A DNA stretch of 64,000 nucleotides, from positions 1 through 64,000 of IMG/VR virus record IMGVR_UViG_3300042445_001340. One strand, written 5' to 3'. This document shows positions 1 to 64,000 of the stretch, piece by piece (positions within the stretch are counted from its first letter, which is position 1; the number at the start of each line of letters is the position of its first letter). The notes under the pieces were generated by a model. The model ran no database searches and was not told the DNA's origin. It was given only the letters and a program-made list of their open reading frames with translations. The stretch is from a virus. Made by a program: the position numbers and the translations under genes.

Positions 1-504
1 GTACAGCTAGTCAAGCTTCTGTGCTATCTACAAGTGCTAAAGATGTTGCACAATCTGCGGAAACTCAAGCAAGCATTAGTGCTACACAAGCTGCAACCAG
101 TGCATCAAATGCAGAAGGCAGTGCTAGTACAGCTAGTCAAGCTTCTGTGCTATCTACAAGTGCTAAAGATGTTGCACAATCTGCGGAAACTCAAGCAAGC
201 ATTAGTGCTACACAAGCTGCAACCAGTGCATCAAATGCAGAAGGCAGTGCTAGCACGGCTACTCAAGCTTCTGTGCTATCTACAAGTGCTAAAGATGTTG
301 CACAATCTGCGGAAACTCAAGCAAGCATTAGTGCTACACAAGCAGCAACCAGTGCATCAAATGCAGAAGGCAGTGCTAGTACAGCTACTCAAGCATCCTT
401 ACTGTCTACTGCTGCCCGTGATGCAGCGGCTAGTAGCGAAACTCAAGCTAGTATTAGCTCTACACAAGCTGCAACCAGTGAATCAAATGCAGCCGGCAGC
501 GCAT
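1..504 (+). repeat. Four tandem 126-bp coding repeats
   Basis: Units begin at about 1, 127, 253 and 379. The first three are nearly identical in DNA and the fourth is diverged. Each encodes 42 residues, and the array probably continues left of the window. DNA-level identity implies recent duplication or ongoing homogenisation. Confidence 0.95.
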
Positions 505-3248
505 CTACAGCTAATACTCAAGCCGGGCTAGCTACAAGTGCTAAAGATCTTGCAAGTGGTTTTTCTACTGCTGCGGGTATATCGGCTTTTAATGCTGCAA
601 CCAGTGAAACAAATGCGGCAGGAAGTGCCTCAAGCGCAGCAACGTCGGAAACTAACGTAAAAGCAATAGTTCGTGGAACCTCTCTAGGACTACCCCTAGA
701 GCAGTGGGTATTAAATGGTCAAAGTATTGTAACTGTTAGTGATGGTCCAGTAGGCATTAATGCACTAAGATTAGTGGGTGCTGGCGGTGCTTATCCAAAC
801 CAAGGCAATTACGTACCTATTGACCGTACAAGAAACTATCGTGTTAGATTCTGGGCTAAACCCTCAAGCGACGCAGCAGGACTACTGTACTTTAGCTTAC
901 AACAGTTTCTAGACAGTAGTGGAACTGTTGGACCAGTTAACGGTGGTCGCAGCCCTTATAAACCAAGTGGCCAAAATCGTGCACAACATCTAGCCACTTA
1001 TGGAGATACCTGGGGACTTTACAACTTTGTGTGGACTTCCGCAGACTGGCAAAGTGGTGTTAAGTTTGTACGACCTGACTTTTTGGATAACTACCCTGGT
1101 GCAGCAGGCTACTGGGACGTTCAAGGATTTAGTTTTACTGACGTAACGGAAACTGAAGAAGTTAGTGCAGCCGTACAAACACTAGCTTCCACAACTGCTG
1201 GACCAAATGGAACCACAGCACAGTACACTGTTAAAACCAATGCTGCAGGACATGTAGCTGGGTTTGGGCTAAGTTCAACAAGTAATACTTCAGGTGTTGG
1301 TACCAGCGTCTTTGGAGTAACTGCCGACAGATTTTTTATAGCACCATCGGCAACAGCAAGTGCAACAGCTCCTACTGTAGATTTGTATAATGGATTTACT
1401 TGGGTAGATACATCAGTGTTTCCAAATGTAACTAGGTACTGGAACGGTGCTAGCTGGGTTACTACACCTCTGGCGTTTCCGTTTATTGTACAAACTACAC
1501 CTATAACAGGCACAGGAACAGAATTAAACCCACAAATTCCAGCAGGTGTTTATATTGATGCAGCATTTATTCGTAATGCTACAATTACCACAGCTAAAAT
1601 TGCTGACCTTGCAGTTGATAACGCAAAAATAGGTGCTCTTGCGGTTGATAACGGCAAAATTGCTAATTTAAACGCTAACAAAATTACTGCTGGGTTTATT
1701 AGTGCAGATCGTATAGAGGCTAACAGTATTACAGCCGGTAAGATTAACTCTGCTGGCCTAACTATTTATGCAGCTGACGGAACCACAGTAATATTAAACG
1801 CTGGCACAAGTGAGTTCTCTGGCAACGTTACAGGCACAGTAGACGGTACTTCTGCAAGCACCTTGGTAACTACGGCGAACGACGCAGCCACTGCAGCTGG
1901 GGCAGCCCAAGGTACTGCTGACGATGCAGCTACTGCAGCTTCTGCGGCCCAAGGTACAGCCGATGATGCAGTAGACGCCGCCGCTGCGGCCCAAGGTACT
2001 GCTGACGACGCAGCCACTGCAGCTTCTACGGCCCAAGGTGCTGCTGATGCAGCCCAAGATGCTGCTGACGATGCCCTTGACGTGTTGGCAGATATCGCGT
2101 CGGACAATGTACTGACGCCCGGTGAAAAACCTACCATCATTACTGACTATGGCGTAATCACTGCGGAACAGGCTGGTATAGACGCACAGGCCACTGCCTA
2201 CGCTATCACTACCCAGAAGACCGCATACGATAATGCGGTTACGGCACTGACTACTCACTTGGGTACGCTCACTACGCCAGTTGCATGGAACGACTTGAGC
2301 GGCAACACTGACATAGTAGGCACTACGTTCCGTAGTAAGTTCACCGATGTGTACACCACACGACAGGCACTGCTGAACGCAATCTCAGCTGCTGCCAAGG
2401 TACTTGCAGATGATGCAGCCACTGCGGCTTCTACGGCTCAGGGTGCTGCTGACGCAGCCCAAACAGACGCAGATAGCGCGTTAACTAGCCTGACCACCAA
2501 ACTCAATTCTAATGCACGCAACGTGCTGGCAGGCCCCGGGGGTCTAGCAACTGGGTCGCTTGAGTGGAACTCCTCTGGTGTACGCACAGAGGGTTCCGGC
2601 ATTGGCATTACTACTAAAGGTATTGTGGCTTATAACGCTTCTAATGTAGCAACTTTTGTGCTAAACGGAGACGATGGTAATGCTACATTTGTTGGAACTG
2701 TAACTGCAACAAGCGGTAGTTTTACAGGAACTGTAACCGCAACAAGCGGTAGTTTTACCGGGGCGGTCTCAGCTTCGACTCTTAGCGCCGACAGCATGGA
2801 CGTAGCTAAACGTAGCATCATAGAGCAAGCGAGTGTAACGGTGCCTAGTTCTTCCATATCGGGGACATTTATTGAACCCGACGCTAAAGGAGGAGGAGCC
2901 ACGGTTAATTACCCGGTTGGAACTATTTTTACTAAGGCAATAAATAAACTAATTAGGACAAATACAACAGACGCGTTTTTTAGCACAAGTAGTACACTAA
3001 GGCAGCCGTTTGGTTGCAGCGTCTATGCTACCGGCACTGGTTTTTTCATTGGCGGAGATGGCGTTTTTAACATAAAAGTAGACGCGGAGATAATAGTAAA
3101 CAGACGCTATTCAGCTGGTGGTTCGTCTACTGTTGATGAAAATCAAGTTTTTATTTATCTTCGTCAGTTTGTAGTCACTAACGTGTCTAGCACATTTGGT
3201 TCGTTTACTCTTCCTACAACACTATACTGGAAACTTAGCAGAGCATGA
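1..3248 (+). CDS. Tail tip / host-specificity-like fibre protein, 5' truncated
   Basis: The frame is open from the window edge (first whole codon at position 3), so the true start lies upstream. The visible part opens with tandem 42-residue repeats rich in Ala, Ser and Thr (about residues 1-170), of the coiled type found in trimeric fibres. A globular stretch follows, then 14-residue repeats around DDAATAASAAQGTA, a domain with an LADIASDNVLTPGEK motif like the central helical part of tail-tip J-type proteins, and a beta-rich C-terminus. The role is inferred as a virion fibre or tip protein that contacts the host. The stop overlaps the next start (ATGA), so it is coupled to its assembly chaperone. 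The fold assignment is by composition and motif only. Confidence 0.75.
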   Translation, partial: TASQASVLSTSAKDVAQSAETQASISATQAATSASNAEGSASTASQASVLSTSAKDVAQSAETQASISATQAATSASNAEGSASTATQASVLSTSAKDVAQSAETQASISATQAATSASNAEGSASTATQASLLSTAARDAAASSETQASISSTQAATSESNAAGSASTANTQAGLATSAKDLASGFSTAAGISAFNAATSETNAAGSASSAATSETNVKAIVRGTSLGLPLEQWVLNGQSIVTVSDGPVGINALRLVGAGGAYPNQGNYVPIDRTRNYRVRFWAKPSSDAAGLLYFSLQQFLDSSGTVGPVNGGRSPYKPSGQNRAQHLATYGDTWGLYNFVWTSADWQSGVKFVRPDFLDNYPGAAGYWDVQGFSFTDVTETEEVSAAVQTLASTTAGPNGTTAQYTVKTNAAGHVAGFGLSSTSNTSGVGTSVFGVTADRFFIAPSATASATAPTVDLYNGFTWVDTSVFPNVTRYWNGASWVTTPLAFPFIVQTTPITGTGTELNPQIPAGVYIDAAFIRNATITTAKIADLAVDNAKIGALAVDNGKIANLNANKITAGFISADRIEANSITAGKINSAGLTIYAADGTTVILNAGTSEFSGNVTGTVDGTSASTLVTTANDAATAAGAAQGTADDAATAASAAQGTADDAVDAAAAAQGTADDAATAASTAQGAADAAQDAADDALDVLADIASDNVLTPGEKPTIITDYGVITAEQAGIDAQATAYAITTQKTAYDNAVTALTTHLGTLTTPVAWNDLSGNTDIVGTTFRSKFTDVYTTRQALLNAISAAAKVLADDAATAASTAQGAADAAQTDADSALTSLTTKLNSNARNVLAGPGGLATGSLEWNSSGVRTEGSGIGITTKGIVAYNASNVATFVLNGDDGNATFVGTVTATSGSFTGTVTATSGSFTGAVSASTLSADSMDVAKRSIIEQASVTVPSSSISGTFIEPDAKGGGATVNYPVGTIFTKAINKLIRTNTTDAFFSTSSTLRQPFGCSVYATGTGFFIGGDGVFNIKVDAEIIVNRRYSAGGSSTVDENQVFIYLRQFVVTNVSSTFGSFTLPTTLYWKLSRA

Positions 3249-3787
3249 AATACACATATGACGACTATTATTTCTACAGCGGTATGATCTATGGTGATCC
3301 GCCTGTGGGTGTGCACGAGGTTCCGCCTGATCCTGTAGGCAAGCTACATCCTAAGTGGAACGGCAGTGCGTGGGAACTTACCGCAGACTACCGTGGGACT
3401 AACTGGTTTAACTCCACCACCAAAAAATACGATGTTTCTGTCCAGCCCAACGATGAGCGTTCTAGCCCGTGGGTTGAGGTGCTCGGCGGCGAAATTACGT
3501 CTAGTTTTCCTCCAGCGGACGGAGCGTATGTATTTGACTACGTTGCAAAAGAGTGGGTACCAGATAACGATACGCAAGAGGCTAAAGTACGAGAAAAGCG
3601 GAATCAACTTCTGTCGGCCAGCGACTGGACTCAACTCGCAGATATTCCTGCGGACACTAAAGCCTTGTGGGAGCCGTACCGCCAAGCACTGCGCGATGTC
3701 ACAGATCAGCCCGGGTACCCGTACAACATCGTTTGGCCGACTCCACCGTCTTATACTGAAACCGTCTACGAAGTTGGGAGCATGTAA
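3245..3787 (+). CDS. Tail fibre assembly chaperone-like protein
   Basis: A 180-residue protein. The last 70 residues (REKRNQLLSASDWTQ, then a WPTPP ending) match the phage tail assembly chaperone domain seen downstream of many fibre genes (known family; match made by eye). The N-terminal part looks like a fibre-binding region. It starts inside the stop of the preceding fibre gene (ATGA) and its own stop overlaps the next start (TAATG), so the three genes are translationally coupled. Such proteins help fold or trimerise the adjacent fibre and are usually not in the virion. A broken copy of its 3' end lies at 4299-4394. Confidence 0.75.
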   Translation: MKYTYDDYYFYSGMIYGDPPVGVHEVPPDPVGKLHPKWNGSAWELTADYRGTNWFNSTTKKYDVSVQPNDERSSPWVEVLGGEITSSFPPADGAYVFDYVAKEWVPDNDTQEAKVREKRNQLLSASDWTQLADIPADTKALWEPYRQALRDVTDQPGYPYNIVWPTPPSYTETVYEVGSM

Positions 3788-4239
3788 TGTACAACTTTGT
3801 GAGGCAGACTATCGGTGGTTTTCACGTTCACAAAGCTACACCAGAAATTGGTGCAGTTCATTACAAAAAGTTTGCTTACAAGGTAACACCGCAGAACCAA
3901 GCTACTCTTAACGTCTACCTAGCTGGTAGCTTTGAGCTTCAGGCTACTTCATTTACGCAGTTGCTGGAGGCAGGTCAGACCAGCTTAGACGTAGCCTTAG
4001 CAGAATACCCCGCTGGCGAATTGTTTACGGAACGCGTAGTGTCAGGCCCAGCCATAAGGTATTGCGTGGCTAAAGCTGGCGGCGGAGCGTGGTCAAGGGC
4101 GCGTGTTGATGTTACGCCTGATTGGGTGCCAGAGCACAGCGGCCTGTTGATTTACCTTGACGGTGATTTGGCAGAAGTTACGCACGGCGTAGCGCCAACT
4201 AAAATTGGTATCGCAGTTTACTGCTGGGCTACGGCATAA
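3787..4239 (+). CDS. Hypothetical virion-associated protein
   Basis: A 150-residue soluble protein that I do not recognise. It is predicted to be mostly beta, has no signal peptide or membrane segment, and contains a GGG run near residue 98. It is coupled to the fibre chaperone upstream by a TAATG overlap, so it probably belongs to the fibre module. The 3' neighbour is only the remnant of a second chaperone gene. Confidence 0.65.
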   Translation: MYNFVRQTIGGFHVHKATPEIGAVHYKKFAYKVTPQNQATLNVYLAGSFELQATSFTQLLEAGQTSLDVALAEYPAGELFTERVVSGPAIRYCVAKAGGGAWSRARVDVTPDWVPEHSGLLIYLDGDLAEVTHGVAPTKIGIAVYCWATA

Positions 4240-4298
4240 TCCCCACGCCCTACCTTGTCTATGACCAGAAAGAGCGCAGGGGTCGCCGAGCAGGTTAA

Positions 4299-4394
4299 AC
4301 AAAACAGGCATGGGCTGAGTATCGTCAAGCATTGCGCGATATTACATCTCAGCCCGGATACCTAACCAACGTTGTGTGGCCAACCCCACCATGA
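4299..4394 (+). pseudogene. Remnant 3' end of a duplicated tail assembly chaperone
   Basis: The frame from 4311 to the TGA at 4392-4394 reads WAEYRQALRDITSQPGY followed by a WPTPP ending. The intact gene at 3245-3787 has the same C-terminus (WEPYRQALRDVTDQPGY, WPTPP). An in-frame stop at 4296 and the absence of any start or N-terminal domain show that it is broken. It is the scar of an earlier fibre/chaperone gene exchanged at this locus. Confidence 0.8.
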
Positions 4395-4402
4395 ACTAAA
4401 AA

Positions 4403-4434
4403 CACCCAGGATTAAACACCCTGGGTATTTTTTT
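4403..4434 (+). terminator. Rho-independent terminator after the fibre module
   Basis: Stem 4404-4410 (acccagg) pairs with 4420-4426 (cctgggt), 9-nt loop, followed by a T-rich tract at 4428-4434. Confidence 0.85.
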
Positions 4435-4437
4435 GCA

Positions 4438-4466
4438 TTGACAATACCGTGCCCTTGTGGTATAAT
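4438..4466 (+). promoter_or_regulatory. Perfect sigma70-type promoter
   Basis: TTGACA (4438-4443), 17-bp spacer, TATAAT (4461-4466), immediately after a terminator. It should drive the virion genes from 4592. Imperfect dyad TTGT/ACAA flanks the -10 box. Confidence 0.9.
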
Positions 4467-4591
4467 AGTACAAATTCTTTAAAGGTGGATTCATTTTTAC
4501 TTGACAAACTTAAATCGCCTTGTAGCTTACTACCACCCTAAACCGTAGCAAGCCTTACATAATACTAAATAATACCAACAGGAGCATATTT

Positions 4592-4948
4592 ATGCTAAGC
4601 AATATAACGGATCAAGCAGTACAAGGTCTGGGCATGGTAGCCTTGGCAGTTATAGCTGTTTTGGTTGGAACTCAAAAAATCTTAAAAGATTGGCGCGGTA
4701 CGGAAGCAGAAACAAGTGTAATAACACTTATGCACGCAGAGTTGGAGCGCATGAGTGAGCAAAATACAAAACTTAGCTTAGAGCTGGGTAGACTGCACAC
4801 AGAAGTAATTGCACTTAATACTGAACTACAAAAATTAACTATTGAAAATCAGCGATTACAAACTGAAGTGGTTGCGCTAACAAACGAGATAAGCGAACTA
4901 AAAACGCTTACACGAAAGGACACAAATGGCAAGATCAAGACTTACTAA
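4592..4948 (+). CDS. Membrane-anchored coiled-coil protein
   Basis: A 118-residue protein with a hydrophobic segment at residues 11-28 (MVALAVIAVLVG) and then a long heptad-like coiled coil (about residues 45-110). An AGGAG box precedes the ATG. It is the first gene after the strong promoter at 4438, and its last 23 bases overlap the next gene. It could be a membrane or tail-associated scaffold; no family was recognised. Confidence 0.7.
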   Translation: MLSNITDQAVQGLGMVALAVIAVLVGTQKILKDWRGTEAETSVITLMHAELERMSEQNTKLSLELGRLHTEVIALNTELQKLTIENQRLQTEVVALTNEISELKTLTRKDTNGKIKTY

Positions 4949-5546
4949 TACATCTCAGGATCTTATTGCTGATGGAGGGGCGGTTTTGTGGAGCTTTGTA
5001 AAAGGCGAGCAGCTAGAATTCCCAATTACTTTAAACTTTGTTGAAGACGCAAGCGTTAAAGCAAACAACAATTATGTCTATGAAGCAGTGGTTGTTGAAG
5101 CAGCAAACGTTGCCAGACAAGTAGATCGCCCCACAGACATACGTGAAAATGGCATTCAAACACGATTGTTTGTTCGCTTACCGGTATACCTTGGAGCCTG
5201 GCAAGGGGCGGTTGCATACAACAAAGAAGATGTTGTATTATACAACAACAAGTATTATAAACTCGTTCAAGGCAGTGCGCGTATTAACAACACAATTCCT
5301 AGCACTGACCCACTGTGGACGGAAACAAGCCTTAATACAGTGTACTTGCAGTACCCTAGCACACTAGCTAGCACATGGGCCGTGCAACCAGTAGTAGATG
5401 CACCAGTTTATGGTTTTTTTGAGCTGCGTGTAACTGAGCCACAAGATCAAATTTTTACTCGTACTTTTAAGCCAATACGCGGCATGGTTGAAATTTTATT
5501 TAGTCCCACAGATGTTACACAAGATCAACTAAACCAGACTACGTAA
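4926..5546 (+). CDS. Virion protein with carbohydrate-binding-like region
   Basis: A 206-residue protein. Around residues 95-135 the pattern W-x-G-x-V-A-Y then D-V-V-L-Y-N-N-K-Y-Y and a later W resembles short carbohydrate-binding modules of the chitin/cellulose-binding 5/12 type (resemblance noted by eye). The N-terminal part carries a segment also typical of phage neck or baseplate beta-domains. It starts within the preceding gene and lies 11 bases before a long repeat-rich virion gene, so it is probably a structural protein. Confidence 0.6.
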   Translation: MARSRLTNTSQDLIADGGAVLWSFVKGEQLEFPITLNFVEDASVKANNNYVYEAVVVEAANVARQVDRPTDIRENGIQTRLFVRLPVYLGAWQGAVAYNKEDVVLYNNKYYKLVQGSARINNTIPSTDPLWTETSLNTVYLQYPSTLASTWAVQPVVDAPVYGFFELRVTEPQDQIFTRTFKPIRGMVEILFSPTDVTQDQLNQTT

Positions 5547-5557
5547 GGTGGTAGCGC

Positions 5558-7837
5558 ATGGCTGATAAAATAGTACAAGTTACGGCACCAAAAATAACCG
5601 CAACTAATGTGGTGTACACACCAAAAGTAGTTGATTTACCTGTACCAAAGTTAGCCGTTGGAAATTCACAGCCCGTAAAAATTACGACCAGTGTTGAAAA
5701 TCCCCGCCTAAACGGTATAGTTACAAACATGGGTGAGGAAAGCGTTCCTAACCCATACTTATTTAAACGACTAAACGATTCATATACTGGCACAGACCAG
5801 ATTAGACTACGATATCAGCAAACCAAATTTGACCAAGCGCTAGCTTCAGACTTGTTCAATCGCATAGTTGATTACCGCCGAGTATTTCAAGAATCACAAA
5901 TTACTAATGATAGCTATAGGGCGGTGTTTGTTGGCAAAAGTTTAATAACACAGTTTGATACACAAGAGGTGTTTGCAAAGCAGTTATCAAAGCCTTTTAG
6001 TGACTTGTACACAGTTATAGATAGACCGAGTCTAGCACTAGGCAAATCACTGTTTACACAAGTAACTTATAGTGAAGAGCTGGTAAAAGTAGCTTACTTA
6101 AAAGCCAGCAGCGAGATTGTTGTTAGCGCCGAAGATTTTAGCAGAACCGTTGCCTATAATCGCAGCTTTCAAAGCATTGCTGATGCCACTGATGACTTTT
6201 ATGGTGCTGCTAACCTTGATGACGACCAAATCGCACAGGTTGGTAAAACCTTAGTTAACTGGGTTGCTAGCGCAGACGTACGCAGTGTGACGGTTGACAA
6301 AATTTTAGCTAACACTGCGCTTGTTGCAGAACAGCATGCGGTTAATTTTGCTAAACCTTTGTTAACTCAAAGCAACGTAATTTCGCTAACGCAAATACGT
6401 GCAGACAAAGCCCTGAGCACAAACAGTGTGCTAGGCGACACAACAAGGTATCAGCTAGGCAAACCTCTAGCAGATAGCACACTAACTGCAGAACAGCATG
6501 CTAGTTTGTTGGCAAAAATACTTGCACACCCAGCAACATTCAGCGAACAAAAGCAAGTATACTTAACCAAGCCACTTGCTTCTGGTGTAACAAACACCGA
6601 TGTGGCAATAAAAACTTGGCTAGCACAGCGACAGTTCAGCGACTTAGTTGCTTCTAGTACACAAATTATTTTTAGTGCTAGCAAGCAGCTACAACACGGT
6701 TTAGTTAGCACAGAACAAAATCAAAAGCGTACTGTTAAATCGCTGGTAACTGTTTTTGGTAGCATAGATCAACTGTTTACACAAGTAGACTACAAACGAA
6801 GTTTCTTGGACTTTGTGGCAAGTACTGATGACTTTTTTGGTAATGCCAACGTTGATGATGATCAAACTGCGCGAGTAGGCAAAAATGTCTTAAGCTGGTT
6901 GCTGCCCACTGAACAACACACCACTGATGTTGCCAAAGTTTTAAACACAACATACTCGGCACTTGAGCAAGCTAGGCTACAACCCACAAAAGTTTTGCTA
7001 AGTGAGTTTGGTAACACAGATCAGTTATTTTATTTAGCCGGTAAGTTGTTGAACAGCGTAGGCGTCACACAAGAATCACAGGTTTTTAGTGTAACAAAAT
7101 TACTAACCTCCGGTTTTGCAAGCACAGATGCTTTTAATCGCACAGTGCTTTACAACAGACAACCAACAGATTTGGCTGCCGCTGGCGACGTATCTAGCAA
7201 GTTAGCTGATAAAGGTCTTGTAACAAACACAGCAGTTGGTGATACCACAACAACACAAACTGATTTCAAACGAATACTGGCTAATGCAGGCGTTACACAA
7301 GATTTACAGGTTTTTAGTGTAACAAAACCACTAACCTCCGGTTTTGCAAGCACAGATGTTTTTAATCGCACAGTGCTTTACAACAGACAACCAACAGATT
7401 TGGCAGCTGCCGGTGAAGTATCTAGCAAGTTAGCTGATAAAGGTCTTGTAACAAACACAGCAGTTGGTGATACCACAACAACACAAACTGATTTCAAACG
7501 AATACTAAACAGTATAATCAGTAATACCGAACTTGTTGCTAGAGGTATTCAAGCAACCAAACAAGACTTGGTAATACTGCCAGAACAAGTTCGTAAACGT
7601 AATACAAAAGTTCTTGTTACTGAGTTTGTACAACAAGATGTATTACAAAAAGCTCCAAATAAAGCTCTAAGTTCACAAAGCACTATCAGCGAAGTGTTAA
7701 CTTTCTTTAAATTTGGAAACCGCATATTTTCCGAAATAGCAACCACTAATGACGGTGGTGTTATAAACAATCAAGGCTACTTTGCAGAGTCCTATGTGGA
7801 ACCTGGGTATGCTGGCACTAATACTAATTTTTCTTAA
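5558..7837 (+). CDS. Large repeat-rich virion structural protein
   Basis: A 759-residue protein built of loosely repeated units of about 60-76 residues with recurring motifs K-x-L-x-T/S, FxRTVxYNRxxxD and VGDTT. Two consecutive units (7081-7507) are almost identical in DNA. It lacks a signal peptide, is rich in Ser, Thr, Asn and Gln, and ends with a Gly/Tyr-rich tail (EPGYAGTNTN). The modular build suggests an elongated fibre or appendage shaft (inference). An AAGG box precedes the next gene. Confidence 0.65.
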   Translation: MADKIVQVTAPKITATNVVYTPKVVDLPVPKLAVGNSQPVKITTSVENPRLNGIVTNMGEESVPNPYLFKRLNDSYTGTDQIRLRYQQTKFDQALASDLFNRIVDYRRVFQESQITNDSYRAVFVGKSLITQFDTQEVFAKQLSKPFSDLYTVIDRPSLALGKSLFTQVTYSEELVKVAYLKASSEIVVSAEDFSRTVAYNRSFQSIADATDDFYGAANLDDDQIAQVGKTLVNWVASADVRSVTVDKILANTALVAEQHAVNFAKPLLTQSNVISLTQIRADKALSTNSVLGDTTRYQLGKPLADSTLTAEQHASLLAKILAHPATFSEQKQVYLTKPLASGVTNTDVAIKTWLAQRQFSDLVASSTQIIFSASKQLQHGLVSTEQNQKRTVKSLVTVFGSIDQLFTQVDYKRSFLDFVASTDDFFGNANVDDDQTARVGKNVLSWLLPTEQHTTDVAKVLNTTYSALEQARLQPTKVLLSEFGNTDQLFYLAGKLLNSVGVTQESQVFSVTKLLTSGFASTDAFNRTVLYNRQPTDLAAAGDVSSKLADKGLVTNTAVGDTTTTQTDFKRILANAGVTQDLQVFSVTKPLTSGFASTDVFNRTVLYNRQPTDLAAAGEVSSKLADKGLVTNTAVGDTTTTQTDFKRILNSIISNTELVARGIQATKQDLVILPEQVRKRNTKVLVTEFVQQDVLQKAPNKALSSQSTISEVLTFFKFGNRIFSEIATTNDGGVINNQGYFAESYVEPGYAGTNTNFS
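7081..7507 (+). repeat. In-gene tandem duplication, unit 228 bp
   Basis: The unit starting at 7081 (ggtttttagtg) recurs at 7309. The two copies differ at only a few positions through 'gatttcaaacgaatact', so the protein gained 76 residues recently. Confidence 0.9.
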
Positions 7838-7847
7838 AGGATAGATC

Positions 7848-8303
7848 ATGGTTAATGACTCAATCAAAGCCAAAGGTACTCTACAACTAGTACTAACTGA
7901 TGAACATGGCAACATCAAACAACAAGACGAACATAACCTGGTAGTTAACACCGGCTTAGCTTATATTGCTAGCCGTATGCGTGACGCTAGTGCTGGTGTA
8001 ATGTCGCACATGGCTATTGGTGCTGGTACTACTGCTGCAGCTGCGGCCAATGCCGCACTAGGTACTCAGTTAAGCACTCGTGTTGGCCTAGACTCAACAA
8101 CAATTGTAACTACTTCAGCAACTGGTGATAGTGTACAGTATGTGGCAACTTTTGCTGCTGGTCAAAGTACTGGTGCTGTTACTGAAGCTGGTATTTTCAA
8201 CGACGTTAGTGCTGGCACAATGCTTTGCCGCACAGTGTTTCCAGTTATCAACAAAGGTGAACTAGACACACTAGTAATTACTTGGAAAGTAACAGTAGCT
8301 TAA
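7848..8303 (+). CDS. Conserved phage virion-type protein
   Basis: A 151-residue protein with the pattern NLVVNTGLAYIASRM near residue 30, then an Ala/Gly-rich beta region (GAGTTAAAAANAAL) and TEAGIFND. This arrangement is common in small tail or baseplate proteins next to fibre genes of large myophages (family knowledge; exact role not fixed). An AAGGATAGATC leader provides the ribosome site. It lies between the repeat-rich protein and the giant fibre. Confidence 0.6.
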   Translation: MVNDSIKAKGTLQLVLTDEHGNIKQQDEHNLVVNTGLAYIASRMRDASAGVMSHMAIGAGTTAAAAANAALGTQLSTRVGLDSTTIVTTSATGDSVQYVATFAAGQSTGAVTEAGIFNDVSAGTMLCRTVFPVINKGELDTLVITWKVTVA

Positions 8304-8326
8304 TTTTTTAATTCAAAGGGATACCT

Positions 8327-11300
8327 ATGGCAATAATTACAACGCGCGAAGTAGGGGCTACAGCCAAAGGTACTACCCTAAGCAACGCCGAAATTGACAA
8401 TAACTTTATTAATCTTAATACAGATATTGCCACCAGAATTCCAGCCAGTGAAAAAGGTGTGGTTAACGGCGTTGCCACGCTTGATGATGCAGGTAAAGTT
8501 CCTGCTACGCAGCTACCAAGCTACGTTGATGATGTACAGGAAGCCGCTAACCTAGCGGCTTTTCCTGCTACTGGCGAAACTGGCAAAATCTATGTTGCAC
8601 TAGACACCAACAAAACTTATCGTTGGAGTGGTTCGGTATATGTGTATATTACGTCGGGTGCGGTTGATTCGGTTGCAGGTAAAACTGGCGTTGTTACACT
8701 AAACAATTCAGACGTTGGTTTAGCCAATGTGGACAACACATCTGATGCAAATAAACCAGTTAGCACAGCTACTCAAACTGCACTAAACACAAAACAAGCT
8801 GCACTAGGCTATACTCCTGTTAATAAAGCCGGCGATACTATTACAGGAGACCTGTTAAACAGCGCAGCATATTCAGCCCCCAACAATGCGTCGGGAGCTG
8901 GTACCAAGGTACTTATCAGTGGCTCTACTGGTACTGGTGCTGCAGGTGCTGCAGGTGGTAACGGTTACATTGAGGTTCTTGGCTCAGGAGCTACTAGTTC
9001 ATTTGCTTGGACAGACTTTACTGGCGACTCTGCAAGAAGACGTGGTGGAGTACACATTAAAAGCGGAACAGCGCAAGCAGATGTAGCAGATACATACAGA
9101 CACGGTTCGTATATTGATATTATTGCTTCTAATGGTACTAATAGTCAAACTCTTATAGGAGACGGCGGTAGAGTTCTAGTTCGTTCCGGTGGAGGTGGCG
9201 GCTATGGCGGTATACCAAATAATGGAGCGTCTATTACACTCCTAGGTGCTACAAGCACCAGCAGCGGACGAGTAGTACTAGCCAGTGGCAGCTATAGTGG
9301 CGCATCGTTTACATCAAACCCTGGCTCTAGCATAGATATTAGTGCAGCTACTGCCGAAGCAAGTTCAAGTATACGTTTATACATTGGTCAAGCAGGCGGT
9401 GGTTCAAATGTACCTGGCTCCGTTAGTGGTAAAGCATATGTTAATCGAGGCACTGACTACGAAATCCTGGATGCTGGTAATTACTCAAGCTATGCACAAC
9501 CGCTGTTAGTTTCTGGTACTACGATTAAAACCATTAATGGTACTAGCGTGCTCGGCAGTGGTGATATTGTAATTAGTGCTTTACCACTAACTGGTGGTAC
9601 GCTGACTGGTACTATTATTATTGGTGGATCAGTGGCAGCTCCAGCTGATTCTACTGCAACTGCTTTGTCATATGGAAGACTTCAAGGATATGGGCATATC
9701 CATATCAATGCTGACACAGATCAATCAACCACTGAATTTGTTTATATCACTGCTGGTTACGCTACCGCTAATTCAAGTTCAGCGAATGGACTTGCAGTAG
9801 GTAACACAACACTAACGTGGAAGGACAATGCTGTTCTTCACGCAGGTAACTACAACAGCTATGCACTGCCACTAAGTGGTGGTACGATTACTGGAACTTT
9901 ATTTATAAATTCTGGCACAGGTGCAGCTGACTACAATGATTTATGGTTAGGCGGTGCAGGTGGTTGGGCTACAAATGAGTCGCACGGTATTAATGCCTAT
10001 TACGGATCTCTTGCAAGCCCATCTATATTCACTCGCGTAGACAGCTTGTTTGATGGCACAAAAGCCATAATGCGTTGGAAAAACTTCTATTTTGGTCAGG
10101 CACCGCAAACATCCACTGTAATGACGTTGACCGCAACCAGTGCGACTTCTGCTGCACTAGATGTAACAGGTGCAATCACTCAAGCAGGAAACCAAGTTCT
10201 ACACGCAGGCAACTATACTAACTACAAACCTCCATTATTAGCACCAATAAACGTAACTTCTACAAGTGTATCAAACTGGAATCCGCAAGGACTTACTTAC
10301 CAAGCATGGGGCCAAGCGTTTGTACACAGCAGCATTTCTGCAGATAGTGGTGACGTAACCTGGTGGCTACGCCCCAGCGAGTACGTAGCTGGCGGAACCG
10401 AGCTTTGCATGATTATCGACGGCGATTATTATGCTGGAACGGGTGCGCACAAAGTTCTTCACGCAGGCAACTACAACAGCTATTCACCAACACTAACAGG
10501 TGGTGGTGCTAGCGGCACTTGGGGTATTTCAGTTACTGGAAGTGCCGGTTCTATTAGTACTGCTGGAGGATACACTCTAACTGGAAATAGTACTGAAGGG
10601 GTAAGTAGTAGTTGGATAGGATTTCCAAACGGACAAGGTATTTGGTCTACTGTAAACAATGCTCACTTGCTGCCTAATAATACTGGAAGCTACGGTTCTT
10701 GGTATATGTACGGTAGTCGTAATGGCTGGTTCGGATTACATTTTGGTAGCGGTTCTACACTAATGATGAACAGTACCGAAGTTGGGTTTCACAGAGAGGG
10801 TTACGGCTGGCAAATGCGGTGGTCTGCTGGCGTAGGATACGTACATAAAGATGTAGCCGGTGGCGGTACAGAAGCAACTATTCTGGACTCCAGCAACTAC
10901 AACAGCTATAGCCCAACACTAACAGGCGGGAATGCTAGTGGTACTTGGGGTATTTCAATTACCGGCAATGCCGCTACTGCCACAAACGCCAGCCAACTCA
11001 ATGGTTTGTCGAAAGTGCAGTTGTGGAACAACAGCGGTCAAGGCCACAGCACGTACCAAAGCTTTGGAGCGGTTCCGAACTTTGGCATGTGGTTTATGCA
11101 AAATTCAGTGGCAGCAGACTCGCCACAAACTGGCTCTCAGTACTATGTTCAAACAGAAGGGTTAGGTAACGACTACGCGTACGGCACCTATGGTTTAATG
11201 ACGGCGGTTGCTCGTGATCACGTTGTTAAATACACATACTACCGAACACAAGAAGGTGGTTCGTGGGGTGCGTGGGTTAAGGCAGCAGCTGGATACGCAG

Positions 11301-14300
11301 ATACTGCTGGTTCCTCAACTTCTGCTAGTTACGCTATTGCAATTAATGTTCCTAGTCAGCAGACTGAGTATATCATACTAGATGGTCCTGCCAATGGACC
11401 TGTAATTAAAGTACGATACGATGGGGGTACTGCTAATCGTTATATTGATATTGGAACCAAAGACGGTAATGGTGTCTACACCACAGGCCTTAAAATTTGG
11501 AACGGCGATACCCCTACTTGGAGTGGCAATACAATTCTTCACGCTGGCAACTACAACAGCTATGCACCAACACTAACAGGTGGTGGTGCCTCGGGTACGT
11601 GGGGTATATCAATTACTGGTAGCGCAAGCACTGCATCAAGTTTGCCTACAGCATACGCAGGAGGTATTCAGTCCAATCCTCAAGTATATTTTAATGAAAA
11701 TATAGGTCTTAAAGTTGCAATGACTGGAGTTCCGTTTGCTTGGTGTGATACACTTTGGATAAATGGATACAGTGGTGCTGACGTACCAAATATGTTAGCT
11801 ATTCATACTGCCCGAAATGGTCAGGCACGTATGTGGATTAGTACCCAGTCTAACCGTGGTAGCTCTTATGGTACTCAGTACGAAATCCCGTCATACGGGC
11901 TTAACTATGATTCCGGCGATTTGTACGCCAAAGTTTATTATGACTCGCAAGACACCAGCTATTATGTAGATCCTAATAGTGGATCAAGACTTGCACACAT
12001 TTTTGCAGGTAACGTAGCTTCGTCAAACGACGGAGGCTGGAACGCCAGAATGAACTTGGTTGGCAGCAGCCACGCTAGACTAGACGTTGTTAGTAACAGT
12101 GATGGTATTATTACCACAATGTCTTCCCATACTGGTCAAGGTGTTGGTAAAGTAGGAACTTATTCTAGCCACCCACTAGTTTTAGTAGCACAGGGTGCAG
12201 TCGAAGGTGGTTCTGTGTACAATGGTTCATTAAGATCACCAATCTTTTATGATTCAGATAATACTGCCTACTACATAGACCCTAATTCAACAAGTGATAG
12301 CGCACTTCGCATGCGTGGTGGTGCATTGTTTGGACCTAACACAAGTTGGAATGCTAGTTTATATGTAGGCGGAAATGGCCGAGTGGGTACTAGTGCAACA
12401 GTTGCGGTAACCAATGGTAACTTGCATATTGATGCGCAAGATGGTTATTCATTATATCTTAACTGGTATAATACGGCAAATATTTACACTCAAAGTAATC
12501 TTGGTGTAGGTACAAGCAGCGCGGATTACCGACTGCATGTACACGGCACAGGACTTGCCACAAGTGACTTTCGTGCACCAATATTCTATGACTCAAACGA
12601 TACCAGTTATTATGTAGACCCTAATAGTAGCTCTAGACTGGTAAATTTAGGTTTAGGTGGTGTTACCCCCGATGTGAGATTAAGCGTTTCAGGAGATGGG
12701 CATTTTTCAGGTGTTATATATCTTGGCGGAACAGCAGGATCTTATAATAGCTGGGGATCTCGAGATTATACTACAAGCGGACTGCGGTACTTTAACGCCC
12801 AGCGTTATCAATTTAATAATTTTGGATACGGCAGTACCTATACTATAGACATAGATGCTAGCGGAAACTTAATAGCATCTAACAGTGTAAGAGCACCGAT
12901 CTTCTATGACAGTGATGACACAGGTTACTACACAGACCCGGCAAGTGAGTCAAATTTACTAGCACTAAAAGTACGCGGCAATCCTGTAAGTACATACAAT
13001 CAAACTCAAAGTGACTTTACTGCTGGTACTTTAGTACTAACAAATATCGTATCTTCAGGGTTCGCAGGCGATAGTTTTAGACTAGAAGTTAAGGGCAAGT
13101 CTTATGGCTCTGGATTACCTTACTCGTTTTTAGCAGAAGGTTATATTTATAGCGATACAATTATAAACGTAACCGGTATACACCTTGGATTTAATGCTTT
13201 TAGCACAATAAAAGTATTTAACTATAACGGTGTTTTAGGGTTCTGGTGGCCACGAGCAGGTTACTGGCACTCGTTTGAAATTAAGGTTATTGCTACCAGC
13301 AACGTACAAGGTAATCAAAACCGTGTAACCAACGTTTATGATTCTGCAGAACCAACTGATTCGTTTGTAACCAAAAAAGTCAACATCACTATGGCATACT
13401 ATATGCGTGGTGATACAGGTGCTACAAATGCTAGTAGCTTAAGCGCACCAATCTTTTATGATTCAAACGATACCAGTTATTATGTAGACCCCAACAGTAC
13501 CTCTTATCAACGAAACCTTTTCTTGGGTGCACACGATTCTGGAGCTTCTGAGTTTAGATTTGGTGAAGATTCTAGCGGTTGGTACGGCGATCGTTGGTAC
13601 TGGGACAGCTCATTTACACTTTATCGTTACAGTCGACATGCCGGTACGGACAGTTTAATTCACTATCATGATACTCGTGATGCTTCAAGAATTACCTATG
13701 GTCGTAACATTGTATTTGATGACTACGGTAAAGGTATTGTAGGTCTTTATGATTCAACTAGATACCAAGGCGTGTTTGCTATGGGGGATAGCTATAAACT
13801 TCCTGCAAACGGTACAACAACTGGTAACTTATACGGTATCGCATGGTCACATCCAAACGCTGGTGGTGTTGCAGGTAACTTAAACACACACGGTGCTTTG
13901 ATTCTTGAAAATGGAACATTCTTGGCAGCATTGTCAGGCAGCATTCGCAGTCGTGATGATATGCGTACACAAATCTTTTATGACTCAAATGACACCAGCT
14001 ATTATGTAGATCCAAACTCGCAAACTCGCCTGTGGTATACAAGTGTAAACGTTGGTCAAGAAACAACAGGTGGAGCTAACAGTAGTAATGCTGGTTTAGT
14101 CTTGCGCGGCAACTACAACAGCAACACCTGGGCACATAAGTTTCACAAGTTTGATAATGGCACGGGTGTTCCACTTTATTTGTCTACTACTGTAGGCACG
14201 GACGTTTGGTCACCGAGGCAAGCATGGGGCAGTGGTCTTACATATGATAGTCAAGTATTTGGGTCATTTGCAGCAACAAGCGCTGTACATTCCCCAATCT

Positions 14301-16144
14301 TTTACGACAGCAACAACACGGGCTACTACTTAGACCCTAACAGTCTATCTAACTTATACGATTTGCAGCTAACTGGCAGTAAACATACTTACTTATACTT
14401 AAATCCAGGTAATGACCATGAAGCAATGGTTCGTTACAACGGTGGTTCAGGAAATACTTGGTATGTTGGTAAGCGAATAACCTCTCAACTAGTTGGCACA
14501 GAAAGTTTTCACTTTTATTCTCAAGCTGCTGGCGCTACTGTGGGTGGTGTGGATACTGGTGGTAACATGTTTGCTTCTGGCAGTCATCGTGCACCAATCT
14601 TCTATGACAACAACGATACAGCTTACTACGCTGACCCGAACTCAACTTCAAACTTCGTTGGTTTAACTGTTGCTAATCAAATTAGTGGATCTGTAAGCGG
14701 TACCGCCAATGGTCTAAGCAGCAGCAACTACATAAACCGCACAGGTTCTAGCGGCAGCTTAGATACAGATTTCAGTAATACTCCTGCAGGCACTCAAAGG
14801 TATCAAGGAGATGATGCCAGTATATCTAACAGCCCTGGTGGAACTTGGTGGATTTATGAACATAAACGCCATAGTAATGCTAGTAGTGTTTGGGGTACTC
14901 AAGTTGCGTGGGGTTGGGAAGATAACGCAAATCGTCTAGCCCAACGCAACGTAAGTGGTAGTAGCTGGAGCGGTTGGGTTTACTATTTAAATAGTGCCAA
15001 CTACAACAGCTACTCACCAACACTAACAGGTGGGGGTGCATCGGGTACTTGGGGTATTAGTATTAGTGGAAATGCTGCAACGATTACTGGTCAAGCTAAT
15101 AGCGCAACGATCACTGCATCAACGGGCGTTACCGGAAGCCACATCGTCCAGCGTGACGGCAACGGTTACATCTACGCCAACCACATCAACTTCAACACCA
15201 GCGAAACAGAAAACGCTACAATCAACTCGTTCATCACCAGCAACGGCGACGGGTGGTCGCGTAAGTCATCACCAGCGCACGTTATTAGCCAGCTTGGCTT
15301 GCTTACAACAAGCAACTACAACAGTTATGCGTTTAAGGCAGAAGGGACGTTCTCTGGTGACATTGACGCAGATCGTGGCCAGGGCGTCTTTACGCTTGAC
15401 CCGACGCCAAGTGGAACCCCGCCTATTGCATCGCCAAACATCCGCACGCTTAACATCGGCTCCAATTTCGCAAGGCGCACTCAGCTTGCGTTTCCGTATG
15501 AGTCCGACAGAGCTTTCTTCCGCAGAAGAAACGATGGTGGGTGGAATGGCTGGCGTGAGTTCATTCATGACTACAACTACAACAGCTACTCACCAACACT
15601 AACAGGTGGGGGTGCATCGGGTACTTGGGGTATTAGTATTAGTGGAAGTTCTGCTTCTACGACGGGTAATGCAGCTACTGTCTCACATTACGCAAGTAGA
15701 ACTGATGGATTCGCGTATCCGGTTGGTTGGTTCTCTGGGTCGAACTCGCAGGCATATTCATGTGCTGCTGTGACTATCACGTCAAGCAGTGGTCAACTTA
15801 GTGCATCTATTTTATACTCATCTGGAAACGTTACAGCGTATTCTGATGAGCGTGTTAAAACTAACTGGCGAGAATATACTTCTAGTTTTGTAGACTTGTT
15901 AGCAAATATTAAGCATGGTACTTATGATCGTGTAGATTGCGAGCTAACACAGGATGGTGTTAGTGCTCAATCTTTACAAAAGCTTCTTCCGTATTCTGTG
16001 ATAACTAATGCAGAAGATAAATTATCTGTAAACTACGGCAGTGCTGCAATGGTATCGGCTATTGAACTAGCAAAACGAGTTGTTGAACAAGATCTGCGAA
16101 TTGCCAAATTAGAAGCCTTGGTAGCACAACTACTGGCTAAATAA
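8327..16144 (+). CDS. Giant tail fibre with C-terminal S74 intramolecular chaperone
   Basis: A 2605-residue protein. The N-terminus resembles virion-attachment regions of fibres (ITTREVGATAKGTTLS). The shaft has repeats of LHAGNYNSYxPTLTGGGAS-GTWGIS and, from about 11936, eight copies of a FYDSxDTxYYxDPNS motif. The last 110 residues begin with SDERVKT and end in a coiled coil (VVEQDLRIAKLEALVAQLL), the signature of the Peptidase S74 chaperone that trimerises fibres and then cleaves itself at the Ser of SDE. Bases 15120-15560 are visibly GC-richer than their surroundings, suggesting an imported receptor-binding module. This is probably the main long fibre. Confidence 0.85.
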   Translation: MAIITTREVGATAKGTTLSNAEIDNNFINLNTDIATRIPASEKGVVNGVATLDDAGKVPATQLPSYVDDVQEAANLAAFPATGETGKIYVALDTNKTYRWSGSVYVYITSGAVDSVAGKTGVVTLNNSDVGLANVDNTSDANKPVSTATQTALNTKQAALGYTPVNKAGDTITGDLLNSAAYSAPNNASGAGTKVLISGSTGTGAAGAAGGNGYIEVLGSGATSSFAWTDFTGDSARRRGGVHIKSGTAQADVADTYRHGSYIDIIASNGTNSQTLIGDGGRVLVRSGGGGGYGGIPNNGASITLLGATSTSSGRVVLASGSYSGASFTSNPGSSIDISAATAEASSSIRLYIGQAGGGSNVPGSVSGKAYVNRGTDYEILDAGNYSSYAQPLLVSGTTIKTINGTSVLGSGDIVISALPLTGGTLTGTIIIGGSVAAPADSTATALSYGRLQGYGHIHINADTDQSTTEFVYITAGYATANSSSANGLAVGNTTLTWKDNAVLHAGNYNSYALPLSGGTITGTLFINSGTGAADYNDLWLGGAGGWATNESHGINAYYGSLASPSIFTRVDSLFDGTKAIMRWKNFYFGQAPQTSTVMTLTATSATSAALDVTGAITQAGNQVLHAGNYTNYKPPLLAPINVTSTSVSNWNPQGLTYQAWGQAFVHSSISADSGDVTWWLRPSEYVAGGTELCMIIDGDYYAGTGAHKVLHAGNYNSYSPTLTGGGASGTWGISVTGSAGSISTAGGYTLTGNSTEGVSSSWIGFPNGQGIWSTVNNAHLLPNNTGSYGSWYMYGSRNGWFGLHFGSGSTLMMNSTEVGFHREGYGWQMRWSAGVGYVHKDVAGGGTEATILDSSNYNSYSPTLTGGNASGTWGISITGNAATATNASQLNGLSKVQLWNNSGQGHSTYQSFGAVPNFGMWFMQNSVAADSPQTGSQYYVQTEGLGNDYAYGTYGLMTAVARDHVVKYTYYRTQEGGSWGAWVKAAAGYADTAGSSTSASYAIAINVPSQQTEYIILDGPANGPVIKVRYDGGTANRYIDIGTKDGNGVYTTGLKIWNGDTPTWSGNTILHAGNYNSYAPTLTGGGASGTWGISITGSASTASSLPTAYAGGIQSNPQVYFNENIGLKVAMTGVPFAWCDTLWINGYSGADVPNMLAIHTARNGQARMWISTQSNRGSSYGTQYEIPSYGLNYDSGDLYAKVYYDSQDTSYYVDPNSGSRLAHIFAGNVASSNDGGWNARMNLVGSSHARLDVVSNSDGIITTMSSHTGQGVGKVGTYSSHPLVLVAQGAVEGGSVYNGSLRSPIFYDSDNTAYYIDPNSTSDSALRMRGGALFGPNTSWNASLYVGGNGRVGTSATVAVTNGNLHIDAQDGYSLYLNWYNTANIYTQSNLGVGTSSADYRLHVHGTGLATSDFRAPIFYDSNDTSYYVDPNSSSRLVNLGLGGVTPDVRLSVSGDGHFSGVIYLGGTAGSYNSWGSRDYTTSGLRYFNAQRYQFNNFGYGSTYTIDIDASGNLIASNSVRAPIFYDSDDTGYYTDPASESNLLALKVRGNPVSTYNQTQSDFTAGTLVLTNIVSSGFAGDSFRLEVKGKSYGSGLPYSFLAEGYIYSDTIINVTGIHLGFNAFSTIKVFNYNGVLGFWWPRAGYWHSFEIKVIATSNVQGNQNRVTNVYDSAEPTDSFVTKKVNITMAYYMRGDTGATNASSLSAPIFYDSNDTSYYVDPNSTSYQRNLFLGAHDSGASEFRFGEDSSGWYGDRWYWDSSFTLYRYSRHAGTDSLIHYHDTRDASRITYGRNIVFDDYGKGIVGLYDSTRYQGVFAMGDSYKLPANGTTTGNLYGIAWSHPNAGGVAGNLNTHGALILENGTFLAALSGSIRSRDDMRTQIFYDSNDTSYYVDPNSQTRLWYTSVNVGQETTGGANSSNAGLVLRGNYNSNTWAHKFHKFDNGTGVPLYLSTTVGTDVWSPRQAWGSGLTYDSQVFGSFAATSAVHSPIFYDSNNTGYYLDPNSLSNLYDLQLTGSKHTYLYLNPGNDHEAMVRYNGGSGNTWYVGKRITSQLVGTESFHFYSQAAGATVGGVDTGGNMFASGSHRAPIFYDNNDTAYYADPNSTSNFVGLTVANQISGSVSGTANGLSSSNYINRTGSSGSLDTDFSNTPAGTQRYQGDDASISNSPGGTWWIYEHKRHSNASSVWGTQVAWGWEDNANRLAQRNVSGSSWSGWVYYLNSANYNSYSPTLTGGGASGTWGISISGNAATITGQANSATITASTGVTGSHIVQRDGNGYIYANHINFNTSETENATINSFITSNGDGWSRKSSPAHVISQLGLLTTSNYNSYAFKAEGTFSGDIDADRGQGVFTLDPTPSGTPPIASPNIRTLNIGSNFARRTQLAFPYESDRAFFRRRNDGGWNGWREFIHDYNYNSYSPTLTGGGASGTWGISISGSSASTTGNAATVSHYASRTDGFAYPVGWFSGSNSQAYSCAAVTITSSSGQLSASILYSSGNVTAYSDERVKTNWREYTSSFVDLLANIKHGTYDRVDCELTQDGVSAQSLQKLLPYSVITNAEDKLSVNYGSAAMVSAIELAKRVVEQDLRIAKLEALVAQLLAK

Positions 16145-16149
16145 AACCA

Positions 16150-16171
16150 AGAACGCCCCTTGTGGCGTTCT
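16150..16171 (+). terminator. Hairpin after the giant fibre gene
   Basis: An 8-bp stem, agaacgcc (16150-16157) with ggcgttct (16164-16171), 6-nt loop. Only a weak T-tract follows, so it may act as an attenuator or RNA-stabilising stem. Confidence 0.5.
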
Positions 16172-16197
16172 ATCAATCATATTTTAGGAGAAAATAA

Positions 16198-16560
16198 ATG
16201 ATTACTTATACATGGAAAGTTACCGGGTTAAAAATCAAGGACATTGATACAACTCGACCAAATGCTATTGTACAAACATACTGGCAAAAAATTGGCACTG
16301 ATGAGAATGGCAACGAAGGAACGTTTTCAGGAGCTACCCCATTTACGGTAGATCCCTTAGATGATTCTGGCCCTTTTAAACCTTTTGCTGAACTAACAGA
16401 AGCCGATATTGTTGCTTGGATTCAAACAGTGGTAACTGGCGGATATGAACAGCACGTTAACTCAAAAATTTTGGAACAAATCCAACAAAAGATTGAGCCT
16501 GTAACTGACGCTGCACTACCGTGGGCACCAGTTACAACCCCAACAACACCAGCACCTTAA
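16198..16560 (+). CDS. Small conserved phage protein, paralogue of the next gene
   Basis: A 120-residue protein: beta-rich start (ITYTWKVTGLKIKDID), then LTEADIVAWIQT and a low-complexity tail with ALPWAPV and TTPTTPAP. It shares this plan with the protein at 16570-16932. Such small proteins follow tail-fibre genes in many large aquatic phages; no function is established to my knowledge. An AGGAGA ribosome site precedes the ATG. Confidence 0.65.
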   Translation: MITYTWKVTGLKIKDIDTTRPNAIVQTYWQKIGTDENGNEGTFSGATPFTVDPLDDSGPFKPFAELTEADIVAWIQTVVTGGYEQHVNSKILEQIQQKIEPVTDAALPWAPVTTPTTPAP

Positions 16561-16569
16561 GGAAACACA

Positions 16570-16932
16570 ATGTCAGCTGATTTTACAATTAAAATAACAG
16601 GACTACGCACAGCTACTGTTGGTGGCATTGCCGATGCCGTTAAACAAGTTGAATGGACCCTAAGTGGCAGCGAAGCGTCACAAACGTTTGAACTGCCCCA
16701 AACCACACAAGTACCAGACCCTCAAGCGGAGGGATTTGTGCCACTTGAAAACTTAACAGAAGCACAAGTAATTGCCTGGATCGAAACTCACGAACCACGA
16801 TTACCAAGCATCCGTGCGCACATTCAAACAGTGCTGGATCGTGAAGTTGCAAAGGCAGCACTAACCTCAGCACCAATGCCTTGGGCACCTGTTGCTGAAA
16901 CACCTCCAGTATCCGAAGCTCCCGCAGCTTAA
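16570..16932 (+). CDS. Small conserved phage protein, paralogue of the preceding gene
   Basis: A 120-residue protein with the same layout as its upstream neighbour: FTIKITGLRTATV, then LTEAQVIAWIETH, then PMPWAPVAE and a Pro/Ala tail. The two genes are 9 bases apart and arose by tandem duplication. Followed by a terminator at 16938. Confidence 0.65.
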   Translation: MSADFTIKITGLRTATVGGIADAVKQVEWTLSGSEASQTFELPQTTQVPDPQAEGFVPLENLTEAQVIAWIETHEPRLPSIRAHIQTVLDREVAKAALTSAPMPWAPVAETPPVSEAPAA

Positions 16933-16937
16933 ACACT

Positions 16938-16967
16938 AAAAGCGGCCCAGTGCCGCTTTTATTTTAT
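16938..16967 (+). terminator. Rho-independent terminator before the lysis genes
   Basis: Stem aaaagcggc (16938-16946) with gccgctttt (16952-16960), 5-nt loop, then attttat. Confidence 0.85.
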
Positions 16968-16979
16968 GGAAAACAAAAA

Positions 16980-17399
16980 ATGTTTTGGATACTAGAAATT
17001 TTTCCACATTGGTTTTGGTGGTTGTTACTAACAGCCGGAGTTTTCGCCTATTTTTTAGCACACTTTGTTCCGGTAAAAACGTACCAATTGCCAATTAAAA
17101 TTATCAGTGGTGTGGTAGTAGCTGCGGTAATTTTTATAATGGGACTGTTATACGCCGATGGTGTATGGCAGCAAGCTGCCAGTGAGCTACAAGCTCAAGT
17201 AAAGGTTGCCGAAGCTAAGTCACAGCAAGTAAATACTGTGGTAGAAGAACGTGTGGTAACCAAAACACAAGTTGTACGTCAGCGTGGTGCTACTACCATA
17301 GAGTACGTTACGCGTGAAGTAGTCAAGCACGATCCCAGTTGCGTAATACCCCAAGAGTTCGTTAGTGCACACAATCAGGCAGCCGAGGTACCCCAATGA
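16980..17399 (+). CDS. Putative inner-membrane spanin (Rz-like) with two membrane segments
   Basis: I choose the ATG at 16980 because the upstream ATG at 16950 lies in the terminator stem. The 139-residue product has two hydrophobic segments (about 9-30 and 42-62), then a charged helical periplasmic region and VKHDPSCVIPQEF near the end. It overlaps the lipoprotein gene that follows (ATGA), and that gene overlaps the endolysin. This is the classic order of a two-component spanin plus lysin that disrupts the outer membrane at lysis. The extra membrane segment could mean a holin-spanin mix; this is inference. Confidence 0.65.
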   Translation: MFWILEIFPHWFWWLLLTAGVFAYFLAHFVPVKTYQLPIKIISGVVVAAVIFIMGLLYADGVWQQAASELQAQVKVAEAKSQQVNTVVEERVVTKTQVVRQRGATTIEYVTREVVKHDPSCVIPQEFVSAHNQAAEVPQ

Positions 17400-17662
17400 A
17401 ACTAACACTATTACTACCTGCGCTACTACTAGCTGGATGTACTACGGTTGTGCCGGTTACAAGCAAGTGGCCTAATGCACCTGGCGTACTAGTACAGCAG
17501 CCTTGCCCGCAATTGCAAAAATTACCGGAAAATTCCAAACTGTCTGATGTTGCCACTACAGTAGTACAAAATTATACTCAATACTACGAGTGTGCTGTTA
17601 AATTAGAAGCTTGGCAACGTTGGTACAGTGAGCAACAAACTATCCACGAAGGATTAAAATGA
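17396..17662 (+). CDS. Putative outer-membrane spanin lipoprotein (Rz1-like)
   Basis: An 88-residue protein starting MKLTLLLPALLLAGCTTV, a short signal peptide with an LAGC lipobox, so mature Cys15 would be lipidated and held in the outer membrane. The rest is short, polar and partly Pro-rich. It overlaps both the i-spanin candidate (4 bases) and the endolysin (TGA/ATG). Confidence 0.75.
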   Translation: MKLTLLLPALLLAGCTTVVPVTSKWPNAPGVLVQQPCPQLQKLPENSKLSDVATTVVQNYTQYYECAVKLEAWQRWYSEQQTIHEGLK

Positions 17663-18285
17663 CTGAATTGACACTACAACAACTGCAACAACTTATTCCC
17701 AAAAATCCTTATGTGCAACAATGGCACAATGCTTTAAGTCAACTGCTACCTGACTACGAAATTAATACCCCACAGCGTATTGCGGCTTTTGTTGCACAGT
17801 GTGCACATGAGTCCGGAAACTTTACTCAACTACGTGAAAACTTAAACTACCGCTGGCAAACGCTGCGTAAGATATTTCCCAAGTATTTTCCTACTGATGA
17901 AAAGGCACAGCAGTATGCTAGCATGCCAAACAAGCAGCAAGCAATTGCTAACTTGGTATATGCTAATCGCATGGGCAACGGGCCTCCAGAGTCAGGTGAT
18001 GGGTACCGTTTTGCAGGCAAAGGCCTTATACAGTTAACCGGCAAAGAAAACTACACTTGGTTCGCAGCATCTCTAGATATTAGTGTAGACGCGGCAGCAG
18101 AGTATTTAGAAACATTTGAAGGAGCTGCTCAAAGTGCTTGCTGGTTTTGGGAAACAAATAAACTAAACACTTGGGCTGATCGTGGGGATATTTTAACCCT
18201 AACCAAACGTATTAATGGTGGCACTATTGGTTTAGATGACCGCATCAAACACTATGAACATGCCCTGCACGTACTAGGAGCATAA
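17659..18285 (+). CDS. Endolysin, GH19 (chitinase-like) muramidase
   Basis: A 208-residue protein of the glycoside hydrolase 19 lysozyme family. Visible motifs are AHESGNF with the likely catalytic Glu (about residue 52), GYRFAGKGLIQLTGKENY (about residues 115-132), and TKRINGG near 185. It cleaves peptidoglycan at the end of infection. There is no signal peptide, so it would need a holin; no clear holin was assigned, but several small membrane proteins lie downstream. Its start overlaps the o-spanin stop. Confidence 0.9.
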   Translation: MTELTLQQLQQLIPKNPYVQQWHNALSQLLPDYEINTPQRIAAFVAQCAHESGNFTQLRENLNYRWQTLRKIFPKYFPTDEKAQQYASMPNKQQAIANLVYANRMGNGPPESGDGYRFAGKGLIQLTGKENYTWFAASLDISVDAAAEYLETFEGAAQSACWFWETNKLNTWADRGDILTLTKRINGGTIGLDDRIKHYEHALHVLGA

Positions 18286-18286
18286 C

Positions 18287-18823
18287 TTGCTACAACGTAT
18301 AATTTTAGCACTTGCGCTTGTAGGCTGTACTATTGCCCAAGCCCAAGACCTTAATAACATAGTAAATACTAACAGTACTGTTAACACACGTAGTGATAGT
18401 ACTGTTAGATCTCCTCCAGCATCAGCTATTTCGCCAACTATAAACACTGCTAATAGTGATTTATGTGTGGTAGGTGTAGCAGGAGCTGTACAGACACAAA
18501 TTCTAGGTATTAGTGCCGGCAGCACTGTAACAGACCTAAACTGTGAACGACTAAAGCTATCAAAAACGCTGTATGATATGGGCATGAAAGTAGCGGCTGT
18601 TTCAACACTTTGTCAGGATCGTCGTGTGTTTGATGCCATGATGCAGGCTGGCACACCTTGTCCGTATGACGGAACAATCGGTGCAGAAGCAAAAGCCGCT
18701 TGGAAAGCAAATGAGTCGCAACAACCTGGTGCTTCTCAACCAACTCGTGGAATGAGCAATGAAACTAAAACACTACTTGGTGCTGGCGGTTTACTGTCTT
18801 TGTTACTCTTACTCTTACTCTGA
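18287..18823 (+). CDS. Secreted protein with C-terminal membrane segment
   Basis: TTG start, chosen because an AGGAG box lies 6-7 bases upstream and no ATG fits. The 178-residue product has a signal peptide (ALALVGCTIAQA; VGC could also be a lipobox), a Cys-containing middle (NCERLKLSKTLYDMGMKVAAVSTLCQ cut here into known-type motifs: NCERLKL, AVSTLCQD, CPYDG), and a C-terminal hydrophobic run of leucines. I recognise it as a phage-conserved envelope protein without known function. Its 3' end overlaps the next gene by 65 bases. Confidence 0.65.
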   Translation: MLQRIILALALVGCTIAQAQDLNNIVNTNSTVNTRSDSTVRSPPASAISPTINTANSDLCVVGVAGAVQTQILGISAGSTVTDLNCERLKLSKTLYDMGMKVAAVSTLCQDRRVFDAMMQAGTPCPYDGTIGAEAKAAWKANESQQPGASQPTRGMSNETKTLLGAGGLLSLLLLLLL

Positions 18824-19604
18824 AACAGTAATTGGAAGTACTCAAAATGCTGCTAGTAGTGGGTTATCGTGGGTAATGACTAATATTTTGCCGCAAGCCG
18901 CAGGTTTAACTGTTGGTGCCGTTAGATATAGCTACACAACTGTAAAATTACCAAGTGATCCACTGCTAGTAACTGTTGAAAATGCACACAGCAAAACTTC
19001 AGGATATATTTTTCGAAGTCAAGATGACTGGACCGGATTACCTGGTAATACTCTAGTTAAAACAGTGCCTGTTAATAACATACCAGGCAGCTTGTGGGGG
19101 CCTGGTAGTATAACTGCCACAGGAACCGGAAGCGTAGAAAACCCACAAGTAAACTACTCTTTTAGATACGATACTTGTTTTGGAACTACAAGCACTGATC
19201 CAAGCTGTTTAAACTATAAATCACCAACTTTATCTAATAACTACACTGAGTCTACACTCACACCACAAGAGTTTAAGGTGTGGGAACAACCAGAAGAAGA
19301 GCGAGTCTACGCTCAACGACTGCTACAAGCCGAGCAGACAAAAAAACCTCAAGCGCTTAAAAGCTCAAACACAAACTTGCTTGCCAATTATGCAACTGCA
19401 GCATCGCTGTTTGCACAGAATAACTTACCTGGTATTACCCAGTATAGCCGCGCAATACCAGGTGGTGTTTATCTAGAAACTGTAAAACTCAGGGATTCGC
19501 GCTTACCTGATAGTCGAAATAGCGCTAGAATAAGTTTTAGTCAAGAACGCCTGCATACCAGGATGGTTGACCAACAATATAATCGAGGAATAAAAAATGA
19601 TTAA
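18759..19604 (+). CDS. Secreted protein of unknown function
   Basis: A 281-residue protein with an N-terminal signal-like segment (LVLAVYCLCYSYSYS), then a beta-rich extracytoplasmic domain and a polar helical C-terminus. The start lies inside the preceding gene in another frame; the overlap is long but both frames keep strong coding character. It is one of five consecutive genes with signal peptides. Confidence 0.6.
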   Translation: MKLKHYLVLAVYCLCYSYSYSETVIGSTQNAASSGLSWVMTNILPQAAGLTVGAVRYSYTTVKLPSDPLLVTVENAHSKTSGYIFRSQDDWTGLPGNTLVKTVPVNNIPGSLWGPGSITATGTGSVENPQVNYSFRYDTCFGTTSTDPSCLNYKSPTLSNNYTESTLTPQEFKVWEQPEEERVYAQRLLQAEQTKKPQALKSSNTNLLANYATAASLFAQNNLPGITQYSRAIPGGVYLETVKLRDSRLPDSRNSARISFSQERLHTRMVDQQYNRGIKND

Positions 19605-20088
19605 ATCTATATTACTAGCACTTGCATTTTGCACTGGTGTTCAGGCAGCAGAAGTACCTATTCGTGGAATGGTAACTCCTAAGTGCGTTATTAACACAGA
19701 TACTCCAGGTGTTTACGGTAACCCAACGCCAGGACTATTAAGCACGGACCGTACGGATGGTGGTATTACCCCCGTTATTCGCTACGATGTTGTAGAGGCA
19801 GGATTTTACAAAGCAATTATTACTGTTCCAAACGCCTTTACTACTAGCCCGTCACTAACAGATGCTGTTAATTGGGCTGGTAGCGTTGCAGTTAGTAAAG
19901 TTACTAACCCAAGCATGTCTGCATACACAACAAATAGTCGAGTATATAATAACACAACCGAATTTGATTTAACTGTTCCAGGAACTGTGTGGTTTAGTGC
20001 CACATCAAAGGTACAGTATGGTTTTAATAAATCATTTCCAGCTGGTGAGTATCGTGCAGTTGTTTTAGCAGAGTGCATTGCCTTATAA
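19597..20088 (+). CDS. Secreted beta-domain protein
   Basis: A 163-residue protein. Signal peptide MIKSILLALAFCTGVQA with cleavage after Ala17, then a mostly beta domain with two Cys (TPKCVI near residue 30 and LAECIAL at the end) that could form a disulphide. The general layout is like a fimbrial subunit: start Cys, end Cys, all-beta. Overlaps the upstream gene by 8 bases. Function unknown; the pilin-like comparison is inference. Confidence 0.6.
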   Translation: MIKSILLALAFCTGVQAAEVPIRGMVTPKCVINTDTPGVYGNPTPGLLSTDRTDGGITPVIRYDVVEAGFYKAIITVPNAFTTSPSLTDAVNWAGSVAVSKVTNPSMSAYTTNSRVYNNTTEFDLTVPGTVWFSATSKVQYGFNKSFPAGEYRAVVLAECIAL

Positions 20089-20092
20089 GCTA

Positions 20093-20473
20093 ATGTTTCG
20101 ATTATTAATATTCACACTGATGTGGGTGTGTACCAATGCATATTCACATCAATTTACTCCAACTTACGTTAAGTTTGACCAATCTTTTGTTGAAGGTATT
20201 GCTCAAACAAAAATGGAGCTATTTAATAAACGTCGTGAAGTAGAGTACTATGAACTAGGGGTGTTTACGGAGGATTGGCAACCTGTGAACTTTGCTTCCG
20301 AAAATAAGGTAATACATATAAGATATCTTGAAACAAAAAAGATAAATATATATGTAAAATTTCAAGACGTTAAACGAGTAGTATACCTATGCACTGAATC
20401 ACGTCTTCGACGTGAAGACGCTAAGGATACAGTAATATCTTCAAAAATATGTTCTAAAGTTAAAAATGATTAG
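20093..20473 (+). CDS. Secreted protein resembling a pilus-chaperone N-terminal domain
   Basis: I prefer the ATG at 20093 over a TTG at 20078 that would overlap the upstream gene. The 126-residue product has a signal peptide (LLIFTLMWVCTNAYS) and then an Ig-like beta domain: FTPTYVKF, TKMELFNKRREVEYYELGVF, VNFASENKVIHI, KKINIYVKF. The strand order and spacing recall the first domain of periplasmic fimbrial chaperones (inference from pattern only). It overlaps the downstream secreted gene by 8 bases. Confidence 0.55.
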   Translation: MFRLLIFTLMWVCTNAYSHQFTPTYVKFDQSFVEGIAQTKMELFNKRREVEYYELGVFTEDWQPVNFASENKVIHIRYLETKKINIYVKFQDVKRVVYLCTESRLRREDAKDTVISSKICSKVKND

Positions 20474-20882
20474 ACTTATACTATTAGGTATTTTAATTCT
20501 AGTTAATTCAGGTGCTGCTTTTGCTAACCCTAACTCACTAAATTTATCACTGCCAGGTTCAATGGGCAGCTTTCAAAGCGATAGTTTTCGTGCAGATGGG
20601 CTAGACTGCTCAATGGCAATAGGGTCTAGCACAAACTTAGAATTTGGAGTTGTTGGCGTTATAAACAATAACAATACTGGTATTAGTACTTCACCAAATA
20701 CACCAAATCGAGATATTGGTGTGTATGGTAGAATTACTATACCTATAGGTGCTCCACGAGAACGGCTAGACTGTAATGAGCTTTATCAGCTAGAATTGCG
20801 AAAAAAGCGTATGGAAGTACAACGTCTAGAACGTGAACTACAGAACCTTAAGAATTTACGCTTTGAAAATACGCCTAAATAA
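20466..20882 (+). CDS. Secreted protein with C-terminal coiled coil
   Basis: A 138-residue protein with signal peptide (LILLGILILVNSGAAFA), a beta-rich middle (LNLSLPGSMGS, FGVVGVINNN) and a charged helix at the end (LRKKRMEVQRLERELQNLKN). Last of the run of exported proteins. No family recognised. Confidence 0.6.
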   Translation: MIRLILLGILILVNSGAAFANPNSLNLSLPGSMGSFQSDSFRADGLDCSMAIGSSTNLEFGVVGVINNNNTGISTSPNTPNRDIGVYGRITIPIGAPRERLDCNELYQLELRKKRMEVQRLERELQNLKNLRFENTPK

Positions 20883-20891
20883 GGAGCTATT

Positions 20892-21470
20892 ATGGCACAA
20901 GATTTAAACAAAAAAGTAGAAGAACTAGAAACCGCTGCAAAGCAGTACGCAAGTAAAGATACAGTTATTTCAATTGGCGGATATGAGTTTACTCCAGCCA
21001 AGTTAATGGTAGTTTTTACACTAGTAAGTTCACTACTTGGCGGTCTTTATGGTGCTTTTGAAGTATACAAAGACTATCAAGGCATGAAAAAGAAAATAGC
21101 GGAGTATGTTTCTCCTGACTTGTCGCAGTTTGATAAGCGTTTAGCTATTATTGAGGAAAATTCGTCAAAAACAACAGACTATACTCGTGATATAAAAACT
21201 GATCTAAAACAAGATATTCGTCGCAATGAGTCAGTAACAGAACAAGTTGAGCGAAGTGTAAAGCAAGCTCAGCGTGAAACTGAACAAGAAACTCGGCAGG
21301 CTCGCAAAGATGTTCGTGAAGATTTAGACAAAGCAAAAAGCGAAGTTAATGCAATCCGCAAAGAAATGGCAGATGCACGACGTGAAATATCACGTGAAGT
21401 CGAAATCCTTAAAAAGGAAGTTGACAGTAAGATTCAAAAAGCCATTGATAACCCACTAGCAGGAAAATAA
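20892..21470 (+). CDS. Membrane protein with long coiled coil
   Basis: A 192-residue protein: short polar helix, a hydrophobic segment at about residues 36-56 (LMVVFTLVSSLLGGLYGAF), then more than 120 residues of highly charged helix. AAGGAGCTATT ribosome site. It could be a holin-associated or membrane-shaping phage protein; role unknown. The next gene starts right after its stop. Confidence 0.65.
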   Translation: MAQDLNKKVEELETAAKQYASKDTVISIGGYEFTPAKLMVVFTLVSSLLGGLYGAFEVYKDYQGMKKKIAEYVSPDLSQFDKRLAIIEENSSKTTDYTRDIKTDLKQDIRRNESVTEQVERSVKQAQRETEQETRQARKDVREDLDKAKSEVNAIRKEMADARREISREVEILKKEVDSKIQKAIDNPLAGK

Positions 21471-21740
21471 ATGCAACACGATTTAAGACTATTTAAATGG
21501 CTAGGACTATTAATTATACTACCAGTGGCATTAGCTTTTTTTGGTGGTGATCGTTTTCGCTATCCGTGTCAAAACCCAGATAACTGGGAAGCACCACAAT
21601 GCAAACGACCAATCTGCGATGTAACACGTACATGTCCGGACCATATATTTAAAGGTCAACGTGATCCGCGTATTGACCCACAAGCCACTAACGCACCAAC
21701 CCTTTCAACTACAATACCAGGAGTCTCCTGTGCAAAATAA
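21471..21740 (+). CDS. Small conserved membrane/periplasmic Cys-rich protein
   Basis: An 89-residue protein with an N-terminal membrane segment (LGLLIILPVALAFFGG) followed by a Cys-rich part: FRYPCQNPDNWEAPQCKRP, CDVTRTCPDHIF. I have seen this arrangement repeatedly in large aquatic phage lysis or membrane clusters, without a known role. Its 3' end overlaps the next gene. Confidence 0.65.
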   Translation: MQHDLRLFKWLGLLIILPVALAFFGGDRFRYPCQNPDNWEAPQCKRPICDVTRTCPDHIFKGQRDPRIDPQATNAPTLSTTIPGVSCAK

Positions 21741-22182
21741 TTCGCTACTGTATACAGACGACCAATTAATGGCTCGTCTGAAATTTTTTATTGGCATTTG
21801 CTTAGCACTAACACTAACAGGTATTGTGTTTGTTGTATTATATTCATTGATATTTGTAACGCAGCCACTAAATGCTATTAGTCCAATAGACCAAAAATTC
21901 TTTGAGTTAATTGTACCTATTGCTACATTTTTAACTGGCACACTGTCAGGAATTATGTTAGCAGGTGGAAGTAAAGAAGAGGTTGACGCTTCAATTGCAT
22001 TAATGAAACAAGCTCAGGAAAATGCTTCTGCAGCGGCTAAGACGTCCTATATTCCTAAGCAAGAGCCTACATTTAATCCAAGCTTTTCTACTACAACAGG
22101 ATTCAACGGCACAGCCACAGCCGAGATCAGATTTATAAACGGCAAGCCAGCTCCGCAGCTTGCACCCCAACCGGAGATTTAA
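21730..22182 (+). CDS. Two-span membrane protein, holin candidate
   Basis: GTG start at 21730 chosen for the AGGAG box at about 21718-21722 and the short overlap with the preceding stop; earlier codons lie deep in the upstream gene. The 150-residue product has two membrane segments (FFIGICLALTLTGIVFVVLY and IVPIATFLTGTLSGIMLAGG) and a polar C-terminus. Size, two spans and position after the lysin fit a class II-type holin, but there is no decisive motif. Confidence 0.55.
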   Translation: MQNNSLLYTDDQLMARLKFFIGICLALTLTGIVFVVLYSLIFVTQPLNAISPIDQKFFELIVPIATFLTGTLSGIMLAGGSKEEVDASIALMKQAQENASAAAKTSYIPKQEPTFNPSFSTTTGFNGTATAEIRFINGKPAPQLAPQPEI

Positions 22183-22380
22183 ATGAAACAACCACTAATT
22201 ACACTTGCATTAGTTTTAAGCTTATTGGCGCCAGCAGCAGTTTTTGCCACCGCTGAAACCAAGCGGGTGTGTGTTGAGCAGGTCGATGCCAAAACCAAAA
22301 AGCCCAAAGAAGTGTGCAAAGAAGTAAAAGTTCATAAAAAGCTAGAAGGTACAAAAGTGCCAGAAAAGCATGGTAAATAA
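22183..22380 (+). CDS. Small secreted conserved phage protein
   Basis: A 65-residue protein. Signal peptide LVLSLLAPAAVFATA, then a short Lys-rich domain with CVEQVD and VCKEVKVHKKLEGTKVP. This motif set recurs in small exported proteins of large aquatic phages; function unknown. It starts directly after the previous stop. Confidence 0.65.
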   Translation: MKQPLITLALVLSLLAPAAVFATAETKRVCVEQVDAKTKKPKEVCKEVKVHKKLEGTKVPEKHGK

Positions 22381-22388
22381 TTTTTTAA

Positions 22389-22417
22389 TTGACACGAGGT
22401 AAATCCTGTGGTAAAAT
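22389..22417 (+). promoter_or_regulatory. Promoter for phoH with dyad around -10
   Basis: TTGACA (22389-22394), 17-bp spacer, TAAAAT (22412-22417). An inverted repeat, AATCCTGTGGTAA versus TTACCCAGGATT (one bulged base), brackets the -10 box. Confidence 0.85.
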
Positions 22418-22458
22418 AATGCGTTACCCAGGATTTTTATCAACCAACAAGGAAGTAC

Positions 22459-23214
22459 ATGGCAAGAAATAGTGGTAAATCACATCGCACCTTTCCAGCA
22501 AAAAAGTCTACACAGCCGTCACAGGCAGAAAAGTCTAGACTGCGTCAAAGTAAGCACGAAGGTTTTGACGAACCTGAACCTCAACGTAACTACACCTTTA
22601 AAGAAGTTCAACCACTAAACTTTGTACAAGGCGAATATTTAGATGCAATTGAGAACAATGACGTTATATTTGGAATAGGCAGTGCAGGTACTGGTAAAAC
22701 ATTTATTGCAGCTAACTATGCTGCCCGAGAGCTTTACTATAAACGTGTAGATAAAGTTATCCTAACCAGACCAAACATTGAAACTGGGCGTGGGCTTGGA
22801 TTTTTACCTGGCACATTGGAGGAAAAGTATGCTCCGTACTTGCTGCCTTTTGATGCAATCTTTACTCGTGCACTTGGTAAAGGTTTTTACGAGTATTGTT
22901 TGAGGTCTAAAGACATTGAGCCTACTCCACTAGGGTTCCTACGAGGTACTACGTTTGACAACTGCATTGTACTAGTAGACGAGGCACAGAACTGTACTCG
23001 CGAAGAAATGAAAATGCTCCTTTCGCGTATTGGTAAAAACTGCAAGATGATTTTTAGCGGAGACACAGAGCAATCCGACATACACGATAGTGGGCTAGAA
23101 GATGCGGTTGATCGTTTAGAAAACATTCCTGGAATCGAGGTCGTGGAGTTTTTAGACGAAGATATTGTCAGATCCGCAATGTGTAAAAAAATTATTATGG
23201 CTTATAGGAGCTAA
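22459..23214 (+). CDS. phoH: PhoH-like P-loop ATPase
   Basis: A 251-residue protein of the PhoH family. Walker A is GSAGTGKT (about residues 74-81), Walker B is VLVDEAQN (about 174-181), and ILTRP plus SGDTEQ are typical of the family. PhoH proteins bind ATP and are linked to RNA metabolism and phosphate stress; their role in phages is unsettled. It has its own promoter at 22389 and an AAGGAAG ribosome site. Its N-terminal 50 residues are polar and probably disordered. Confidence 0.9.
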   Translation: MARNSGKSHRTFPAKKSTQPSQAEKSRLRQSKHEGFDEPEPQRNYTFKEVQPLNFVQGEYLDAIENNDVIFGIGSAGTGKTFIAANYAARELYYKRVDKVILTRPNIETGRGLGFLPGTLEEKYAPYLLPFDAIFTRALGKGFYEYCLRSKDIEPTPLGFLRGTTFDNCIVLVDEAQNCTREEMKMLLSRIGKNCKMIFSGDTEQSDIHDSGLEDAVDRLENIPGIEVVEFLDEDIVRSAMCKKIIMAYRS

Positions 23215-23223
23215 AGGATATAT

Positions 23224-23808
23224 ATGACAGATATAACTCAAATTTATAATTCAATAAACAAAAAATACAAGGATATGGGAGACGGTACTTTTGCGGAAGT
23301 ATTTTATCTGAGCAATATAGAATCATCTAAGGCTGCAGGTTGCTTTCACAAAATGGCAGACGTCACTGCTGTGGCCGCTGACACTGTATATGATTTTGAT
23401 TGGTTTACAAATGTTACCCAACATGTTGGAGATCAAGGCGTTACTGTGGTCTCAGGTCAGCCCACTCGATTAAACATTGCCAGTGCCGGCAATTATTTAG
23501 TGATGCTAGAAATGATAGTACAAATAACTGGCAATGCTGAAAGAAATGTATTTCTTTGGTTGGCTAAGAATGGCAACAATATCGCAGAATCTGCTGTAAA
23601 GGTTTCATTGAGACAGGGCGTTAATCCTGTGTATCAGACTTTTAATAAGCCGTGGTTACTCCACAACATCAACGCCAACGACTATATTCAACTAAAATTT
23701 GCTCTAAGTCGTGTGGATGATATAAAACTTGAATTTACCGCCGCACAAACTACTCCCTATATAAGGCCTGCAATTCCAAGTGCGGTTATTACTGTTACTC
23801 AAGTTTAA
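23224..23808 (+). CDS. Probable beta-jellyroll virion protein
   Basis: A 194-residue protein. After a short helical start, residues 60-190 alternate beta-strand patterns (GDQGVTVVSGQPTRLNI, AGNYLVMLEMIVQIT, VFLWLAKNGNN) of the type seen in C1q/TNF-like jellyroll domains of phage decoration or neck proteins. No catalytic motif. Nine bases after phoH. Confidence 0.55.
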   Translation: MTDITQIYNSINKKYKDMGDGTFAEVFYLSNIESSKAAGCFHKMADVTAVAADTVYDFDWFTNVTQHVGDQGVTVVSGQPTRLNIASAGNYLVMLEMIVQITGNAERNVFLWLAKNGNNIAESAVKVSLRQGVNPVYQTFNKPWLLHNINANDYIQLKFALSRVDDIKLEFTAAQTTPYIRPAIPSAVITVTQV

Positions 23809-23816
23809 TATTTAAA

Positions 23817-24455
23817 ATGGCAACAACATACAAACCAACATCCGGCATGGCAACTGCCGCTAAACGTGCCTTAAAATGGAAAGACGAAGGCAAGCCTGGA
23901 GGTACTCTAGTTGGTTTGGCTCGTGCTAATCAGCTTAAAGATCGTGAACCACTAAGTGAAAGCGTTGTGCTACGCATGTACAGCTTTTTTGCACGACACG
24001 AAGTAGATAAGCGTGCAACAGGCTTTCGCAGCGGTGAAGAAGGTTTTCCAAGCAAAGGTAGAGTAGCTTGGGATCTATGGGGCGGTGACGGCGGTTATTC
24101 GTGGAGCACAGCCAAGCGTAACACAATTATGCGGGCACGTGAAGCCAAAGCACTGCACCTTGTTAAGATCGCTGAAAAAGGCGTTGTACCTAAACTTGCG
24201 CGTATGGTAGCCGCAGAAATAATTGAAAACTACGCTAACAACAACATCAGCGAAGATCTAGAGGTATTTGGTCAGTTTATGTACCATGCAGAATTGCTGC
24301 GACTTGATCACCTAGATGTTTATTTAGTAGACTTACATATGGTAGAGCAACCATATCGTGATATGCTAGTTAATGTATTCAGCAACTTGCATAGCATGCA
24401 TGACGAAGATACCGTTGACAACGGAGAAGACTCCGATGAAGATACCCCACTTTAA
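23817..24455 (+). CDS. Conserved phage protein, virion-morphogenesis type
   Basis: A 212-residue protein. Residues 10-105 hold a well conserved phage motif block: GMATAAKRALKWKDEGKP, GGTLVGLARANQL, SFFARHEVDK, GEEGFPSKGRVAWDLWGGD, GYSWS. The same block occurs in proteins encoded near capsid or portal genes of large phages (family knowledge). The second half is helical with an acidic tail. Exact function unknown. Confidence 0.7.
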   Translation: MATTYKPTSGMATAAKRALKWKDEGKPGGTLVGLARANQLKDREPLSESVVLRMYSFFARHEVDKRATGFRSGEEGFPSKGRVAWDLWGGDGGYSWSTAKRNTIMRAREAKALHLVKIAEKGVVPKLARMVAAEIIENYANNNISEDLEVFGQFMYHAELLRLDHLDVYLVDLHMVEQPYRDMLVNVFSNLHSMHDEDTVDNGEDSDEDTPL

Positions 24456-24473
24456 TTTTATAGAAAGAATCAT

Positions 24474-24836
24474 ATGGCCTTACATCCATCAAATACCACA
24501 ATATCCACTTGGCTGGGCTCAGGAGCCGGAATTCAAGCTAGCTCAACTAGTTCAGGTGAAGGATTTTGGGTACCTAAATCTAACGTAGCAGGATACGTTG
24601 GAGCTAGCGGAGCAGATACCGTTATTACGAACGATATTCGTGATATGCTGTTTTCTATTTTATCTAAAGCTCACGAAACATATACAGCTGTACCTACCGG
24701 CGATACTCGTGCAACCGATATTATAGTTTCCAGAAATTTAGACATAGCTAATTCAACCGTTACTTTTGCTATAACATTAAAAGACGCTACGATAGGTAAC
24801 GCTTTTGTAAGTAGCTTCGGCACTTACAACGCTTAA
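24474..24836 (+). CDS. Hypothetical small protein at the end of the plus-strand block
   Basis: A 120-residue soluble protein, Ser/Thr/Gly-rich at the start (ISTWLGSGAG) and beta-rich later. It is the last plus-strand gene before the strong terminator at 24841. No family recognised. Confidence 0.6.
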   Translation: MALHPSNTTISTWLGSGAGIQASSTSSGEGFWVPKSNVAGYVGASGADTVITNDIRDMLFSILSKAHETYTAVPTGDTRATDIIVSRNLDIANSTVTFAITLKDATIGNAFVSSFGTYNA

Positions 24837-24840
24837 TAAA

Positions 24841-24885
24841 AAAGCCCGCAACTATTGCTAGTTGCGGGCTTTTTTTTTTTTTTTT
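24841..24885. terminator. Strong bidirectional terminator between convergent blocks
   Basis: Stem agcccgcaact (24843-24853) with agttgcgggct (24860-24870), 6-nt loop, 15 or more T on the plus side and an A-tract on the other. It separates the plus-strand virion block from the minus-strand metabolic block. Confidence 0.95.
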
Positions 24886-24893
24886 GCTAAAAT

Positions 24894-25076
24894 TTAGGCT
24901 GGTTGCGCTAAATCTTGCATTGAAGGCTCTTGTTTTGGAATTTGAGCTTCTGCTTGCTGACGAATCTTTTGAGTCATAGGGTTACAGATTTTGCCTGGCA
25001 GTTCTTGTAGTCCAGCTAAAATAGCGTTTACTTCTTCAACGGATAGGTCGGAAAGGGTAAATTTAATGTCGTTCAT
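24894..25076 (-). CDS. Small conserved phage protein
   Basis: A 60-residue protein: DIKFTLSDLSVEEVNAILAG, then LQELPGKICNPM and a Gln-rich end. The pattern 'L-S-x-x-E-V-N-x-I-L-x-x-L-x-x-L-P' is common in tiny phage proteins of unknown role. A good promoter (25115-25143) and a terminator beyond its stop make it a monocistronic unit. Confidence 0.75.
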   Translation of the reverse strand: MNDIKFTLSDLSVEEVNAILAGLQELPGKICNPMTQKIRQQAEAQIPKQEPSMQDLAQPA

Positions 25077-25114
25077 GTGGTTTTTTAAAGGTTAAGGTGT
25101 CTAACACAGCAACT

Positions 25115-25143
25115 ATTATACCGTGTTAGACAAAAAAGTTCAA
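25115..25143 (-). promoter_or_regulatory. Promoter centred in a 10-bp inverted repeat
   Basis: Minus strand TTGAAC (25143-25138), 17-bp spacer, TATAAT (25120-25115). Arms TGTCTAACAC (25098-25107) and GTGTTAGACA (25123-25132) flank the -10 box, as an operator or cruciform would. Confidence 0.85.
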
Positions 25144-25161
25144 CTGAGAATTTTGCTTTGC

Positions 25162-27129
25162 TTATTTAATGGGGCAAGCACCCGTTGCACACTCGGCGTC
25201 TGTGATTTCATCAAAACTATTGGTGTTGTTTAGGTCGACTTCCGTAACAGTAGCTACATACTCGCGGTAGGTTTGCTCGTCTACAACTTCTTGTGGAAGG
25301 TATAGGTAGCCAAGGTCTTTGGCAGTTTTGGTAGGGTCGGTACGGTAGATAAAACTCACACCTACATAACAATCCCAGTTGTCTAGCAACCAGTCAATTA
25401 TTGCAGGAATTTCGCTTGGATCATAGCTAATAGTTACCGACGTGTTTTGTTGATTCCACGAAGTTTGTAGTAGTTTATAACGTTCTAGTTGTATAACGGC
25501 CGACTCGATATTAACTTCCTTACCGTCTACTTCATCGAACGGAACATCATCCCACATTACCGGAAACGTAACAAGCACTCCAGAATCATCAACAGGATGA
25601 TTAAAAACACGGTAACCCGCTTGACGTAGTTTCTCAACCACCGGGTCATGTTTGCTAAACTGAACATTGTTGAAAATGTACTTTCCTAGTGGTTTATGTA
25701 CGCCTTCTGTAGTATCCATGATTTTACTCAAAGTTCCTGAAGGCTTAATACAAGTTACGTTTTTAGGGGCCGGTAGTCCTAGCTCTAGGCTCATGCCTAC
25801 AGCTGCCGATGTTGCAGTACGCTTTAGGTATTCATAGTCATAACTACCCATGTCTGGGCGCATCGCAATACCGGTTAAACCTACACCGCAAAGTCGTAGG
25901 AAATAGTTGTTAAGGTGCCAAGACTCTTGAAGAATGCCGTCCTGAAGATTAACACAGGTTTGTCTGTAGTTGGCACGAGCTGCAAGTCGTATAGCGTTGT
26001 GTAGTCCGGCAGTGTCGCCTTTAAACTTGGCAATATCAGTTTCGGTAAGGTTACAGAAAGCCTTGTTACCGAGTAAGATTTCAACGCATGGATTGGCTCC
26101 CTTAAACCACGGAGCGCGTCTGAGTGCTTCAACTTCATTTATAAATCCTGGTTCACTACCGCCTGCTTTAACCATCATGCCAAAGATTTTTTCCAAGTCT
26201 GATTTAAGCGGCTTCTTTTTAAATACAAGCGAATTGTTTGATTGTGTGCGGTGTGCATTATTATGCAACCACCAGTCTTTTTTGGCTACTGCGAATTCTT
26301 GCCATTCAGGTTGGTCATAATCAAAAAGTGCGATTTCAGCACTGCGGCGACTAGATAGAATGGTACCCAGATGATTAACAATGTCAAGAATGTCCATGCG
26401 AGTAAGCAAGCTATCAGCACGCCCATTAAGTATATTGGCAATAGCAGTATAAGCAGTACTAATTGCCGAATCGCCTGACGAAATCCACCCATAGCCTTTT
26501 AACCTTTCACCAGCAGGTCGTAGTTGTGAAAAATCAAGAACCAAAGTATCAGCAGGGTACTTACCCGCAAGCAACTTGCCAATAGACTTTGCCCAAGCTT
26601 CTGCCGAATCTCCAATTTGGATTGTCCAAGTTTTGGTATCTTCTTCCCAGTATTCAACGTTTTCTTCATTTCCGCCTTTTGCAGTACGAGTACTACGAAC
26701 TACTCGAATGTTCTTGATTGGCTTTGAGAATCCGTTTAGCGTACCAACAATTGGTTTAAAGCCAACGCCACAACCTTGTAGCAACAGCCATAATACGTCT
26801 ACTACGTCATAAATTGTTTCAACGTGAGTGAAACTGCAATTAAACTGGGATGCTTCACGAGTTTTAGCTACCTGAGTACCACCAAGCCAAAGTGTACGGC
26901 CTGACATAAGTACTTTGCGATCTAGCATTAGCTGCTCAAGATCGTATAATTCTGCGTATTCAACGTCGTTTAGGTCGCGGTCAACAGCCCGTTCCCACAA
27001 CCACTGCTGGTGGTCAATAACTCGGGCTACTGTTTCGGCCCATGTTTCAAATTGTTTTCCGTCGTCTGAGGTAGGTCTGTTGTAGGTCCTGCGTGTAATT
27101 ACTTGCGCTCGTGTGCTTACTGCTGTCAT
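25162..27129 (-). CDS. nrdJ: Adenosylcobalamin-dependent (class II) ribonucleotide reductase, monomeric type
   Basis: A 655-residue protein that makes deoxyribonucleotides without oxygen or a second subunit, using vitamin B12. Visible residues: FNCSF with the first redox Cys (about residue 101); NPCVEILLGNKAFC, where the thiyl Cys and the second redox Cys are 11 residues apart, exactly as C408/C419 in the Lactobacillus enzyme; PSGTLSK; and a C-terminal CATGACPIK pair for re-reduction. The length fits the monomeric triphosphate reductases. It heads a nucleotide cluster (dUTPase 16 bases upstream, glutaredoxin further on), which fits DNA precursor supply. Confidence 0.92.
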   Translation of the reverse strand: MTAVSTRAQVITRRTYNRPTSDDGKQFETWAETVARVIDHQQWLWERAVDRDLNDVEYAELYDLEQLMLDRKVLMSGRTLWLGGTQVAKTREASQFNCSFTHVETIYDVVDVLWLLLQGCGVGFKPIVGTLNGFSKPIKNIRVVRSTRTAKGGNEENVEYWEEDTKTWTIQIGDSAEAWAKSIGKLLAGKYPADTLVLDFSQLRPAGERLKGYGWISSGDSAISTAYTAIANILNGRADSLLTRMDILDIVNHLGTILSSRRSAEIALFDYDQPEWQEFAVAKKDWWLHNNAHRTQSNNSLVFKKKPLKSDLEKIFGMMVKAGGSEPGFINEVEALRRAPWFKGANPCVEILLGNKAFCNLTETDIAKFKGDTAGLHNAIRLAARANYRQTCVNLQDGILQESWHLNNYFLRLCGVGLTGIAMRPDMGSYDYEYLKRTATSAAVGMSLELGLPAPKNVTCIKPSGTLSKIMDTTEGVHKPLGKYIFNNVQFSKHDPVVEKLRQAGYRVFNHPVDDSGVLVTFPVMWDDVPFDEVDGKEVNIESAVIQLERYKLLQTSWNQQNTSVTISYDPSEIPAIIDWLLDNWDCYVGVSFIYRTDPTKTAKDLGYLYLPQEVVDEQTYREYVATVTEVDLNNTNSFDEITDAECATGACPIK

Positions 27130-27145
27130 CTATTCTCTTTCTAGT

Positions 27146-27634
27146 TTATTGTCCGGTACTGCCGAAACCGCCAGTACCTCGTTGTGTGTCATTCCATGAA
27201 TCTACAAAGTCCACAAGTTGAACTGGTTGGATTACTAGCTGAGCAATTCTGTCGCCAGCGTCGATTTTATAAGGGTCATCCCCAATATTTTTCAGCAAAA
27301 CTTTTAAATTTCCACGATAATCACTATCAATGACTCCAACCGAATGTGGGATTGTAATGCCTTTTTTGCCTTGCGAGCTGCGATTGTAAATAAGGCCCAC
27401 AAAGCATTCTGGAATTTTTACTGCTATACCCGTATCAACAAGTTTTTGTTCACCAGGATAAATCTCGTGTGCTTCAAGTGCAAATAAATCTGCACCTGCA
27501 TCTGTGCGATATGCTCGTTGGGGTATCTTAGCACCTGGCTGTACTTGGCACTGAATTTTGGGATTGCTGCGATATGTCATTGTGTTAGCGTCGTAGCAGC
27601 CGTTAGAGTTACTAATTAAGTATTGATTGCTCAT
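27146..27634 (-). CDS. dut: dUTP diphosphatase
   Basis: A 162-residue trimeric-type dUTPase with its five motifs in order: DAGADL, RSSQGKKG, GVIDSDYRG, GDRIAQLVI and the C-terminal RGTGGFGSTG that closes over the active site. It removes dUTP and supplies dUMP for the ThyX enzyme at 62570. About 30 extra residues precede motif 1. It overlaps the exonuclease gene by 4 bases. Confidence 0.95.
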   Translation of the reverse strand: MSNQYLISNSNGCYDANTMTYRSNPKIQCQVQPGAKIPQRAYRTDAGADLFALEAHEIYPGEQKLVDTGIAVKIPECFVGLIYNRSSQGKKGITIPHSVGVIDSDYRGNLKVLLKNIGDDPYKIDAGDRIAQLVIQPVQLVDFVDSWNDTQRGTGGFGSTGQ

Positions 27635-28476
27635 TGTAGGTAAAGTTGTAAGGTTTGGTCAATTTGTTTGAGGTTGGTTTCACCAATGGCTTCGTGACAG
27701 TGTGTTACCAAGTCCATTAGCTGGTAGTTTAACAGTAACATATCTCGGCACTGATTTAGCTCTTGAATATATTTGTATTTACCGGGTAGAGGAATACTTG
27801 CGATAATGTCGTAAGTACTGCCGTACTCAGCCACAAGTGAAACTGCTCGTTTAGGCCCAATGCCAGGGACACCAGCAACATTATCTCCGCTGTCACCTGT
27901 AAGGCACTTAATGCTAATGTAATCTTCAGGATTGAATTCATAGTGGTCATTCCAGTTGTCAAGTGTAACTTCTTTGCGGGTAACGTAACTAAATCGACTA
28001 ACGCCGGGTTGTACCAGTAAGTCCCAGTCTCGGTCGCTGGAGATCAGCCAAATATCGTCTGTGCTCAATTTAGATTTTTGTGATACAATGTACGCAGCAA
28101 TGTCATCAGCTTCTACGCCTTGAAACTTCAACACGGGATAGCTGGTTGTGGTTTCAATTGTGGCAATTGTTTGCAAAAAATCTTCAAAGAAAAGCTCAAA
28201 AGCTGCACGTTCAGCATCTGTTTGCTGCTCTTGCTTGTCTTTGCGGTTTTGCTTGTATTCAGGACTAAGAGCCTTGCGATAGCTAGAGCTGCCTTGGTCA
28301 CACGTAATAATAACGTGTGAAGCTTTGTATGATTTTTTTAGGCTGTCAACTGTGCGAATGTAATCAGTGGCAAATTCTGTGGCTCCTGAATGTTTATAGC
28401 GAAATGCCAAGTTTAAGGCATCAACAACCAGCAATGTGTTGTTTGATTCTGTGGCTTTTTTAAATGTAATACTCAT
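27631..28476 (-). CDS. 5'-3' exonuclease / flap endonuclease
   Basis: A 281-residue protein of the FEN/T5 D15 type. LLVVDALNLAFR (metal site near residue 18), GVEADDIAAYI and SSDRDWDLLV (acidic metal cluster), then the helix-hairpin-helix GDSGDNVAGVPGIGPKRA. It removes RNA primers and 5' flaps; here it is separate from the polymerase, which has no 5' nuclease domain. Own promoter at 28503. Confidence 0.92.
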   Translation of the reverse strand: MSITFKKATESNNTLLVVDALNLAFRYKHSGATEFATDYIRTVDSLKKSYKASHVIITCDQGSSSYRKALSPEYKQNRKDKQEQQTDAERAAFELFFEDFLQTIATIETTTSYPVLKFQGVEADDIAAYIVSQKSKLSTDDIWLISSDRDWDLLVQPGVSRFSYVTRKEVTLDNWNDHYEFNPEDYISIKCLTGDSGDNVAGVPGIGPKRAVSLVAEYGSTYDIIASIPLPGKYKYIQELNQCRDMLLLNYQLMDLVTHCHEAIGETNLKQIDQTLQLYLQ

Positions 28477-28502
28477 GGTGTATTTTTTGTGGTTAAGTGT
28501 AT

Positions 28503-28531
28503 ATTATACACTAAAAACCAAAGTATTTCAA
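28503..28531 (-). promoter_or_regulatory. Promoter for exonuclease/dut/nrdJ
   Basis: TTGAAA, 17-bp spacer, TATAAT on the minus strand. AGTGTAT-AAT-ATACACT is a near-perfect dyad on the -10 box. The -35 overlaps the 3' end of the resolvase-like gene. Confidence 0.85.
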
Positions 28532-28986
28532 GTTACAAATTGTGGATGCTCATGTTGCAACCAATCTTCTAAGAGTGCAACATAAAACTCATGTGACTCG
28601 TGATTGTAGTAAATGCAACGATAGTTTTGACTATTAGGCATTTCATCAAATGCCACAAATATTTTACTGCGATCAAACTTAAAGATTAACAATGGCTTCT
28701 TGGTCACTTGCTTGCCCTGTCTGACAGTTTGCTCCCAAAATTCCACTAATTGTGGAGTTTTGCTTGTAAGTAGTTGTGAAGTAAGGTGATCTTCGGCATA
28801 ACCTTTTACTTCAACACACCACAGGTTGGTACGGCCAGGAACGTATAAGTCGCCTTTTAGCAAGTGTTTGGGGTCTAGTGCACCGCTGCCAGGTATACGC
28901 TCCCACCCTAAACCTGTGTGTTTGCGAAGTAGATCACGTACTACGGTTTCAGTACGTGCTCCCTTGGCTCTAGCGTCTACGACCAT
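28528..28986 (-). CDS. PDDEXK-type nuclease, Holliday-junction resolvase-like
   Basis: A 152-residue protein. KGARTETVVRDLLRKHTG (N-terminal Glu), WERIPGSGA, KGDLYV (metal Asp) and WCVEVKGYA (the E-x-K pair) follow the PDDEXK nuclease order, as in archaeal-type resolvases and RecB-like nucleases. Placement next to sbcC fits a recombination or packaging role. Overlaps its upstream neighbour by one base. Confidence 0.7.
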   Translation of the reverse strand: MVVDARAKGARTETVVRDLLRKHTGLGWERIPGSGALDPKHLLKGDLYVPGRTNLWCVEVKGYAEDHLTSQLLTSKTPQLVEFWEQTVRQGKQVTKKPLLIFKFDRSKIFVAFDEMPNSQNYRCIYYNHESHEFYVALLEDWLQHEHPQFVT

Positions 28987-29291
28987 TACGTTTGTGTTGC
29001 ACGGGCAGTTTTACGTGCAGGTTGAACGATGGGCTTGGTAGTCTTGGCGGCAACCACTGGTGCGGTTGTTGGCGCTGTGATAGCTGCTGGTGCTGTGGTT
29101 GAGGGTTTGATGGGTTGAAAAACAACCGTTTTAACCTCCATTTCATCCACTGTGTACAAGATTTCTCCGCTGTCAGCCTCTAGGCTATCTAGTTCGGCTT
29201 GTGTAACAGTCATGTTTAGGGTCACAGGTTGGCGGGTACTATTTCGTAAAATGGTTGGGTTAACCGCTGTGCTTCGTTCAATTTTAATCAT
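28986..29291 (-). CDS. Hypothetical protein with Ala/Pro/Thr-rich tail
   Basis: A 101-residue protein. The first 60 residues look folded (NMTVTQAELDSLEADSGEI); the last 40 are low-complexity Ala, Pro, Thr and Lys with a basic end. Lies between sbcC and the resolvase-like gene with minimal spacing, so it is in the recombination operon. Function unknown. Confidence 0.6.
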   Translation of the reverse strand: MIKIERSTAVNPTILRNSTRQPVTLNMTVTQAELDSLEADSGEILYTVDEMEVKTVVFQPIKPSTTAPAAITAPTTAPVVAAKTTKPIVQPARKTARATQT

Positions 29292-29292
29292 A

Positions 29293-31131
29293 TTATGCCT
29301 CTATTTGTGATATGTTGTTGTGTTTAACAACATTTACCTTTTCTAGTAATGGGTGTGTAAACCCATGCGATACTAAAAAGGTGTTTAAGTGTTCTTCGTT
29401 GAGTAGAACCTCTACTAATCGTTCTTTGCCGTCTACGTCAAGTGTTTCAACCGTTTCGTCTAAGATCAACAGGTTAATTCTGCTCGAACTTAGGGTCTGC
29501 ATTAGTTTGCGAATTGCTAGTAATGTGGCTACATTGACTCGGGCACGTTCGCCACCACTTAGTGCCAATATTTCAATATCACGACCATTATCGGTAATAA
29601 CTACATTTAGCTTATCACTAGCAGAAATTTTAAATCCAATCTGAAATCTACCATCAGACAGGTCTACTAGATAACTGTTAGTAATTTCTTCCAAGTCTTT
29701 GACTAAGCACTCAATCTTGTAAGCAACTAAACCAGTTGTTGAAAAAGTCTTGGTTAGTACATTAACAATACTCATGCGCTCTGAAAGCTCATGTAAGTTA
29801 TTGCTGTAAGTTTCCAACTCACTATTCATTTCTGTGATTTGAGAACTCAAGGACTCTACACGAGCATTATGTGCGCTAGCAGCTAAGTTATGTTTTTCGG
29901 CTTGCGTGATTGCTGTTTTTAAGTTGGCGATTGCAGTTTGAAGTGCTTGAAATTTTGAATCTAGATCGTTTTTGTCTAGCAAGTCTTCTGACAACTCTGT
30001 GTCAATAAGTGCGTGGTACTTTTCCCATTCTTCACGAGATTTACTTGCCGACTCCCATACTTGTGTACGTTTGGTAATATCTGCACGTAGTGTATCTAAT
30101 ACACCAATACGTGCTGTAAGAGCTGCATTGCTTGACTCCGCACTTTGTTGAATAGTTTGCTGCTCAGCTACTAATTCAGCAATCTTAGCCTCGTCAATTT
30201 CTTGCAAGCAAGTTGGGCACGTTCCGTGCAGTGCAGCAATCTTTTTAACAAATGCTTGCGAGTCACGAATTGTCTTTGAGTGCTCAACTACTTGCTTGTC
30301 TAGTTGAGCACTCTCGGAAGCCAGAGGCTTTGTATCCTCACCTGGTTTTTCTGGTATAGGAAACAACTTAATTTTACTCTGCACCTGCCGGTAAGTGTTG
30401 TTTTGAGTAATCTTTTTATTTATGGAGTCAAGACCAACTATCTGTGTTTCTAGTACAGCACTGCTAGTTACTAACTCATCTGGTATTGCGGGAACTGGTT
30501 GTAGCAGTTTTGGCTTTAAATCAGTCTTTATATACTTGTCAAGCCAACTGTTTACAGTAGAAACTTGCGCCTGGACTTTGGCAATGTCTTTGCTGAGTTC
30601 TTGTGCAGTTTCTTTGAAAACTTCTTGTGCTTGAGTGTATTTACCTAAGTTTAAGATTTCAATTAAAAACTTTTTACGAGCCGTATCAGGTGCTGTTAAA
30701 AATTCTAGACTACCTGCATTTGACTGATAAACAATTTGCGAGAATGTTTTGTGGTCGAAGCCTAGGATTTCTTCAATGGCTTTATAGGTTTGTGTGCTTG
30801 TATGTGCGCTAATATCACTGGTACCGCGATATAGCTTAACAGTTTGTGTTGAGCCACGCCGAGTTTTAATAGTATACTCACTACCGTCTTTTTCAAACAC
30901 TAGTTCAATTTCATAGTGTTTGTCATCAACATAACGGTTGATAATATCAGCTTTTTTAATTGACTTTGAATTCTTGTTGAATAAAACTTCTTCTAAGATA
31001 AGTGCAATCGAACTTTTACCGTGACCGTTCTTGCCTACCAATTGTGTTAGTTGAGCAGCACTAAAGTCCAAGAAATTATTTGCGCCGTAGCTAAAAGCAT
31101 TAGACCATGCTAGTGTTTTTATTGTTATCAT
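29293..31131 (-). CDS. SbcC/gp46-like recombination nuclease ATPase
   Basis: A 612-residue SMC-like ATPase. Walker A GKNGHGKSS (about residues 36-44), two coiled-coil arms around a zinc hook GTCPTC (about residue 300), ABC signature LSGGERARVNV (about 525) and Walker B LLILDETVETLD (about 562). With the SbcD-like partner it would process DNA ends for recombination-dependent replication, like T4 gp46/47. Its start overlaps the glutaredoxin gene by 32 bases. Confidence 0.92.
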   Translation of the reverse strand: MITIKTLAWSNAFSYGANNFLDFSAAQLTQLVGKNGHGKSSIALILEEVLFNKNSKSIKKADIINRYVDDKHYEIELVFEKDGSEYTIKTRRGSTQTVKLYRGTSDISAHTSTQTYKAIEEILGFDHKTFSQIVYQSNAGSLEFLTAPDTARKKFLIEILNLGKYTQAQEVFKETAQELSKDIAKVQAQVSTVNSWLDKYIKTDLKPKLLQPVPAIPDELVTSSAVLETQIVGLDSINKKITQNNTYRQVQSKIKLFPIPEKPGEDTKPLASESAQLDKQVVEHSKTIRDSQAFVKKIAALHGTCPTCLQEIDEAKIAELVAEQQTIQQSAESSNAALTARIGVLDTLRADITKRTQVWESASKSREEWEKYHALIDTELSEDLLDKNDLDSKFQALQTAIANLKTAITQAEKHNLAASAHNARVESLSSQITEMNSELETYSNNLHELSERMSIVNVLTKTFSTTGLVAYKIECLVKDLEEITNSYLVDLSDGRFQIGFKISASDKLNVVITDNGRDIEILALSGGERARVNVATLLAIRKLMQTLSSSRINLLILDETVETLDVDGKERLVEVLLNEEHLNTFLVSHGFTHPLLEKVNVVKHNNISQIEA

Positions 31132-31372
31132 TTGCCAGTTTTCGTTTTAATTCTTGCAATCCGCCCACGTACTCACCATCTACAAAAATTTGAGGAACAC
31201 TGCGTGCGTGCGGAACAAGTTCAATTAAGTCTTTTTTAGTATAACCATTAATGCCCAACATACGTTCTTCGATTTGTATACCATGCTGGTCTAGTAATCG
31301 TTTGGCTTCACTACAGGCTGGGCAATTAGTTTGTGACCACACTTGCGCTGATTTAGGTGAGTTTTTCTGCAT
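31100..31372 (-). CDS. Glutaredoxin
   Basis: A 90-residue protein with the redox motif CPAC (residues 18-21), SVPQIFVDGEYVGG (cis-Pro loop and glutathione-binding Gly-Gly). It can re-reduce the C-terminal Cys pair of the class II reductase encoded downstream. It is wedged between sbcD and sbcC, overlapping both (20 and 32 bases). Confidence 0.92.
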   Translation of the reverse strand: MQKNSPKSAQVWSQTNCPACSEAKRLLDQHGIQIEERMLGINGYTKKDLIELVPHARSVPQIFVDGEYVGGLQELKRKLANDNNKNTSMV

Positions 31373-32309
31373 GATTTTGCATTTCCTTTAAAACTTTGTC
31401 TATAGTAGGCTCTGGTAATTCTAGAATATAAGTTAAGTACTCACGTACTTCTGCGTCTAGCGACATTTCTGGTTCAAGTAGTAGTGCACTATCACTATCT
31501 CGTTTGATAACTTTTGAGGCAATCAATTCCGAATCCGCTAGTTCTCCGAGTTCTTGCATATCTCCTTGGACTTCGTAGACGGTATGGTCAAAGTCTGTAG
31601 AAACTGGCGTCTCGTCTGCGGTGATTGTTCGCTTAATGAGTTGCGGCAAGTTGAATTTAAGCCACGTATGTTCCAAGCTATCAGCATCAAGCAAAATAGC
31701 ACCAGTATCAACCCTGGAGCGATGGAAACTAGTAGTATAAGGACTACCAGGGTATAGAATATTTCTTTGAGAATTTTCATATGAGTGCAGGTCACCTGCT
31801 AAGACTACGTTCCAGCGACTAAATAGCTCCAAGTCAAGTTCTGGTTTAACGTGTGGAGGAATCTCGCCACGAACGTGTGTGCAAAGAATCCTGTTCTTTA
31901 AACTACAACCGTTCTTTTCAAAGTCTTTGAGTTTGTTATAAGGAATAACGTCTACACCAAAACCACAATTTTCGTAGTAGTCGTCAACAACGCTTACTAG
32001 TGGATTTAAACGGTGTGTGGACTTTTTTAAGTTTGTTAAAAAAGTTGTGTCTTTTTTCAACATTTCGTGATTGCCTGGATAAATCAGTGTAGGCCTAGTA
32101 AAAGATTCCACAAAGTCAAAGTAAAGCTCTACTTCGTCCATGGTAGGTAGTCTGTCAAATACATCGCCACCTACGATTACCAAATCTGCATTAGCCTGCA
32201 TTTCACCAAACTGCTCAATAAACATCTTAAAGCGATTTTTAGCCCAATCTAGCGGAACGTTTTTTTGACCAAGTTTAATGTGCACATCCGCAGTGAAAAG
32301 TATTTTCAT
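31353..32309 (-). CDS. SbcD/gp47-like nuclease subunit
   Basis: A 318-residue calcineurin-type phosphoesterase. Metal motifs in order: TADVH (residue 8), GGDVFDR (about 48), YPGNHE (about 99), CTHVRGE and AGDLHSYE. Partner of the SbcC-like ATPase; together a Mre11-Rad50-type complex. A terminator lies just upstream of its start, so it may have its own weak promoter. Confidence 0.9.
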   Translation of the reverse strand: MKILFTADVHIKLGQKNVPLDWAKNRFKMFIEQFGEMQANADLVIVGGDVFDRLPTMDEVELYFDFVESFTRPTLIYPGNHEMLKKDTTFLTNLKKSTHRLNPLVSVVDDYYENCGFGVDVIPYNKLKDFEKNGCSLKNRILCTHVRGEIPPHVKPELDLELFSRWNVVLAGDLHSYENSQRNILYPGSPYTTSFHRSRVDTGAILLDADSLEHTWLKFNLPQLIKRTITADETPVSTDFDHTVYEVQGDMQELGELADSELIASKVIKRDSDSALLLEPEMSLDAEVREYLTYILELPEPTIDKVLKEMQNHAEKLT

Positions 32310-32321
32310 TATGTATAAGAT

Positions 32322-32358
32322 AAGAAAGCCCGTTAAACCTTTTAGATCTAACGGGCTT
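32322..32358 (-). terminator. Terminator after the ssDNA-binding protein gene
   Basis: Minus-strand stem aagcccgtta/taacgggctt (32326-32335 and 32349-32358), 13-nt loop, followed by a TTTCTTAT tract. Confidence 0.8.
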
Positions 32359-32365
32359 GTGTTAA

Positions 32366-33007
32366 TTAACCTAGTTCTTTAACAGCTTCTTGTGCAGAAT
32401 CATCTGCACTTTCACTATCTTCTGCGTTAGTAGTAATTTTTTCTAGCAGGGCTAGTACTTCTGCTTCTGTTGGGCGTTGGTACTTTTCATCAATTGATTT
32501 TGCTTCGGCAGCAACTTGACGCTCGGCATCTGTTAGTTTACGTGGCTTGCAGCGCAGCACTGAAAGATCATAGCTAATGTTAAAAGCCAATGGGCCTGTT
32601 TTTGTGCGTTTGAACACAACATCCCAGCCAGTATCAGGATCGGTAGGATCGCCTAAATCTTCGGCTGCTGATACAATTTGTTCAAACAGTTTCTTTTTCA
32701 AGTTCAGGGCTTTTACTTTGCCGTCTTTTGGGTCGATACAGTTAACTGTATAACTCCATGAGCACTTCAAGTCTGGAAAGTATTGGGGGACGTGATCTTT
32801 TTCGATGTTATCGAATTTCTCCTTGTCGCGACTAAAGGCCAAACACTCAACTGGAATGTCTTTGTTGTTTGCACCTTTAAGCCAGTAGATGTAGCGGGGT
32901 AGTACACCACCAATTAGGCGAACAGTATTTTCGCCATCTTTGTACTCAAAAGCCTCGACTTTGTTGGAGATTGCTTTGCCTTTGGTGTTTTTAAATGAAA
33001 TTGCCAT
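32366..33007 (-). CDS. Single-stranded DNA-binding protein, gp32-like
   Basis: A 213-residue protein with a beta-rich core (VRLIGGVLPRYIYWL, Cys pair ECLAF/LKCSW region) and a strongly acidic C-terminus (NAEDSESADDSAQEAVKEL), the hallmark of phage SSBs that recruit replication partners. Its place between recombination genes and helicase supports this. The assignment is by layout rather than a unique motif. Confidence 0.7.
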   Translation of the reverse strand: MAISFKNTKGKAISNKVEAFEYKDGENTVRLIGGVLPRYIYWLKGANNKDIPVECLAFSRDKEKFDNIEKDHVPQYFPDLKCSWSYTVNCIDPKDGKVKALNLKKKLFEQIVSAAEDLGDPTDPDTGWDVVFKRTKTGPLAFNISYDLSVLRCKPRKLTDAERQVAAEAKSIDEKYQRPTEAEVLALLEKITTNAEDSESADDSAQEAVKELG

Positions 33008-33010
33008 GTT

Positions 33011-33385
33011 TTAGTTCTCGTATTTGAAATATATTTTGTTTTGTTTTATGTAAAGCAGGGGATTTAATGCAATTGTTTTTAAGTCTAGGTCTTTAAAATA
33101 ACTCAGGTCTAAGTAAGTAACTTTGTACAGTTTGTATAAGCTATAGTCTCGCCTTCCTGCTAGTCGAATATATTGTGCTTTAAAAGCTATATCCGTAGGG
33201 TCGTTGAAAAGTGAAGCGGCATCTAATAAAAAACTGTGTCCGACAAGGTTGCGGTAATTATTTGTGTCGCGATGGTTTTTCGGTATTAGTTTTTTGCTAA
33301 AGTGCCGTTCCAACATTAAAAGCATTAATTTAGGGTCACAGTTGGTTTCAGACTCCAGTAGTTCTAAGTTGAAGAATAGGGCCAT
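33011..33385 (-). CDS. Hypothetical protein of the replication cluster
   Basis: A 124-residue protein with aromatic-rich helices (YIRLAGRRDYSLYKLYKVTY). First gene after the promoter at 33405 and 3 bases upstream of the SSB gene. Position and size (compare T4 gp59/gp33 regions) suggest a replication accessory, but there is no recognisable motif. Confidence 0.6.
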   Translation of the reverse strand: MALFFNLELLESETNCDPKLMLLMLERHFSKKLIPKNHRDTNNYRNLVGHSFLLDAASLFNDPTDIAFKAQYIRLAGRRDYSLYKLYKVTYLDLSYFKDLDLKTIALNPLLYIKQNKIYFKYEN

Positions 33386-33404
33386 AGTGTGTTGCTAAGA
33401 ATAT

Positions 33405-33433
33405 ATTATATCATATTGACCAACGCTTGACAA
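33405..33433 (-). promoter_or_regulatory. Promoter for 33385/SSB
   Basis: TTGTCA, 17-bp spacer, TATAAT on the minus strand, preceded by the recurrent ACACTTG context. Confidence 0.85.
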
Positions 33434-33444
33434 GTGTAAATTTG

Positions 33445-34755
33445 TCATACCGTTACTACTTGCCAGCCTTTACGTAGATAAAGCGCAAGCCTGTCGTTGT
33501 TTTGTTTTTTATCTGCATAACCAGCAAAGTTAATGTCCACTACTAGTGGATTTAGTTTGCCATCGTGCATACGTTGTACACGCCCAACAATCTGTTCAAG
33601 CAATGAGTCGTTGCTCATAGGAGCCGCTAAGATAACGCAGGATAGACTGTTAATAGATATGCCTTCTGAGAAGATTTGCCGCGAACCGGCAATGGCTCGC
33701 TTTTCTCCGCTAAGGATTTGCTGCTTGACAAGCTGTCGTTCTTCGTATTCTGTGTCGCCTGTAACAACCGTGCAATCTTCGCCAATGTATTCCTTTACTT
33801 TGTGTAGAAACTCTACTCTGTCTGCAATAACTAATACTGAATGGCCTGCTGAAATATGCATCTGGGCAAGTTCAGCAATAAACCACCTATACTTTTCTGA
33901 TTCCAATAATTCACTAACTTTTTCAACCCAAGTTACGCCTGGCTTTAATGTAATTCCTGACTTAACAATGTGCACTGTGGGTGTTAATGTATGCGATTGT
34001 GGCGGCTTATAGACCAGTGGCCCAAAATAGTCTGGAAATACAATGTGCTTGCCGTCTTTGCGAATCATTGTGCCCGATAGGGCGATTCGGTAACGTGCAT
34101 GGAAAGCGTCCACTGTTTGTGCAAATGTAGTGGCAGGACAGTGGTGCGCTTCGTCCAAGATAATACACCCAAACTCCTTAGCCAAATCACCAGCATGCTT
34201 AGCAAGGGTTTGTATGTTGGCGACCGTGATAAAGTGGTCGGCGTGGTCAATTCGTCCACCACCAATAACGCCGGGCTGCGTCCCAAATAAGACGGCAATT
34301 TCTTCACACCACTGGTCTCGTAGGGCCGCGGTGTGGGTGATAACAAGAGTTTTTTGTCCAAACTTGTGTGCAAGGTGTAAGGCTGTAAAAGTCTTTCCCC
34401 ATCCCACAAGGGCATTGATAAAGCAGGTGTCGTCGATTGGGTCATAAACCACTTGTTGCTCGGGTCGTAGAGGATATTTAGGCGTTGGGAATGGTACTTC
34501 CTCAAGCACTCGTTTATCAATGATTTCATAATCTTCCGGCACAAGGTCTAAGCGGCCTTGTGGTATTGATAGTATACCTTTGGGCAGTACTTTGTAGTTT
34601 TTAATAGTTTCTATGGGACTAAACTTTTTAGCGCCAGTGTCTTTTTTGATTTTGTAAGTAAGTGCACTAATAATCTTTTTGGTATGTTCTACACCAGGAT
34701 TATCCATGTAAATACGGTTTGATATTACTGCTTTAGGCACTAGACCATTCTCCAA
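33445..34755 (-). CDS. Superfamily 2 DNA/RNA helicase, UvsW-like
   Basis: A 436-residue helicase. Q-like region PLRPEQQVVYD, motif I GWGKTFTALH (about residue 125), motif II DEAHHC (about 200), motif III SGTMI, motif VI QIVGRVQR near 400. Likely remodels recombination intermediates or R-loops, as T4 UvsW does. Its start overlaps the upstream gene by 16 bases. Confidence 0.9.
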   Translation of the reverse strand: MENGLVPKAVISNRIYMDNPGVEHTKKIISALTYKIKKDTGAKKFSPIETIKNYKVLPKGILSIPQGRLDLVPEDYEIIDKRVLEEVPFPTPKYPLRPEQQVVYDPIDDTCFINALVGWGKTFTALHLAHKFGQKTLVITHTAALRDQWCEEIAVLFGTQPGVIGGGRIDHADHFITVANIQTLAKHAGDLAKEFGCIILDEAHHCPATTFAQTVDAFHARYRIALSGTMIRKDGKHIVFPDYFGPLVYKPPQSHTLTPTVHIVKSGITLKPGVTWVEKVSELLESEKYRWFIAELAQMHISAGHSVLVIADRVEFLHKVKEYIGEDCTVVTGDTEYEERQLVKQQILSGEKRAIAGSRQIFSEGISINSLSCVILAAPMSNDSLLEQIVGRVQRMHDGKLNPLVVDINFAGYADKKQNNDRLALYLRKGWQVVTV

Positions 34756-35270
34756 CTATCTGGCTCCAGTTTTTCACAAAAGCCATAAAAAATAAAACCC
34801 ATGCCGTGTTGTAAGACTCTGGCGTAGCTTTCAAACTCACCTGGGTGTCGCATACATTTAAAACGGCTGCTAATGCCCACAAGTTCAACCACACACCCTA
34901 GACCACTCGCAGGTAAAACTTGTTTGATCTTGCGTGTTGTCAGTTTGGCGCGTATGCTTTTTCTGTACTGAAATACGTGTCCACTACTATCCACAAACCA
35001 AGTTTTTGATTTTGCAAGTTTAACCAAGTCTGCTAAAAAGTAAACCGCAGTGCGAATTGCAAAAAGCTTTTCGCCCTGCGATTTTAGGTGTAGTCTGCGT
35101 AAGCCTAGTGTTGCACCAGGCACAGTTTTATCGTCTATTACTTTAAAGCTTACAGCACTGGTATTTAGTTCATCAACATAGTTGACTAGATAGTATGTTA
35201 CACCATCACGCTGCTGCGGCTCACGCTCACCCAGCTTGAACACGGGCCAAGTTATCTCCTGTAAATTCAT
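34740..35270 (-). CDS. Hypothetical protein between polymerase and helicase
   Basis: I take the Met at 35270 (MNLQEITWPVFKLGERE); the more distal start at 35291 would deepen the overlap with the polymerase gene. The 176-residue product is soluble, mixed alpha/beta, with FKCMRHPGEFESYARVLQHG near the C-terminus. Overlaps the polymerase stop by 44 bases and the helicase start by 16. No family recognised. Confidence 0.65.
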   Translation of the reverse strand: MNLQEITWPVFKLGEREPQQRDGVTYYLVNYVDELNTSAVSFKVIDDKTVPGATLGLRRLHLKSQGEKLFAIRTAVYFLADLVKLAKSKTWFVDSSGHVFQYRKSIRAKLTTRKIKQVLPASGLGCVVELVGISSRFKCMRHPGEFESYARVLQHGMGFIFYGFCEKLEPDSWRMV

Positions 35271-37515
35271 AGAATTTTTCCCAGTCTCCAAAACTGTAGT
35301 CGTCGCCTACATCTTGGTCAACGCCAATTGGTGTGTTGACTATCTCACAGCCCCATTCATGTTGAGTATTACGCTTTAGGATCTCGCAGTATTGCACCAC
35401 ATCTTCGTCCTTTACCAGCGCAACAATCGAGTCATGAACAAGCATAAAGATTTTAGCGTCTAGATTCTTTGCAGAAATTTCGGTTGCTGTTCGCATAGCT
35501 CCAAGTAAGTTAACATCACTGGCAAGACTTTGCACTTCTGCGTTGATTCCACTACGGACTTCGTGAGCTGCAATGCCTTTATCTGCGCTAAACACATTAG
35601 GTAATCTGCGTTTCCGACCAAAGAATGAGTATGTGTAACCATTTTGTTGAATAAAGTTTTTACGATCTTCAAGCCAACGCTTTAGCTTTGAAAATTTAGT
35701 AAAGTATTGTTTAATATCATCACGAGCTTGCTCAACTGGATAGCTTTCGCCTGTGGCTTTTGATACTGTCTGAGAAACTTTATTAGCACCAGAACCGTAC
35801 AAAATACCAAATGAAATAGCTTTAGCACTTTGACGCATTGAGCCATATAACCGTTTAACATCACCAACTGCACAAGGCAGTGAAAACACCATTTTAGCAA
35901 TTGTTGAGTGAAAGTCGCCGCCGCTGGAAAATACTTCTTGCAGGTTTTTGTCGCCACTCAACACAGCCGCATAATACATTTCGGCTGTGGTCAAATCTTG
36001 CGATACAATCTTATATCCTGTTGGAGCTTTGATACAACCTTTGATAATAGGATTGTCCCGAGGAATTTGCTGAGCATTGAACTTGCCACTACTACTAAGA
36101 CGACCGCTAGTAGTAAAGATAAGATTAAAATTCGTACGAATACGACCATCGCGGTCAATTTCTGGTAAAATCTTTGAAATATATGTGTTTTGAATCTTGC
36201 CAAGCTGACGTACCTTTAAAATCGCCGCTGGCAATGCATGCTCTTCGGACAACTCACCGAGCACTTCTGCATCAGTGGAGACGGCTCCGGTAGCAGTCTT
36301 TTTACCAGTAGGATTGAGTCCCAAATAATCAAATAACACAACACGAAGCTGCATAACTGAGTTAGGGTTAAATATTTTTCCGGAATCTTTTTCATATTGT
36401 TTTACTGCATCAAAGCTGTAAACAACTTTTTTGGCTTCTTCAATTTCATAGTCCAAGTACTTTTCCGCAGCAGCCATACGTGTAGTACTCATAGGAATAC
36501 CAACTTCTTCCATGTCCATTAAGAATAGCGTACCAGGAATTAAGATTTCTTCATATACCTTGAGCAATTTAGCATTTTGCTGAACAATAGGCCAGAACTT
36601 GTGGAAAAGGTCGTATGTAACGGCCGTATCAATAGAAGCGTAACGACTAATAGTATTAAACGGAATAAGGTCATAAGTAAAATCATCTTGTAACAAGCCG
36701 TTAGCAGCACAGTATGCTTTCTTGAAATCATCTAGCTCTGAATCGTAATCACCATAGTTGGTGTACTTTAGGGCCAGGGGTTTTAGTCCATGCGAATCAG
36801 TTTCATCTAGCACATAATGCATAACCATTGTATCGTGAACACGATTACGTGGAAAGTCAATATCAAGGTGATACTTAATCATCTTGAAGTCAAACTTCAT
36901 ATTGTGAAATACACTATAGAAATCTTTGGCAATTTTACGCAGTAGGTCTAAGCAAACGTCATCAAGACAATCTGTTAGAATATACCTGCCATGCTGAGTT
37001 TTATAACTTAGTGACACGCCAAGCACATAACCATCTCGTGGATATAAACAAGTTGTTTCCGTGTCCCAAGCAACATAACCTTGAGCATTGTCTAGTACTT
37101 CACGTAAAAAGCGTTTAGCTTCGGCTGTGTCCTCAATTCCAGCAAAGTCGCCTTGGATATTGGGCTTTAGTTGACCATTGACGTATTTGTGAATACGATC
37201 TACTGCACGCTGAAAGTCAGGCTTACCTTCGGGTTTAAAACTTAGCATAGCTGGATTGCTGATAGCTATGTACTTGTCATCTACTAATTGACCTGCCATG
37301 TTTGTTACACTAGTAATTTTAGCGTATTCCTTGGCAGCTTCTGAACCTACTAGTACAACAAAGTCATACTCACTCAAGTCAACTTCCAAGTCAACATCTT
37401 TTTTCAGGAGTTTAGTAATAGGAACTGAACTCATGTGATAATGATCGAATTCAAACTCAAAATAGTCCGAATACCGTGTACGGTTAGGTGCTTTATCAAT
37501 AACTGCAATTTTCAT
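35227..37515 (-). CDS. DNA polymerase, family A (with 3'-5' exonuclease)
   Basis: A 762-residue replicative polymerase. Exonuclease motifs WDTETTCL (about residue 150), HNMKFDFKMI and YASIDTAVTY; polymerase motif A SQDLTTAEMYYAAV (D and steric-gate E kept, but not the usual DYSQIELR), motif B RQSAKAISFGILYG, motif C VHDSIV. The 5' nuclease domain is absent and supplied by the gene at 27631. The divergent motif A recalls T5-type phage polymerases. Own promoter at 37538. Confidence 0.95.
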   Translation of the reverse strand: MKIAVIDKAPNRTRYSDYFEFEFDHYHMSSVPITKLLKKDVDLEVDLSEYDFVVLVGSEAAKEYAKITSVTNMAGQLVDDKYIAISNPAMLSFKPEGKPDFQRAVDRIHKYVNGQLKPNIQGDFAGIEDTAEAKRFLREVLDNAQGYVAWDTETTCLYPRDGYVLGVSLSYKTQHGRYILTDCLDDVCLDLLRKIAKDFYSVFHNMKFDFKMIKYHLDIDFPRNRVHDTMVMHYVLDETDSHGLKPLALKYTNYGDYDSELDDFKKAYCAANGLLQDDFTYDLIPFNTISRYASIDTAVTYDLFHKFWPIVQQNAKLLKVYEEILIPGTLFLMDMEEVGIPMSTTRMAAAEKYLDYEIEEAKKVVYSFDAVKQYEKDSGKIFNPNSVMQLRVVLFDYLGLNPTGKKTATGAVSTDAEVLGELSEEHALPAAILKVRQLGKIQNTYISKILPEIDRDGRIRTNFNLIFTTSGRLSSSGKFNAQQIPRDNPIIKGCIKAPTGYKIVSQDLTTAEMYYAAVLSGDKNLQEVFSSGGDFHSTIAKMVFSLPCAVGDVKRLYGSMRQSAKAISFGILYGSGANKVSQTVSKATGESYPVEQARDDIKQYFTKFSKLKRWLEDRKNFIQQNGYTYSFFGRKRRLPNVFSADKGIAAHEVRSGINAEVQSLASDVNLLGAMRTATEISAKNLDAKIFMLVHDSIVALVKDEDVVQYCEILKRNTQHEWGCEIVNTPIGVDQDVGDDYSFGDWEKFYEFTGDNLARVQAG

Positions 37516-37537
37516 TTAATAATCCTTGTGATACTTT

Positions 37538-37566
37538 ATTATAGCGTATCTTGGCTAATATTTCAA
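37538..37566 (-). promoter_or_regulatory. Promoter for DNA polymerase
   Basis: TTGAAA, 17-bp spacer, TATAAT on the minus strand. GATAC/GTATC short dyad brackets the -10 box. Confidence 0.85.
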
Positions 37567-37568
37567 GT

Positions 37569-38423
37569 TCATTTATTTACATACTCGGCAATACTGCGAA
37601 CGTTTTCGGCGTCTAAGTCGCCTGGGTCTGTGCCGTCTGGTAGGTCAACGATTTCAACAACGAAGCCCTCGGCTTCCAGTATTGGCTTAAGATCTTTTGC
37701 TGCCGATCTTCCCGCTTCATCCCCGTCAAAAAGCAAGTAGATGTGGGTAATGCCCTGGGCTCGGAATGGTAGCAGTTTTTGTTTTGTGTCATTTTGAAGT
37801 GTTTTAGTACCAAAAGCGCATACTGCGTTTTTACAGCCGTTGTCGTATAGATTAAGCATATCAAACATACCTTCTACTAGTACCATGCTTGAATAACCAC
37901 TAGGCAGGTGTGCTGGGAACAGCGGCATAGTTACACCTTGTGGATAGTTAACATACCTAGGATTGCCCGCACTCATTGTGTGGCGACCAACAAACACCAC
38001 TGTTTTTTGCGTAATATCACGGATTGGAAATACAATACGATCTTGTAGCTTTTCTACTTGATTGGTATAAAAAGCACCAAAGTGTTTGAGTGTTAGTGGA
38101 CTAATGCCACGAAATGTTTTAGTCCAAGGCGTGTATCCTTGTGGCAATTCTAGCTCACGTCCAAAAGATTTTAGCACTGCTAGTTTTTCTTTTAGTGCCG
38201 CAATCTTCATGGGTACGGGGTTGGTAAAAACGCCGTAGTATTTAAAAAGATTGGTTTTAAACCCACACGCAAAACAGTGTGCAACACCAGACACCCGGTC
38301 AACCCGAAAACTGGGGTTTGAGTCGGGATGTTCTGGGTTTAAACACTTGATTAAATAGTCACGACCGCTGGCTTGATAGCCTAGGCCATTCTTTTGAATT
38401 AGGTCTAGTACGGGATCACTCAT
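37569..38423 (-). CDS. DNA primase, DnaG-type
   Basis: A 284-residue primase. Zinc-binding start (CLNPEHPDSNPSF then HCFACGF), core, then TOPRIM motifs VLVEGMFDML (Glu) and LLFDGDEAGR (Asp-x-Asp). Shorter than bacterial DnaG and without a helicase-interaction domain. It works with the DnaB-like helicase encoded just upstream. Confidence 0.92.
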   Translation of the reverse strand: MSDPVLDLIQKNGLGYQASGRDYLIKCLNPEHPDSNPSFRVDRVSGVAHCFACGFKTNLFKYYGVFTNPVPMKIAALKEKLAVLKSFGRELELPQGYTPWTKTFRGISPLTLKHFGAFYTNQVEKLQDRIVFPIRDITQKTVVFVGRHTMSAGNPRYVNYPQGVTMPLFPAHLPSGYSSMVLVEGMFDMLNLYDNGCKNAVCAFGTKTLQNDTKQKLLPFRAQGITHIYLLFDGDEAGRSAAKDLKPILEAEGFVVEIVDLPDGTDPGDLDAENVRSIAEYVNK

Positions 38424-38424
38424 A

Positions 38425-38616
38425 TTAGTCTCTTATTTTATACAAGTCTTTACAAGCTAGCCAACCATTCTGAAAAGCCAATAATTGTGCATAAGATCCT
38501 GCTGGCATGGGTTTTCCAGGTACTATTCTATTGTAATATTTTAACCAGAAAACCTGACTAATCAGCGTTACGTCTTCTTCTCCAAGTATTTCTAGTATTT
38601 CATTTGATGTTAACAT
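38425..38616 (-). CDS. Small protein between helicase and primase
   Basis: ATG at 38616 overlaps the helicase stop (TAATG); an alternative TTG lies 12 bases upstream. The 63-residue product (LTSNEILEILGEEDVTLISQ) is mostly helical. The position suggests a primosome accessory (inference). Confidence 0.65.
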   Translation of the reverse strand: MLTSNEILEILGEEDVTLISQVFWLKYYNRIVPGKPMPAGSYAQLLAFQNGWLACKDLYKIRD

Positions 38617-40004
38617 TATGCATTCCAAGGTAAATCAGCGCCGCTATCACTAACGGGTACTGTTTCTTCTTGGCCTTTCTTTACACGCTTAACCGCTTCT
38701 TTAGCAGCAGGCTTGTCCACACTCTGTGGCGAGATACGTAGTGTGTCCCAGTCAATTGGGCATGTAAACGCCATTTCCTTACCGCCACGGATTTTAGTGG
38801 TTTCAAAAGAAATTGCATTGGTTTCTTTGTCATGAGCCTCCATTGTAAGGGCAATATCTGCGGCGTCCAAAATACCTTTGGCAAAACGCGCCTCTCCATC
38901 TTTGTCGATTTGATATGGACTAACCATGACAATCTCATACTTGCGCGCAAGATTTTTAAGTTTCTTAGAGACCTCAATCTGTGGTTTCCAGTCATATTGA
39001 TCGTTTCCTTCTAAGACAATTTGGTTTAGATAGTCAACTACTACTAACTTTAATTTATCGCCAAACTTTGCTTTGGCTTTGCCAATATGCAGGTCGATGC
39101 TGCTTAGGGTCAAGTCACGGTCATCAACAATAATCATCTGATTATCTGCTTTTAATTGAAAATTTCGCACTAATGTTTCTTCAAACTTAAATCTATCACG
39201 ATGACGCAAGAACTCGCTGATAGTTTCATCAGCGTTTTCGAACATACCGGCACGAGCTTTTACAACTGCTAAAACTTCGGTGTCAGTTAGTTTATGTTGT
39301 TTAAGATTTTGGTAATTAACATTGGCTAAAACAGCCAAGTTACGTTCCATTGTTTCTTTAGCAGTCATTTCAATACTGAAATAAATGGAACTATTACCAG
39401 ACTCATATTGATTAATAAAAAGATTGCTACAACTAATAGATTTGCCGGAGCCCCGTTTACCCCCAATGAGAATGAGTTCTTGGCGAGCCACGCCACCAAG
39501 CACACTGTCAAAGCTATTATTAAGGCCAAGATAAACACGCTCTCGCTCCAAGTCTTCTGGGTGGCTAAACATCATCATGTCAGCCATTGTAAACACTTTT
39601 TCAGATGTGTGAGTCTTTTCTTCGATTGTTAGCGCAATTGTGGCTAAGTTTTCTTTTATTTCGTTTGTGTCGTAGAGTGGTAACTTGTCTACGAATTTAT
39701 CTAATAATTTTACCGTTTCGTTTTGAGTATACTGGTCGATTAGTGCGTCCAGTGCTACTTCGGCCGAAACGTCTGGTACCTCGGTTAACCGGAGAGTCGC
39801 CAGTGTTTTAGACGCCGGACCCTCCCTTAAGGTTAGCTCAAGATCGTCAAATGACGGTATAGCGCTGTACTTCTCGTAGTACTTATTAACGACGCTATAC
39901 AAGGAAGAGTACGCAGGGTCTAAGAATACTAACTTCAGCTTTGCCCAGATATCTAGGTTACGCTCAGTTAATAATTTGTTTAAGACTACTGCACTAGTAT
40001 CCAA
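38616..40004 (-). CDS. Replicative DNA helicase, DnaB-like
   Basis: A 462-residue RecA-fold helicase. A helical N-terminal domain is followed by Walker A GGKRGSGKS (about residue 190), FSIEMTAKETMERN, Walker B LVVVDYLNQI (about 325) and TKIRGG. The acidic C-terminus ends in DLPWNA. Unwinds the fork with the primase downstream. Confidence 0.92.
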   Translation of the reverse strand: MDTSAVVLNKLLTERNLDIWAKLKLVFLDPAYSSLYSVVNKYYEKYSAIPSFDDLELTLREGPASKTLATLRLTEVPDVSAEVALDALIDQYTQNETVKLLDKFVDKLPLYDTNEIKENLATIALTIEEKTHTSEKVFTMADMMMFSHPEDLERERVYLGLNNSFDSVLGGVARQELILIGGKRGSGKSISCSNLFINQYESGNSSIYFSIEMTAKETMERNLAVLANVNYQNLKQHKLTDTEVLAVVKARAGMFENADETISEFLRHRDRFKFEETLVRNFQLKADNQMIIVDDRDLTLSSIDLHIGKAKAKFGDKLKLVVVDYLNQIVLEGNDQYDWKPQIEVSKKLKNLARKYEIVMVSPYQIDKDGEARFAKGILDAADIALTMEAHDKETNAISFETTKIRGGKEMAFTCPIDWDTLRISPQSVDKPAAKEAVKRVKKGQEETVPVSDSGADLPWNA

Positions 40005-40005
40005 G

Positions 40006-40305
40006 TTACCCTACTTTCGATTCGTTGTCTATTAGAACTTGATCTACAATTTCAGTTACTTTGTACATAATCTGTTCTCGTAGTTTTTTAATATCTTGTT
40101 GATATGTTGCGCCACTATCATACAGCAAACTCAATTGTTCGTGAGTAATTAACTGCTGTAAACCAAAATATATGTGGTCGTAGGCCATAGTAGATTCTGG
40201 GGTAATATCTACTTGTGCAGCTTTTCCATAGTTGTGCACAGCCTGCTTAACGACTTCTTCCATCGTAAAAGACTCGTTGTCATGGTACGTAATAGTTACT
40301 TTCAT
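40006..40305 (-). CDS. Hypothetical replication-cluster protein
   Basis: A 99-residue, helical, acidic protein directly upstream of the helicase (1-base gap). Could be a helicase loader or regulator by position; no motif supports it. An AGGAGG box precedes the ATG. Confidence 0.6.
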   Translation of the reverse strand: MKVTITYHDNESFTMEEVVKQAVHNYGKAAQVDITPESTMAYDHIYFGLQQLITHEQLSLLYDSGATYQQDIKKLREQIMYKVTEIVDQVLIDNESKVG

Positions 40306-40324
40306 ACTATGAACCTCCTAAATA

Positions 40325-40359
40325 GAAAAAGCCCGAGAGCTTTATGGAACTCTCGGGCT
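40325..40359 (-). terminator. Terminator after the HTH-repeat protein gene
   Basis: Minus-strand stem agcccgagag/ctctcgggct (40330-40339, 40350-40359) with a following T5 tract. Confidence 0.85.
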
Positions 40360-40375
40360 GATAGATTAAGCCGAA

Positions 40376-41125
40376 TTAAGCAGCTGCTTTGGCTTCAGCT
40401 TTGGCTTTTTTAGCTGCGCCGTCGTAGTCAGCAACTTTGATACCACGACGAGTTAGCAATGTACGCAGACCACGTTCAGTTTTATCAACAGCTTGAGCAA
40501 TTTCAGCAACAGTCATAGTGCTAATCTTGTTGCCAAGTGCTGTAACTTGGTCAACAGATTCTTTGGCATGGGATTCTTTTTGTGCAGGAATCTTAGCAAT
40601 CTGACCTTTACGTGTCAGGCTCAATGCTTTACCGCGAACTGAGGCAACAGTTTTGTTCAACTTAGCAGCAATTTCTTCGATATAGCTACCGGCATCAGCC
40701 ATACGAATAAAAGTAACTTCTTCTGCTTCTGTGTAAGTACGGGCAACTTCAACTTTTTCTGCTGGCTTAACGCTGCCAGTCAACTCTAGGGCAAGTAGCT
40801 TACCTTGAATTTGTTTTGCAGTGAATTTGCCATCAGCAAAGTTTTCAGCGATTTCTTTGTAAGTTAAATTACCTGCATTTGCTGTAACGAAATCGGCAAG
40901 ATCAGCGCCTTCGTCAGCAGTAAAAGCACTGGTTTTTTCCTTAGCAAGACTTGCAACTTCACGGTCTAGTTGACGCAGCTTTGAGGCAATTGAACGAGTG
41001 GTTTTACCCAGTTGTTCAGCAGCACGCTCAACGCTATCAACGCTAACAGGGCTTTCGTTACCAACGATGTTCATCAATTGGTCAACAGCTTCATCAGACC
41101 AGTTTTTAGTTGTTTTTTCAGTCAT
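40376..41125 (-). CDS. DNA-binding protein with repeated helix-turn-helix/SANT-like units
   Basis: A 249-residue protein of several similar helical units: WSDEAVDQLM..TTRSIASKLRQL, YKEIAENFADGKFTAKQIQGKL, YIEEIAAKLNKTVASVRGKALSL, and VDKTERGLRTLLTRRGIK, with a Lys/Ala-rich end. Repeats of this kind bind DNA. Similar proteins are abundant in large aquatic phages and may be transcription or nucleoid regulators. It overlaps the ligase subunit gene by 8 bases. Confidence 0.75.
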   Translation of the reverse strand: MTEKTTKNWSDEAVDQLMNIVGNESPVSVDSVERAAEQLGKTTRSIASKLRQLDREVASLAKEKTSAFTADEGADLADFVTANAGNLTYKEIAENFADGKFTAKQIQGKLLALELTGSVKPAEKVEVARTYTEAEEVTFIRMADAGSYIEEIAAKLNKTVASVRGKALSLTRKGQIAKIPAQKESHAKESVDQVTALGNKISTMTVAEIAQAVDKTERGLRTLLTRRGIKVADYDGAAKKAKAEAKAAA

Positions 41126-41885
41126 TTGTATTTTCTTTCAAGAAAGTATTTAGGTTTGTAATAATTTGGATGCCGAGTGATTCGGCTTTTTTGCGTTTTG
41201 TACTAGCTTTATCTTCTTCATCAACTAAAATATCAGTAGACTTCGTTACTGTTTCCGTAACTTTGAAGCCTGCCTCTTCTAGAGCTTTGTAGGCTTCTGA
41301 TTTAGTTTTATAAGAAGATAATTTTCCAGTAATACAAACAGTCTTAGAATTATTATTACTGTTTGCCGTGGAATTTCTATTGGGCTTAAAAGAGAACGGC
41401 AAAAACTCTCTTAAGTCTGGGAAATCTGTTTCTAACCAAGTAATTAGGTTTTCGGTAACTTTATCACCTAAACCTGCTTGTTTACACGTTTCGTATGTGA
41501 TTTCGTCAATATGATTGATTACTTCACAAATTTTCTTAGAAGCGGTGTTACCTACAAGAGTAATCGAGAACGCTGCTAATACTGTGGCCAAATCCGCAGA
41601 CTTGGCACGATTGATTTCATCAAGTAGTTTCTCAGCAGTTTTGGCACTGCCTAGAGCTTCTGTAACTGACTCAACGTCAAGATAAAATAACTCAGTTAAG
41701 TCTTGTAAATCAAGTTTTTCAACTGACCTAGGCCCCATGCCTTTGATACCCAGTGTCTTGCAAAAGTGTTCAACTTTTTTTGTAAGCTGAGCACTGCAAG
41801 CTGTGTTGCGACAAAACAATTGATCGTTGACCAATTCTAGTTTGTAGTTACAGCAGGGGCAGGTTGTTGGGATTTCAATTCTCAT
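41118..41885 (-). CDS. NAD-dependent DNA ligase, C-terminal subunit (Zn finger, HhH, BRCT)
   Basis: A 255-residue protein. Starts with a four-Cys zinc finger (CPCCNYKL and CRNTAC), then helix-hairpin-helix repeats (LGIKGMGPRSVEKLDL) and a C-terminal BRCT domain (KTVCITGKLSSYKTKSEA, SLGIQIITNLNTFL). These are the last domains of bacterial LigA, encoded here as a separate polypeptide, as in T5. Own promoter at 41911. Confidence 0.9.
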   Translation of the reverse strand: MRIEIPTTCPCCNYKLELVNDQLFCRNTACSAQLTKKVEHFCKTLGIKGMGPRSVEKLDLQDLTELFYLDVESVTEALGSAKTAEKLLDEINRAKSADLATVLAAFSITLVGNTASKKICEVINHIDEITYETCKQAGLGDKVTENLITWLETDFPDLREFLPFSFKPNRNSTANSNNNSKTVCITGKLSSYKTKSEAYKALEEAGFKVTETVTKSTDILVDEEDKASTKRKKAESLGIQIITNLNTFLKENTND

Positions 41886-41910
41886 GTTATTTTATCAATT
41901 TGTAGAGTAT

Positions 41911-41939
41911 ATTATATCTGATTGAGGACTCTGTGACAA
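41911..41939 (-). promoter_or_regulatory. Promoter for ligase C-terminal subunit
   Basis: TTGTCA, 17-bp spacer, TATAAT on the minus strand; AGAGT/ACTCT short dyad around -10. Confidence 0.85.
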
Positions 41940-41956
41940 GTGTAAATTTTTACTGC

Positions 41957-42907
41957 TTAAGCATCAACTTTATGTAAAATGCAAGGAATAATTTCTCCGG
42001 CCCTGATAACGGCAACTGTGTCACCAATTTGTAGATCTAGCATTTCAATAAAGCCTGGGTTATTGAGTGTGGCTCTGGATACAAGTGCATCACCGATGTA
42101 TACAGGTTCAAGAATAGCAACAGGACTAACTTTGCCGGACTTGCCGACTTGCCACTCAACTGCAAGCAGTTGTGTTTCAACATGGGCTGCACGTTCTTTG
42201 CGGGCATATGCGCCACGAGGATGTTTTGCTGTGTAACCCAGTTCATAAAACTGCTGATTGTCGTTGACACGAAACACTATACCATCACAAGGAAAGATTT
42301 TATCCAAATCTGGTTCATTGATTACACCAAAGCCTGCCAACTTAAGCAATCGCAGGTCTTCGTTGAATGTATCCTGCAAGCTAGGCTGTACACCATATGC
42401 AAAGAAACTGAGTGCACGGGACTGAAACTCAGTCACATCTTTTAAGTTAAGAGCACCAGCAGCATAGTTACGGGCATTTTCAATGTTGATGGGAGCAACA
42501 ATTTCGCCAGTTACTTGATACACGCCTTGAAAAGGCACTGTTTGTGGAACAATAGGATTGCCTAAAAACTTGTCAGTTACAATTTGACCTTCTATACCAT
42601 CCCCACGGGTAAGAACTCGAACAAGATTACCGTCAACATAAAGTAAGCTGAGAGCTGCCCCATCCAACTTAATACTAGTAGCAATACCTCGAATACCTTG
42701 CAGAGGTTGGACGCCTTCATCTTCGTAGTACTTTTGTAGTGAGTACATCTGGTACAGATGACGCTCGGTTTTGGAATTTTGTTTAGCTCCCACGGTGTTG
42801 TAACCAACTGACGCAGCCAGTGCATCAAATTGTGCATCGGTGATAAATGGGCTACCTGCGTAGTATGCTTGTGAGGCTGAGTCTAAATATTGTGTTATTT
42901 TGTTCAT
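41957..42907 (-). CDS. NAD-dependent DNA ligase, adenylation subunit
   Basis: A 316-residue protein. YYAGSPFITDAQFDAL (NAD-binding Ia-like start), catalytic SIKLDGAAL (Lys of KxDG, about residue 79), GEIVAP, DGIVFRVN and ending in an OB-like part (IQIGDTVAVIRAGEIIPCI). Together with the 41118 gene it rebuilds LigA. It has its own promoter (42915) and 71 bases separate the two halves. Confidence 0.9.
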   Translation of the reverse strand: MNKITQYLDSASQAYYAGSPFITDAQFDALAASVGYNTVGAKQNSKTERHLYQMYSLQKYYEDEGVQPLQGIRGIATSIKLDGAALSLLYVDGNLVRVLTRGDGIEGQIVTDKFLGNPIVPQTVPFQGVYQVTGEIVAPINIENARNYAAGALNLKDVTEFQSRALSFFAYGVQPSLQDTFNEDLRLLKLAGFGVINEPDLDKIFPCDGIVFRVNDNQQFYELGYTAKHPRGAYARKERAAHVETQLLAVEWQVGKSGKVSPVAILEPVYIGDALVSRATLNNPGFIEMLDLQIGDTVAVIRAGEIIPCILHKVDA

Positions 42908-42914
42908 AGAATCA

Positions 42915-42943
42915 ATTATACCAGTTTAGGGTCACAAAGACAA
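42915..42943 (-). promoter_or_regulatory. Promoter for ligase adenylation subunit
   Basis: TTGTCT, 17-bp spacer, TATAAT on the minus strand. Confidence 0.85.
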
Positions 42944-42951
42944 GTATAAAT

Positions 42952-43116
42952 TTACAAATGCCTGCCAAAAGCACAGTAAACTTGAAACCACCTAGATTGT
43001 GCATAGGCCTCTGGGTCGGCATCCCAATAACCATTGCGGCCAAAAGTCACTTGCCAATCTCTAGAGAATTGCCAGTGGTACTTGCCAAAACGAATATTAA
43101 ACCATAGGTTGCTCAT
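42952..43116 (-). CDS. Small Trp/Tyr-rich phage protein
   Basis: A 54-residue protein (SNLWFNIRFGKYHWQF, DADPEAYAQSRWFQVY). Its start overlaps the upstream gene's stop region, the frame is intact, and aromatic-rich tiny proteins of this shape are common in phages. Function unknown. Confidence 0.6.
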   Translation of the reverse strand: MSNLWFNIRFGKYHWQFSRDWQVTFGRNGYWDADPEAYAQSRWFQVYCAFGRHL

Positions 43117-43288
43117 GCTTAATACCAAAATGAGTTAAAATATTATTAATACCTTCGATATGGTCAGAAACATTAATGGTTTCCCACACAACTAATTCCA
43201 CCAAAGTTTCTATAAATTTCTTTTGAGCGTCCCAACTATCGCTTTCTTGGGCAGCCTGACTCCATAACTTTTCAACTATTGGATTCAT
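43097..43288 (-). CDS. Small hypothetical protein
   Basis: Start at 43288 chosen for AAGGATAAGC before the ATG; the frame extends further upstream without a good site. The 63-residue helical product (NPIVEKLWSQAAQESDS) overlaps both neighbours. Unknown. Confidence 0.55.
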   Translation of the reverse strand: MNPIVEKLWSQAAQESDSWDAQKKFIETLVELVVWETINVSDHIEGINNILTHFGIKHEQPMV

Positions 43289-43568
43289 GCTTATCCTTAA
43301 TCTTGTCGTAGTAGTGTTGGATAATATCTTCACCTTCATTTTTGGCACAAATGTCTAACATACCGTCTATGATAGCCATGATGTTTTCCATGCTGGCTGG
43401 AACGGAGACACCTTCACGACTAGGAATCCAATCGCCTTCGTAGCTTAGAAAGAACTTACGAAGTTGTATGTAAGTAACGTCACGAAAGTCATTAACGGCT
43501 AAACGAATCTGAAAACCTTTTTCCATGTTTTCATCAATGATTTTGCTGTACTGTATATTCTCGTCCAT
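43272..43568 (-). CDS. PC4/p15-like ssDNA-binding transcription cofactor
   Basis: A 98-residue protein. Residues 15-65 follow the PC4 fold pattern: GFQIRLAVNDFRDVTYIQLR, KFFLSYEGDWIPSREGVSV. PC4-like proteins bind ssDNA as dimers; in phages they act in transcription or recombination. Starts one base after the upstream stop. Confidence 0.75.
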   Translation of the reverse strand: MDENIQYSKIIDENMEKGFQIRLAVNDFRDVTYIQLRKFFLSYEGDWIPSREGVSVPASMENIMAIIDGMLDICAKNEGEDIIQHYYDKIKDKHESNS

Positions 43569-43569
43569 A

Positions 43570-44196
43570 TTAAATCCGTACTCCTAGATCGCGAAGATGC
43601 TGTAGTGAGGCAAGCTCATAATGCTCTTGCCATGCTGACTGCAACCACTTGTCTGACAGCAAAAAGATTCGATAAATATATCCGTAACGCTCAGTGAGTT
43701 TTTCAGACTCAACGAGTGCAGTTGAATCGTATTTAACGGAGTACACAACCTCGCCTACACTAAAACGATCACGCTGTGCACCGTCAGGAATCATTTCAGG
43801 ATTAAAGTAGGTTGAACCAGGAACACGAATTGGTACTGCATTATCTTCTAGCACACGCTTGATAAAAGTTGGTGAGCGATAAGTCATTTTACTAATAGCA
43901 TCCACAGTCTCGCCAGCCAAATATTCTGAGATAATATAAACAACGTCTTCACGACTAGCAGGCTTGCCACGCAGTTCAGCACGACGTTGAGCATTACGAG
44001 CTTGAGTCTTTTTATACTCATCAATAATAGTACCAAGACGAGTAGTATTGTACGCCATGCCAAGAATCTGGCAAGCGTCTTTTTTAGTAATAGGTTTTAC
44101 ACCTTCTTCGGTAGGCTCAAGCAACCTAATAACTCGGCTAATGTTAGCCGGAGTCATCAAGTCTGCTTCCAGTTCGCTTCGTTTTTTAGTTGCCAT
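43570..44196 (-). CDS. Putative DNA-binding regulator
   Basis: A 208-residue protein. Two helix-turn-helix-like parts (KDACQILGMAYNTTRLGTII and DAISKMTYRSPTFIKRVL) precede a beta-rich C-terminal half (VGEVVYSVKY, YIYRIFLL). Conserved in large aquatic phages next to DNA-binding proteins; likely regulator, inference. Confidence 0.65.
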   Translation of the reverse strand: MATKKRSELEADLMTPANISRVIRLLEPTEEGVKPITKKDACQILGMAYNTTRLGTIIDEYKKTQARNAQRRAELRGKPASREDVVYIISEYLAGETVDAISKMTYRSPTFIKRVLEDNAVPIRVPGSTYFNPEMIPDGAQRDRFSVGEVVYSVKYDSTALVESEKLTERYGYIYRIFLLSDKWLQSAWQEHYELASLQHLRDLGVRI

Positions 44197-44205
44197 GATT
44201 GTTCC

Positions 44206-44236
44206 TTAAAAGACAAAGGCGGCATAAAGCCGCCTT
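44206..44236 (-). terminator. Terminator after the 44240 gene
   Basis: Minus-strand stem aaggcggc/gccgcctt (44216-44223, 44229-44236), 5-nt loop, then TGTCTTTT. Confidence 0.7.
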
Positions 44237-44239
44237 GGA

Positions 44240-44611
44240 TTAACCTTTGATAACGCCCAAGAAGTACACTGCGGCTTTGCCAGTCAACTTAGACAAAATG
44301 TCTGCATCAACCGTTTTACCGGCGGCTTCAATAGCGGCGGTCAAGTCAGCAATAGCCGACTCTTTGCTTACACGAGCTGGTTTGTCACCAGTGGCCGATG
44401 TTTTGGTTTTGCTGGTAGAGCTTCCAGCAGCTGGGTCTTTTTTCACGTATACACCGGCTTGCACTAGTACCATACGCACGCCGTTAGGCGACATTTCGAT
44501 TTCTTCGGCAATGTCTTTGATAATTTCTGTTGAATTTTCAGGAGTTGGGCCAGCACCTTCGTACTTGGCAATAACTTCGGATTTCAACTCATCTGTCCAT
44601 GTAGCAGCCAT
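44240..44611 (-). CDS. Small HTH DNA-binding protein
   Basis: A 123-residue protein. N-terminal HTH pattern WTDELKSEVIAKYEG..IIKDIAEEIEMSPNGVRMVLVQAG, linker with Lys/Ser/Thr, then a C-terminal helical domain (SAIADLTAAIEAAGKTVD). It recurs in large phage genomes as an abundant DNA-binding protein. Followed by its own terminator. Confidence 0.7.
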   Translation of the reverse strand: MAATWTDELKSEVIAKYEGAGPTPENSTEIIKDIAEEIEMSPNGVRMVLVQAGVYVKKDPAAGSSTSKTKTSATGDKPARVSKESAIADLTAAIEAAGKTVDADILSKLTGKAAVYFLGVIKG

Positions 44612-44631
44612 TTGTTTTCTTTCAGTTTTGT

Positions 44632-44904
44632 TTAAATGTGGTTTGTAGTTACGTCGGTCATTTTTTCTGGAAGGAATCGACGATAGTTATGCTTTAAGTC
44701 ATACTTTTGCATAATACTTATTTTAGCATTATACTGCTCAGCAAGCAAGTCACGATATTCGCTGGTAAATTCAGCGAACAGGGCTTCGGGCATATCAGAA
44801 ATGTCAATGCCTTCAAAGTGCTTGCAGGGTTGCAGGACTTCGATTACTGCACGATCACTGGTTGTGCCGTCTGCTTTTGTGTATTTGAATTCTACGAGTT
44901 TCAT
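44632..44904 (-). CDS. Hypothetical protein
   Basis: Start at 44904 (MKLVEFKYTKADGTTSDR) chosen for an AAAGG box and because the ATG at 44925 lies close to the -10 region. The 90-residue product has a beta start like a WYL-type beta hairpin, then a helical half. Promoter at 44937. Confidence 0.65.
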   Translation of the reverse strand: MKLVEFKYTKADGTTSDRAVIEVLQPCKHFEGIDISDMPEALFAEFTSEYRDLLAEQYNAKISIMQKYDLKHNYRRFLPEKMTDVTTNHI

Positions 44905-44936
44905 GTTGTTTGCCTTTTGTATCAATCTAAGTATAT

Positions 44937-44965
44937 ATTATACAGTGATTGACTGTGTGACTCAA
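44937..44965 (-). promoter_or_regulatory. Promoter for 44904 and following genes
   Basis: TTGAGT, 17-bp spacer, TATAAT on the minus strand; CAATC/GATTG dyad around -10. Confidence 0.85.
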
Positions 44966-44976
44966 GTTAGAAATTT

Positions 44977-45237
44977 TTAATCTTGTTTAAAAATCTCGCG
45001 CCGCAAGCCTGTTTGAAAACGCTGGGCTATTGTTTCGCTGAGCATTGGAGGTACGAGCAATGGGGCAACTATAGCACTTAGTAAAATATACACTACTGTA
45101 CTAATTATACGGTATTCTGTAAAACTGTTTTGTATGCCCTCAGCTTTAGCCTGCTGCACCATAGGCCAAAACCATAAATAACAAGCAGCAATTGCAGTAC
45201 TAAATGCAAATAGCAAATAGTAACCAATCAATTCCAT
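44977..45237 (-). CDS. Small conserved membrane protein
   Basis: An 86-residue protein with two membrane segments (LLFAFSTAIAACYLWFWP and VVYILLSAIVAPLLVPPM) around FTEYRI. A conserved type in large phages, often with replication genes; no known function. Overlaps the next upstream gene by 10 bases. Confidence 0.65.
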   Translation of the reverse strand: MELIGYYLLFAFSTAIAACYLWFWPMVQQAKAEGIQNSFTEYRIISTVVYILLSAIVAPLLVPPMLSETIAQRFQTGLRREIFKQD

Positions 45238-45614
45238 GTATTAGCCTTACGCATAAAAGCGCGAGCACCAAGTGAGAAATCAACCTTGCCTTGTGGCAGG
45301 TTTACAAACTGTTTAGTGTTGGGTGTTGCCAGTGCTGCTTGCTGCACCTTAGGGTTGTTGGAAAACAATTCTTTTGGAGCACTACCACGAAAATACTTAA
45401 ATAGTTTAGCCAAGCGAATTGCGCTATGAGACCACTGTGGTGTCACAGGCTTGGTACGAACCTGACCAGTTTCTAGTACAGCATTTTGCAGTTGCACATT
45501 ATTTGGCTGAGACTTCAGCAAACGTGTAAGCCTGCGCTTGCGATTGGCTTGGGTGCGACTTACTGCGGTTGAGGGTCCGGTGCTTGCTGGGGCTTTTTGA
45601 GGTTTTGTTGCCAT
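45228..45614 (-). CDS. Basic hypothetical protein
   Basis: A 128-residue protein, strongly basic and probably disordered in its first 45 residues (RTQANRKRRLTRLLK), which suggests nucleic-acid binding. One base from its upstream neighbour. No family. Confidence 0.6.
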   Translation of the reverse strand: MATKPQKAPASTGPSTAVSRTQANRKRRLTRLLKSQPNNVQLQNAVLETGQVRTKPVTPQWSHSAIRLAKLFKYFRGSAPKELFSNNPKVQQAALATPNTKQFVNLPQGKVDFSLGARAFMRKANTWN

Positions 45615-45615
45615 T

Positions 45616-45846
45616 TTATAACTTTCGTATTTTGAATTGAGTTTTATTAGTGTCTATTGGCACGAGTTCTACTGCACGAGCTTGGGCTAAAAACTCCAAT
45701 GTTTTAAAGGCTTCGGCATATGTTTGGATCATTTCGCCCTGCTCGTTTACTATGTGGGTTACGGTTTCTAGTAATTGAAGCGTAACCGGCTGAAACTCAC
45801 CAGTAAGCAGCTCGCTGAACAGCTTGTTGAACGGATTCTGGGTCAT
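45616..45846 (-). CDS. Hypothetical helical protein
   Basis: I take the Met at 45846 (MTQNPFNKLFSELLTGEFQP); starts at 45870 or 45861 are also possible. The 76-residue helical product overlaps the upstream gene in another frame by about 50 bases. Confidence 0.55.
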   Translation of the reverse strand: MTQNPFNKLFSELLTGEFQPVTLQLLETVTHIVNEQGEMIQTYAEAFKTLEFLAQARAVELVPIDTNKTQFKIRKL

Positions 45847-46162
45847 GTCGGACTTCGTCATTTTCAACATAGGCTTCTGAGGTACTTTCTACATAAGATT
45901 CAAGTTGTCGGGCAAGAGTAAGTTTGTCGCTGATTCTGACTACTTCTAATAGTGCTGCGATTAGGTCTGGAATATTGTCTACTGCGATTGGCATATAACG
46001 GCCACAACTGTCTGAGATGGCTGCTTCGTCAGTACCACCTGCGTTAGTACCAAACTCTACAAAGTTGTAGTAAAAGTTACCTTGAGCATCAGGGCCAAAA
46101 AGGTTATCATCACCAAATAAATCGACGTCATTGGGTGGAACTTGAGCAAAATTAATTTTCAT
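45797..46162 (-). CDS. Hypothetical acidic protein
   Basis: A 121-residue acidic protein (PPNDVDLFGDDNLFGPDAQGNF, then helices). First gene after the promoter at 46199. No family recognised. Confidence 0.6.
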   Translation of the reverse strand: MKINFAQVPPNDVDLFGDDNLFGPDAQGNFYYNFVEFGTNAGGTDEAAISDSCGRYMPIAVDNIPDLIAALLEVVRISDKLTLARQLESYVESTSEAYVENDEVRHDPESVQQAVQRAAYW

Positions 46163-46198
46163 GTGTTTTAAATGGTTGGGTTGCGTTGTTAAAGAATA

Positions 46199-46227
46199 AT
46201 TATACTAAAAAGTAATCAAAGTTTCAA
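46199..46227 (-). promoter_or_regulatory. Promoter for the 46162 gene and following
   Basis: TTGAAA, 17-bp spacer, TATAAT on the minus strand, in CACTTG context, just after the terminator of the tRNA operon. Confidence 0.85.
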
Positions 46228-46244
46228 GTGAATATTTATGCAAA

Positions 46245-46275
46245 CAAAAAAGCCCCTCCAAAACTGGAAGGGCTC
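46245..46275 (-). terminator. Terminator of the tRNA-region transcript
   Basis: Minus-strand stem agcccttcc/ggaggggct with T6, a few bases past the tRNA-Met 3' end. Confidence 0.9.
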
Positions 46276-46281
46276 TATGCA

Positions 46282-46356
46282 TGGTGCGCTGACTAGGAAT
46301 TGAACCTAGACTCAATGAATTATGAGTTCACTGCTTTACCATTAAGCTATCAGCGC
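46282..46356 (-). tRNA. tRNA-Met(CAT)
   Basis: Acceptor GCGCTGA/TCAGCGC, anticodon loop CTCATAA, T-loop TTCAATT, encoded CCA. CAT could also be tRNA-Ile2 if lysidine-modified. Its 5' end overlaps the phosphoesterase stop. Confidence 0.9.
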
Positions 46357-46880
46357 ACTTTAACTTGTTTCTTTACTTCTTCTAGTGAAATAGGAGTATA
46401 GTTGATACGTTCCATGCTAACATTAAAATAACGCGAGTCTGGGATTTGTGCTAGCGGTAGTTTTACCACATTGTGGTGTAAGTGCCCATGCACGTTTAGT
46501 CCCCAGCGAGCTAAGCTTTCTGGGTGAATTGGAATATGTGTTAAGATCATTCCATCAAACTGATGACTTCCACGAATGTCTTTGAAGTGGTCAATGTACC
46601 TGCCAGGCTTGGCTAGATCATGATTGCCCTTAATCAAAACTTTTTCGCCATTCATGCGACGTAGGATTTCTAGTGCTTCTATGGTAGTTTGCATACTAAC
46701 ATCACCTAAAAAGTACACCTTGTCATGTGGCTTAACCACTGAGTTATGGCAGTTGACCATATGCTCGTTCATGTGATGTACGTCATCAAACTCACGCAGC
46801 GGAGTTCCGTTACCTTGCTTGAATGTGAGTATGTTGGCATGGTGAAAGTGGTGGTCACTTGCAAAAAAGATATTAGCCAT
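46350..46880 (-). CDS. Metallophosphoesterase
   Basis: A 176-residue calcineurin-like phosphoesterase: ASDHHFHH (metal His), YFLGDVS, LIKGNHD, LTHIPIHP and GHLHHN. Substrate unknown; such small enzymes in phages may hydrolyse nucleotide signals or RNA ends. The stop overlaps the tRNA-Met gene by 7 bases, so the mRNA and tRNA come from one transcript. Confidence 0.88.
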   Translation of the reverse strand: MANIFFASDHHFHHANILTFKQGNGTPLREFDDVHHMNEHMVNCHNSVVKPHDKVYFLGDVSMQTTIEALEILRRMNGEKVLIKGNHDLAKPGRYIDHFKDIRGSHQFDGMILTHIPIHPESLARWGLNVHGHLHHNVVKLPLAQIPDSRYFNVSMERINYTPISLEEVKKQVKVR

Positions 46881-47176
46881 TAGTAAGTCTCCCAGCTTGT
46901 GTCACTGCCAACGCGGTGGCCGTCGTGCAGTTCTGGATCGTAAACTTCCCACCAGCCTTCGATTCCTTCTGAATAAGATTCGTCATCTTCGTCAAAGTCT
47001 TCGGTATCCACATATTCCTCACGAGGATAAATACCATACATTTCAGCATGGTCTTTAGCAAGTTGCCAGGCAAAATCTGATAGCTCGGTATCCGACACGT
47101 TATCCGGAACTAGCCAAAAGCCCCAGCTGTCAGTGCCTGCCATGCCAGCATCCATTCCAATAACGATCTTACGCAT
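46880..47176 (-). CDS. Acidic hypothetical protein
   Basis: Start at 47176 (MRKIVIGMDAGMAGTDSW), with AAGGATTT before it and a promoter whose start site falls at about 47207; the longer frame to 47242 would begin inside that promoter. The 98-residue protein is acidic (DTEDFDEDDESYSEG) and Trp/Tyr-rich. Conserved phage type, unknown role. Confidence 0.65.
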   Translation of the reverse strand: MRKIVIGMDAGMAGTDSWGFWLVPDNVSDTELSDFAWQLAKDHAEMYGIYPREEYVDTEDFDEDDESYSEGIEGWWEVYDPELHDGHRVGSDTSWETY

Positions 47177-47213
47177 ACAAATCCTTAAATAAATAATCCC
47201 CGAAACAGTAATT

Positions 47214-47242
47214 ATTATACCGCGTTCGGGGATTATGTTCAA
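47214..47242 (-). promoter_or_regulatory. Promoter inside a 10-bp inverted repeat
   Basis: TTGAAC, 17-bp spacer, TATAAT on the minus strand. Arms AATCCCCGAA (47195-47204) and TTCGGGGATT (47225-47234) bracket the -10 box. Confidence 0.85.
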
Positions 47243-47268
47243 GTGTAAAATTATTACGGTTTAAGTTA

Positions 47269-47844
47269 CTACAAAACAGCATCGACTTTACGACGAGTAA
47301 TATCAGCAAAGCCAGGAATGGCAACCGCTTGTGGGTGGTGCTTCTTGATGATTGCATCTTGCTTGGGGCCTGCGGTGTCGCCTTTCCAATGAACTGCGGC
47401 AGAAGTAAGTTGCGCGCCTTCAGGCCACTTTTGAAAGGTGAGCATTGCGTAACCTTTGGTGGAGAAGCCAAAACCCCGACCGCCATGTGTCTGGCTTTCT
47501 TTTGTCTTTCCTCCGAACATACCCCACTCGCTGGACAATCCGCTTGCTAGTCGGTCCCCAAGACATCCGCCGCCGAGGCGAATTATTACTGCCTCCATTT
47601 CTGGGTGCGAGTGAACTGGAATAGCTATGTTGGGATGGACCAAGTAGAGTTCGACTTGATATGGTGCTTTTCTGAAGAGGCAGATTGCGGTGGCGTCATC
47701 CGACGCAATGACCTCAGCGTCCCAGGGAATCATCAGCGGCTGGCCGCTTCGCATGTACCAATCTGCGAAGTCCTCGATACAGGGCCAACTTTCTGGGACC
47801 TGTACCTTCGAGAAATACTCGCCAGGATCAAACGCCTTTATCAT
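47269..47844 (-). CDS. Cupin-like protein 1
   Basis: A 191-residue protein. Central HPNIAIPVHSHPEMEAVII is a cupin metal-binding signature (two His plus Glu). GC content is higher than neighbouring early genes. Overlaps a second cupin gene (4 bases) and lies downstream of a fibre adhesin and its chaperone. Cupins are seen with tail-fibre cassettes of some phages; the role there is unknown. Confidence 0.7.
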   Translation of the reverse strand: MIKAFDPGEYFSKVQVPESWPCIEDFADWYMRSGQPLMIPWDAEVIASDDATAICLFRKAPYQVELYLVHPNIAIPVHSHPEMEAVIIRLGGGCLGDRLASGLSSEWGMFGGKTKESQTHGGRGFGFSTKGYAMLTFQKWPEGAQLTSAAVHWKGDTAGPKQDAIIKKHHPQAVAIPGFADITRRKVDAVL

Positions 47845-48209
47845 GCGGCGGGCTTGTCGCTCAAACGACGCAGCATCTGGCGAAGCTCGACACCGCTAGG
47901 CACCATATCCGGGGAGATGATATCGTCGGACTCGCTGTCCCCGCGCAGTGCATGGATGCAGTAGACCACCGCGTCGTCAGTTAGGGCCGTCAGCTTGTGA
48001 ACCTTGTCGGCTCTAATCCAGATCATGTGCGGAGCCACAAAATCTGTAGTTCGACCATCAACTTCCACACGGACTGAGCCTTTGCCAAGCAAAGATAGAT
48101 GGTCGTATGGGTGAGTGTGCCCCTGCTCAACATCCCCTGCGTTTGCAAAGTGCATTTGCCGCACGAAGACGTTGCATGTCACGCCAATATTGGTGGTTGG
48201 TTGGTTCAT
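47841..48209 (-). CDS. Cupin-like protein 2
   Basis: A 122-residue single cupin: GHTHPYDHLSLLGKGSVRV (metal His/Asp-His motif), then APHMIWIRADKVHKLTAL with the last His. Probably folds as a small beta-barrel, possibly a metal enzyme or sugar-binding domain. Same GC-rich cassette; overlaps cupin 1. Confidence 0.7.
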   Translation of the reverse strand: MNQPTTNIGVTCNVFVRQMHFANAGDVEQGHTHPYDHLSLLGKGSVRVEVDGRTTDFVAPHMIWIRADKVHKLTALTDDAVVYCIHALRGDSESDDIISPDMVPSGVELRQMLRRLSDKPAA

Positions 48210-48217
48210 GAGTGACC

Positions 48218-48856
48218 TCAGATTTGGGTTGAAGGAATGGCACCAAAGGGCTCGGGGAAAATAGCCTTTGGGTCGATGGCCTCAACAACTTCGATGGTGA
48301 GCGCCGCTTCCACCTGCTCGACAAGAACCTTTTCCTTGTCAAAGCAGTCTTGCGTGTGTACAACAAGCGCAGAAAAAAGATTGCCTGCGACCTGCTCGTC
48401 GAGAACAGTAAATCCGCCCGTTGCGGTTTTCCACTGAACACTCGCCAGTACACCGCTTTTCATTGCGGCGTAGACGACAGACACGGCGGCCAGCGCCTGC
48501 TTGCCTGAGTCGAACGCAACGCCACTCAACTCGATTCCAGAGGATTCTTTTGCATATCTCCACTGTGCAATCTCCGAGAGCTTTTCTGCCTTTTTCGATT
48601 GCAGGGTAGGCTCAATCGGCGTTGGTGGGATGTACTCACCTGTCGTGCCAACTTCAACATCTACAACTGTCGCATCCTGATCCGACCAAAAAGCGACAGG
48701 CGCGTACATGGCTACAACTGATTCGAGCTGCTCGCCCTCGTATGGTAGGCGAGCACCAACGTGCATTGTCTGTCGGCCCTCACTGGAGTAAACGATTTCC
48801 ATGCAGCGTGCTGTCGAATCAACCGAAACGATTTGATATGTGTATGAAATGTTCAA
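48218..48856 (-). CDS. Tail fibre assembly protein, DUF4376 type
   Basis: TTG start at 48856, chosen because AGGAG lies 8 bases upstream and the start overlaps the adhesin stop (TTGA). The 212-residue product has the DUF4376 block: WRYAKESSGIELSGVAFDSG, AAMKSGVLASVQWK, FTVLDEQVAG, HTQDCFD. These proteins assist folding of fibre or adhesin genes directly upstream, as seen here. Confidence 0.8.
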   Translation of the reverse strand: MNISYTYQIVSVDSTARCMEIVYSSEGRQTMHVGARLPYEGEQLESVVAMYAPVAFWSDQDATVVDVEVGTTGEYIPPTPIEPTLQSKKAEKLSEIAQWRYAKESSGIELSGVAFDSGKQALAAVSVVYAAMKSGVLASVQWKTATGGFTVLDEQVAGNLFSALVVHTQDCFDKEKVLVEQVEAALTIEVVEAIDPKAIFPEPFGAIPSTQI

Positions 48857-49740
48857 GATATTGCTCCTAGGCGAGTTCCTGTCGCCAACCACGTTACGTT
48901 TGAATTGCCGCTAACGGCTGCGCCTGCGCTACCGCCTGCTGTCTGGCGGTTATATCCCACATACTGCCCTGTTGATCCAGCGGCACCCCAGTTACCTCCG
49001 GCACCGCCAGCGCCAGATATTGCACTTGGGCCACCGCTACTGGCTACGAACTGAGCGCCGCCAGCGCCTGCGGCGGTCGAAGTTCCACCTGCGCCGTTAT
49101 ACCCTCCTAAGCCACCAGCCGTGTCGGCACCTGCACCAGTTCGTCCGCCACCGCCACCGCCACCTCGAGCTTGTACAAAATAACCGTAATCTCCAGACAC
49201 CGCATGGCCATCACCACCGCCGCCGCCACCTCCACCTCCACCTATGGTGTTGTTGTTTCTTACAGACACTGCAATAGATACAGACAGCGCCAAATTGCCG
49301 GTGCTGCCTGCTGTTCCGGTCGAATTGTAGTACGAACCATTACCCCCGTTACCACCTCGGCCAATAATGAAGCCGTTGTTCGTTAGCTCCACTCCATTGG
49401 GAAAGGAGCCATTTACCGTCAGCGCAGGAGTGCCAGCAGTATTGCTTGAGATATAAACGCCAGAATTTATGGTGGCAATGACCTTGTTGCTGGCATTCCA
49501 CCCAGCGTTAAGTGCCAGAGTGCGCAAGTTCGCGTTGGTCTGGTTGCTGCTGATCGTCAAGTTGAATTGGTTCGCCTTGCCGTAGCCCTCCGACAGTGAG
49601 ATAGTGGAGGTGGGATTGTAAAAACCTTTGAATAAAGTGTGGACCTCTGGATCATTCATGCTAATTGAAGCCGTCGCAGATCGGCCCAACTCGACGTTGA
49701 CTTGGCTCAAGGAGATTGCACCGGATGATGGTAGTGCCAT
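48853..49740 (-). CDS. Glycine-rich receptor-binding adhesin
   Basis: Start at 49740 (MALPSSGAISLSQVNVELG), with an AGGAG site; an ATG at 49773 lies further upstream. The 295-residue protein begins with a virion-attachment module (ISLSQVNVELGRSATASIS, ISLSEGYGKAN) common at the start of phage tail proteins. From about residue 125 it carries long Gly-rich runs (GRGGNGGNG, GGGGGGGGGG, GAGGAGGNWGAAG) like the polyglycine-helix bundles of T-even gp38 adhesins. It likely sits at a fibre tip and sets host range. Confidence 0.8.
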   Translation of the reverse strand: MALPSSGAISLSQVNVELGRSATASISMNDPEVHTLFKGFYNPTSTISLSEGYGKANQFNLTISSNQTNANLRTLALNAGWNASNKVIATINSGVYISSNTAGTPALTVNGSFPNGVELTNNGFIIGRGGNGGNGSYYNSTGTAGSTGNLALSVSIAVSVRNNNTIGGGGGGGGGGDGHAVSGDYGYFVQARGGGGGGGRTGAGADTAGGLGGYNGAGGTSTAAGAGGAQFVASSGGPSAISGAGGAGGNWGAAGSTGQYVGYNRQTAGGSAGAAVSGNSNVTWLATGTRLGAIS

Positions 49741-49794
49741 AAGCAGTACTCCTGTGTTAGTGGGCACAAACAAAAATACCCTAAATCTAGAACT

Positions 49795-49823
49795 ATTATA
49801 CTAGATTTAGGGTAGGTTTGCAA
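49795..49823 (-). promoter_or_regulatory. Promoter inside a perfect 13-bp inverted repeat
   Basis: TTGCAA, 17-bp spacer, TATAAT on the minus strand. Arms ACCCTAAATCTAG (49778-49790) and CTAGATTTAGGGT (49801-49813) enclose the -10 box. It drives the adhesin cassette and looks operator-controlled. Confidence 0.85.
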
Positions 49824-49837
49824 ATCAAAATTTTTGG

Positions 49838-49912
49838 TGGTACACGGTGACAGTTTCGAACTGCCGACCCTCTCGGTGTAAACGAGACGCTCTACCACTG
49901 AGCTAACCGTGC
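49838..49912 (-). tRNA. tRNA-Val(TAC)
   Basis: Acceptor GCACGGT/ACCGTGT, anticodon stem TCTCG/CGAGA, loop TTTACAC, canonical T-loop, CCA encoded. Confidence 0.95.
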
Positions 49913-49917
49913 GTAAC

Positions 49918-49991
49918 TGGAGCAGGGTACCGGGATCGAACCGGTGTCACCAACTTGGAAGGATGGGGCACAGCCACTATACCAACCCTGC
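49918..49991 (-). tRNA. tRNA-Gly(TCC)
   Basis: Acceptor GCAGGGT/ACCCTGC, loop CTTCCAA, T-loop TTCGATC, CCA encoded. Five bases from tRNA-Val. Confidence 0.95.
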
Positions 49992-49994
49992 ACA

Positions 49995-50201
49995 TTAATT
50001 TAACATTTGTGGCACATAGCCAGTATCGGGACCACTAGCACCAGGTTTGCCTACCATGTTAGCATAATCACTGACCATGGTAACAAAAGTACTGCCAGCG
50101 GCTCGTTCTGTGGCACAAAATTCTAAGGCTTTATTAAGGCTAGGGGTTATTGCCCAGCCTGTGCGACCACCTTGAGTAGTCCAGTAAACTTTATACATCA
50201 T
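49995..50201 (-). CDS. Small conserved phage protein
   Basis: A 68-residue protein (YKVYWTTQGGRTGW, LNKALEFCATERAAGSTF) between two tRNA genes. The layout, beta hairpin then helix, is a common small phage fold of unknown role. No strong ribosome site; the start could be the second Met. Confidence 0.6.
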   Translation of the reverse strand: MMYKVYWTTQGGRTGWAITPSLNKALEFCATERAAGSTFVTMVSDYANMVGKPGASGPDTGYVPQMLN

Positions 50202-50231
50202 AATTTTGCTACTTTGGCGCCAAGATAAAGG

Positions 50232-50307
50232 TGGTGCGGGCTACAGGGTTCGAACCTGCGACATCCTCGTTGGCAACGAGGTGCTCTACCAGCTGAGCTA
50301 AGCACGC
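50232..50307 (-). tRNA. tRNA-Gly(GCC)
   Basis: Anticodon stem CCTCG/CGAGG with loop TTGCCAA, acceptor GCGTGCT/AGCCCGC with one mismatch, CCA encoded. Confidence 0.93.
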
Positions 50308-50308
50308 A

Positions 50309-50617
50309 TTAAAAGGGCACATCATCGTCTTGAATACTGCGAATCATTTCGCGTTCTTGCTTGACTAAATCGTCTTCAAGCCAAGGTTTGACTTCCTGCT
50401 CTTCATGAATCTTCCAAGCTGCAAAACTAGCCTGCTCTTGGATTAGTTCAATTGCCTCAGGCTGAAACTTAACATAACCAGACTTTTCTGCCCAGATTAA
50501 ATATTCGTAGTGATCTTGAGCTACATCACAAATTCTGCATCCGGCTAGTTTGCCAAATGTTATTGTGTCGGTTAAACCCAGTTTAGGATTTTTGATGTTT
50601 TTGAATGATATTGCCAT
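50309..50617 (-). CDS. DUF3820-like protein
   Basis: A 102-residue protein. TITFGKLAGCRICDVAQDHYEYLIWAEKSGYV matches the 'FGKYKG..YL.W..' pattern of DUF3820-type domains, found alone in phages or at the end of exonucleases (pattern split here: TITFGKLAG, EYLIWAEK). Its start codon ATGG lies within the arm of an RNA helix that begins at the CCA of tRNA-Ser(TGA). Confidence 0.65.
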   Translation of the reverse strand: MAISFKNIKNPKLGLTDTITFGKLAGCRICDVAQDHYEYLIWAEKSGYVKFQPEAIELIQEQASFAAWKIHEEQEVKPWLEDDLVKQEREMIRSIQDDDVPF

Positions 50618-50713
50618 ATATTAGAAAACAGCCCTTACCCCGATGATGTTATCGTTGGACAACAGGTATCTCCCCTGCTTTTTTATAATGGATGCTATTT
50701 TCTAATATATGGC
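50614..50713 (-). ncRNA. CCA-anchored structured spacer (element E0)
   Basis: Arms CCATATATTAGAAAA (RNA sense; 50713-50699) and its complement (50628-50614) can pair over 15 bp and extend past a bulge. The first arm starts with the CCA of tRNA-Ser(TGA); the second contains the start codon of the 50617 gene. The interior has a small CAGG/CCTG hairpin. Not a known family to me. Confidence 0.6.
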
Positions 50714-50801
50714 GGGTGGCAGAGGAGTCGAACCCCATCCCGTTTCCGAGAACCTGGTTTTCAAGGCCAGTCGCAGGACCAACCCCGCTGCATTACCACC
50801 C
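50711..50801 (-). tRNA. tRNA-Ser(TGA)
   Basis: Class II tRNA with long variable arm, loop CTTGAAA, acceptor GGGTGGT/GCCACCC, discriminator G, CCA encoded. Confidence 0.93.
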
Positions 50802-50806
50802 ACGTT

Positions 50807-51394
50807 TTATTCTTTTGTTTCCGATTCTGCTTCGCGCTTGGCTTGCATGGCAGTTAAACGCTTGACTACTTCTTCTGATCCCATCCAAATGTCTTTGTTG
50901 TGCATCATTGAGGATATTTCTTCACTAGTCAAAAAGTCCTGGTACACTTCAGTCATGAAGTTTTCCGACCACGTACGTTCAAATTGCAGTTGATCGTACA
51001 TTTCACCACCTTTGCCAAATGTTCCGGCTGAGTAGTTGTGAAACATAAATAAGCTGTGTGGTGTGACTTCTTGACTATGACCATGTAGGAAAATCATGGT
51101 AGCTGCACTCATGCAAGCACCTTCTACACTGCACACAATAGTGGCTTCTGTTTCACCCATTACACGCAAAAACTGTAGTGTGGTAAAAAGATCACCACCA
51201 GGTGAGTTAATATAAATACGAACTGTATCGGTTGCACTAGCATTTCTGATTACATCAAACCATTCAATGTATTCTTCAGCATCACAAATTTCGCCACTTA
51301 AGTAGAACTCATGAACATGTGCAACTGGTTTTGTAAAATTGTTAGAAAACTTGTCGGTTTGAAACAATTTAGGGTCGAGAAAGTTAGATCGCAT
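50807..51394 (-). CDS. clpP: ClpP-like serine protease
   Basis: A 195-residue protein of the ClpP fold. INSPGGDLFTTLQFL (oxyanion and substrate region), EGACMSAATMIFL with the nucleophile Ser (about residue 98), MFHNYSAG with the catalytic His (about 122), and NKDIWMGSEE with the Asp (about 171). So the Ser-His-Asp triad is intact. No ATPase partner is visible, so it would use host ClpX/ClpA or act alone. It begins about 12 bases after the last helix of the tmRNA locus, with an AAGGAA site, implying co-transcription. Confidence 0.88.
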   Translation of the reverse strand: MRSNFLDPKLFQTDKFSNNFTKPVAHVHEFYLSGEICDAEEYIEWFDVIRNASATDTVRIYINSPGGDLFTTLQFLRVMGETEATIVCSVEGACMSAATMIFLHGHSQEVTPHSLFMFHNYSAGTFGKGGEMYDQLQFERTWSENFMTEVYQDFLTSEEISSMMHNKDIWMGSEEVVKRLTAMQAKREAESETKE

Positions 51395-51405
51395 AAGTTC
51401 CTTTA

Positions 51406-51857
51406 CTATAGTTTAACATACTACCCATGCTGGGTGCTCCCAGTTACCCGCGGAAGGTGTGCTGCAGTCTACTCCGCATATATGCATTAAGTGGCAAGTA
51501 ATATGCTAAACTATAGTGACAGCTTATTCTGTTACGAGGAAAGCTGTCGAAACCCTAAGCAGCCCTATTTAGGCTGCCAATGCGTACGTGTTATCGTTTG
51601 CAGTTATTTTTGTTTTGTGTCTGCGGCCAGGAATCCCTAACCCTACGGCTTCTACATTGCCGAGTTGTCCGCTTTGCTACTCTTAGCCCGGTCGATCCTG
51701 TGTCAGGCCCATCAAAAGCACTCCTAGTGTTCCTAGGTCGGGAATTCCAGCCATCAGCCGTATGAGAAACAGCTTACTTGCTACCCTACTCAATGCTTAT
51801 GGTGGACCTGGCGGGCACTGCCCCCGCGTGTCAGACTCTTTTGGTTTCGCTTCATAC
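51406..51857 (-). ncRNA. ssrA: Circularly permuted (two-piece) tmRNA
   Basis: On the minus strand the acceptor piece comes first: T-arm GCGGG-(7 nt)-CCCGC, acceptor CAGGTCC, discriminator A and CCA (ending 51800). An 89-base spacer (51711-51799) follows, then the coding piece starting GGGCCTG at 51710, which pairs with CAGGTCC (one G-U). It continues ACAGGATCGACCGGG, like the tmRNA D-loop region, a CGGC/GCCG hairpin, and ACAAAAATAACT before the resume codon. The tag frame at 51601-51569 reads ANDNTYALAA then TAA inside a GCAGCC/GGGCTGC hairpin. A 15-bp closing helix (51406-51420 with 51499-51513, one G-U) ends the RNA. Boundaries are approximate; the gene order is the permuted type. Confidence 0.88.
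51569..51601 (-). other. tmRNA tag-peptide reading frame
   Basis: Codons GCA AAC GAT AAC ACG TAC GCA TTG GCA GCC then TAA give ANDNTYALAA. The E. coli tag is ANDENYALAA. The LAA end is the ClpX recognition signal. Confidence 0.9.
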
Positions 51858-51858
51858 A

Positions 51859-51956
51859 ACCATATCTATAACCACTAGGGACTCGAACCCCGTATTCTGG
51901 TGGCCTACCAGTAGTTCCAAACTGCCAGAGCGACTGGTAGTGGTTATAGATATGGT
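51859..51956 (-). ncRNA. tRNA-like element with 19-bp extended stem (E1)
   Basis: Perfect 19-bp arms ACCATATCTATAACCACTA (RNA sense from 51956) and its complement (51877-51859). The first arm starts at the ACCA end of tRNA-Thr. The interior holds tRNA features: TAACCAC/GTGGTTA acceptor-like pairing, TA, a CCAG/CTGG D-like arm and a GGGGTTCGAGTCCC T-arm, but no clean anticodon arm and no CCA. Possibly a degenerate class II tRNA; it ends where the tmRNA acceptor piece starts. Confidence 0.6.
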
Positions 51957-52026
51957 GCCCCATGACAGAATCGAACTGCCGTAACCTGATTACAAAACAG
52001 GTGTAATACCATTATACTAATAGGGC
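51953..52026 (-). tRNA. tRNA-Thr(TGT)
   Basis: Acceptor GCCCTAT/ATGGGGC, loop TTTGTAA, T-loop TTCGATT, CCA encoded; the CCA begins the E1 helix. Confidence 0.93.
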
Positions 52027-52028
52027 AT

Positions 52029-52105
52029 TGGAGTCGGTGACAGGACTCGAACCTGCATAAAACGGATTTGCAATCCGTGGCCTAGCCGTTCAGCTACACA
52101 CCGAC
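52029..52105 (-). tRNA. tRNA-Cys(GCA)
   Basis: Acceptor GTCGGTG/CACCGAC, anticodon stem ACGGA/TCCGT, loop TTGCAAA, CCA encoded. Confidence 0.95.
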
Positions 52106-52106
52106 A

Positions 52107-52310
52107 TTAAATTTGACGAGTACGTACTACTGTTTCAAAACTACTCCAGCAACGCTCAAACTTCATTTGATACATTTGCTTGAGTCCGATCAGGTAATTC
52201 ATACGCTGATCTTCGTCCATGTTATCGTGCATATCCAGGTACAACTGAATGTCGTCAGTGACATTCCAGCACTGCATAATATTTTGTTCTAGGTCAAAGC
52301 GGTCAGTCAT
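52107..52310 (-). CDS. Small conserved phage protein
   Basis: A 67-residue acidic helical protein (MTDRFDLEQNIMQCWNVTDD, then DEDQRMNYLIGLKQMYQ). A widespread short protein of large aquatic phages with unknown function. Its start overlaps the ribbon-helix-helix gene's stop by 8 bases. Confidence 0.75.
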   Translation of the reverse strand: MTDRFDLEQNIMQCWNVTDDIQLYLDMHDNMDEDQRMNYLIGLKQMYQMKFERCWSSFETVVRTRQI

Positions 52311-52440
52311 TTTGTAGTTCCTGTAATTTTTGTGTTAGTGCTAAGTTAACAAATTCACTTAAAGTTAAGTTTAAGTTTTTTGCTAATTGTTTTACTTGTT
52401 TTAATAGTTGCGCGTCAATGTGTATTGTAATCGTTTTCAT
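52303..52440 (-). CDS. Small ribbon-helix-helix DNA-binding protein
   Basis: A 45-residue protein: KTITIHIDAQLLKQVKQLAK, then NLTLSEFVNLALTQKLQEL, the beta strand plus two helices of the CopG/Arc fold. Likely a dimeric repressor and therefore a candidate for binding the palindromic promoters of this genome (inference). One base after the preceding gene's stop. Confidence 0.75.
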   Translation of the reverse strand: MKTITIHIDAQLLKQVKQLAKNLNLTLSEFVNLALTQKLQELQND

Positions 52441-52441
52441 G

Positions 52442-52912
52442 TCAATTGGCAAGTACAAATTTTAGTCTGTCGGCCGCGTAACTTGCAGCAAATGCTTTGG
52501 GCTTAACCTGTGCGTCAATATTACAAGTTCCCTTGATATACCCAACAGCCTGTTGTACAACTGCTGAACTTTTATAACGCTCGTTGGGATTAATGTCTAA
52601 GTGAACTTCAACGTGGCGATCTTCTAAGACGTCTGATAACTCGTGAAATAAGTCACTGACTTTGTAAACTTCTTGCATTAGTCGCATTGAGGGCTTATTG
52701 GCTTTTTGATCCCAATCCCGTTCACGCTGAATACTACCAAAGATTTTGCACCCATGATTACCATCAATATGCACAACAACTGCCAGAGTGTAGTCTGCGT
52801 ACCAGTTTTCACCAATTTTAACTCGTTCCGAATCAGCACCAAGATAAATCTTAGTTTCTGGTGAACTTTGTCGAATATAGTTTTTTACTTCTTCAAGATT
52901 AAATTCACGCAT
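52442..52912 (-). CDS. RNase H-like protein, YkuK/DUF458 type
   Basis: A 156-residue protein. IYLGADSERVKIG (first Asp), YTLAVVVHIDGNHGCKIFGS, then VEVHLDINPNERYKS (second Asp) and a C-terminal helix. The pattern fits the DUF458/YkuK RNase H-like family. Activity in phages is unknown; it could process RNA. It lies among tRNA genes. Confidence 0.7.
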   Translation of the reverse strand: MREFNLEEVKNYIRQSSPETKIYLGADSERVKIGENWYADYTLAVVVHIDGNHGCKIFGSIQRERDWDQKANKPSMRLMQEVYKVSDLFHELSDVLEDRHVEVHLDINPNERYKSSAVVQQAVGYIKGTCNIDAQVKPKAFAASYAADRLKFVLAN

Positions 52913-52925
52913 AGTTTATTTTAAA

Positions 52926-53002
52926 TGGAGGGTCTGGAGGAAGTCGAATCCCCAACCTCTTGGTTCGTAGCCAAGTGCTCTCATCCATTGAGCTACAGAC
53001 CC
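52926..53002 (-). tRNA. tRNA-Arg(ACG)
   Basis: Anticodon stem CTTGG/CCAAG, loop CTACGAA, T-loop TTCGACT, CCA encoded. ACG would be read as ICG after deamination. Confidence 0.94.
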
Positions 53003-53005
53003 CGG

Positions 53006-53079
53006 TGGCAGAGGATAGAAGAATCGAACTTCTGACAACGGAATCAAAATCCGTGGTTATACCATTTAACTAATCCCCA
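53006..53079 (-). tRNA. tRNA-Gln(TTG)
   Basis: Anticodon stem ACGGA/TCCGT, loop TTTTGAT, acceptor TGGGGAT/ATCCTCT with an open first pair as is typical for Gln, CCA encoded. Confidence 0.93.
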
Positions 53080-53086
53080 ACAAAAC

Positions 53087-53161
53087 TGGCTCCACAGGCA
53101 GGGATCGAACCTACGACCAATTGATTAACAGTCAACTGCACTACCGCTGTGCTACTGTGGA
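53087..53161 (-). tRNA. tRNA-Asn(GTT)
   Basis: Acceptor TCCACAG/CTGTGGA, loop CTGTTAA, discriminator G, CCA encoded. Confidence 0.95.
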
Positions 53162-53169
53162 ATACTTAA

Positions 53170-53376
53170 TACTAGTGCCCGGTGCGCCAACCCCGAGTGA
53201 GCTTCAGCGGCAGAAAAGGATACCACTTACACACTATAGCGCATTTTCACTAGAATTAAATATGCTGGTTACTTTTTCCAGCGTGCACTAACGGGGCACA
53301 GTCTTATTCATCCGGACGCCCGACAGGAACAACCCTTGTCATAACCGTTTACGTCTAACGAACCTAAGGCAGGTTT
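53170..53376 (-). ncRNA. Structured non-coding spacer R1
   Basis: About 210 bases without a gene. Minus-strand RNA shows hairpins AACCT/AGGTT right after the tRNA-Asp CCA, GACAAGG/CCTGTC, and GCTGG-(9 nt)-CCAGC with loop AAAAAGTAA, plus GTGCCC/GGGCAC pairing across the element. It shares the block AGACTGTGCCCCGTTAGTGC and the hairpin with R2 (54188-54534). Family unknown. Confidence 0.5.
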
Positions 53377-53452
53377 TGGCGGGTCTAGGGGGTAACGATC
53401 CCCACTCTTCGGCAGTGACAGTGCCGTGTGCGTCCATGAACACTTTAGACCC
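53377..53452 (-). tRNA. tRNA-Asp(GTC) with unusual T-loop
   Basis: Acceptor GGGTCTA/TAGACCC, discriminator G, D-arm GTG/CAC, anticodon stem CGGCA/TGCCG with loop CTGTCAC, CCA encoded. The T-loop is ATCGTTA instead of TTCGANN, so standard tRNA finders may score it low. Confidence 0.85.
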
Positions 53453-53456
53453 AATT

Positions 53457-53540
53457 TGGTACGACTGGAGGGACTTGAACCCTCAATCCTTGCGGCGATT
53501 GATTTTAAGTCAATTGTGTATTCCATTCCACCACAGTCGC
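53457..53540 (-). tRNA. tRNA-Leu(TAA)
   Basis: Class II, anticodon stem ATTGA/TCAAT, loop CTTAAAA, variable arm CGCCGCAAGGATTG, CCA encoded. Confidence 0.94.
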
Positions 53541-53545
53541 ATAGC

Positions 53546-53965
53546 TTACATTTTACCGTTTAATTTATTTATATTACAGGCTTCTTCGTAACCATACTTA
53601 GCTACTACATTCTCAAAAGGACTCTTATGAGTACCATTAAGCCTAGCATCTGCAACATTCTCTTTTCTAGTACCCCAATACAGATGTTGTGGATTAGAGC
53701 ACTCACCATTGTTACAAGCATGGCATAAGTCTATACCAATACCTTTCGGAAAATTAGTATTCAAGTATTGCGCTAATACGCCTCTATGATTAGTACTATT
53801 ACCACCACGTTCTATACATGGTTGGCTTAAGTCTAAATGAGAAGTTCTAATATCTCTGGATTCTTTAATCCATTCAGTTATTTGAATCATAAATTTGGTG
53901 GAAACAGTTTGACTCGAACAAACAAGGCCAGTGGCAAAAGATTTACAGTCTTCCCCCGATACCAT
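53546..53965 (-). CDS. HNH endonuclease
   Basis: Start at 53965 (MVSGEDCKSFATGLVCSSQ), because the longer frame runs back through tRNA-Trp. The 139-residue protein has CIERGGNSTNHRG and the nuclease core LCHACNNGECSNPQHLYWGT with paired Cys/His and the N...H motif. Free-standing HNH nucleases are common selfish genes in phage tRNA arrays. A 17-bp-spaced promoter lies at 53996-54024. Confidence 0.85.
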   Translation of the reverse strand: MVSGEDCKSFATGLVCSSQTVSTKFMIQITEWIKESRDIRTSHLDLSQPCIERGGNSTNHRGVLAQYLNTNFPKGIGIDLCHACNNGECSNPQHLYWGTRKENVADARLNGTHKSPFENVVAKYGYEEACNINKLNGKM

Positions 53966-53995
53966 TACGGGACTATGTTTCCACTTTAAAAGATA

Positions 53996-54024
53996 ATTAT
54001 ACCCGATTAAGCAATCTTGGGCAA
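53996..54024 (-). promoter_or_regulatory. Promoter for the HNH gene
   Basis: TTGCCC, 17-bp spacer, TATAAT on the minus strand, between tRNA-Trp and the HNH start. Confidence 0.65.
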
Positions 54025-54034
54025 ATCTAAATTT

Positions 54035-54109
54035 TGGCACGCCCCCAAGGACTTGAACCCTGACTAACGGTTTTGGAGACCGACGTGCTGCCAATTACAC
54101 TAGGGGCAT
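54035..54109 (-). tRNA. tRNA-Trp(CCA)
   Basis: Acceptor ATGCCCC/GGGGCGT, loop CTCCAAA, discriminator G, CCA encoded. Confidence 0.93.
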
Positions 54110-54112
54110 ATT

Positions 54113-54187
54113 TGGTGGTTTTGAGTAGATTCGAACTACTGACCTAGGCCGTATGAAGACCGTGCACTACCGCTGTGCTACAAAACC
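54113..54187 (-). tRNA. tRNA with CAT anticodon (Met or Ile2)
   Basis: Acceptor GGTTTTG/CAAAACC, anticodon stem CGGTC/GGCCT with loop TTCATAC, canonical T-loop, CCA encoded. Lacks initiator features, so elongator Met or lysidine-type Ile2. Confidence 0.88.
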
Positions 54188-54534
54188 AACGGCCAGAGTA
54201 CAGAATACTCTGGCCTAATAATAGGTGCCGGTTACATTCTCCGGCGTGACATTTCGTTGTCACTGAAGACATTGACGCTGTTTAAAGTCCACTAAGGGGG
54301 CATAGTCTATAGCCATAAGTAAACAGTAGCTTTAATTGTGTGTTATTTTTGTGTCAGGAAACATCAAACCCCGTGAGAGCAGCCCATCTTGTTTTCGCTT
54401 CAGCGGACGCAGGACAGTGCCTTTACGCACTGATTTGTTTACAAGCCTGCAATTGTAGTAACAGGAGCCAATCTTCCTGTATAGCCGGAGCACTCCGGTA
54501 GCTTGCGCTAGTTTGGCACGTGTGCTTTACAAAG
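54188..54534 (-). ncRNA. Structured non-coding spacer R2
   Basis: About 345 bases without a gene. Many clean hairpins: GGCCAGAGTA/TACTCTGGCC (54191-54215), GCCGG-(9)-CCGGC with loop AGAATGTAA, CAGTGC/GCACTG, ACAGGA/TCCTGT, CCGGAG/CTCCGG, and a GCAGG/CCTGC closing pair. It shares the AGACTATGCCCCCTTAGTGG block, the 9-nt-loop hairpin and a CCGCTGAAGC motif with R1. Unassigned family. Confidence 0.55.
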
Positions 54535-54604
54535 TGGATGCGGGGGAAGGATTCGAACCCCTAGGGCGAGCTTATGAGACTACCCGATCACCTGAATCCC
54601 CGCG
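54535..54604 (-). tRNA. Initiator-like tRNA(CAT) with C1-A72 mismatch, compact
   Basis: 70 bases. First base C faces A72 while the next six pairs are GCGGGG/CCCCGC, the initiator signature; T-loop TTCGAAT; CAT in loop CTCATAA; CCA encoded. The D/anticodon region is about 6 bases short and its anticodon stem is irregular, so function is uncertain. Confidence 0.7.
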
Positions 54605-54608
54605 TTAA

Positions 54609-54764
54609 TTAGTACATCTTTTTGAAATCGTCGCTGGTACGATTCCATACGTTTTCTAGATGCTGTAGTTCTTCCATTGATTGTGGATTTGAGTCTTTGA
54701 CGAAGTCCTCGAAAGTATATGGTTGAAATACTTCTCGGACACGTGTCATTAACTCACTTAGCAT
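54609..54764 (-). CDS. Small hypothetical protein
   Basis: A 51-residue helical protein (MLSELMTRVREVFQPYTFED, then NPQSMEELQHLENVWNR). Its ATG overlaps the upstream gene's end by 11 bases, so it is translationally coupled. Conserved short-protein look, function unknown. Confidence 0.65.
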   Translation of the reverse strand: MLSELMTRVREVFQPYTFEDFVKDSNPQSMEELQHLENVWNRTSDDFKKMY

Positions 54765-54987
54765 TTACGAACTCGTAAAATTTCTTGGACTTTTCAACCA
54801 TGTCGTTGAAGTCAAATGGCTTTGGCACGAACTTATCTAGTTGTGCAGTGGTTATTGCAGTTTTATCTTTGACGCTATCAAACATTTCTTGTGCAAACTC
54901 TACTGAGGCTGCGTATTCTGCTTGCATTAGCTCTGCTGTCATCTTGAGAATTTCAAGACGAATTTCAAAAGGAGATTTATTACTCAT
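54754..54987 (-). CDS. Small conserved phage protein
   Basis: Start at 54987 for the AGGAAAACC site. The 77-residue product (SNKSPFEIRLEILKMTAELM, then a helical tail with PKPFDFNDMVEKSKKFYEF) belongs to a short helical protein type common in T4-like and related phages; function unknown. Confidence 0.7.
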   Translation of the reverse strand: MSNKSPFEIRLEILKMTAELMQAEYAASVEFAQEMFDSVKDKTAITTAQLDKFVPKPFDFNDMVEKSKKFYEFVNAK

Positions 54988-55090
54988 GGTTTTCCTGTGT
55001 GTTGTTGTGTAAAAGTGCCAGGCTTCCACTGGTCTTCCACCTCGTTTTATAGTCCGCGTGTCCTGGACTGTAACTTCGGGAGAAGTTAAT

Positions 55091-55165
55091 TGGTACTGAG
55101 GGAGGATACCGAGACCTCGACCCCTCGCTTATCAAGCGAGTGCTCTGCCGCTGAGCTACCCCAGT
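55091..55165 (-). tRNA. tRNA-Ile(GAT) with unusual T-arm
   Basis: Acceptor ACTGGGG/CCTCAGT, anticodon stem CTCGC/GCGAG, loop TTGATAA, CCA encoded. The T-arm is GAGG-TCTCGGTAT-CCTC, not the standard 7-nt TTCGANN loop. Confidence 0.85.
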
Positions 55166-55171
55166 AATATT

Positions 55172-55247
55172 TGGCCCCTGAGGTCAACGCCGATGTTGAC
55201 ATTCCCAACTATTGGCAAGGGTGTATACGGCCCCGCTAAACTCAAGG
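55172..55247 (-). tRNA. tRNA-like gene of uncertain identity
   Basis: 76 bases, acceptor CCTTGAG/CTCAGGG (one G-U), discriminator G, encoded CCA, T-stem GTCAAC/GTTGAC with a short ATCGGC loop. D and anticodon arms are not resolvable; TTGCCAA and TTGGGAA both occur. Degenerate or noncanonical tRNA. Confidence 0.55.
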
Positions 55248-55254
55248 ATAATTT

Positions 55255-55329
55255 TGGTACTCCGAACGGGTTTCGATCCCGCTTCTCCAACTTGAAAGGC
55301 TGGCGTCCTAGCCACTAGACGACCGGAGT
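55255..55329 (-). tRNA. tRNA-Glu(TTC)
   Basis: Anticodon stem CCAGC/GTTGG, loop CTTTCAA, acceptor ACTCCGG/TCGGAGT, CCA encoded. A promoter lies at 55346. Confidence 0.94.
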
Positions 55330-55345
55330 GTTTGTTTGAATATTA

Positions 55346-55374
55346 ATTATACAGCGATTTAACTGTAACTTCAA
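55346..55374 (-). promoter_or_regulatory. Promoter within the tRNA array
   Basis: TTGAAG, 17-bp spacer, TATAAT on the minus strand, about 17 bases upstream of tRNA-Glu. Confidence 0.8.
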
Positions 55375-55379
55375 CTGAA

Positions 55380-55508
55380 TATTTATAAGTTTAACCCTAA
55401 CCACGGGCGAGTATGAGTCGAGACGTGGGCCTATTGCAACTACTAGGTGGATTAGTCCGTTCGTAAAGGATTGGTAATCACTCCAACTTAGGGTCAAACT
55501 TATAAATA
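55380..55508 (-). ncRNA. Structured spacer bounded by a 21-bp helix (E2)
   Basis: Arms TATTTATAAGTTTGACCCTAA (split: 55508-55488) and complement at 55400-55380 pair over 21 bp with one G-U, starting three bases after the tRNA-Phe CCA. Interior hairpin CCACG/CGTGG. Lies directly upstream of the tRNA-Glu promoter. Confidence 0.6.
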
Positions 55509-55510
55509 CT

Positions 55511-55586
55511 TGGTGCCGAAGACTGGGGTCGAACCAGTGACACACGGATTTTCAATCCGCTGCTCTACCGCCTGAGCTACATCGGC
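55511..55586 (-). tRNA. tRNA-Phe(GAA)
   Basis: Anticodon stem GCGGA/TCCGT, loop TTGAAAA, canonical T-loop TTCGACC, CCA encoded. Confidence 0.95.
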
Positions 55587-55591
55587 TATGC

Positions 55592-55804
55592 TTACCAAGG
55601 GTGGGTTTCTTGCCAGTTTATAGCTTCATAACCATCACAATCAATACGCCAAGGGCATTGCGACAGAATGTTGGTAGAACAATCATCGTTGCCCCAGCAT
55701 TGTGGAGGTTCTGTACCACGTAGTACTACAATTTGCTTGTGTACTAGTTCACGGCGATTGGCAAGATTGGCTTCTTTGTCTAGCAATACTTGAATTTCAG
55801 TCAT
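55592..55804 (-). CDS. Small Cys-containing protein
   Basis: Start at 55804 (MTEIQVLLDKEANLANRREL), right after tRNA-His; the longer frame would run through that tRNA. The 70-residue product has a coiled N-terminus and CWGNDDCSTNILSQCPWRID, suggesting a metal site. Unknown. Confidence 0.6.
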   Translation of the reverse strand: MTEIQVLLDKEANLANRRELVHKQIVVLRGTEPPQCWGNDDCSTNILSQCPWRIDCDGYEAINWQETHPW

Positions 55805-55813
55805 ATAAACCTT

Positions 55814-55888
55814 TGGGCAGACGTTACGGATTCGATCCGTTCCTACGAGTTTCACAGACTCGGGTGCTTCCACTACACTAAACGCTGC
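55814..55888 (-). tRNA. tRNA-His(GTG)
   Basis: Anticodon stem CGAGT/ACTCG, loop CTGTGAA, extra G-1 facing discriminator C73, the His identity mark. A one-base bulge in the 3' acceptor strand and T-loop ATCGAAT are unusual. Confidence 0.85.
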
Positions 55889-55893
55889 ATAAA

Positions 55894-55941
55894 TTACTGC
55901 ACGTTATCTCGCAGCCACTGCCAGTATTGTTCTGTTGTCAT
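55894..55941 (-). CDS. Possible 15-residue microprotein
   Basis: An AAGGAAATAT site precedes ATG, reading MTTEQYWQWLRDNVQ and stop, between tRNA-His and tRNA-Ser. Only the ribosome site supports it. Confidence 0.3.
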   Translation of the reverse strand: MTTEQYWQWLRDNVQ

Positions 55942-55954
55942 ATATTTCCTTGTT

Positions 55955-56042
55955 TGGCGGAATACGTAGGAATCGAACCTACCCACCCATTACTGGATGA
56001 CAGATTAGCAATCTGTTGCCTTAACCGCTCGGCCAGTATTCC
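55955..56042 (-). tRNA. tRNA-Ser(GCT)
   Basis: Class II, acceptor GGAATAC/GTATTCC, anticodon stem ACAGA/TCTGT, loop TTGCTAA, discriminator G, CCA encoded. Confidence 0.95.
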
Positions 56043-56079
56043 ATATTTAAATATACTTAGTAAATACACTTAAATATGG
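56041..56079 (-). repeat. 10-bp inverted repeat linking tRNA-Lys CCA to tRNA-Ser 5' end
   Basis: CCATATTTAA (RNA sense, 56079-56070) and TTAAATATGG (56050-56041). The first arm begins with the tRNA-Lys CCA; the second ends in the first two G of tRNA-Ser(GCT). Confidence 0.7.
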
Positions 56080-56153
56080 TAGATGCTGTGAGATTCGAAC
56101 TCACGACTCTCGCCTTAAAAGGGCGATACTCTAACCAGCTGAGTTAAGCATCC
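56077..56153 (-). tRNA. tRNA-Lys(TTT)
   Basis: Acceptor GGATGCT/AGCATCT, anticodon stem TCGCC/GGCGA, loop CTTTTAA, CCA encoded. Its 5' end overlaps the 3' end of a small CDS. Confidence 0.95.
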
Positions 56154-56266
56154 AGGCTGCGTTTCCATTTGCCACGAAGCTGTTTGTGGCTTTTTTGATG
56201 TGAACCACTGCCACCACACTTCATCAGCGCAAGTTGGACATGGTTACGTGGTTTTCGTGTTTTCAT
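56144..56266 (-). CDS. Small basic phage protein
   Basis: A 40-residue protein: MKTRKPRNHVQLALMKCGG, GSHQKSHKQLRGKWKRSL. The 'RNP..ALAL.K..GSH.KS.K..RR' pattern is a very common short phage protein. AAAGG site. Its stop lies within the tRNA-Lys 5' acceptor strand. Confidence 0.75.
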   Translation of the reverse strand: MKTRKPRNHVQLALMKCGGSGSHQKSHKQLRGKWKRSLDA

Positions 56267-56275
56267 ATATTCCTT

Positions 56276-56351
56276 TGGTGGAGGATACAGGGATCGAACC
56301 TGCGACCTACTGCTTGCAAAGCAGCCGCTCTCCCAGCTGAGCTAATCCCCC
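56276..56351 (-). tRNA. tRNA-Ala(TGC)
   Basis: Acceptor GGGGGAT/ATCCTCC, anticodon stem GCTGC/GCAGT, loop TTTGCAA, CCA encoded. Confidence 0.95.
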
Positions 56352-56357
56352 AAATTG

Positions 56358-56441
56358 TGGTGCGTCGAGAGAGACTCGAACTCTCAATCCTTGCGGCACT
56401 GGCTTCTAAGACCAGCGTGTATACCATTCCACCACCAACGC
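56358..56441 (-). tRNA. tRNA-Leu(TAG)
   Basis: Class II, anticodon stem CTGGT/GCCAG, loop CTTAGAA, acceptor GCGTTGG/TCGACGC, CCA encoded. Confidence 0.94.
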
Positions 56442-56442
56442 A

Positions 56443-56610
56443 TTATACTTTTATGTCTACGTTTATGCCACGACTAGGGTCTACAGGTCTGTAGTAGACT
56501 ACTTGTTGCACAAACTCTTTGTTATTTTGGTCTACTTTAGTTGTGTAGACTATCTCACGTATTTTACCCAAATACGGAGTAAATGTTCTTGAAACGCTTT
56601 TTGTTTCCAT
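56443..56610 (-). CDS. Small hypothetical protein
   Basis: A 55-residue beta-rich protein (METKSVSRTFTPYLGKIREI, VYYRPVDPSRGINVDIKV). Its ATG lies in the arm of the 20-bp helix E3, so its translation could depend on that structure. The stop is one base from tRNA-Leu(TAG). Confidence 0.6.
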   Translation of the reverse strand: METKSVSRTFTPYLGKIREIVYTTKVDQNNKEFVQQVVYYRPVDPSRGINVDIKV

Positions 56611-56792
56611 ATTGTTGTATACTTTGTTTACTACCCACCCCGCTAAGGGTGTGTTTCTGGCTTAGCGTATTCATGACGTACACCTGTACCAGAACTCAAG
56701 CCATACCCACTAACCTTCCCGGGTGTTAGTGTTCTCAAGCTTGCAATGTTCCATAACTGAATTGGCCACTAGCAAAGCATACAACAATATGG
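56607..56792 (-). ncRNA. Structured spacer bounded by a 20-bp helix (E3)
   Basis: Arms CCATATTGTTGTATGCTTTG (RNA sense, 56792-56773) and CAAAGTATACAACAATATGG (56626-56607) pair over 20 bp with one G-U. The first begins with the tRNA-Pro CCA; the second contains the next CDS start. Inside: CACTAAC/GTTAGTG and TTCTGG/CCAGAA hairpins. Confidence 0.65.
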
Positions 56793-56863
56793 TCAAGGCG
56801 GCAAGAATCGAACTTGCGCTACAACGTCCCAAACGTCGGGTGATGCCATTTCACTACGCCCTG
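56790..56863 (-). tRNA. tRNA-Pro(TGG)
   Basis: Acceptor CAGGGCG/CGCCTTG with C1-G72 as in Pro, anticodon stem CGACG/CGTTG, loop TTTGGGA, CCA encoded. Confidence 0.94.
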
Positions 56864-56937
56864 ATACACACTTTTTAGAATAGTGCGAAATCTCCCCGAT
56901 ATAGCGATCTGTCGGTGGAAGCAAGATCAGAATAATA

Positions 56938-56966
56938 ATTATACAGCAAAAGGGCTGCACAATCAA
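56938..56966 (-). promoter_or_regulatory. Promoter for tRNA-Pro
   Basis: TTGATT, 17-bp spacer, TATAAT on the minus strand, overlapping the end of the 46-residue gene. Confidence 0.75.
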
Positions 56967-56967
56967 G

Positions 56968-57108
56968 TCAATATTTTACAAGGGCTAAAACAGCGCTGCG
57001 ATGTTCTCGGCCTAATTCATCACGAACTGCACGAATTGCTGAATCGTAGTCAGTGCCGTCACAGTCCCACACAGCTAATTTTCCGTTGATTTTGGTAAAA
57101 ACTCGCAT
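56968..57108 (-). CDS. Small hypothetical protein
   Basis: A 46-residue protein (MRVFTKINGKLAVWDCDGTD, then YDSAIRAVRDELGREHRSA). Has its own promoter at 57135 and an AAAG-rich leader. Resembles short phage proteins with a beta start and one helix; unknown. Confidence 0.65.
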   Translation of the reverse strand: MRVFTKINGKLAVWDCDGTDYDSAIRAVRDELGREHRSAVLALVKY

Positions 57109-57134
57109 GGTAGTGTTTCTTTCAAAGAGTAGTA

Positions 57135-57163
57135 ATTATACTTGAAAAAGCATATAACCACAA
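57135..57163 (-). promoter_or_regulatory. Promoter for the 46-residue gene
   Basis: TTGTGG, 17-bp spacer, TATAAT on the minus strand, in ACACTTG context. Confidence 0.8.
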
Positions 57164-57179
57164 GTGTAAATTTTTAAAC

Positions 57180-57250
57180 CCATAATTTAACACACTAAAC
57201 TACTTAGGCTGCAATAGGAGCCATTGTTCGCCTAATGTGTTAAATTATGG
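57180..57250 (-). ncRNA. Hairpin element with 15-bp arms (E4)
   Basis: CCATAATTTAACACA (RNA sense, 57250-57236) pairs perfectly with 57194-57180. It starts at the CCA of the 174-base tRNA gene; inside are TTAGGC/GCCTAA and CAAT/ATTG pairs. Confidence 0.65.
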
Positions 57251-57421
57251 TGGATCGGGCAGGACTCGAACCTGCTACAATAAATTATACAACACACGAC
57301 CATGTATTCGAACTCAGGCTGAATTGTAGCTGATTACGCCGTTGCAGGGCCAGGGTCAACTATCTACATTCAAAAGTGTTGTATGCCGGCTTTGTGCTTT
57401 AACCATATAAGCTACCGATCC
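57248..57421 (-). tRNA. tRNA gene with about 100-base insertion
   Basis: Acceptor GGATCGG/CCGATCC, D-arm GCTT/AAGC, T-arm GCAGG-TTCGAGT-CCTGC and CCA are canonical. Between D- and T-arms are about 125 bases instead of about 22, organised by ATACAACAC/GTGTTGTAT and GTAG/CTAC helices. No anticodon can be read. Tyr is the only amino acid missing from the array, so a split or inserted tRNA-Tyr is one option. Confidence 0.65.
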
Positions 57422-57505
57422 ATATAAAAACACATTTAAACCGTCCTTCAACGCTAGTCGCTATCTCCCTTACTAGAGGGCGGAACAGTATGTGCTTTTA
57501 TATGG
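57420..57505 (-). ncRNA. Structured spacer with 16-bp arms (E5)
   Basis: CCATATAAAAGCACAT (RNA sense, 57505-57490) pairs with ATGTGTTTTTATATGG (57435-57420) with one G-U. The second arm ends in the first two G of the 174-base tRNA. Inside: a CCCTCTAGTAAGGG-type hairpin. Confidence 0.6.
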
Positions 57506-57690
57506 AGACACTCCCTAAAGTGTCCCAATATAGTCTTGTGTCAGGATGACAGTCCTGCTGTATCTTAGAATATCCAAACATTCCCTCTACAGCGGCGGGA
57601 CGTTTATTTTACAAAGACGGGGCTTTCACCCGTTTCGACCGAAGTGTGCTGCTAACCACTAGGGATGTGGCAACAAGCATGGCGGGACTT
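57506..57690 (-). ncRNA. Unassigned structured spacer (R7)
   Basis: About 185 bases without a gene. Hairpins GACACT/AGTGTC just before a CCA, CAGGA/TCCTG (57542-57557) and ACGGG-(7)-CCCGT (T-arm-like). No tRNA could be closed here. Confidence 0.4.
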
Positions 57691-57692
57691 AT

Positions 57693-57890
57693 TTAGTTAG
57701 TACTTTTATATACTTTGATTGCTTCAGCATCTAAGCTAGCATAAACACGAAACTTGTCTCGACCTACTCGATCATAAAGATCGCCTGCCATGCACTCTAG
57801 CCGCACAAGTTTCTCGATTGAAATTAGTGTGCAGTTAACGTAGCGTGACATAAAAGCATTTATAAGAAAGTCGCGTGAATAGCCACTCAT
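57693..57890 (-). CDS. Small conserved phage protein
   Basis: A 65-residue protein (YSRDFLINAFMSRYVNCTLI, then FRVYASLDAEAIKVY). GGAG site. Its leader, including the -10 box, is nearly the same as that of the upstream gene at 58247. Function unknown. Confidence 0.7.
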   Translation of the reverse strand: MSGYSRDFLINAFMSRYVNCTLISIEKLVRLECMAGDLYDRVGRDKFRVYASLDAEAIKVYKSTN

Positions 57891-57902
57891 AAGTTCTCCA
57901 AA

Positions 57903-58247
57903 TCAGTCTATATTATAAAGCATTTCGGCTACTTCGTCAAGTGTTAAAACACGAATCTTAGTATCGCCGCGATCATCGGCCTGTTTTAGCCAATTTGCTA
58001 ATACTCCGTGCATTAAGCCACTCAAGTGGTAGTTGTTGTTATGACAGCGGTATGTGCTGCCTGAATAACCGTCGAACTCAAACCAGTCTTCAACCTTACG
58101 TGTAACAGTAATGCCACTATTAAGTTTCCAGCAATTCGACCCAGCAAAGCCGCCGTACCAGCCAGCAAATACTTTGCGGATTGGTGTTTCAAGTTCAGGT
58201 GCGTCAAATTCTAGCACAACCCAAACGTCTGGTGTATAGGTACTCAT
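57903..58247 (-). CDS. Conserved phage protein
   Basis: A 114-residue protein: VWVVLEFDAPELETPIRKVF, AGWYGGFAGSNCWKLNSGI, STYRCHNNNYHLSGLM. Beta-rich with an aromatic core; recurrent in large phages without known role. Its 3' end contains the promoter of the next gene. Confidence 0.7.
   Translation of the reverse strand: MSTYTPDVWVVLEFDAPELETPIRKVFAGWYGGFAGSNCWKLNSGITVTRKVEDWFEFDGYSGSTYRCHNNNYHLSGLMHGVLANWLKQADDRGDTKIRVLTLDEVAEMLYNID
57912..57940 (-). promoter_or_regulatory. Promoter inside the 3' end of the 58247 gene
   Basis: TTGACG, 17-bp spacer, TATAAT on the minus strand, ahead of the 57890 gene. Confidence 0.75.
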
Positions 58248-58270
58248 ATTATTTCTCCAAATCAGACTAT

Positions 58271-58299
58271 ATTATAATCTGATTTAAGCAAATGTTCAA
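58271..58299 (-). promoter_or_regulatory. Promoter inside an 8-bp inverted repeat
   Basis: TTGAAC, 17-bp spacer, TATAAT on the minus strand. Arms AAATCAGA (58259-58266) and TCTGATTT (58278-58285) enclose the -10 box. Confidence 0.85.
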
Positions 58300-58309
58300 G
58301 TTTGAATTT

Positions 58310-58384
58310 TGGTACGCCGTGCAGGAATCGAACCCGCATAAAGGGCTTAGAAGACCCGTGTATTATCCGTTATACGAACAGCGT
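58310..58384 (-). tRNA. tRNA-Arg(TCT)
   Basis: Acceptor ACGCTGT/ACGGCGT, anticodon stem CGGGT/GCCCT, loop CTTCTAA, CCA encoded. First tRNA of the array in the direction of transcription. Confidence 0.94.
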
Positions 58385-58389
58385 ATTGT

Positions 58390-58848
58390 TTACATTTTTA
58401 CAGTAACTGGGCCATATGGTACAAACAGTTCAGCTTCAAACATCTGCACAAGTTCAGGGTCCATGTACTCAAAGTTGTCTGGAATGTTTAGCACAATAGC
58501 TTTAGATTCTATTTGTTCCAACAATTCACGATGACCCAAAAAGTTATCTTCCAGTTGCCACTGATTTTCGCCGTTAACAAACACAATCTTTTCTGCCCAG
58601 TTAATCAAGTTGGCACTACAAGGAATCAGGGCGTAGTTAAAGTTTGAACCACAACTACGTGCATTGATTCCACGCTGTACAGCTAGAGCAGCGCCGGTTG
58701 GGCTTCGCAAGAGGCCAGCACTGCACACAAACAACCAACGAGGACGATCACTTTGAAAGTGATTGGCATAAGGTGCTGTAGTTTTAAAGATAGTGTCATT
58801 TTTAGTACCGGCTGCAAATTCGCGTAAGTTTGGGTTAGTTGGATTCAT
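58390..58848 (-). CDS. Protein-tyrosine-phosphatase-like protein
   Basis: A 152-residue protein. FVCSAGLLRSPTGAAL (Cys-x5-Arg-Ser loop, about residues 42-49) is the low-molecular-weight phosphatase active site; DPELVQMFEAEL near the end. Matches the short predicted tyrosine phosphatases found in phages and bacteria. Possibly modifies host signalling; substrate unknown. Confidence 0.75.
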   Translation of the reverse strand: MNPTNPNLREFAAGTKNDTIFKTTAPYANHFQSDRPRWLFVCSAGLLRSPTGAALAVQRGINARSCGSNFNYALIPCSANLINWAEKIVFVNGENQWQLEDNFLGHRELLEQIESKAIVLNIPDNFEYMDPELVQMFEAELFVPYGPVTVKM

Positions 58849-58852
58849 GGTA

Positions 58853-59860
58853 TTATGTTAGTTGTTTGATTAGTTGAGTGCTTGATAAGTTTTTTTGTTT
58901 TGATTCACACATTATATCAGCGTGTGAACTAAAAGTCAAGGCCCAGCTATTCACTGCTGAATTCCAGTAGTAGTCGCTGTGGGCACGAAGTTTAGCTGCT
59001 GTAAAGCCTAGAGCTTTGAGTTGTTGCAAATCTGGTCTAGTGCTTGGATCGTGTTCAACCAAGCAATCTTCACGGCTGACACTATAGTGTATAACAGGAC
59101 GCACACCGCGCCAGCTATCGCACACACGCTTAAAACGTTGATCAGTAGGTTCAATGTATTCTCCGGTGTTAATCCAGTGGTGGTGAATGTCAAGCACTAA
59201 GGCACAGGTGTCTACCAGCTCTAGACTTGCATCAAGACCCCAGGTAAACTCGGCATTTTCGATTGTTAAACAATTGCGTGCTTCGGGACTAAGACGACGC
59301 ATAGCAGCTTTGATACCTTGTGGGCCTAGCTTACCACCAACGTGCACATTGCATTTGAAGTCTTGAAATGTTTTGCCATAACCCATATAACGAATTAAGT
59401 CGGCATGATACTCGAACTCGGTAATTGAATTCTCAACAACACCAGGATTCTCCGATGCAAGCACACAAAACTGGCCTGGATGGAAACTCAGTCGAATATC
59501 GTGTTCGCGAGCAAACTCGCCACACATGGCTAAGTGAGCTTCAATCTTGGCAATAACGTCTGGCTGAAAGTAAAAAGGCATATAGTCATCATGAGTATAT
59601 GCTGGTAGCAAGTCACTGGTAATACGAAACATACGCTGGTTTGCTGGCTGCTTGGCAACCCACTTCAACTGACGATAGAACGCATTTAGGTTGTGATCTA
59701 GCAAACCCCACAACTTGGCACGTGTTGCATCCTCAGTCTGGCGAGCCAAGTATGTAATGGTTGTGGACTTGGTATTCAAGTCTGGGTGTGCAGTATCGTG
59801 TTCAGTTTGGATTTTGCAAGCAAAACCAATGCGCTTGATATTTGGATTAAATGAGTTCAT
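58853..59860 (-). CDS. uvsE: UV damage endonuclease
   Basis: A 335-residue TIM-barrel nuclease of the UvsE/UVDE family. Motifs IGFACKIQ, FRITSDLLPAYTHD, RLSFHPGQFCVLAS (metal His), NVHVGGKLG, LTIENAEFTWG, LDIHHHWINTG and KLRAHSDY supply the three-metal site. It nicks DNA 5' of UV photoproducts, useful to a phage in sunlit water. Own consensus promoter at 59868. Confidence 0.92.
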   Translation of the reverse strand: MNSFNPNIKRIGFACKIQTEHDTAHPDLNTKSTTITYLARQTEDATRAKLWGLLDHNLNAFYRQLKWVAKQPANQRMFRITSDLLPAYTHDDYMPFYFQPDVIAKIEAHLAMCGEFAREHDIRLSFHPGQFCVLASENPGVVENSITEFEYHADLIRYMGYGKTFQDFKCNVHVGGKLGPQGIKAAMRRLSPEARNCLTIENAEFTWGLDASLELVDTCALVLDIHHHWINTGEYIEPTDQRFKRVCDSWRGVRPVIHYSVSREDCLVEHDPSTRPDLQQLKALGFTAAKLRAHSDYYWNSAVNSWALTFSSHADIMCESKQKNLSSTQLIKQLT

Positions 59861-59867
59861 AGTGACA

Positions 59868-59896
59868 ATTATATCAAATATAACAGACTATGTCAA
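59868..59896 (-). promoter_or_regulatory. Consensus promoter for uvsE
   Basis: TTGACA, 17-bp spacer, TATAAT on the minus strand; CATAGT/ACTATG arms bracket it, the latter reaching the start codon. Confidence 0.9.
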
Positions 59897-59904
59897 ATGT
59901 AAAA

Positions 59905-60138
59905 TTAACGACCAACTAACCCAAAGCAGATTCGGCAAACTGGAAAATCATCGGTGTCGGTTTTATGATCAGTGCCCCAGATACCGCAGTGTGAACATTC
60001 TTTTACCCAATGTTCTAGCAGGTAATCATCGACATCTTCTATGTCAACGCCTGCGTCGTGGCAGGCTTGGGTTAGGGTCTTGCGAGTACCGGTTAGCTGT
60101 TTAGTTAGTCTGCGGTAGTTTGGGTTTGTATCTGTCAT
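59905..60138 (-). CDS. Small zinc-ribbon protein
   Basis: A 77-residue protein. A helical N-terminus is followed by CSHCGIW and CRICFGL, a four-Cys zinc ribbon. Overlaps the upstream DUF5664 gene by 38 bases. Likely nucleic-acid or protein binding; unknown. Confidence 0.7.
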   Translation of the reverse strand: MTDTNPNYRRLTKQLTGTRKTLTQACHDAGVDIEDVDDYLLEHWVKECSHCGIWGTDHKTDTDDFPVCRICFGLVGR

Positions 60139-60499
60139 CTAGGTGGGGGTGAGTTTTCTCAAATTCTAGTAGGAACATAATACAGCAGGCTGCATGAGCC
60201 AAGTGCGATAGGCCCGATTCAGGGTCACAGTCTTCACCATCATTAAATGCTGTAATGTGTCGCATTGCTGCGGCTAAGGGTCGGCTCCAGGCAAAGCCTG
60301 CACGCCAGTTGTGGGCTGCGTACTTTTCTGCACCAAAAGCCAACACAGCTGCTGTTTGGTTCATGGCTTCAGTACTCAGCAAGTTAAGTGGTAGTTTGTT
60401 TTGGTCGAATTTTAGTGCAGTTCCAGCAGGCATTTTATCCTCGGGTTGTGGAAATTCACCAAATACTTGTTTGTGTTCGAGGTCTTCTAGTTTAGGCAT
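60101..60499 (-). CDS. dATP/dGTP diphosphohydrolase-like protein (DUF5664)
   Basis: A 132-residue protein: LKFDQNKLPLNLLSTEAM, VLAFGAEKYAAHNWRAG, MRHITAFNDGEDCDPESG, LSHLAHAACCIMFLLEF. This is the DUF5664 block (all-helical, MazG-like metal site). Expected to hydrolyse purine dNTPs; relatives occur both in phages with modified purines and in ordinary phages. Confidence 0.8.
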   Translation of the reverse strand: MPKLEDLEHKQVFGEFPQPEDKMPAGTALKFDQNKLPLNLLSTEAMNQTAAVLAFGAEKYAAHNWRAGFAWSRPLAAAMRHITAFNDGEDCDPESGLSHLAHAACCIMFLLEFEKTHPHLDDRYKPKLPQTN

Positions 60500-60647
60500 T
60501 GTTTTGTGTTGGTTTAGGTTTTAGTAGAGCACACACTTTAGCTGGGCTGATTTCTTTTACGTCTACTAGCGGCTCTAATTTGTTGCGCTTGCAATAAACA
60601 AGGTACGCTTGTAGTGAGTAGGTTTTAATAAACTCGCTGAATTTCAT
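60492..60647 (-). CDS. Small basic hypothetical protein
   Basis: Start at 60647 (MKFSEFIKTYSLQAYLVYCK), because the frame upstream crosses the promoter at 60679. The 51-residue product overlaps the next gene by 8 bases. Unknown. Confidence 0.6.
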   Translation of the reverse strand: MKFSEFIKTYSLQAYLVYCKRNKLEPLVDVKEISPAKVCALLKPKPTQNNA

Positions 60648-60678
60648 AAATAAAAATCCCAGATGTGCTAGAGTAGTA

Positions 60679-60707
60679 ATTATATCACGGCGGTACCACC
60701 AAGTCAA
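60679..60707 (-). promoter_or_regulatory. First minus-strand promoter of the left-going block
   Basis: TTGACT, 17-bp spacer, TATAAT on the minus strand; a GGTGGTACCGCC dyad lies in the spacer. Back-to-back with the plus-strand promoter at 60752. Confidence 0.85.
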
Positions 60708-60751
60708 TACAAAATTTTCTTATGCTGATTGGCGCAGGCAAAATTTTTGAC

Positions 60752-60780
60752 TTGTTTACGCAATGTGTTTGAGTTATAAT
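60752..60780 (+). promoter_or_regulatory. Divergent plus-strand promoter
   Basis: TTGTTT, 17-bp spacer, TATAAT (60775-60780). Confidence 0.75.
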
Positions 60781-60810
60781 GTAACTTCACGCATAATTTT
60801 AAAAGAAAAT

Positions 60811-61074
60811 ATGGATATTAATCTGCTCGTACAACGATTAAAACACGGAGATAGTTATATCGTGCAAGATGGGGATAATGATCCTTATCAAGTAAATACT
60901 CCCCCAACACATATAACTATTAAAGCAGCAGATGTTATAGTTGCTTTACACAATCAAACTCAACAGTCTAACGAAGCTATGCTTAATTTGCAGCGTCAAT
61001 TACAAGAATTAACACAAGTTTATGAAACACTTCGAAATTCTAGTTCTACTACAGCACCTAGCAGAGAAGCTTGA
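60811..61074 (+). CDS. Hypothetical protein with coiled end
   Basis: Start at 60811 (MDINLLVQRLKHGDSYIVQD); the ATG at 60763 would precede the -10 box. The 87-residue protein has a short beta domain and a helical Gln-rich end. First gene of the right-going block. Confidence 0.65.
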   Translation: MDINLLVQRLKHGDSYIVQDGDNDPYQVNTPPTHITIKAADVIVALHNQTQQSNEAMLNLQRQLQELTQVYETLRNSSSTTAPSREA

Positions 61075-61133
61075 TAATGGTGGAGGCACTGCACTAGAGC
61101 AACGTAGCTTTGACTGTATAATGGAGATCTTAA

Positions 61134-61595
61134 ATGAAAACATTCAAACTAGGACTACTAGCACTTGCGCTGCTGAGCAGTATAGGGCTTGGAACTGGTT
61201 CCCTGGTAACACCAAAAACCCAGTATGCTAGCAGAATAGAAATAAACTGTTTGGCCAAGAATATCTATCACGAAGCTCGTGGTGAATCACTGCAAGGACA
61301 AATTGCTGTTGCACAAGTTACTGTTAATCGTGTTGTTAGTGGTAAGTTTCAAAACAATATCTGCAATGTTGTTTATGCTCCCAGTCAATTTTCGTGGACT
61401 ATTGGCCGCACAAAAAAGATCAAGGACACTAAAGCCTGGGAAGCGTCAGTGGCCATTGCTACTGCTGTACTAACTAAATCAATAGACTTGCCAAACTTTA
61501 AAGCCCTTTACTTTCATACCAAACAAGTTAGACCAAGCTGGAAATACAGCAAGCGTGTGGTAGCTGTTATTGGAAATCATATTTTTTACAGTTGA
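61134..61595 (+). CDS. Exported cell-wall hydrolase, SleB-like
   Basis: A 153-residue protein with signal peptide (LGLLALALLSSIGLGTGS) and the hydrolase_2/SleB domain: LAKNIYHEARGESLQGQIAV with the catalytic Glu, FSWTIG, ALYFHT. It acts on peptidoglycan from the periplasm. Separate from the late lysin cluster, so it could act early. GGAG site. Confidence 0.85.
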   Translation: MKTFKLGLLALALLSSIGLGTGSLVTPKTQYASRIEINCLAKNIYHEARGESLQGQIAVAQVTVNRVVSGKFQNNICNVVYAPSQFSWTIGRTKKIKDTKAWEASVAIATAVLTKSIDLPNFKALYFHTKQVRPSWKYSKRVVAVIGNHIFYS

Positions 61596-61620
61596 ACGCT
61601 ATAGCTTAATGTGTTATAAT
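61592..61620 (+). promoter_or_regulatory. Promoter inside an 11-bp inverted repeat
   Basis: TTGAAC, 17-bp spacer, TATAAT (61615-61620). Arms CTTAATGTGTT (61605-61615) and AACACATTAAG (61622-61632) centre on the -10 box. Confidence 0.85.
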
Positions 61621-61642
61621 AAACACATTAAGGAACAAATTT

Positions 61643-62398
61643 ATGAAAATCAGACTACTTTCAGACTTGCACACAGAATTCCGTTTGCCTTACAAAACTC
61701 ACGCTATGAGTGAATATCGTGGGGAAGATGTGCTTGTGCTTGCAGGCGACATTGCATCAGGCTCAACCAACACAATGGACGTCATCAAACACTTCTTGGA
61801 CTGCGGTTTCCCAGAAATCGTGTATGTGCCAGGCAACCACGAGTACTATGGTACTGGTTTTGACGAGTTCAACACTAAAATGGAAAACAAGTGCTTTGAG
61901 TTTGACAACGTGCACTTTTTAAATCCAGGCACTGTGACTATCAAAGGCGTGCAATTTGTTGGGGGCACACTGTGGACTAACTTTGACGCTAATCCATTTA
62001 GCCAGTCAGCAGCCAAGCGCGGCATTAACGACTTCAGAGTAATCAGAGACTTTGATGTTAACCGCTGTGCACAAACTTACTACCAACACCTTGACTATAT
62101 CAAAGACCAATACGAACAACGTAACGACCGCAAGGTCGTGGTTGTCACACACTTTTTGCCAGCTCGTGAGTGCATTGCACCACGGTGGCGTGGAGCAAAC
62201 TTACTAAATGACTACTTTGCTAACAATCTTGGTGAGTATATTGCCACTATGTCTGATACTACTTGGCTTTTTGGACACACTCATGATGCTACTGATATTG
62301 TGCTTGGTGATACTCGTGTGGTTGCTAATCCTCATGGCTACTACAATGCACTAAATGACGGTGTTGGTTTTGACCCATTTAAAACTATTGAGGTCTAA
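61643..62398 (+). CDS. Metallophosphoesterase
   Basis: A 251-residue calcineurin-like phosphoesterase: LLSDLHTEF, VLAGDIASG, YVPGNHEYYG, VVTHFLPA, WLFGHTHDATD. Third protein of this superfamily in the window. Close in size to predicted phosphohydrolases of unknown substrate. Driven by the palindromic promoter at 61592. Confidence 0.88.
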   Translation: MKIRLLSDLHTEFRLPYKTHAMSEYRGEDVLVLAGDIASGSTNTMDVIKHFLDCGFPEIVYVPGNHEYYGTGFDEFNTKMENKCFEFDNVHFLNPGTVTIKGVQFVGGTLWTNFDANPFSQSAAKRGINDFRVIRDFDVNRCAQTYYQHLDYIKDQYEQRNDRKVVVVTHFLPARECIAPRWRGANLLNDYFANNLGEYIATMSDTTWLFGHTHDATDIVLGDTRVVANPHGYYNALNDGVGFDPFKTIEV

Positions 62399-62399
62399 A

Positions 62400-62573
62400 G
62401 TGCCTAAAAACTTAAACGACTACATACACAATATGTTATTTGCACTGCTTGGCAGTCAAGAACTGATTGCCAAGTGGTGGACTAGCCCCAATGCCGCGTT
62501 TAGTGGTCAATGCCCACAAGACGTTGACGAAAATACAGTTAAAAATTACCTAGAAAGCCACTGCTTTAGATGA
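62400..62573 (+). CDS. MbcA/ParS-type (DUF2384) antitoxin-like protein
   Basis: GTG start at 62400 with GAGG upstream; earlier codons lie in the phosphoesterase gene. The 57-residue product, LLGSQELIAKWWTSPNAAFS and a short helical end, matches the small toxin-binding domain of MbcA/ParS antitoxins, without their DNA-binding part. No toxin gene is adjacent. It overlaps thyX by 4 bases. Confidence 0.65.
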   Translation: MPKNLNDYIHNMLFALLGSQELIAKWWTSPNAAFSGQCPQDVDENTVKNYLESHCFR

Positions 62574-63496
62574 AAATCGCACAAGAACTTATTACAGCAC
62601 GTATCCTAGCCGATTCAGTTGCACCTGATGGTAGTCGTATGACCACCATGGAAATTGAGTACCCACGATTTGTGTTAGCTGAACTAAACACGCATCGTAT
62701 GCTTTCTAAGAATTCGGCAAGTTCACGAGCTATTCCGGTTAAGGCTATGCACCAACACATGGCGGAAAATCCTGCACAACCTGTGCACTGGGGCAGGAAT
62801 CAGCCTGGTATGCAAGCCAAAGAGGAACTAACCGGCACGGATTTAACTGATGCACAATTTATGTGGCAGCGTGCACAGCAAGATGCCATGCACTGGGCTA
62901 GTCAAATGAGTGAACGTGTAGGGTTACACAAACAAGTAGCCAACCGCATCACAGAGCCTTGGATGATTATGAAAACTGTTATCAGTGGCACAGAGTGGGC
63001 TAACTTTTGGTGGTTGCGTGCTCATGCTGATGCACAGCCAGAAATTCATGAGTTGGCTGTGAAAATGTGGGATGAATATAATCAGAGTGCTCCACAATTA
63101 CTGCATCCAGGTGAATGGCACCTACCTTATGTTAAATCACACCGCTTAAGCAGTGGTGAGCTTATCTATCTAGACGCCGATGATATGCCGATTACAGCTG
63201 AACAAGCCAAGGTCATATCGGCCAGTTGTTGTGCACAGGTCAGCTACCGTAAGTCAGACGACAGCTATGCCAAGGCACACAAGATCTTTCGTCAGCTAAT
63301 CGAATCGCAGCCTTGCCATGCCTCTCCAGTTGAACACCAAGCAACGCCAATGAACATAGACACTATGTGCCGTTTTGAGCCAGAAACTTGGGAGTCTGGT
63401 GTAACTCATGTAAGTGCCAACAGCGACTTGTGGTCAGGCAATTTGCGTGGCTGGATTCAGCATCGCAAACTTATCGCAGGAGAAGCGCAATGGTAA
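62570..63496 (+). CDS. thyX: Flavin-dependent thymidylate synthase
   Basis: A 308-residue ThyX. The FAD motif reads NTHRMLSKNSASSRAIP (family RHRxxSxNxxSxR type); HPGEWHLPY and VSYRKSDD follow. It converts dUMP to dTMP using reduced flavin and methylene-tetrahydrofolate, fed by the dUTPase. Longer than bacterial ThyX, as is usual for the phage form. Confidence 0.9.
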   Translation: MKIAQELITARILADSVAPDGSRMTTMEIEYPRFVLAELNTHRMLSKNSASSRAIPVKAMHQHMAENPAQPVHWGRNQPGMQAKEELTGTDLTDAQFMWQRAQQDAMHWASQMSERVGLHKQVANRITEPWMIMKTVISGTEWANFWWLRAHADAQPEIHELAVKMWDEYNQSAPQLLHPGEWHLPYVKSHRLSSGELIYLDADDMPITAEQAKVISASCCAQVSYRKSDDSYAKAHKIFRQLIESQPCHASPVEHQATPMNIDTMCRFEPETWESGVTHVSANSDLWSGNLRGWIQHRKLIAGEAQW

Positions 63497-63822
63497 ATAG
63501 CTGGATTATTACTCTTGAAGAATGTGGTGAAGACTTAGTTCTTCCGCTATCTGATGAAATACTAAAAGCCGTTGGTTGGCAAATTGGTGACACTATAACA
63601 TGGGAAAAGGGAGTTGGTGAATCATGGACGCTAAAAAAGAAAAACAAAAAGCCTGAGTATGCAGAGTTTGATCGTTGGTTTAACCAACCCGAGGCTTACG
63701 GCTTAAGGTCAGAGCGTTTTTATGACTTGCTGAACAATACCCCTGACCAGCAACAACGATTTGAAATTGCAGAGCTGTGGCTGCTGGCAGCCTGGTTAGC
63801 CGGAAAGGAACAAGCAACATGA
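63490..63822 (+). CDS. Conserved phage protein with AbrB-like start
   Basis: Start at 63490 (MVNSWIITLEECGEDLVLPL), overlapping thyX by 7 bases. The 110-residue product starts with a SpoVT/AbrB-like beta motif (LPLSDEILKAVGWQIGDTI) and continues with a helical acidic part. May bind DNA; unknown. Confidence 0.65.
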   Translation: MVNSWIITLEECGEDLVLPLSDEILKAVGWQIGDTITWEKGVGESWTLKKKNKKPEYAEFDRWFNQPEAYGLRSERFYDLLNNTPDQQQRFEIAELWLLAAWLAGKEQAT

Positions 63823-64000
63823 ACGTTGTGTTATACACCGAAGACTTTGAAGCCATTACTGTGTTAGACTTGCCGGTGTGGTTACTAGAACAACTGGAGC
63901 GTCAAGGCAGTGTGCGTGTTGCTGTACTCAGGCCTGTGCAGTTTGCACAGCTTGATACAAGTATACCAGTTGGTTCAGTTGAGGGTCCGCAGGTAGTTAC
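63819..64000 (+). CDS. Conserved phage protein, 3' truncated
   Basis: Starts MNVVLYTEDFEAITVLDLPV and runs off the window. Overlaps the previous stop (ATGA). The beta-helix start resembles small conserved proteins of large aquatic phages. Confidence 0.65.
   Translation, partial: MNVVLYTEDFEAITVLDLPVWLLEQLERQGSVRVAVLRPVQFAQLDTSIPVGSVEGPQVV

Follow-up and report, generated by a model that had tools for sequence, protein, structure and literature searches.

In cluster C1 mycobacteriophages and BE Streptomyces phages, a tmRNA accompanies a large set of tRNAs, a combination shared by the unrelated phage analysed here, and their tmRNAs are one-piece molecules without an intervening segment (IVS). 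Two-piece tmRNAs have been reported as 53 structures among 18,146 phage genomes, mostly aquatic (PMC9004378), and a tmRNA database lists 79 phage sequences of all forms (PMC11915505). The OM43 phage Melnitz and other marine phages likewise combine a permuted tmRNA with tRNA genes in a lytic genome; the tmRNA of Melnitz is alphaproteobacterial, and a glutamine riboswitch lies beside its transcription coactivator gene (PMC9004378). Unlike in Melnitz, the gene described here sits in a tRNA array, before clpP, and its IVS holds exchangeable cassettes. Because 53 two-piece structures were already on record and a permuted tmRNA was found in 8 isolates checked, its presence in a phage is not new as such, contrary to what the first-pass annotation of this DNA had implied. 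Isolated Xanthomonas, Pseudomonas, Stenotrophomonas and Acinetobacter phages (L123, L125, L127, L128 and L132) have permuted tmRNAs; such gammaproteobacteria usually carry a one-piece tmRNA.

Here, we investigated a window of 64,000 nt, which makes up most of a 68,667-bp IMG/VR virus record. The contig is T5-like, its DNA polymerase being nearest to that of Vibrio T5-like Ermolyevavirinae (48%), and its minus strand carries a circularly permuted two-piece tmRNA at 51861-51519, surrounded by an array of more than 20 tRNAs (ARAGORN). Compared with cultured phages, the DNA of this neighbourhood gave mainly tRNA matches, and none with megablast. The limits of the pieces listed below were set by reading the sequence against the Rfam model alignments; G1 of the coding piece lies at 51710, and its 3′ end (51519) is approximate.

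51953 to 52026, minus strand: tRNA-Thr(TGT), directly upstream of the tmRNA in the array (ARAGORN, Rfam).
51859 to 51956, minus strand: hairpin cassette between the tRNA-Thr CCA and the tmRNA, with a T-loop-like core (19-bp stem, 100% complementary).
51800 to 51861, minus strand: acceptor (3′) piece of the tmRNA, with P2 strands, T-arm, alpha-type T-loop GGCAGTG and acceptor strand CAGGTCC (RF04321, 97.1 bits; covariation).
51802 to 51800, minus strand: encoded CCA closing the acceptor piece (sequence).
51711 to 51799, minus strand: IVS of 89 nt, cassette type J, between CCA and G1 (type J occurs in 22 unique permuted-tmRNA IVSs).
51519 to 51710, minus strand: coding (5′) piece of the tmRNA, with acceptor strand GGGCCTG, D-region CACAGGATCGACC, P2 strands, tag and 3′ hairpin (RF04321 and beta_tmRNA alignments; covariation).
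51569 to 51601, minus strand: tag reading frame ANDNTYALAA plus TAA (ARAGORN; identical tag in L081, L096, L079 and L089).
51547 to 51519, minus strand: conserved hairpin with loop CCTCGTAACAGAA in the 3′ part of the coding piece (sequence against alignments).
51403 to 51519, minus strand: cassette type A in the tmRNA-clpP gap, with a long P1 stem, a conserved core and the loop palindrome CTGCAG at 51467-51462 (inverted repeat; type A family and palindrome test).
50807 to 51394, minus strand: ClpP-like protease of 195 aa with the triad S96-H119-D168 (PF00574, 42.6 bits; phrog_1827, 1.3e-61).

The Rfam model RF04321 (tmRNA_permuted) matches the minus strand at 51861-51569 over its full length (97.1 bits, E value 1.3e-17, cut-off 47), and ARAGORN independently predicts a permuted tmRNA with the tag ANDNTYALAA, which bears out the central claim of the first-pass annotation, namely a phage-borne permuted two-piece tmRNA with this tag inside a tRNA array. 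In the covariance-model comparison that it had proposed, RF04321 thus matches in permuted order, RF01849 (alpha_tmRNA) also passes, with 57.5 bits against a cut-off of 50, and RF01850 (beta_tmRNA) stays below its cut-off, with 58.8 bits against 84. With the Rfam tmRNAs of these three families the locus shares the piece order, the tRNA-like domain, P2 and the tag; it differs in being a mixture, its tRNA-like domain being of alpha type and its coding piece resembling that of its beta-type relatives. We discarded the ARAGORN 5′ boundary at 51892 because it rests on a T-loop-like TTCGAGT that belongs to the upstream hairpin. The span of 51406-51857 initially assigned to the gene stands except at its low end, since 51405-51517 is a separate hairpin element. 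We also considered whether the upstream hairpin of ~90 nt is a missing tRNA and dropped the idea, since this segment matches neither a tRNA nor any Rfam family. ARAGORN missed two tRNA-like genes on the minus strand, at 50715-50800 and 53899-53982; the first resembles tRNA-Ser with the anticodon TGA, and its best Rfam match, to tRNA-Sec, stays below the cut-off at 35.6 bits.

The association of the two pieces was examined in an alignment of the mature pieces of the relatives' permuted tmRNAs (26 distinct rows), using four helices (lower P2, upper P2, T-stem and acceptor; 24 pairs) that were drawn from the window and checked by eye on one relative. Across the 26 relatives, 99.4% of the 624 cells of these inter-piece pairs are paired, as compared with 40-56% in slid controls; both sides have changed in 13 pairs (60 cells), and none of 500 shuffles reaches any of the covariation measures. 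The P2 pairs are GGTTGT/ACAACT and AGTCTG/CGGGCT. The alanine determinant G3.U70 is invariant (26 of 26), and pair 4:69, the neighbour of U70.G3, flips between C-G and G-C, 13 to 13. On comparative sequence grounds, these compensatory changes settle that the acceptor stem, the T-stem and P2 are formed between the two pieces, and the GGGCCTG/CAGGTCC acceptor pairing originally read by eye proved right (7 of 7, with G3.U70). All seven acceptor pairs and G3.U70 recur in 47 of the 47 permuted phage tmRNAs examined, with IVS lengths of 6-160 nt; this count, unlike the covariation test, is partly given by construction, because the start of the coding piece was placed by best acceptor pairing. RF04321 additionally aligns a CGGC/GCCG hairpin in the coding piece. 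The tag begins with Ala and ends in a hydrophobic -LAA followed by a stop, and the relatives keep AN followed by D or E and mostly the ALAA end, their changes falling mostly in the middle residues.

The window's T-loop, GGCAGTG, departs from the canonical TTCGANT. We considered this a sign of gene decay and discarded the idea, because the alphaproteobacterial model has the consensus GGCgGUA at this site; the loop is an alphaproteobacterial form and comes with a matching D-loop. Indeed, among 96 tmRNAs, the D-loop ATCGA accompanies T-loop GGCRG in 18 of 20 cases and other T-loops in 1 of 76, so that these two elements, which the IVS separates in the DNA, nevertheless change in concert. A 39-row ClpP tree, built by a quick method and having many weak forks and some crude IVS labels, requires at least 10 changes of T-loop type, at least 19 of the tag and at least 28 of IVS type. 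Such switching of the tRNA-like domain between alpha- and betaproteobacterial forms, on at least 10 occasions and with D-loop and T-loop moving together, appears to be new.

A ClpP-like protease gene opens a few nucleotides past the downstream type A hairpin. Its PF00574 (Clp protease proteolytic subunit) score exceeds the cut-off of 20.2, and the triad S96, H119 and D168 is invariant in 74-75 rows. Relatives were defined by ClpP, which gave 74 loci in IMG/VR; RF04321 scores above its cut-off in 39 of these 74 records, and 25 of the 25 closest show at least a partial match. The relatives' tmRNA usually lies just upstream of clpP, whose start usually falls ~30-175 nt past the tag stop. Roughly half of the ClpP relatives lack a tmRNA; for the most part these are less closely related, and many are short fragments. 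A ClpP-like protein is present in 1,630 phage records, and no permuted tmRNA was found in ventosus, a cultured phage with ClpP. In the open-licence literature, we found no report of a tmRNA-ClpP link or of the pairing with clpP, and the arrangement in which a tmRNA immediately precedes a phage clpP whose triad is intact, conserved across uncultured relatives, appears to be new. In Erythrobacter phage XM05 (L124, 150218-148992), a permuted alpha-type tmRNA precedes a gene annotated as an HslV family peptidase, which gives a second case of a phage tmRNA close to a protease gene. Because neither SmpB nor ClpX is among the 28 window proteins scanned against Pfam, host factors would be needed.

Considering these data, we assign a probability of roughly 0.8 to the locus being a working two-piece tmRNA of a T5-like phage that is charged and SmpB-loaded by the host, tags proteins for degradation and releases its IVS. 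The transcript of the tRNA array would be cut by tRNA-processing enzymes, with RNase P acting at G51710 and 3′ processing after the CCA at 51800, which would free the IVS as a separate, stem-protected RNA while the two pieces stay joined by the acceptor and P2 helices. Host AlaRS, reading G3.U70, would charge the tmRNA, and host SmpB would bring it to ribosomes that have stalled on mRNAs broken in the course of infection; host ClpX, partnered by the ClpP of either host or phage, could then degrade fragments tagged with ANDNTYALAA, so that ribosomes and amino acids would be recycled for the phage. The permuted layout itself may also offer the phage room for a passenger, with the IVS carrying a structured RNA or a mini-ORF. 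The rescue and tagging roles suggested by the first-pass annotation are, in this respect, plausible proposals.

A long-stemmed hairpin stands on either side of the tmRNA, and at least seven are present in the array. In the 74 loci and the window, 38 of 190 inverted repeats start at a tRNA 3′ end, versus 4.2 expected at random placement; the cassette stems begin at the tRNA CCA and finish beside the next gene, and the stem of the IVS prolongs the acceptor stem. Identical cassette types occupy IVSs, tRNA 3′ ends, the pre-tmRNA gap and the tmRNA-clpP gap. For instance, the pre-tmRNA gap of L029 is matched over 64 nt (89%) by the IVS of L078, and that of L003/L007/L009 by the IVSs of L088, L090 and L111 (79-92%). 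We scanned IMG/VR for four cores (J, E, H and A), removing identical copies before counting. Besides its copies in IVSs, type J, the one in the window's IVS, has 3 unplaced copies. Type E was found 27 times in IVSs and 5 times by a tRNA or tmRNA, with 10 unplaced (mostly cuts at contig ends, missed IVSs and chance coding matches), and type H 7 times in IVSs, once in an IVS-like gene, 7 times beside a tmRNA and 15 times in other places (mostly chance coding matches). Type A occurs 17 times in IVSs, 11 times before a tmRNA, 7 times by tRNAs, twice before clpP and 17 times elsewhere. One exact-pattern scan for each of the E and H cores found neither in 85k bacterial species, and blastn found neither in cultured phages. 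Compared with Rfam, including GOLLD, ROOL, ribozymes and riboswitches, the cassettes gave no match at E<1 for the window and E<0.5 for L144, L207, L240, L286, L313 and L326, and we found no report of IVS cargo in the open-licence literature. Judging by these comparisons, the IVS appears to be an exchangeable structured cassette that is in no catalogue searched and is seemingly new.

Several further elements were observed. The array holds other long-stemmed hairpins at 50611-50715, 55374-55514, 56607-56792, 57180-57250 and 57419-57506, most of them starting from a tRNA CCA and all with different cores, some of which recur in other phages (that of 56607-56792 in L004, L026 and L031). One recurrent cassette, GGCTATAGTGTGTAGG...GAAGCTACCTGG, lies near tRNA-Asp, tRNA-Asn or tRNA-Gln at 17 loci (L003 101-203, L004 3308-3408 and 15 more), and another upstream of tRNA-Trp at 12 loci (L002 1950-2046 and 11 more). 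At 57251-57421 (minus strand), a tRNA (Rfam, 37.7 bits) is split in the anticodon arm by ~97 nt forming the hairpin ATACAACAC/GTGTTGTAT, possibly an intron-like cassette within a tRNA gene. In L086, L094 and L099, the IVS appears to hold, in place of a cassette, a mini-ORF of ~34-49 codons with a ribosome-binding site. L207, L223, L225, L226, L236 and L239 (a 217,966-bp contig) contain a candidate tmRNA-like gene, permuted and tag-less, whose IVS is cassette H; it has the acceptor GGGGAGT/ACTCCCC, P2 AGAATGTTT/AAACATTCT and a GCAA hairpin, shows no visible tag frame and has no Rfam match. Its reading as a permuted tRNA was dropped, P2 and the GCAA hairpin placing it closer to a tag-less permuted tmRNA.

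With the search motif left out, mean identities of IVS, acceptor piece and coding piece are 0.85, 0.76 and 0.68 for type J, 0.89, 0.76 and 0.66 for type E, 0.79, 0.69 and 0.59 for type H, and 0.67, 0.64 and 0.59 for type A. These are recomputed values, since the loci of the first measurement had been found by IVS motifs; the loci are still selected for carrying the motif. The IVS is better conserved than the mature pieces in types J, E and H, and marginally so in type A. Such high identity may stem from selection acting on the cassette, from its recent spread or from a combination of the two.

Type A has the core GCCACUUAAUNNAUAWAUGYGGAG-loop-CUUCYRCGGGU, whose Y:R position is occupied by C-G in 43 cases and by U-A in 9, with no mixed combination. 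Its P1 arms pair far better within sequences (18.5) than between them (8.5) in a swapped-arm control, which works for this type, types E and H having too few distinct arms; because the arms vary, RNAalifold sees only the inner hairpin. A palindrome of at least 6 nt is present in 38 of 42 unique type A loops, versus a mean of 7.0 and a maximum of 15 in 2000 shuffles. These palindromes are of at least 10 kinds, usually at the same offset, so that the sequence changes and self-complementarity stays, the kind of evidence used for the L9.3 kissing loop of OLE (PMC12286853). This pattern supports, and does not prove, an RNA kissing-loop homodimer. GOLLD and ROOL are also phage RNAs near tRNA islands, and together with OLE all three form homo-oligomers (PMC12286853); type A, at ~100 nt, is far smaller, matches no Rfam family and is located in tRNA/tmRNA gaps as well as in IVSs.

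The chances seem evenly balanced that the IVS of phage permuted tmRNAs and the gaps behind tRNA CCA ends constitute a cargo slot for undescribed exchangeable structured RNAs, released by tRNA enzymes, at least one of which (type A) would be a kissing-loop homodimer. A simpler explanation, which we consider rather unlikely, is that the cassettes, including the IVS, are mere processing hairpins that keep tRNAs and tmRNA pieces apart, either as RNase III sites or by blocking exonucleases, and do nothing once excised. The stems running from tRNA CCA to the next gene, the extension of the acceptor stem by that of the IVS and the many unrelated cores found in one slot all fit such hairpins; however, a spacer needs neither a core sequence conserved across unrelated tmRNAs beyond the mature RNA nor the loop palindrome kept by type A. 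The palindromic ends, the movement between slots and the frequent IVS changes on the ClpP tree could instead reflect DNA-level mobile hairpins (MITE-, REP- or attC-like) inserting at tRNA ends and in the IVS. This is improbable, given that the arms differ by site while the cores stay, and that the sequence of the palindromic loop is variable, as would be expected of RNA dimers more than of a DNA site bound by a protein.

As for the tmRNA itself, it might act as a competitor that sequesters SmpB, AlaRS or ribosomes of the host and weakens the host's own tagging, without productive trans-translation. There is a precedent in the tag-less tmRNA-like RNA of phage DS6A (PMC11915505), and the tag-less permuted candidates in other phages point the same way, but here the full tag, the resume context, G3.U70 and the LAA end are kept and tag changes concern mostly middle residues, making a competitor quite improbable. 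That the gene is a captured, functionless remnant, as the non-canonical T-loop and the sub-threshold beta_tmRNA score might suggest, is hardly credible, being already contradicted by the strong compensatory change, the alphaproteobacterial T-loop with its matching D-loop and the conservation of the tmRNA in a large clade.

Returning to the reading of a working tmRNA whose IVS may carry cargo, the IVS of permuted tmRNA has so far been treated as waste. An IVS that outconserves the mature RNA in many phages and is drawn from swappable modules suggests a function for the permuted layout, and the cassettes point to new small phage RNA families, one of them with a homodimer-like evolutionary signature. 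The conserved tmRNA-clpP pair, in turn, raises the question of whether the phage tags and degrades proteins with a protease subunit of its own.
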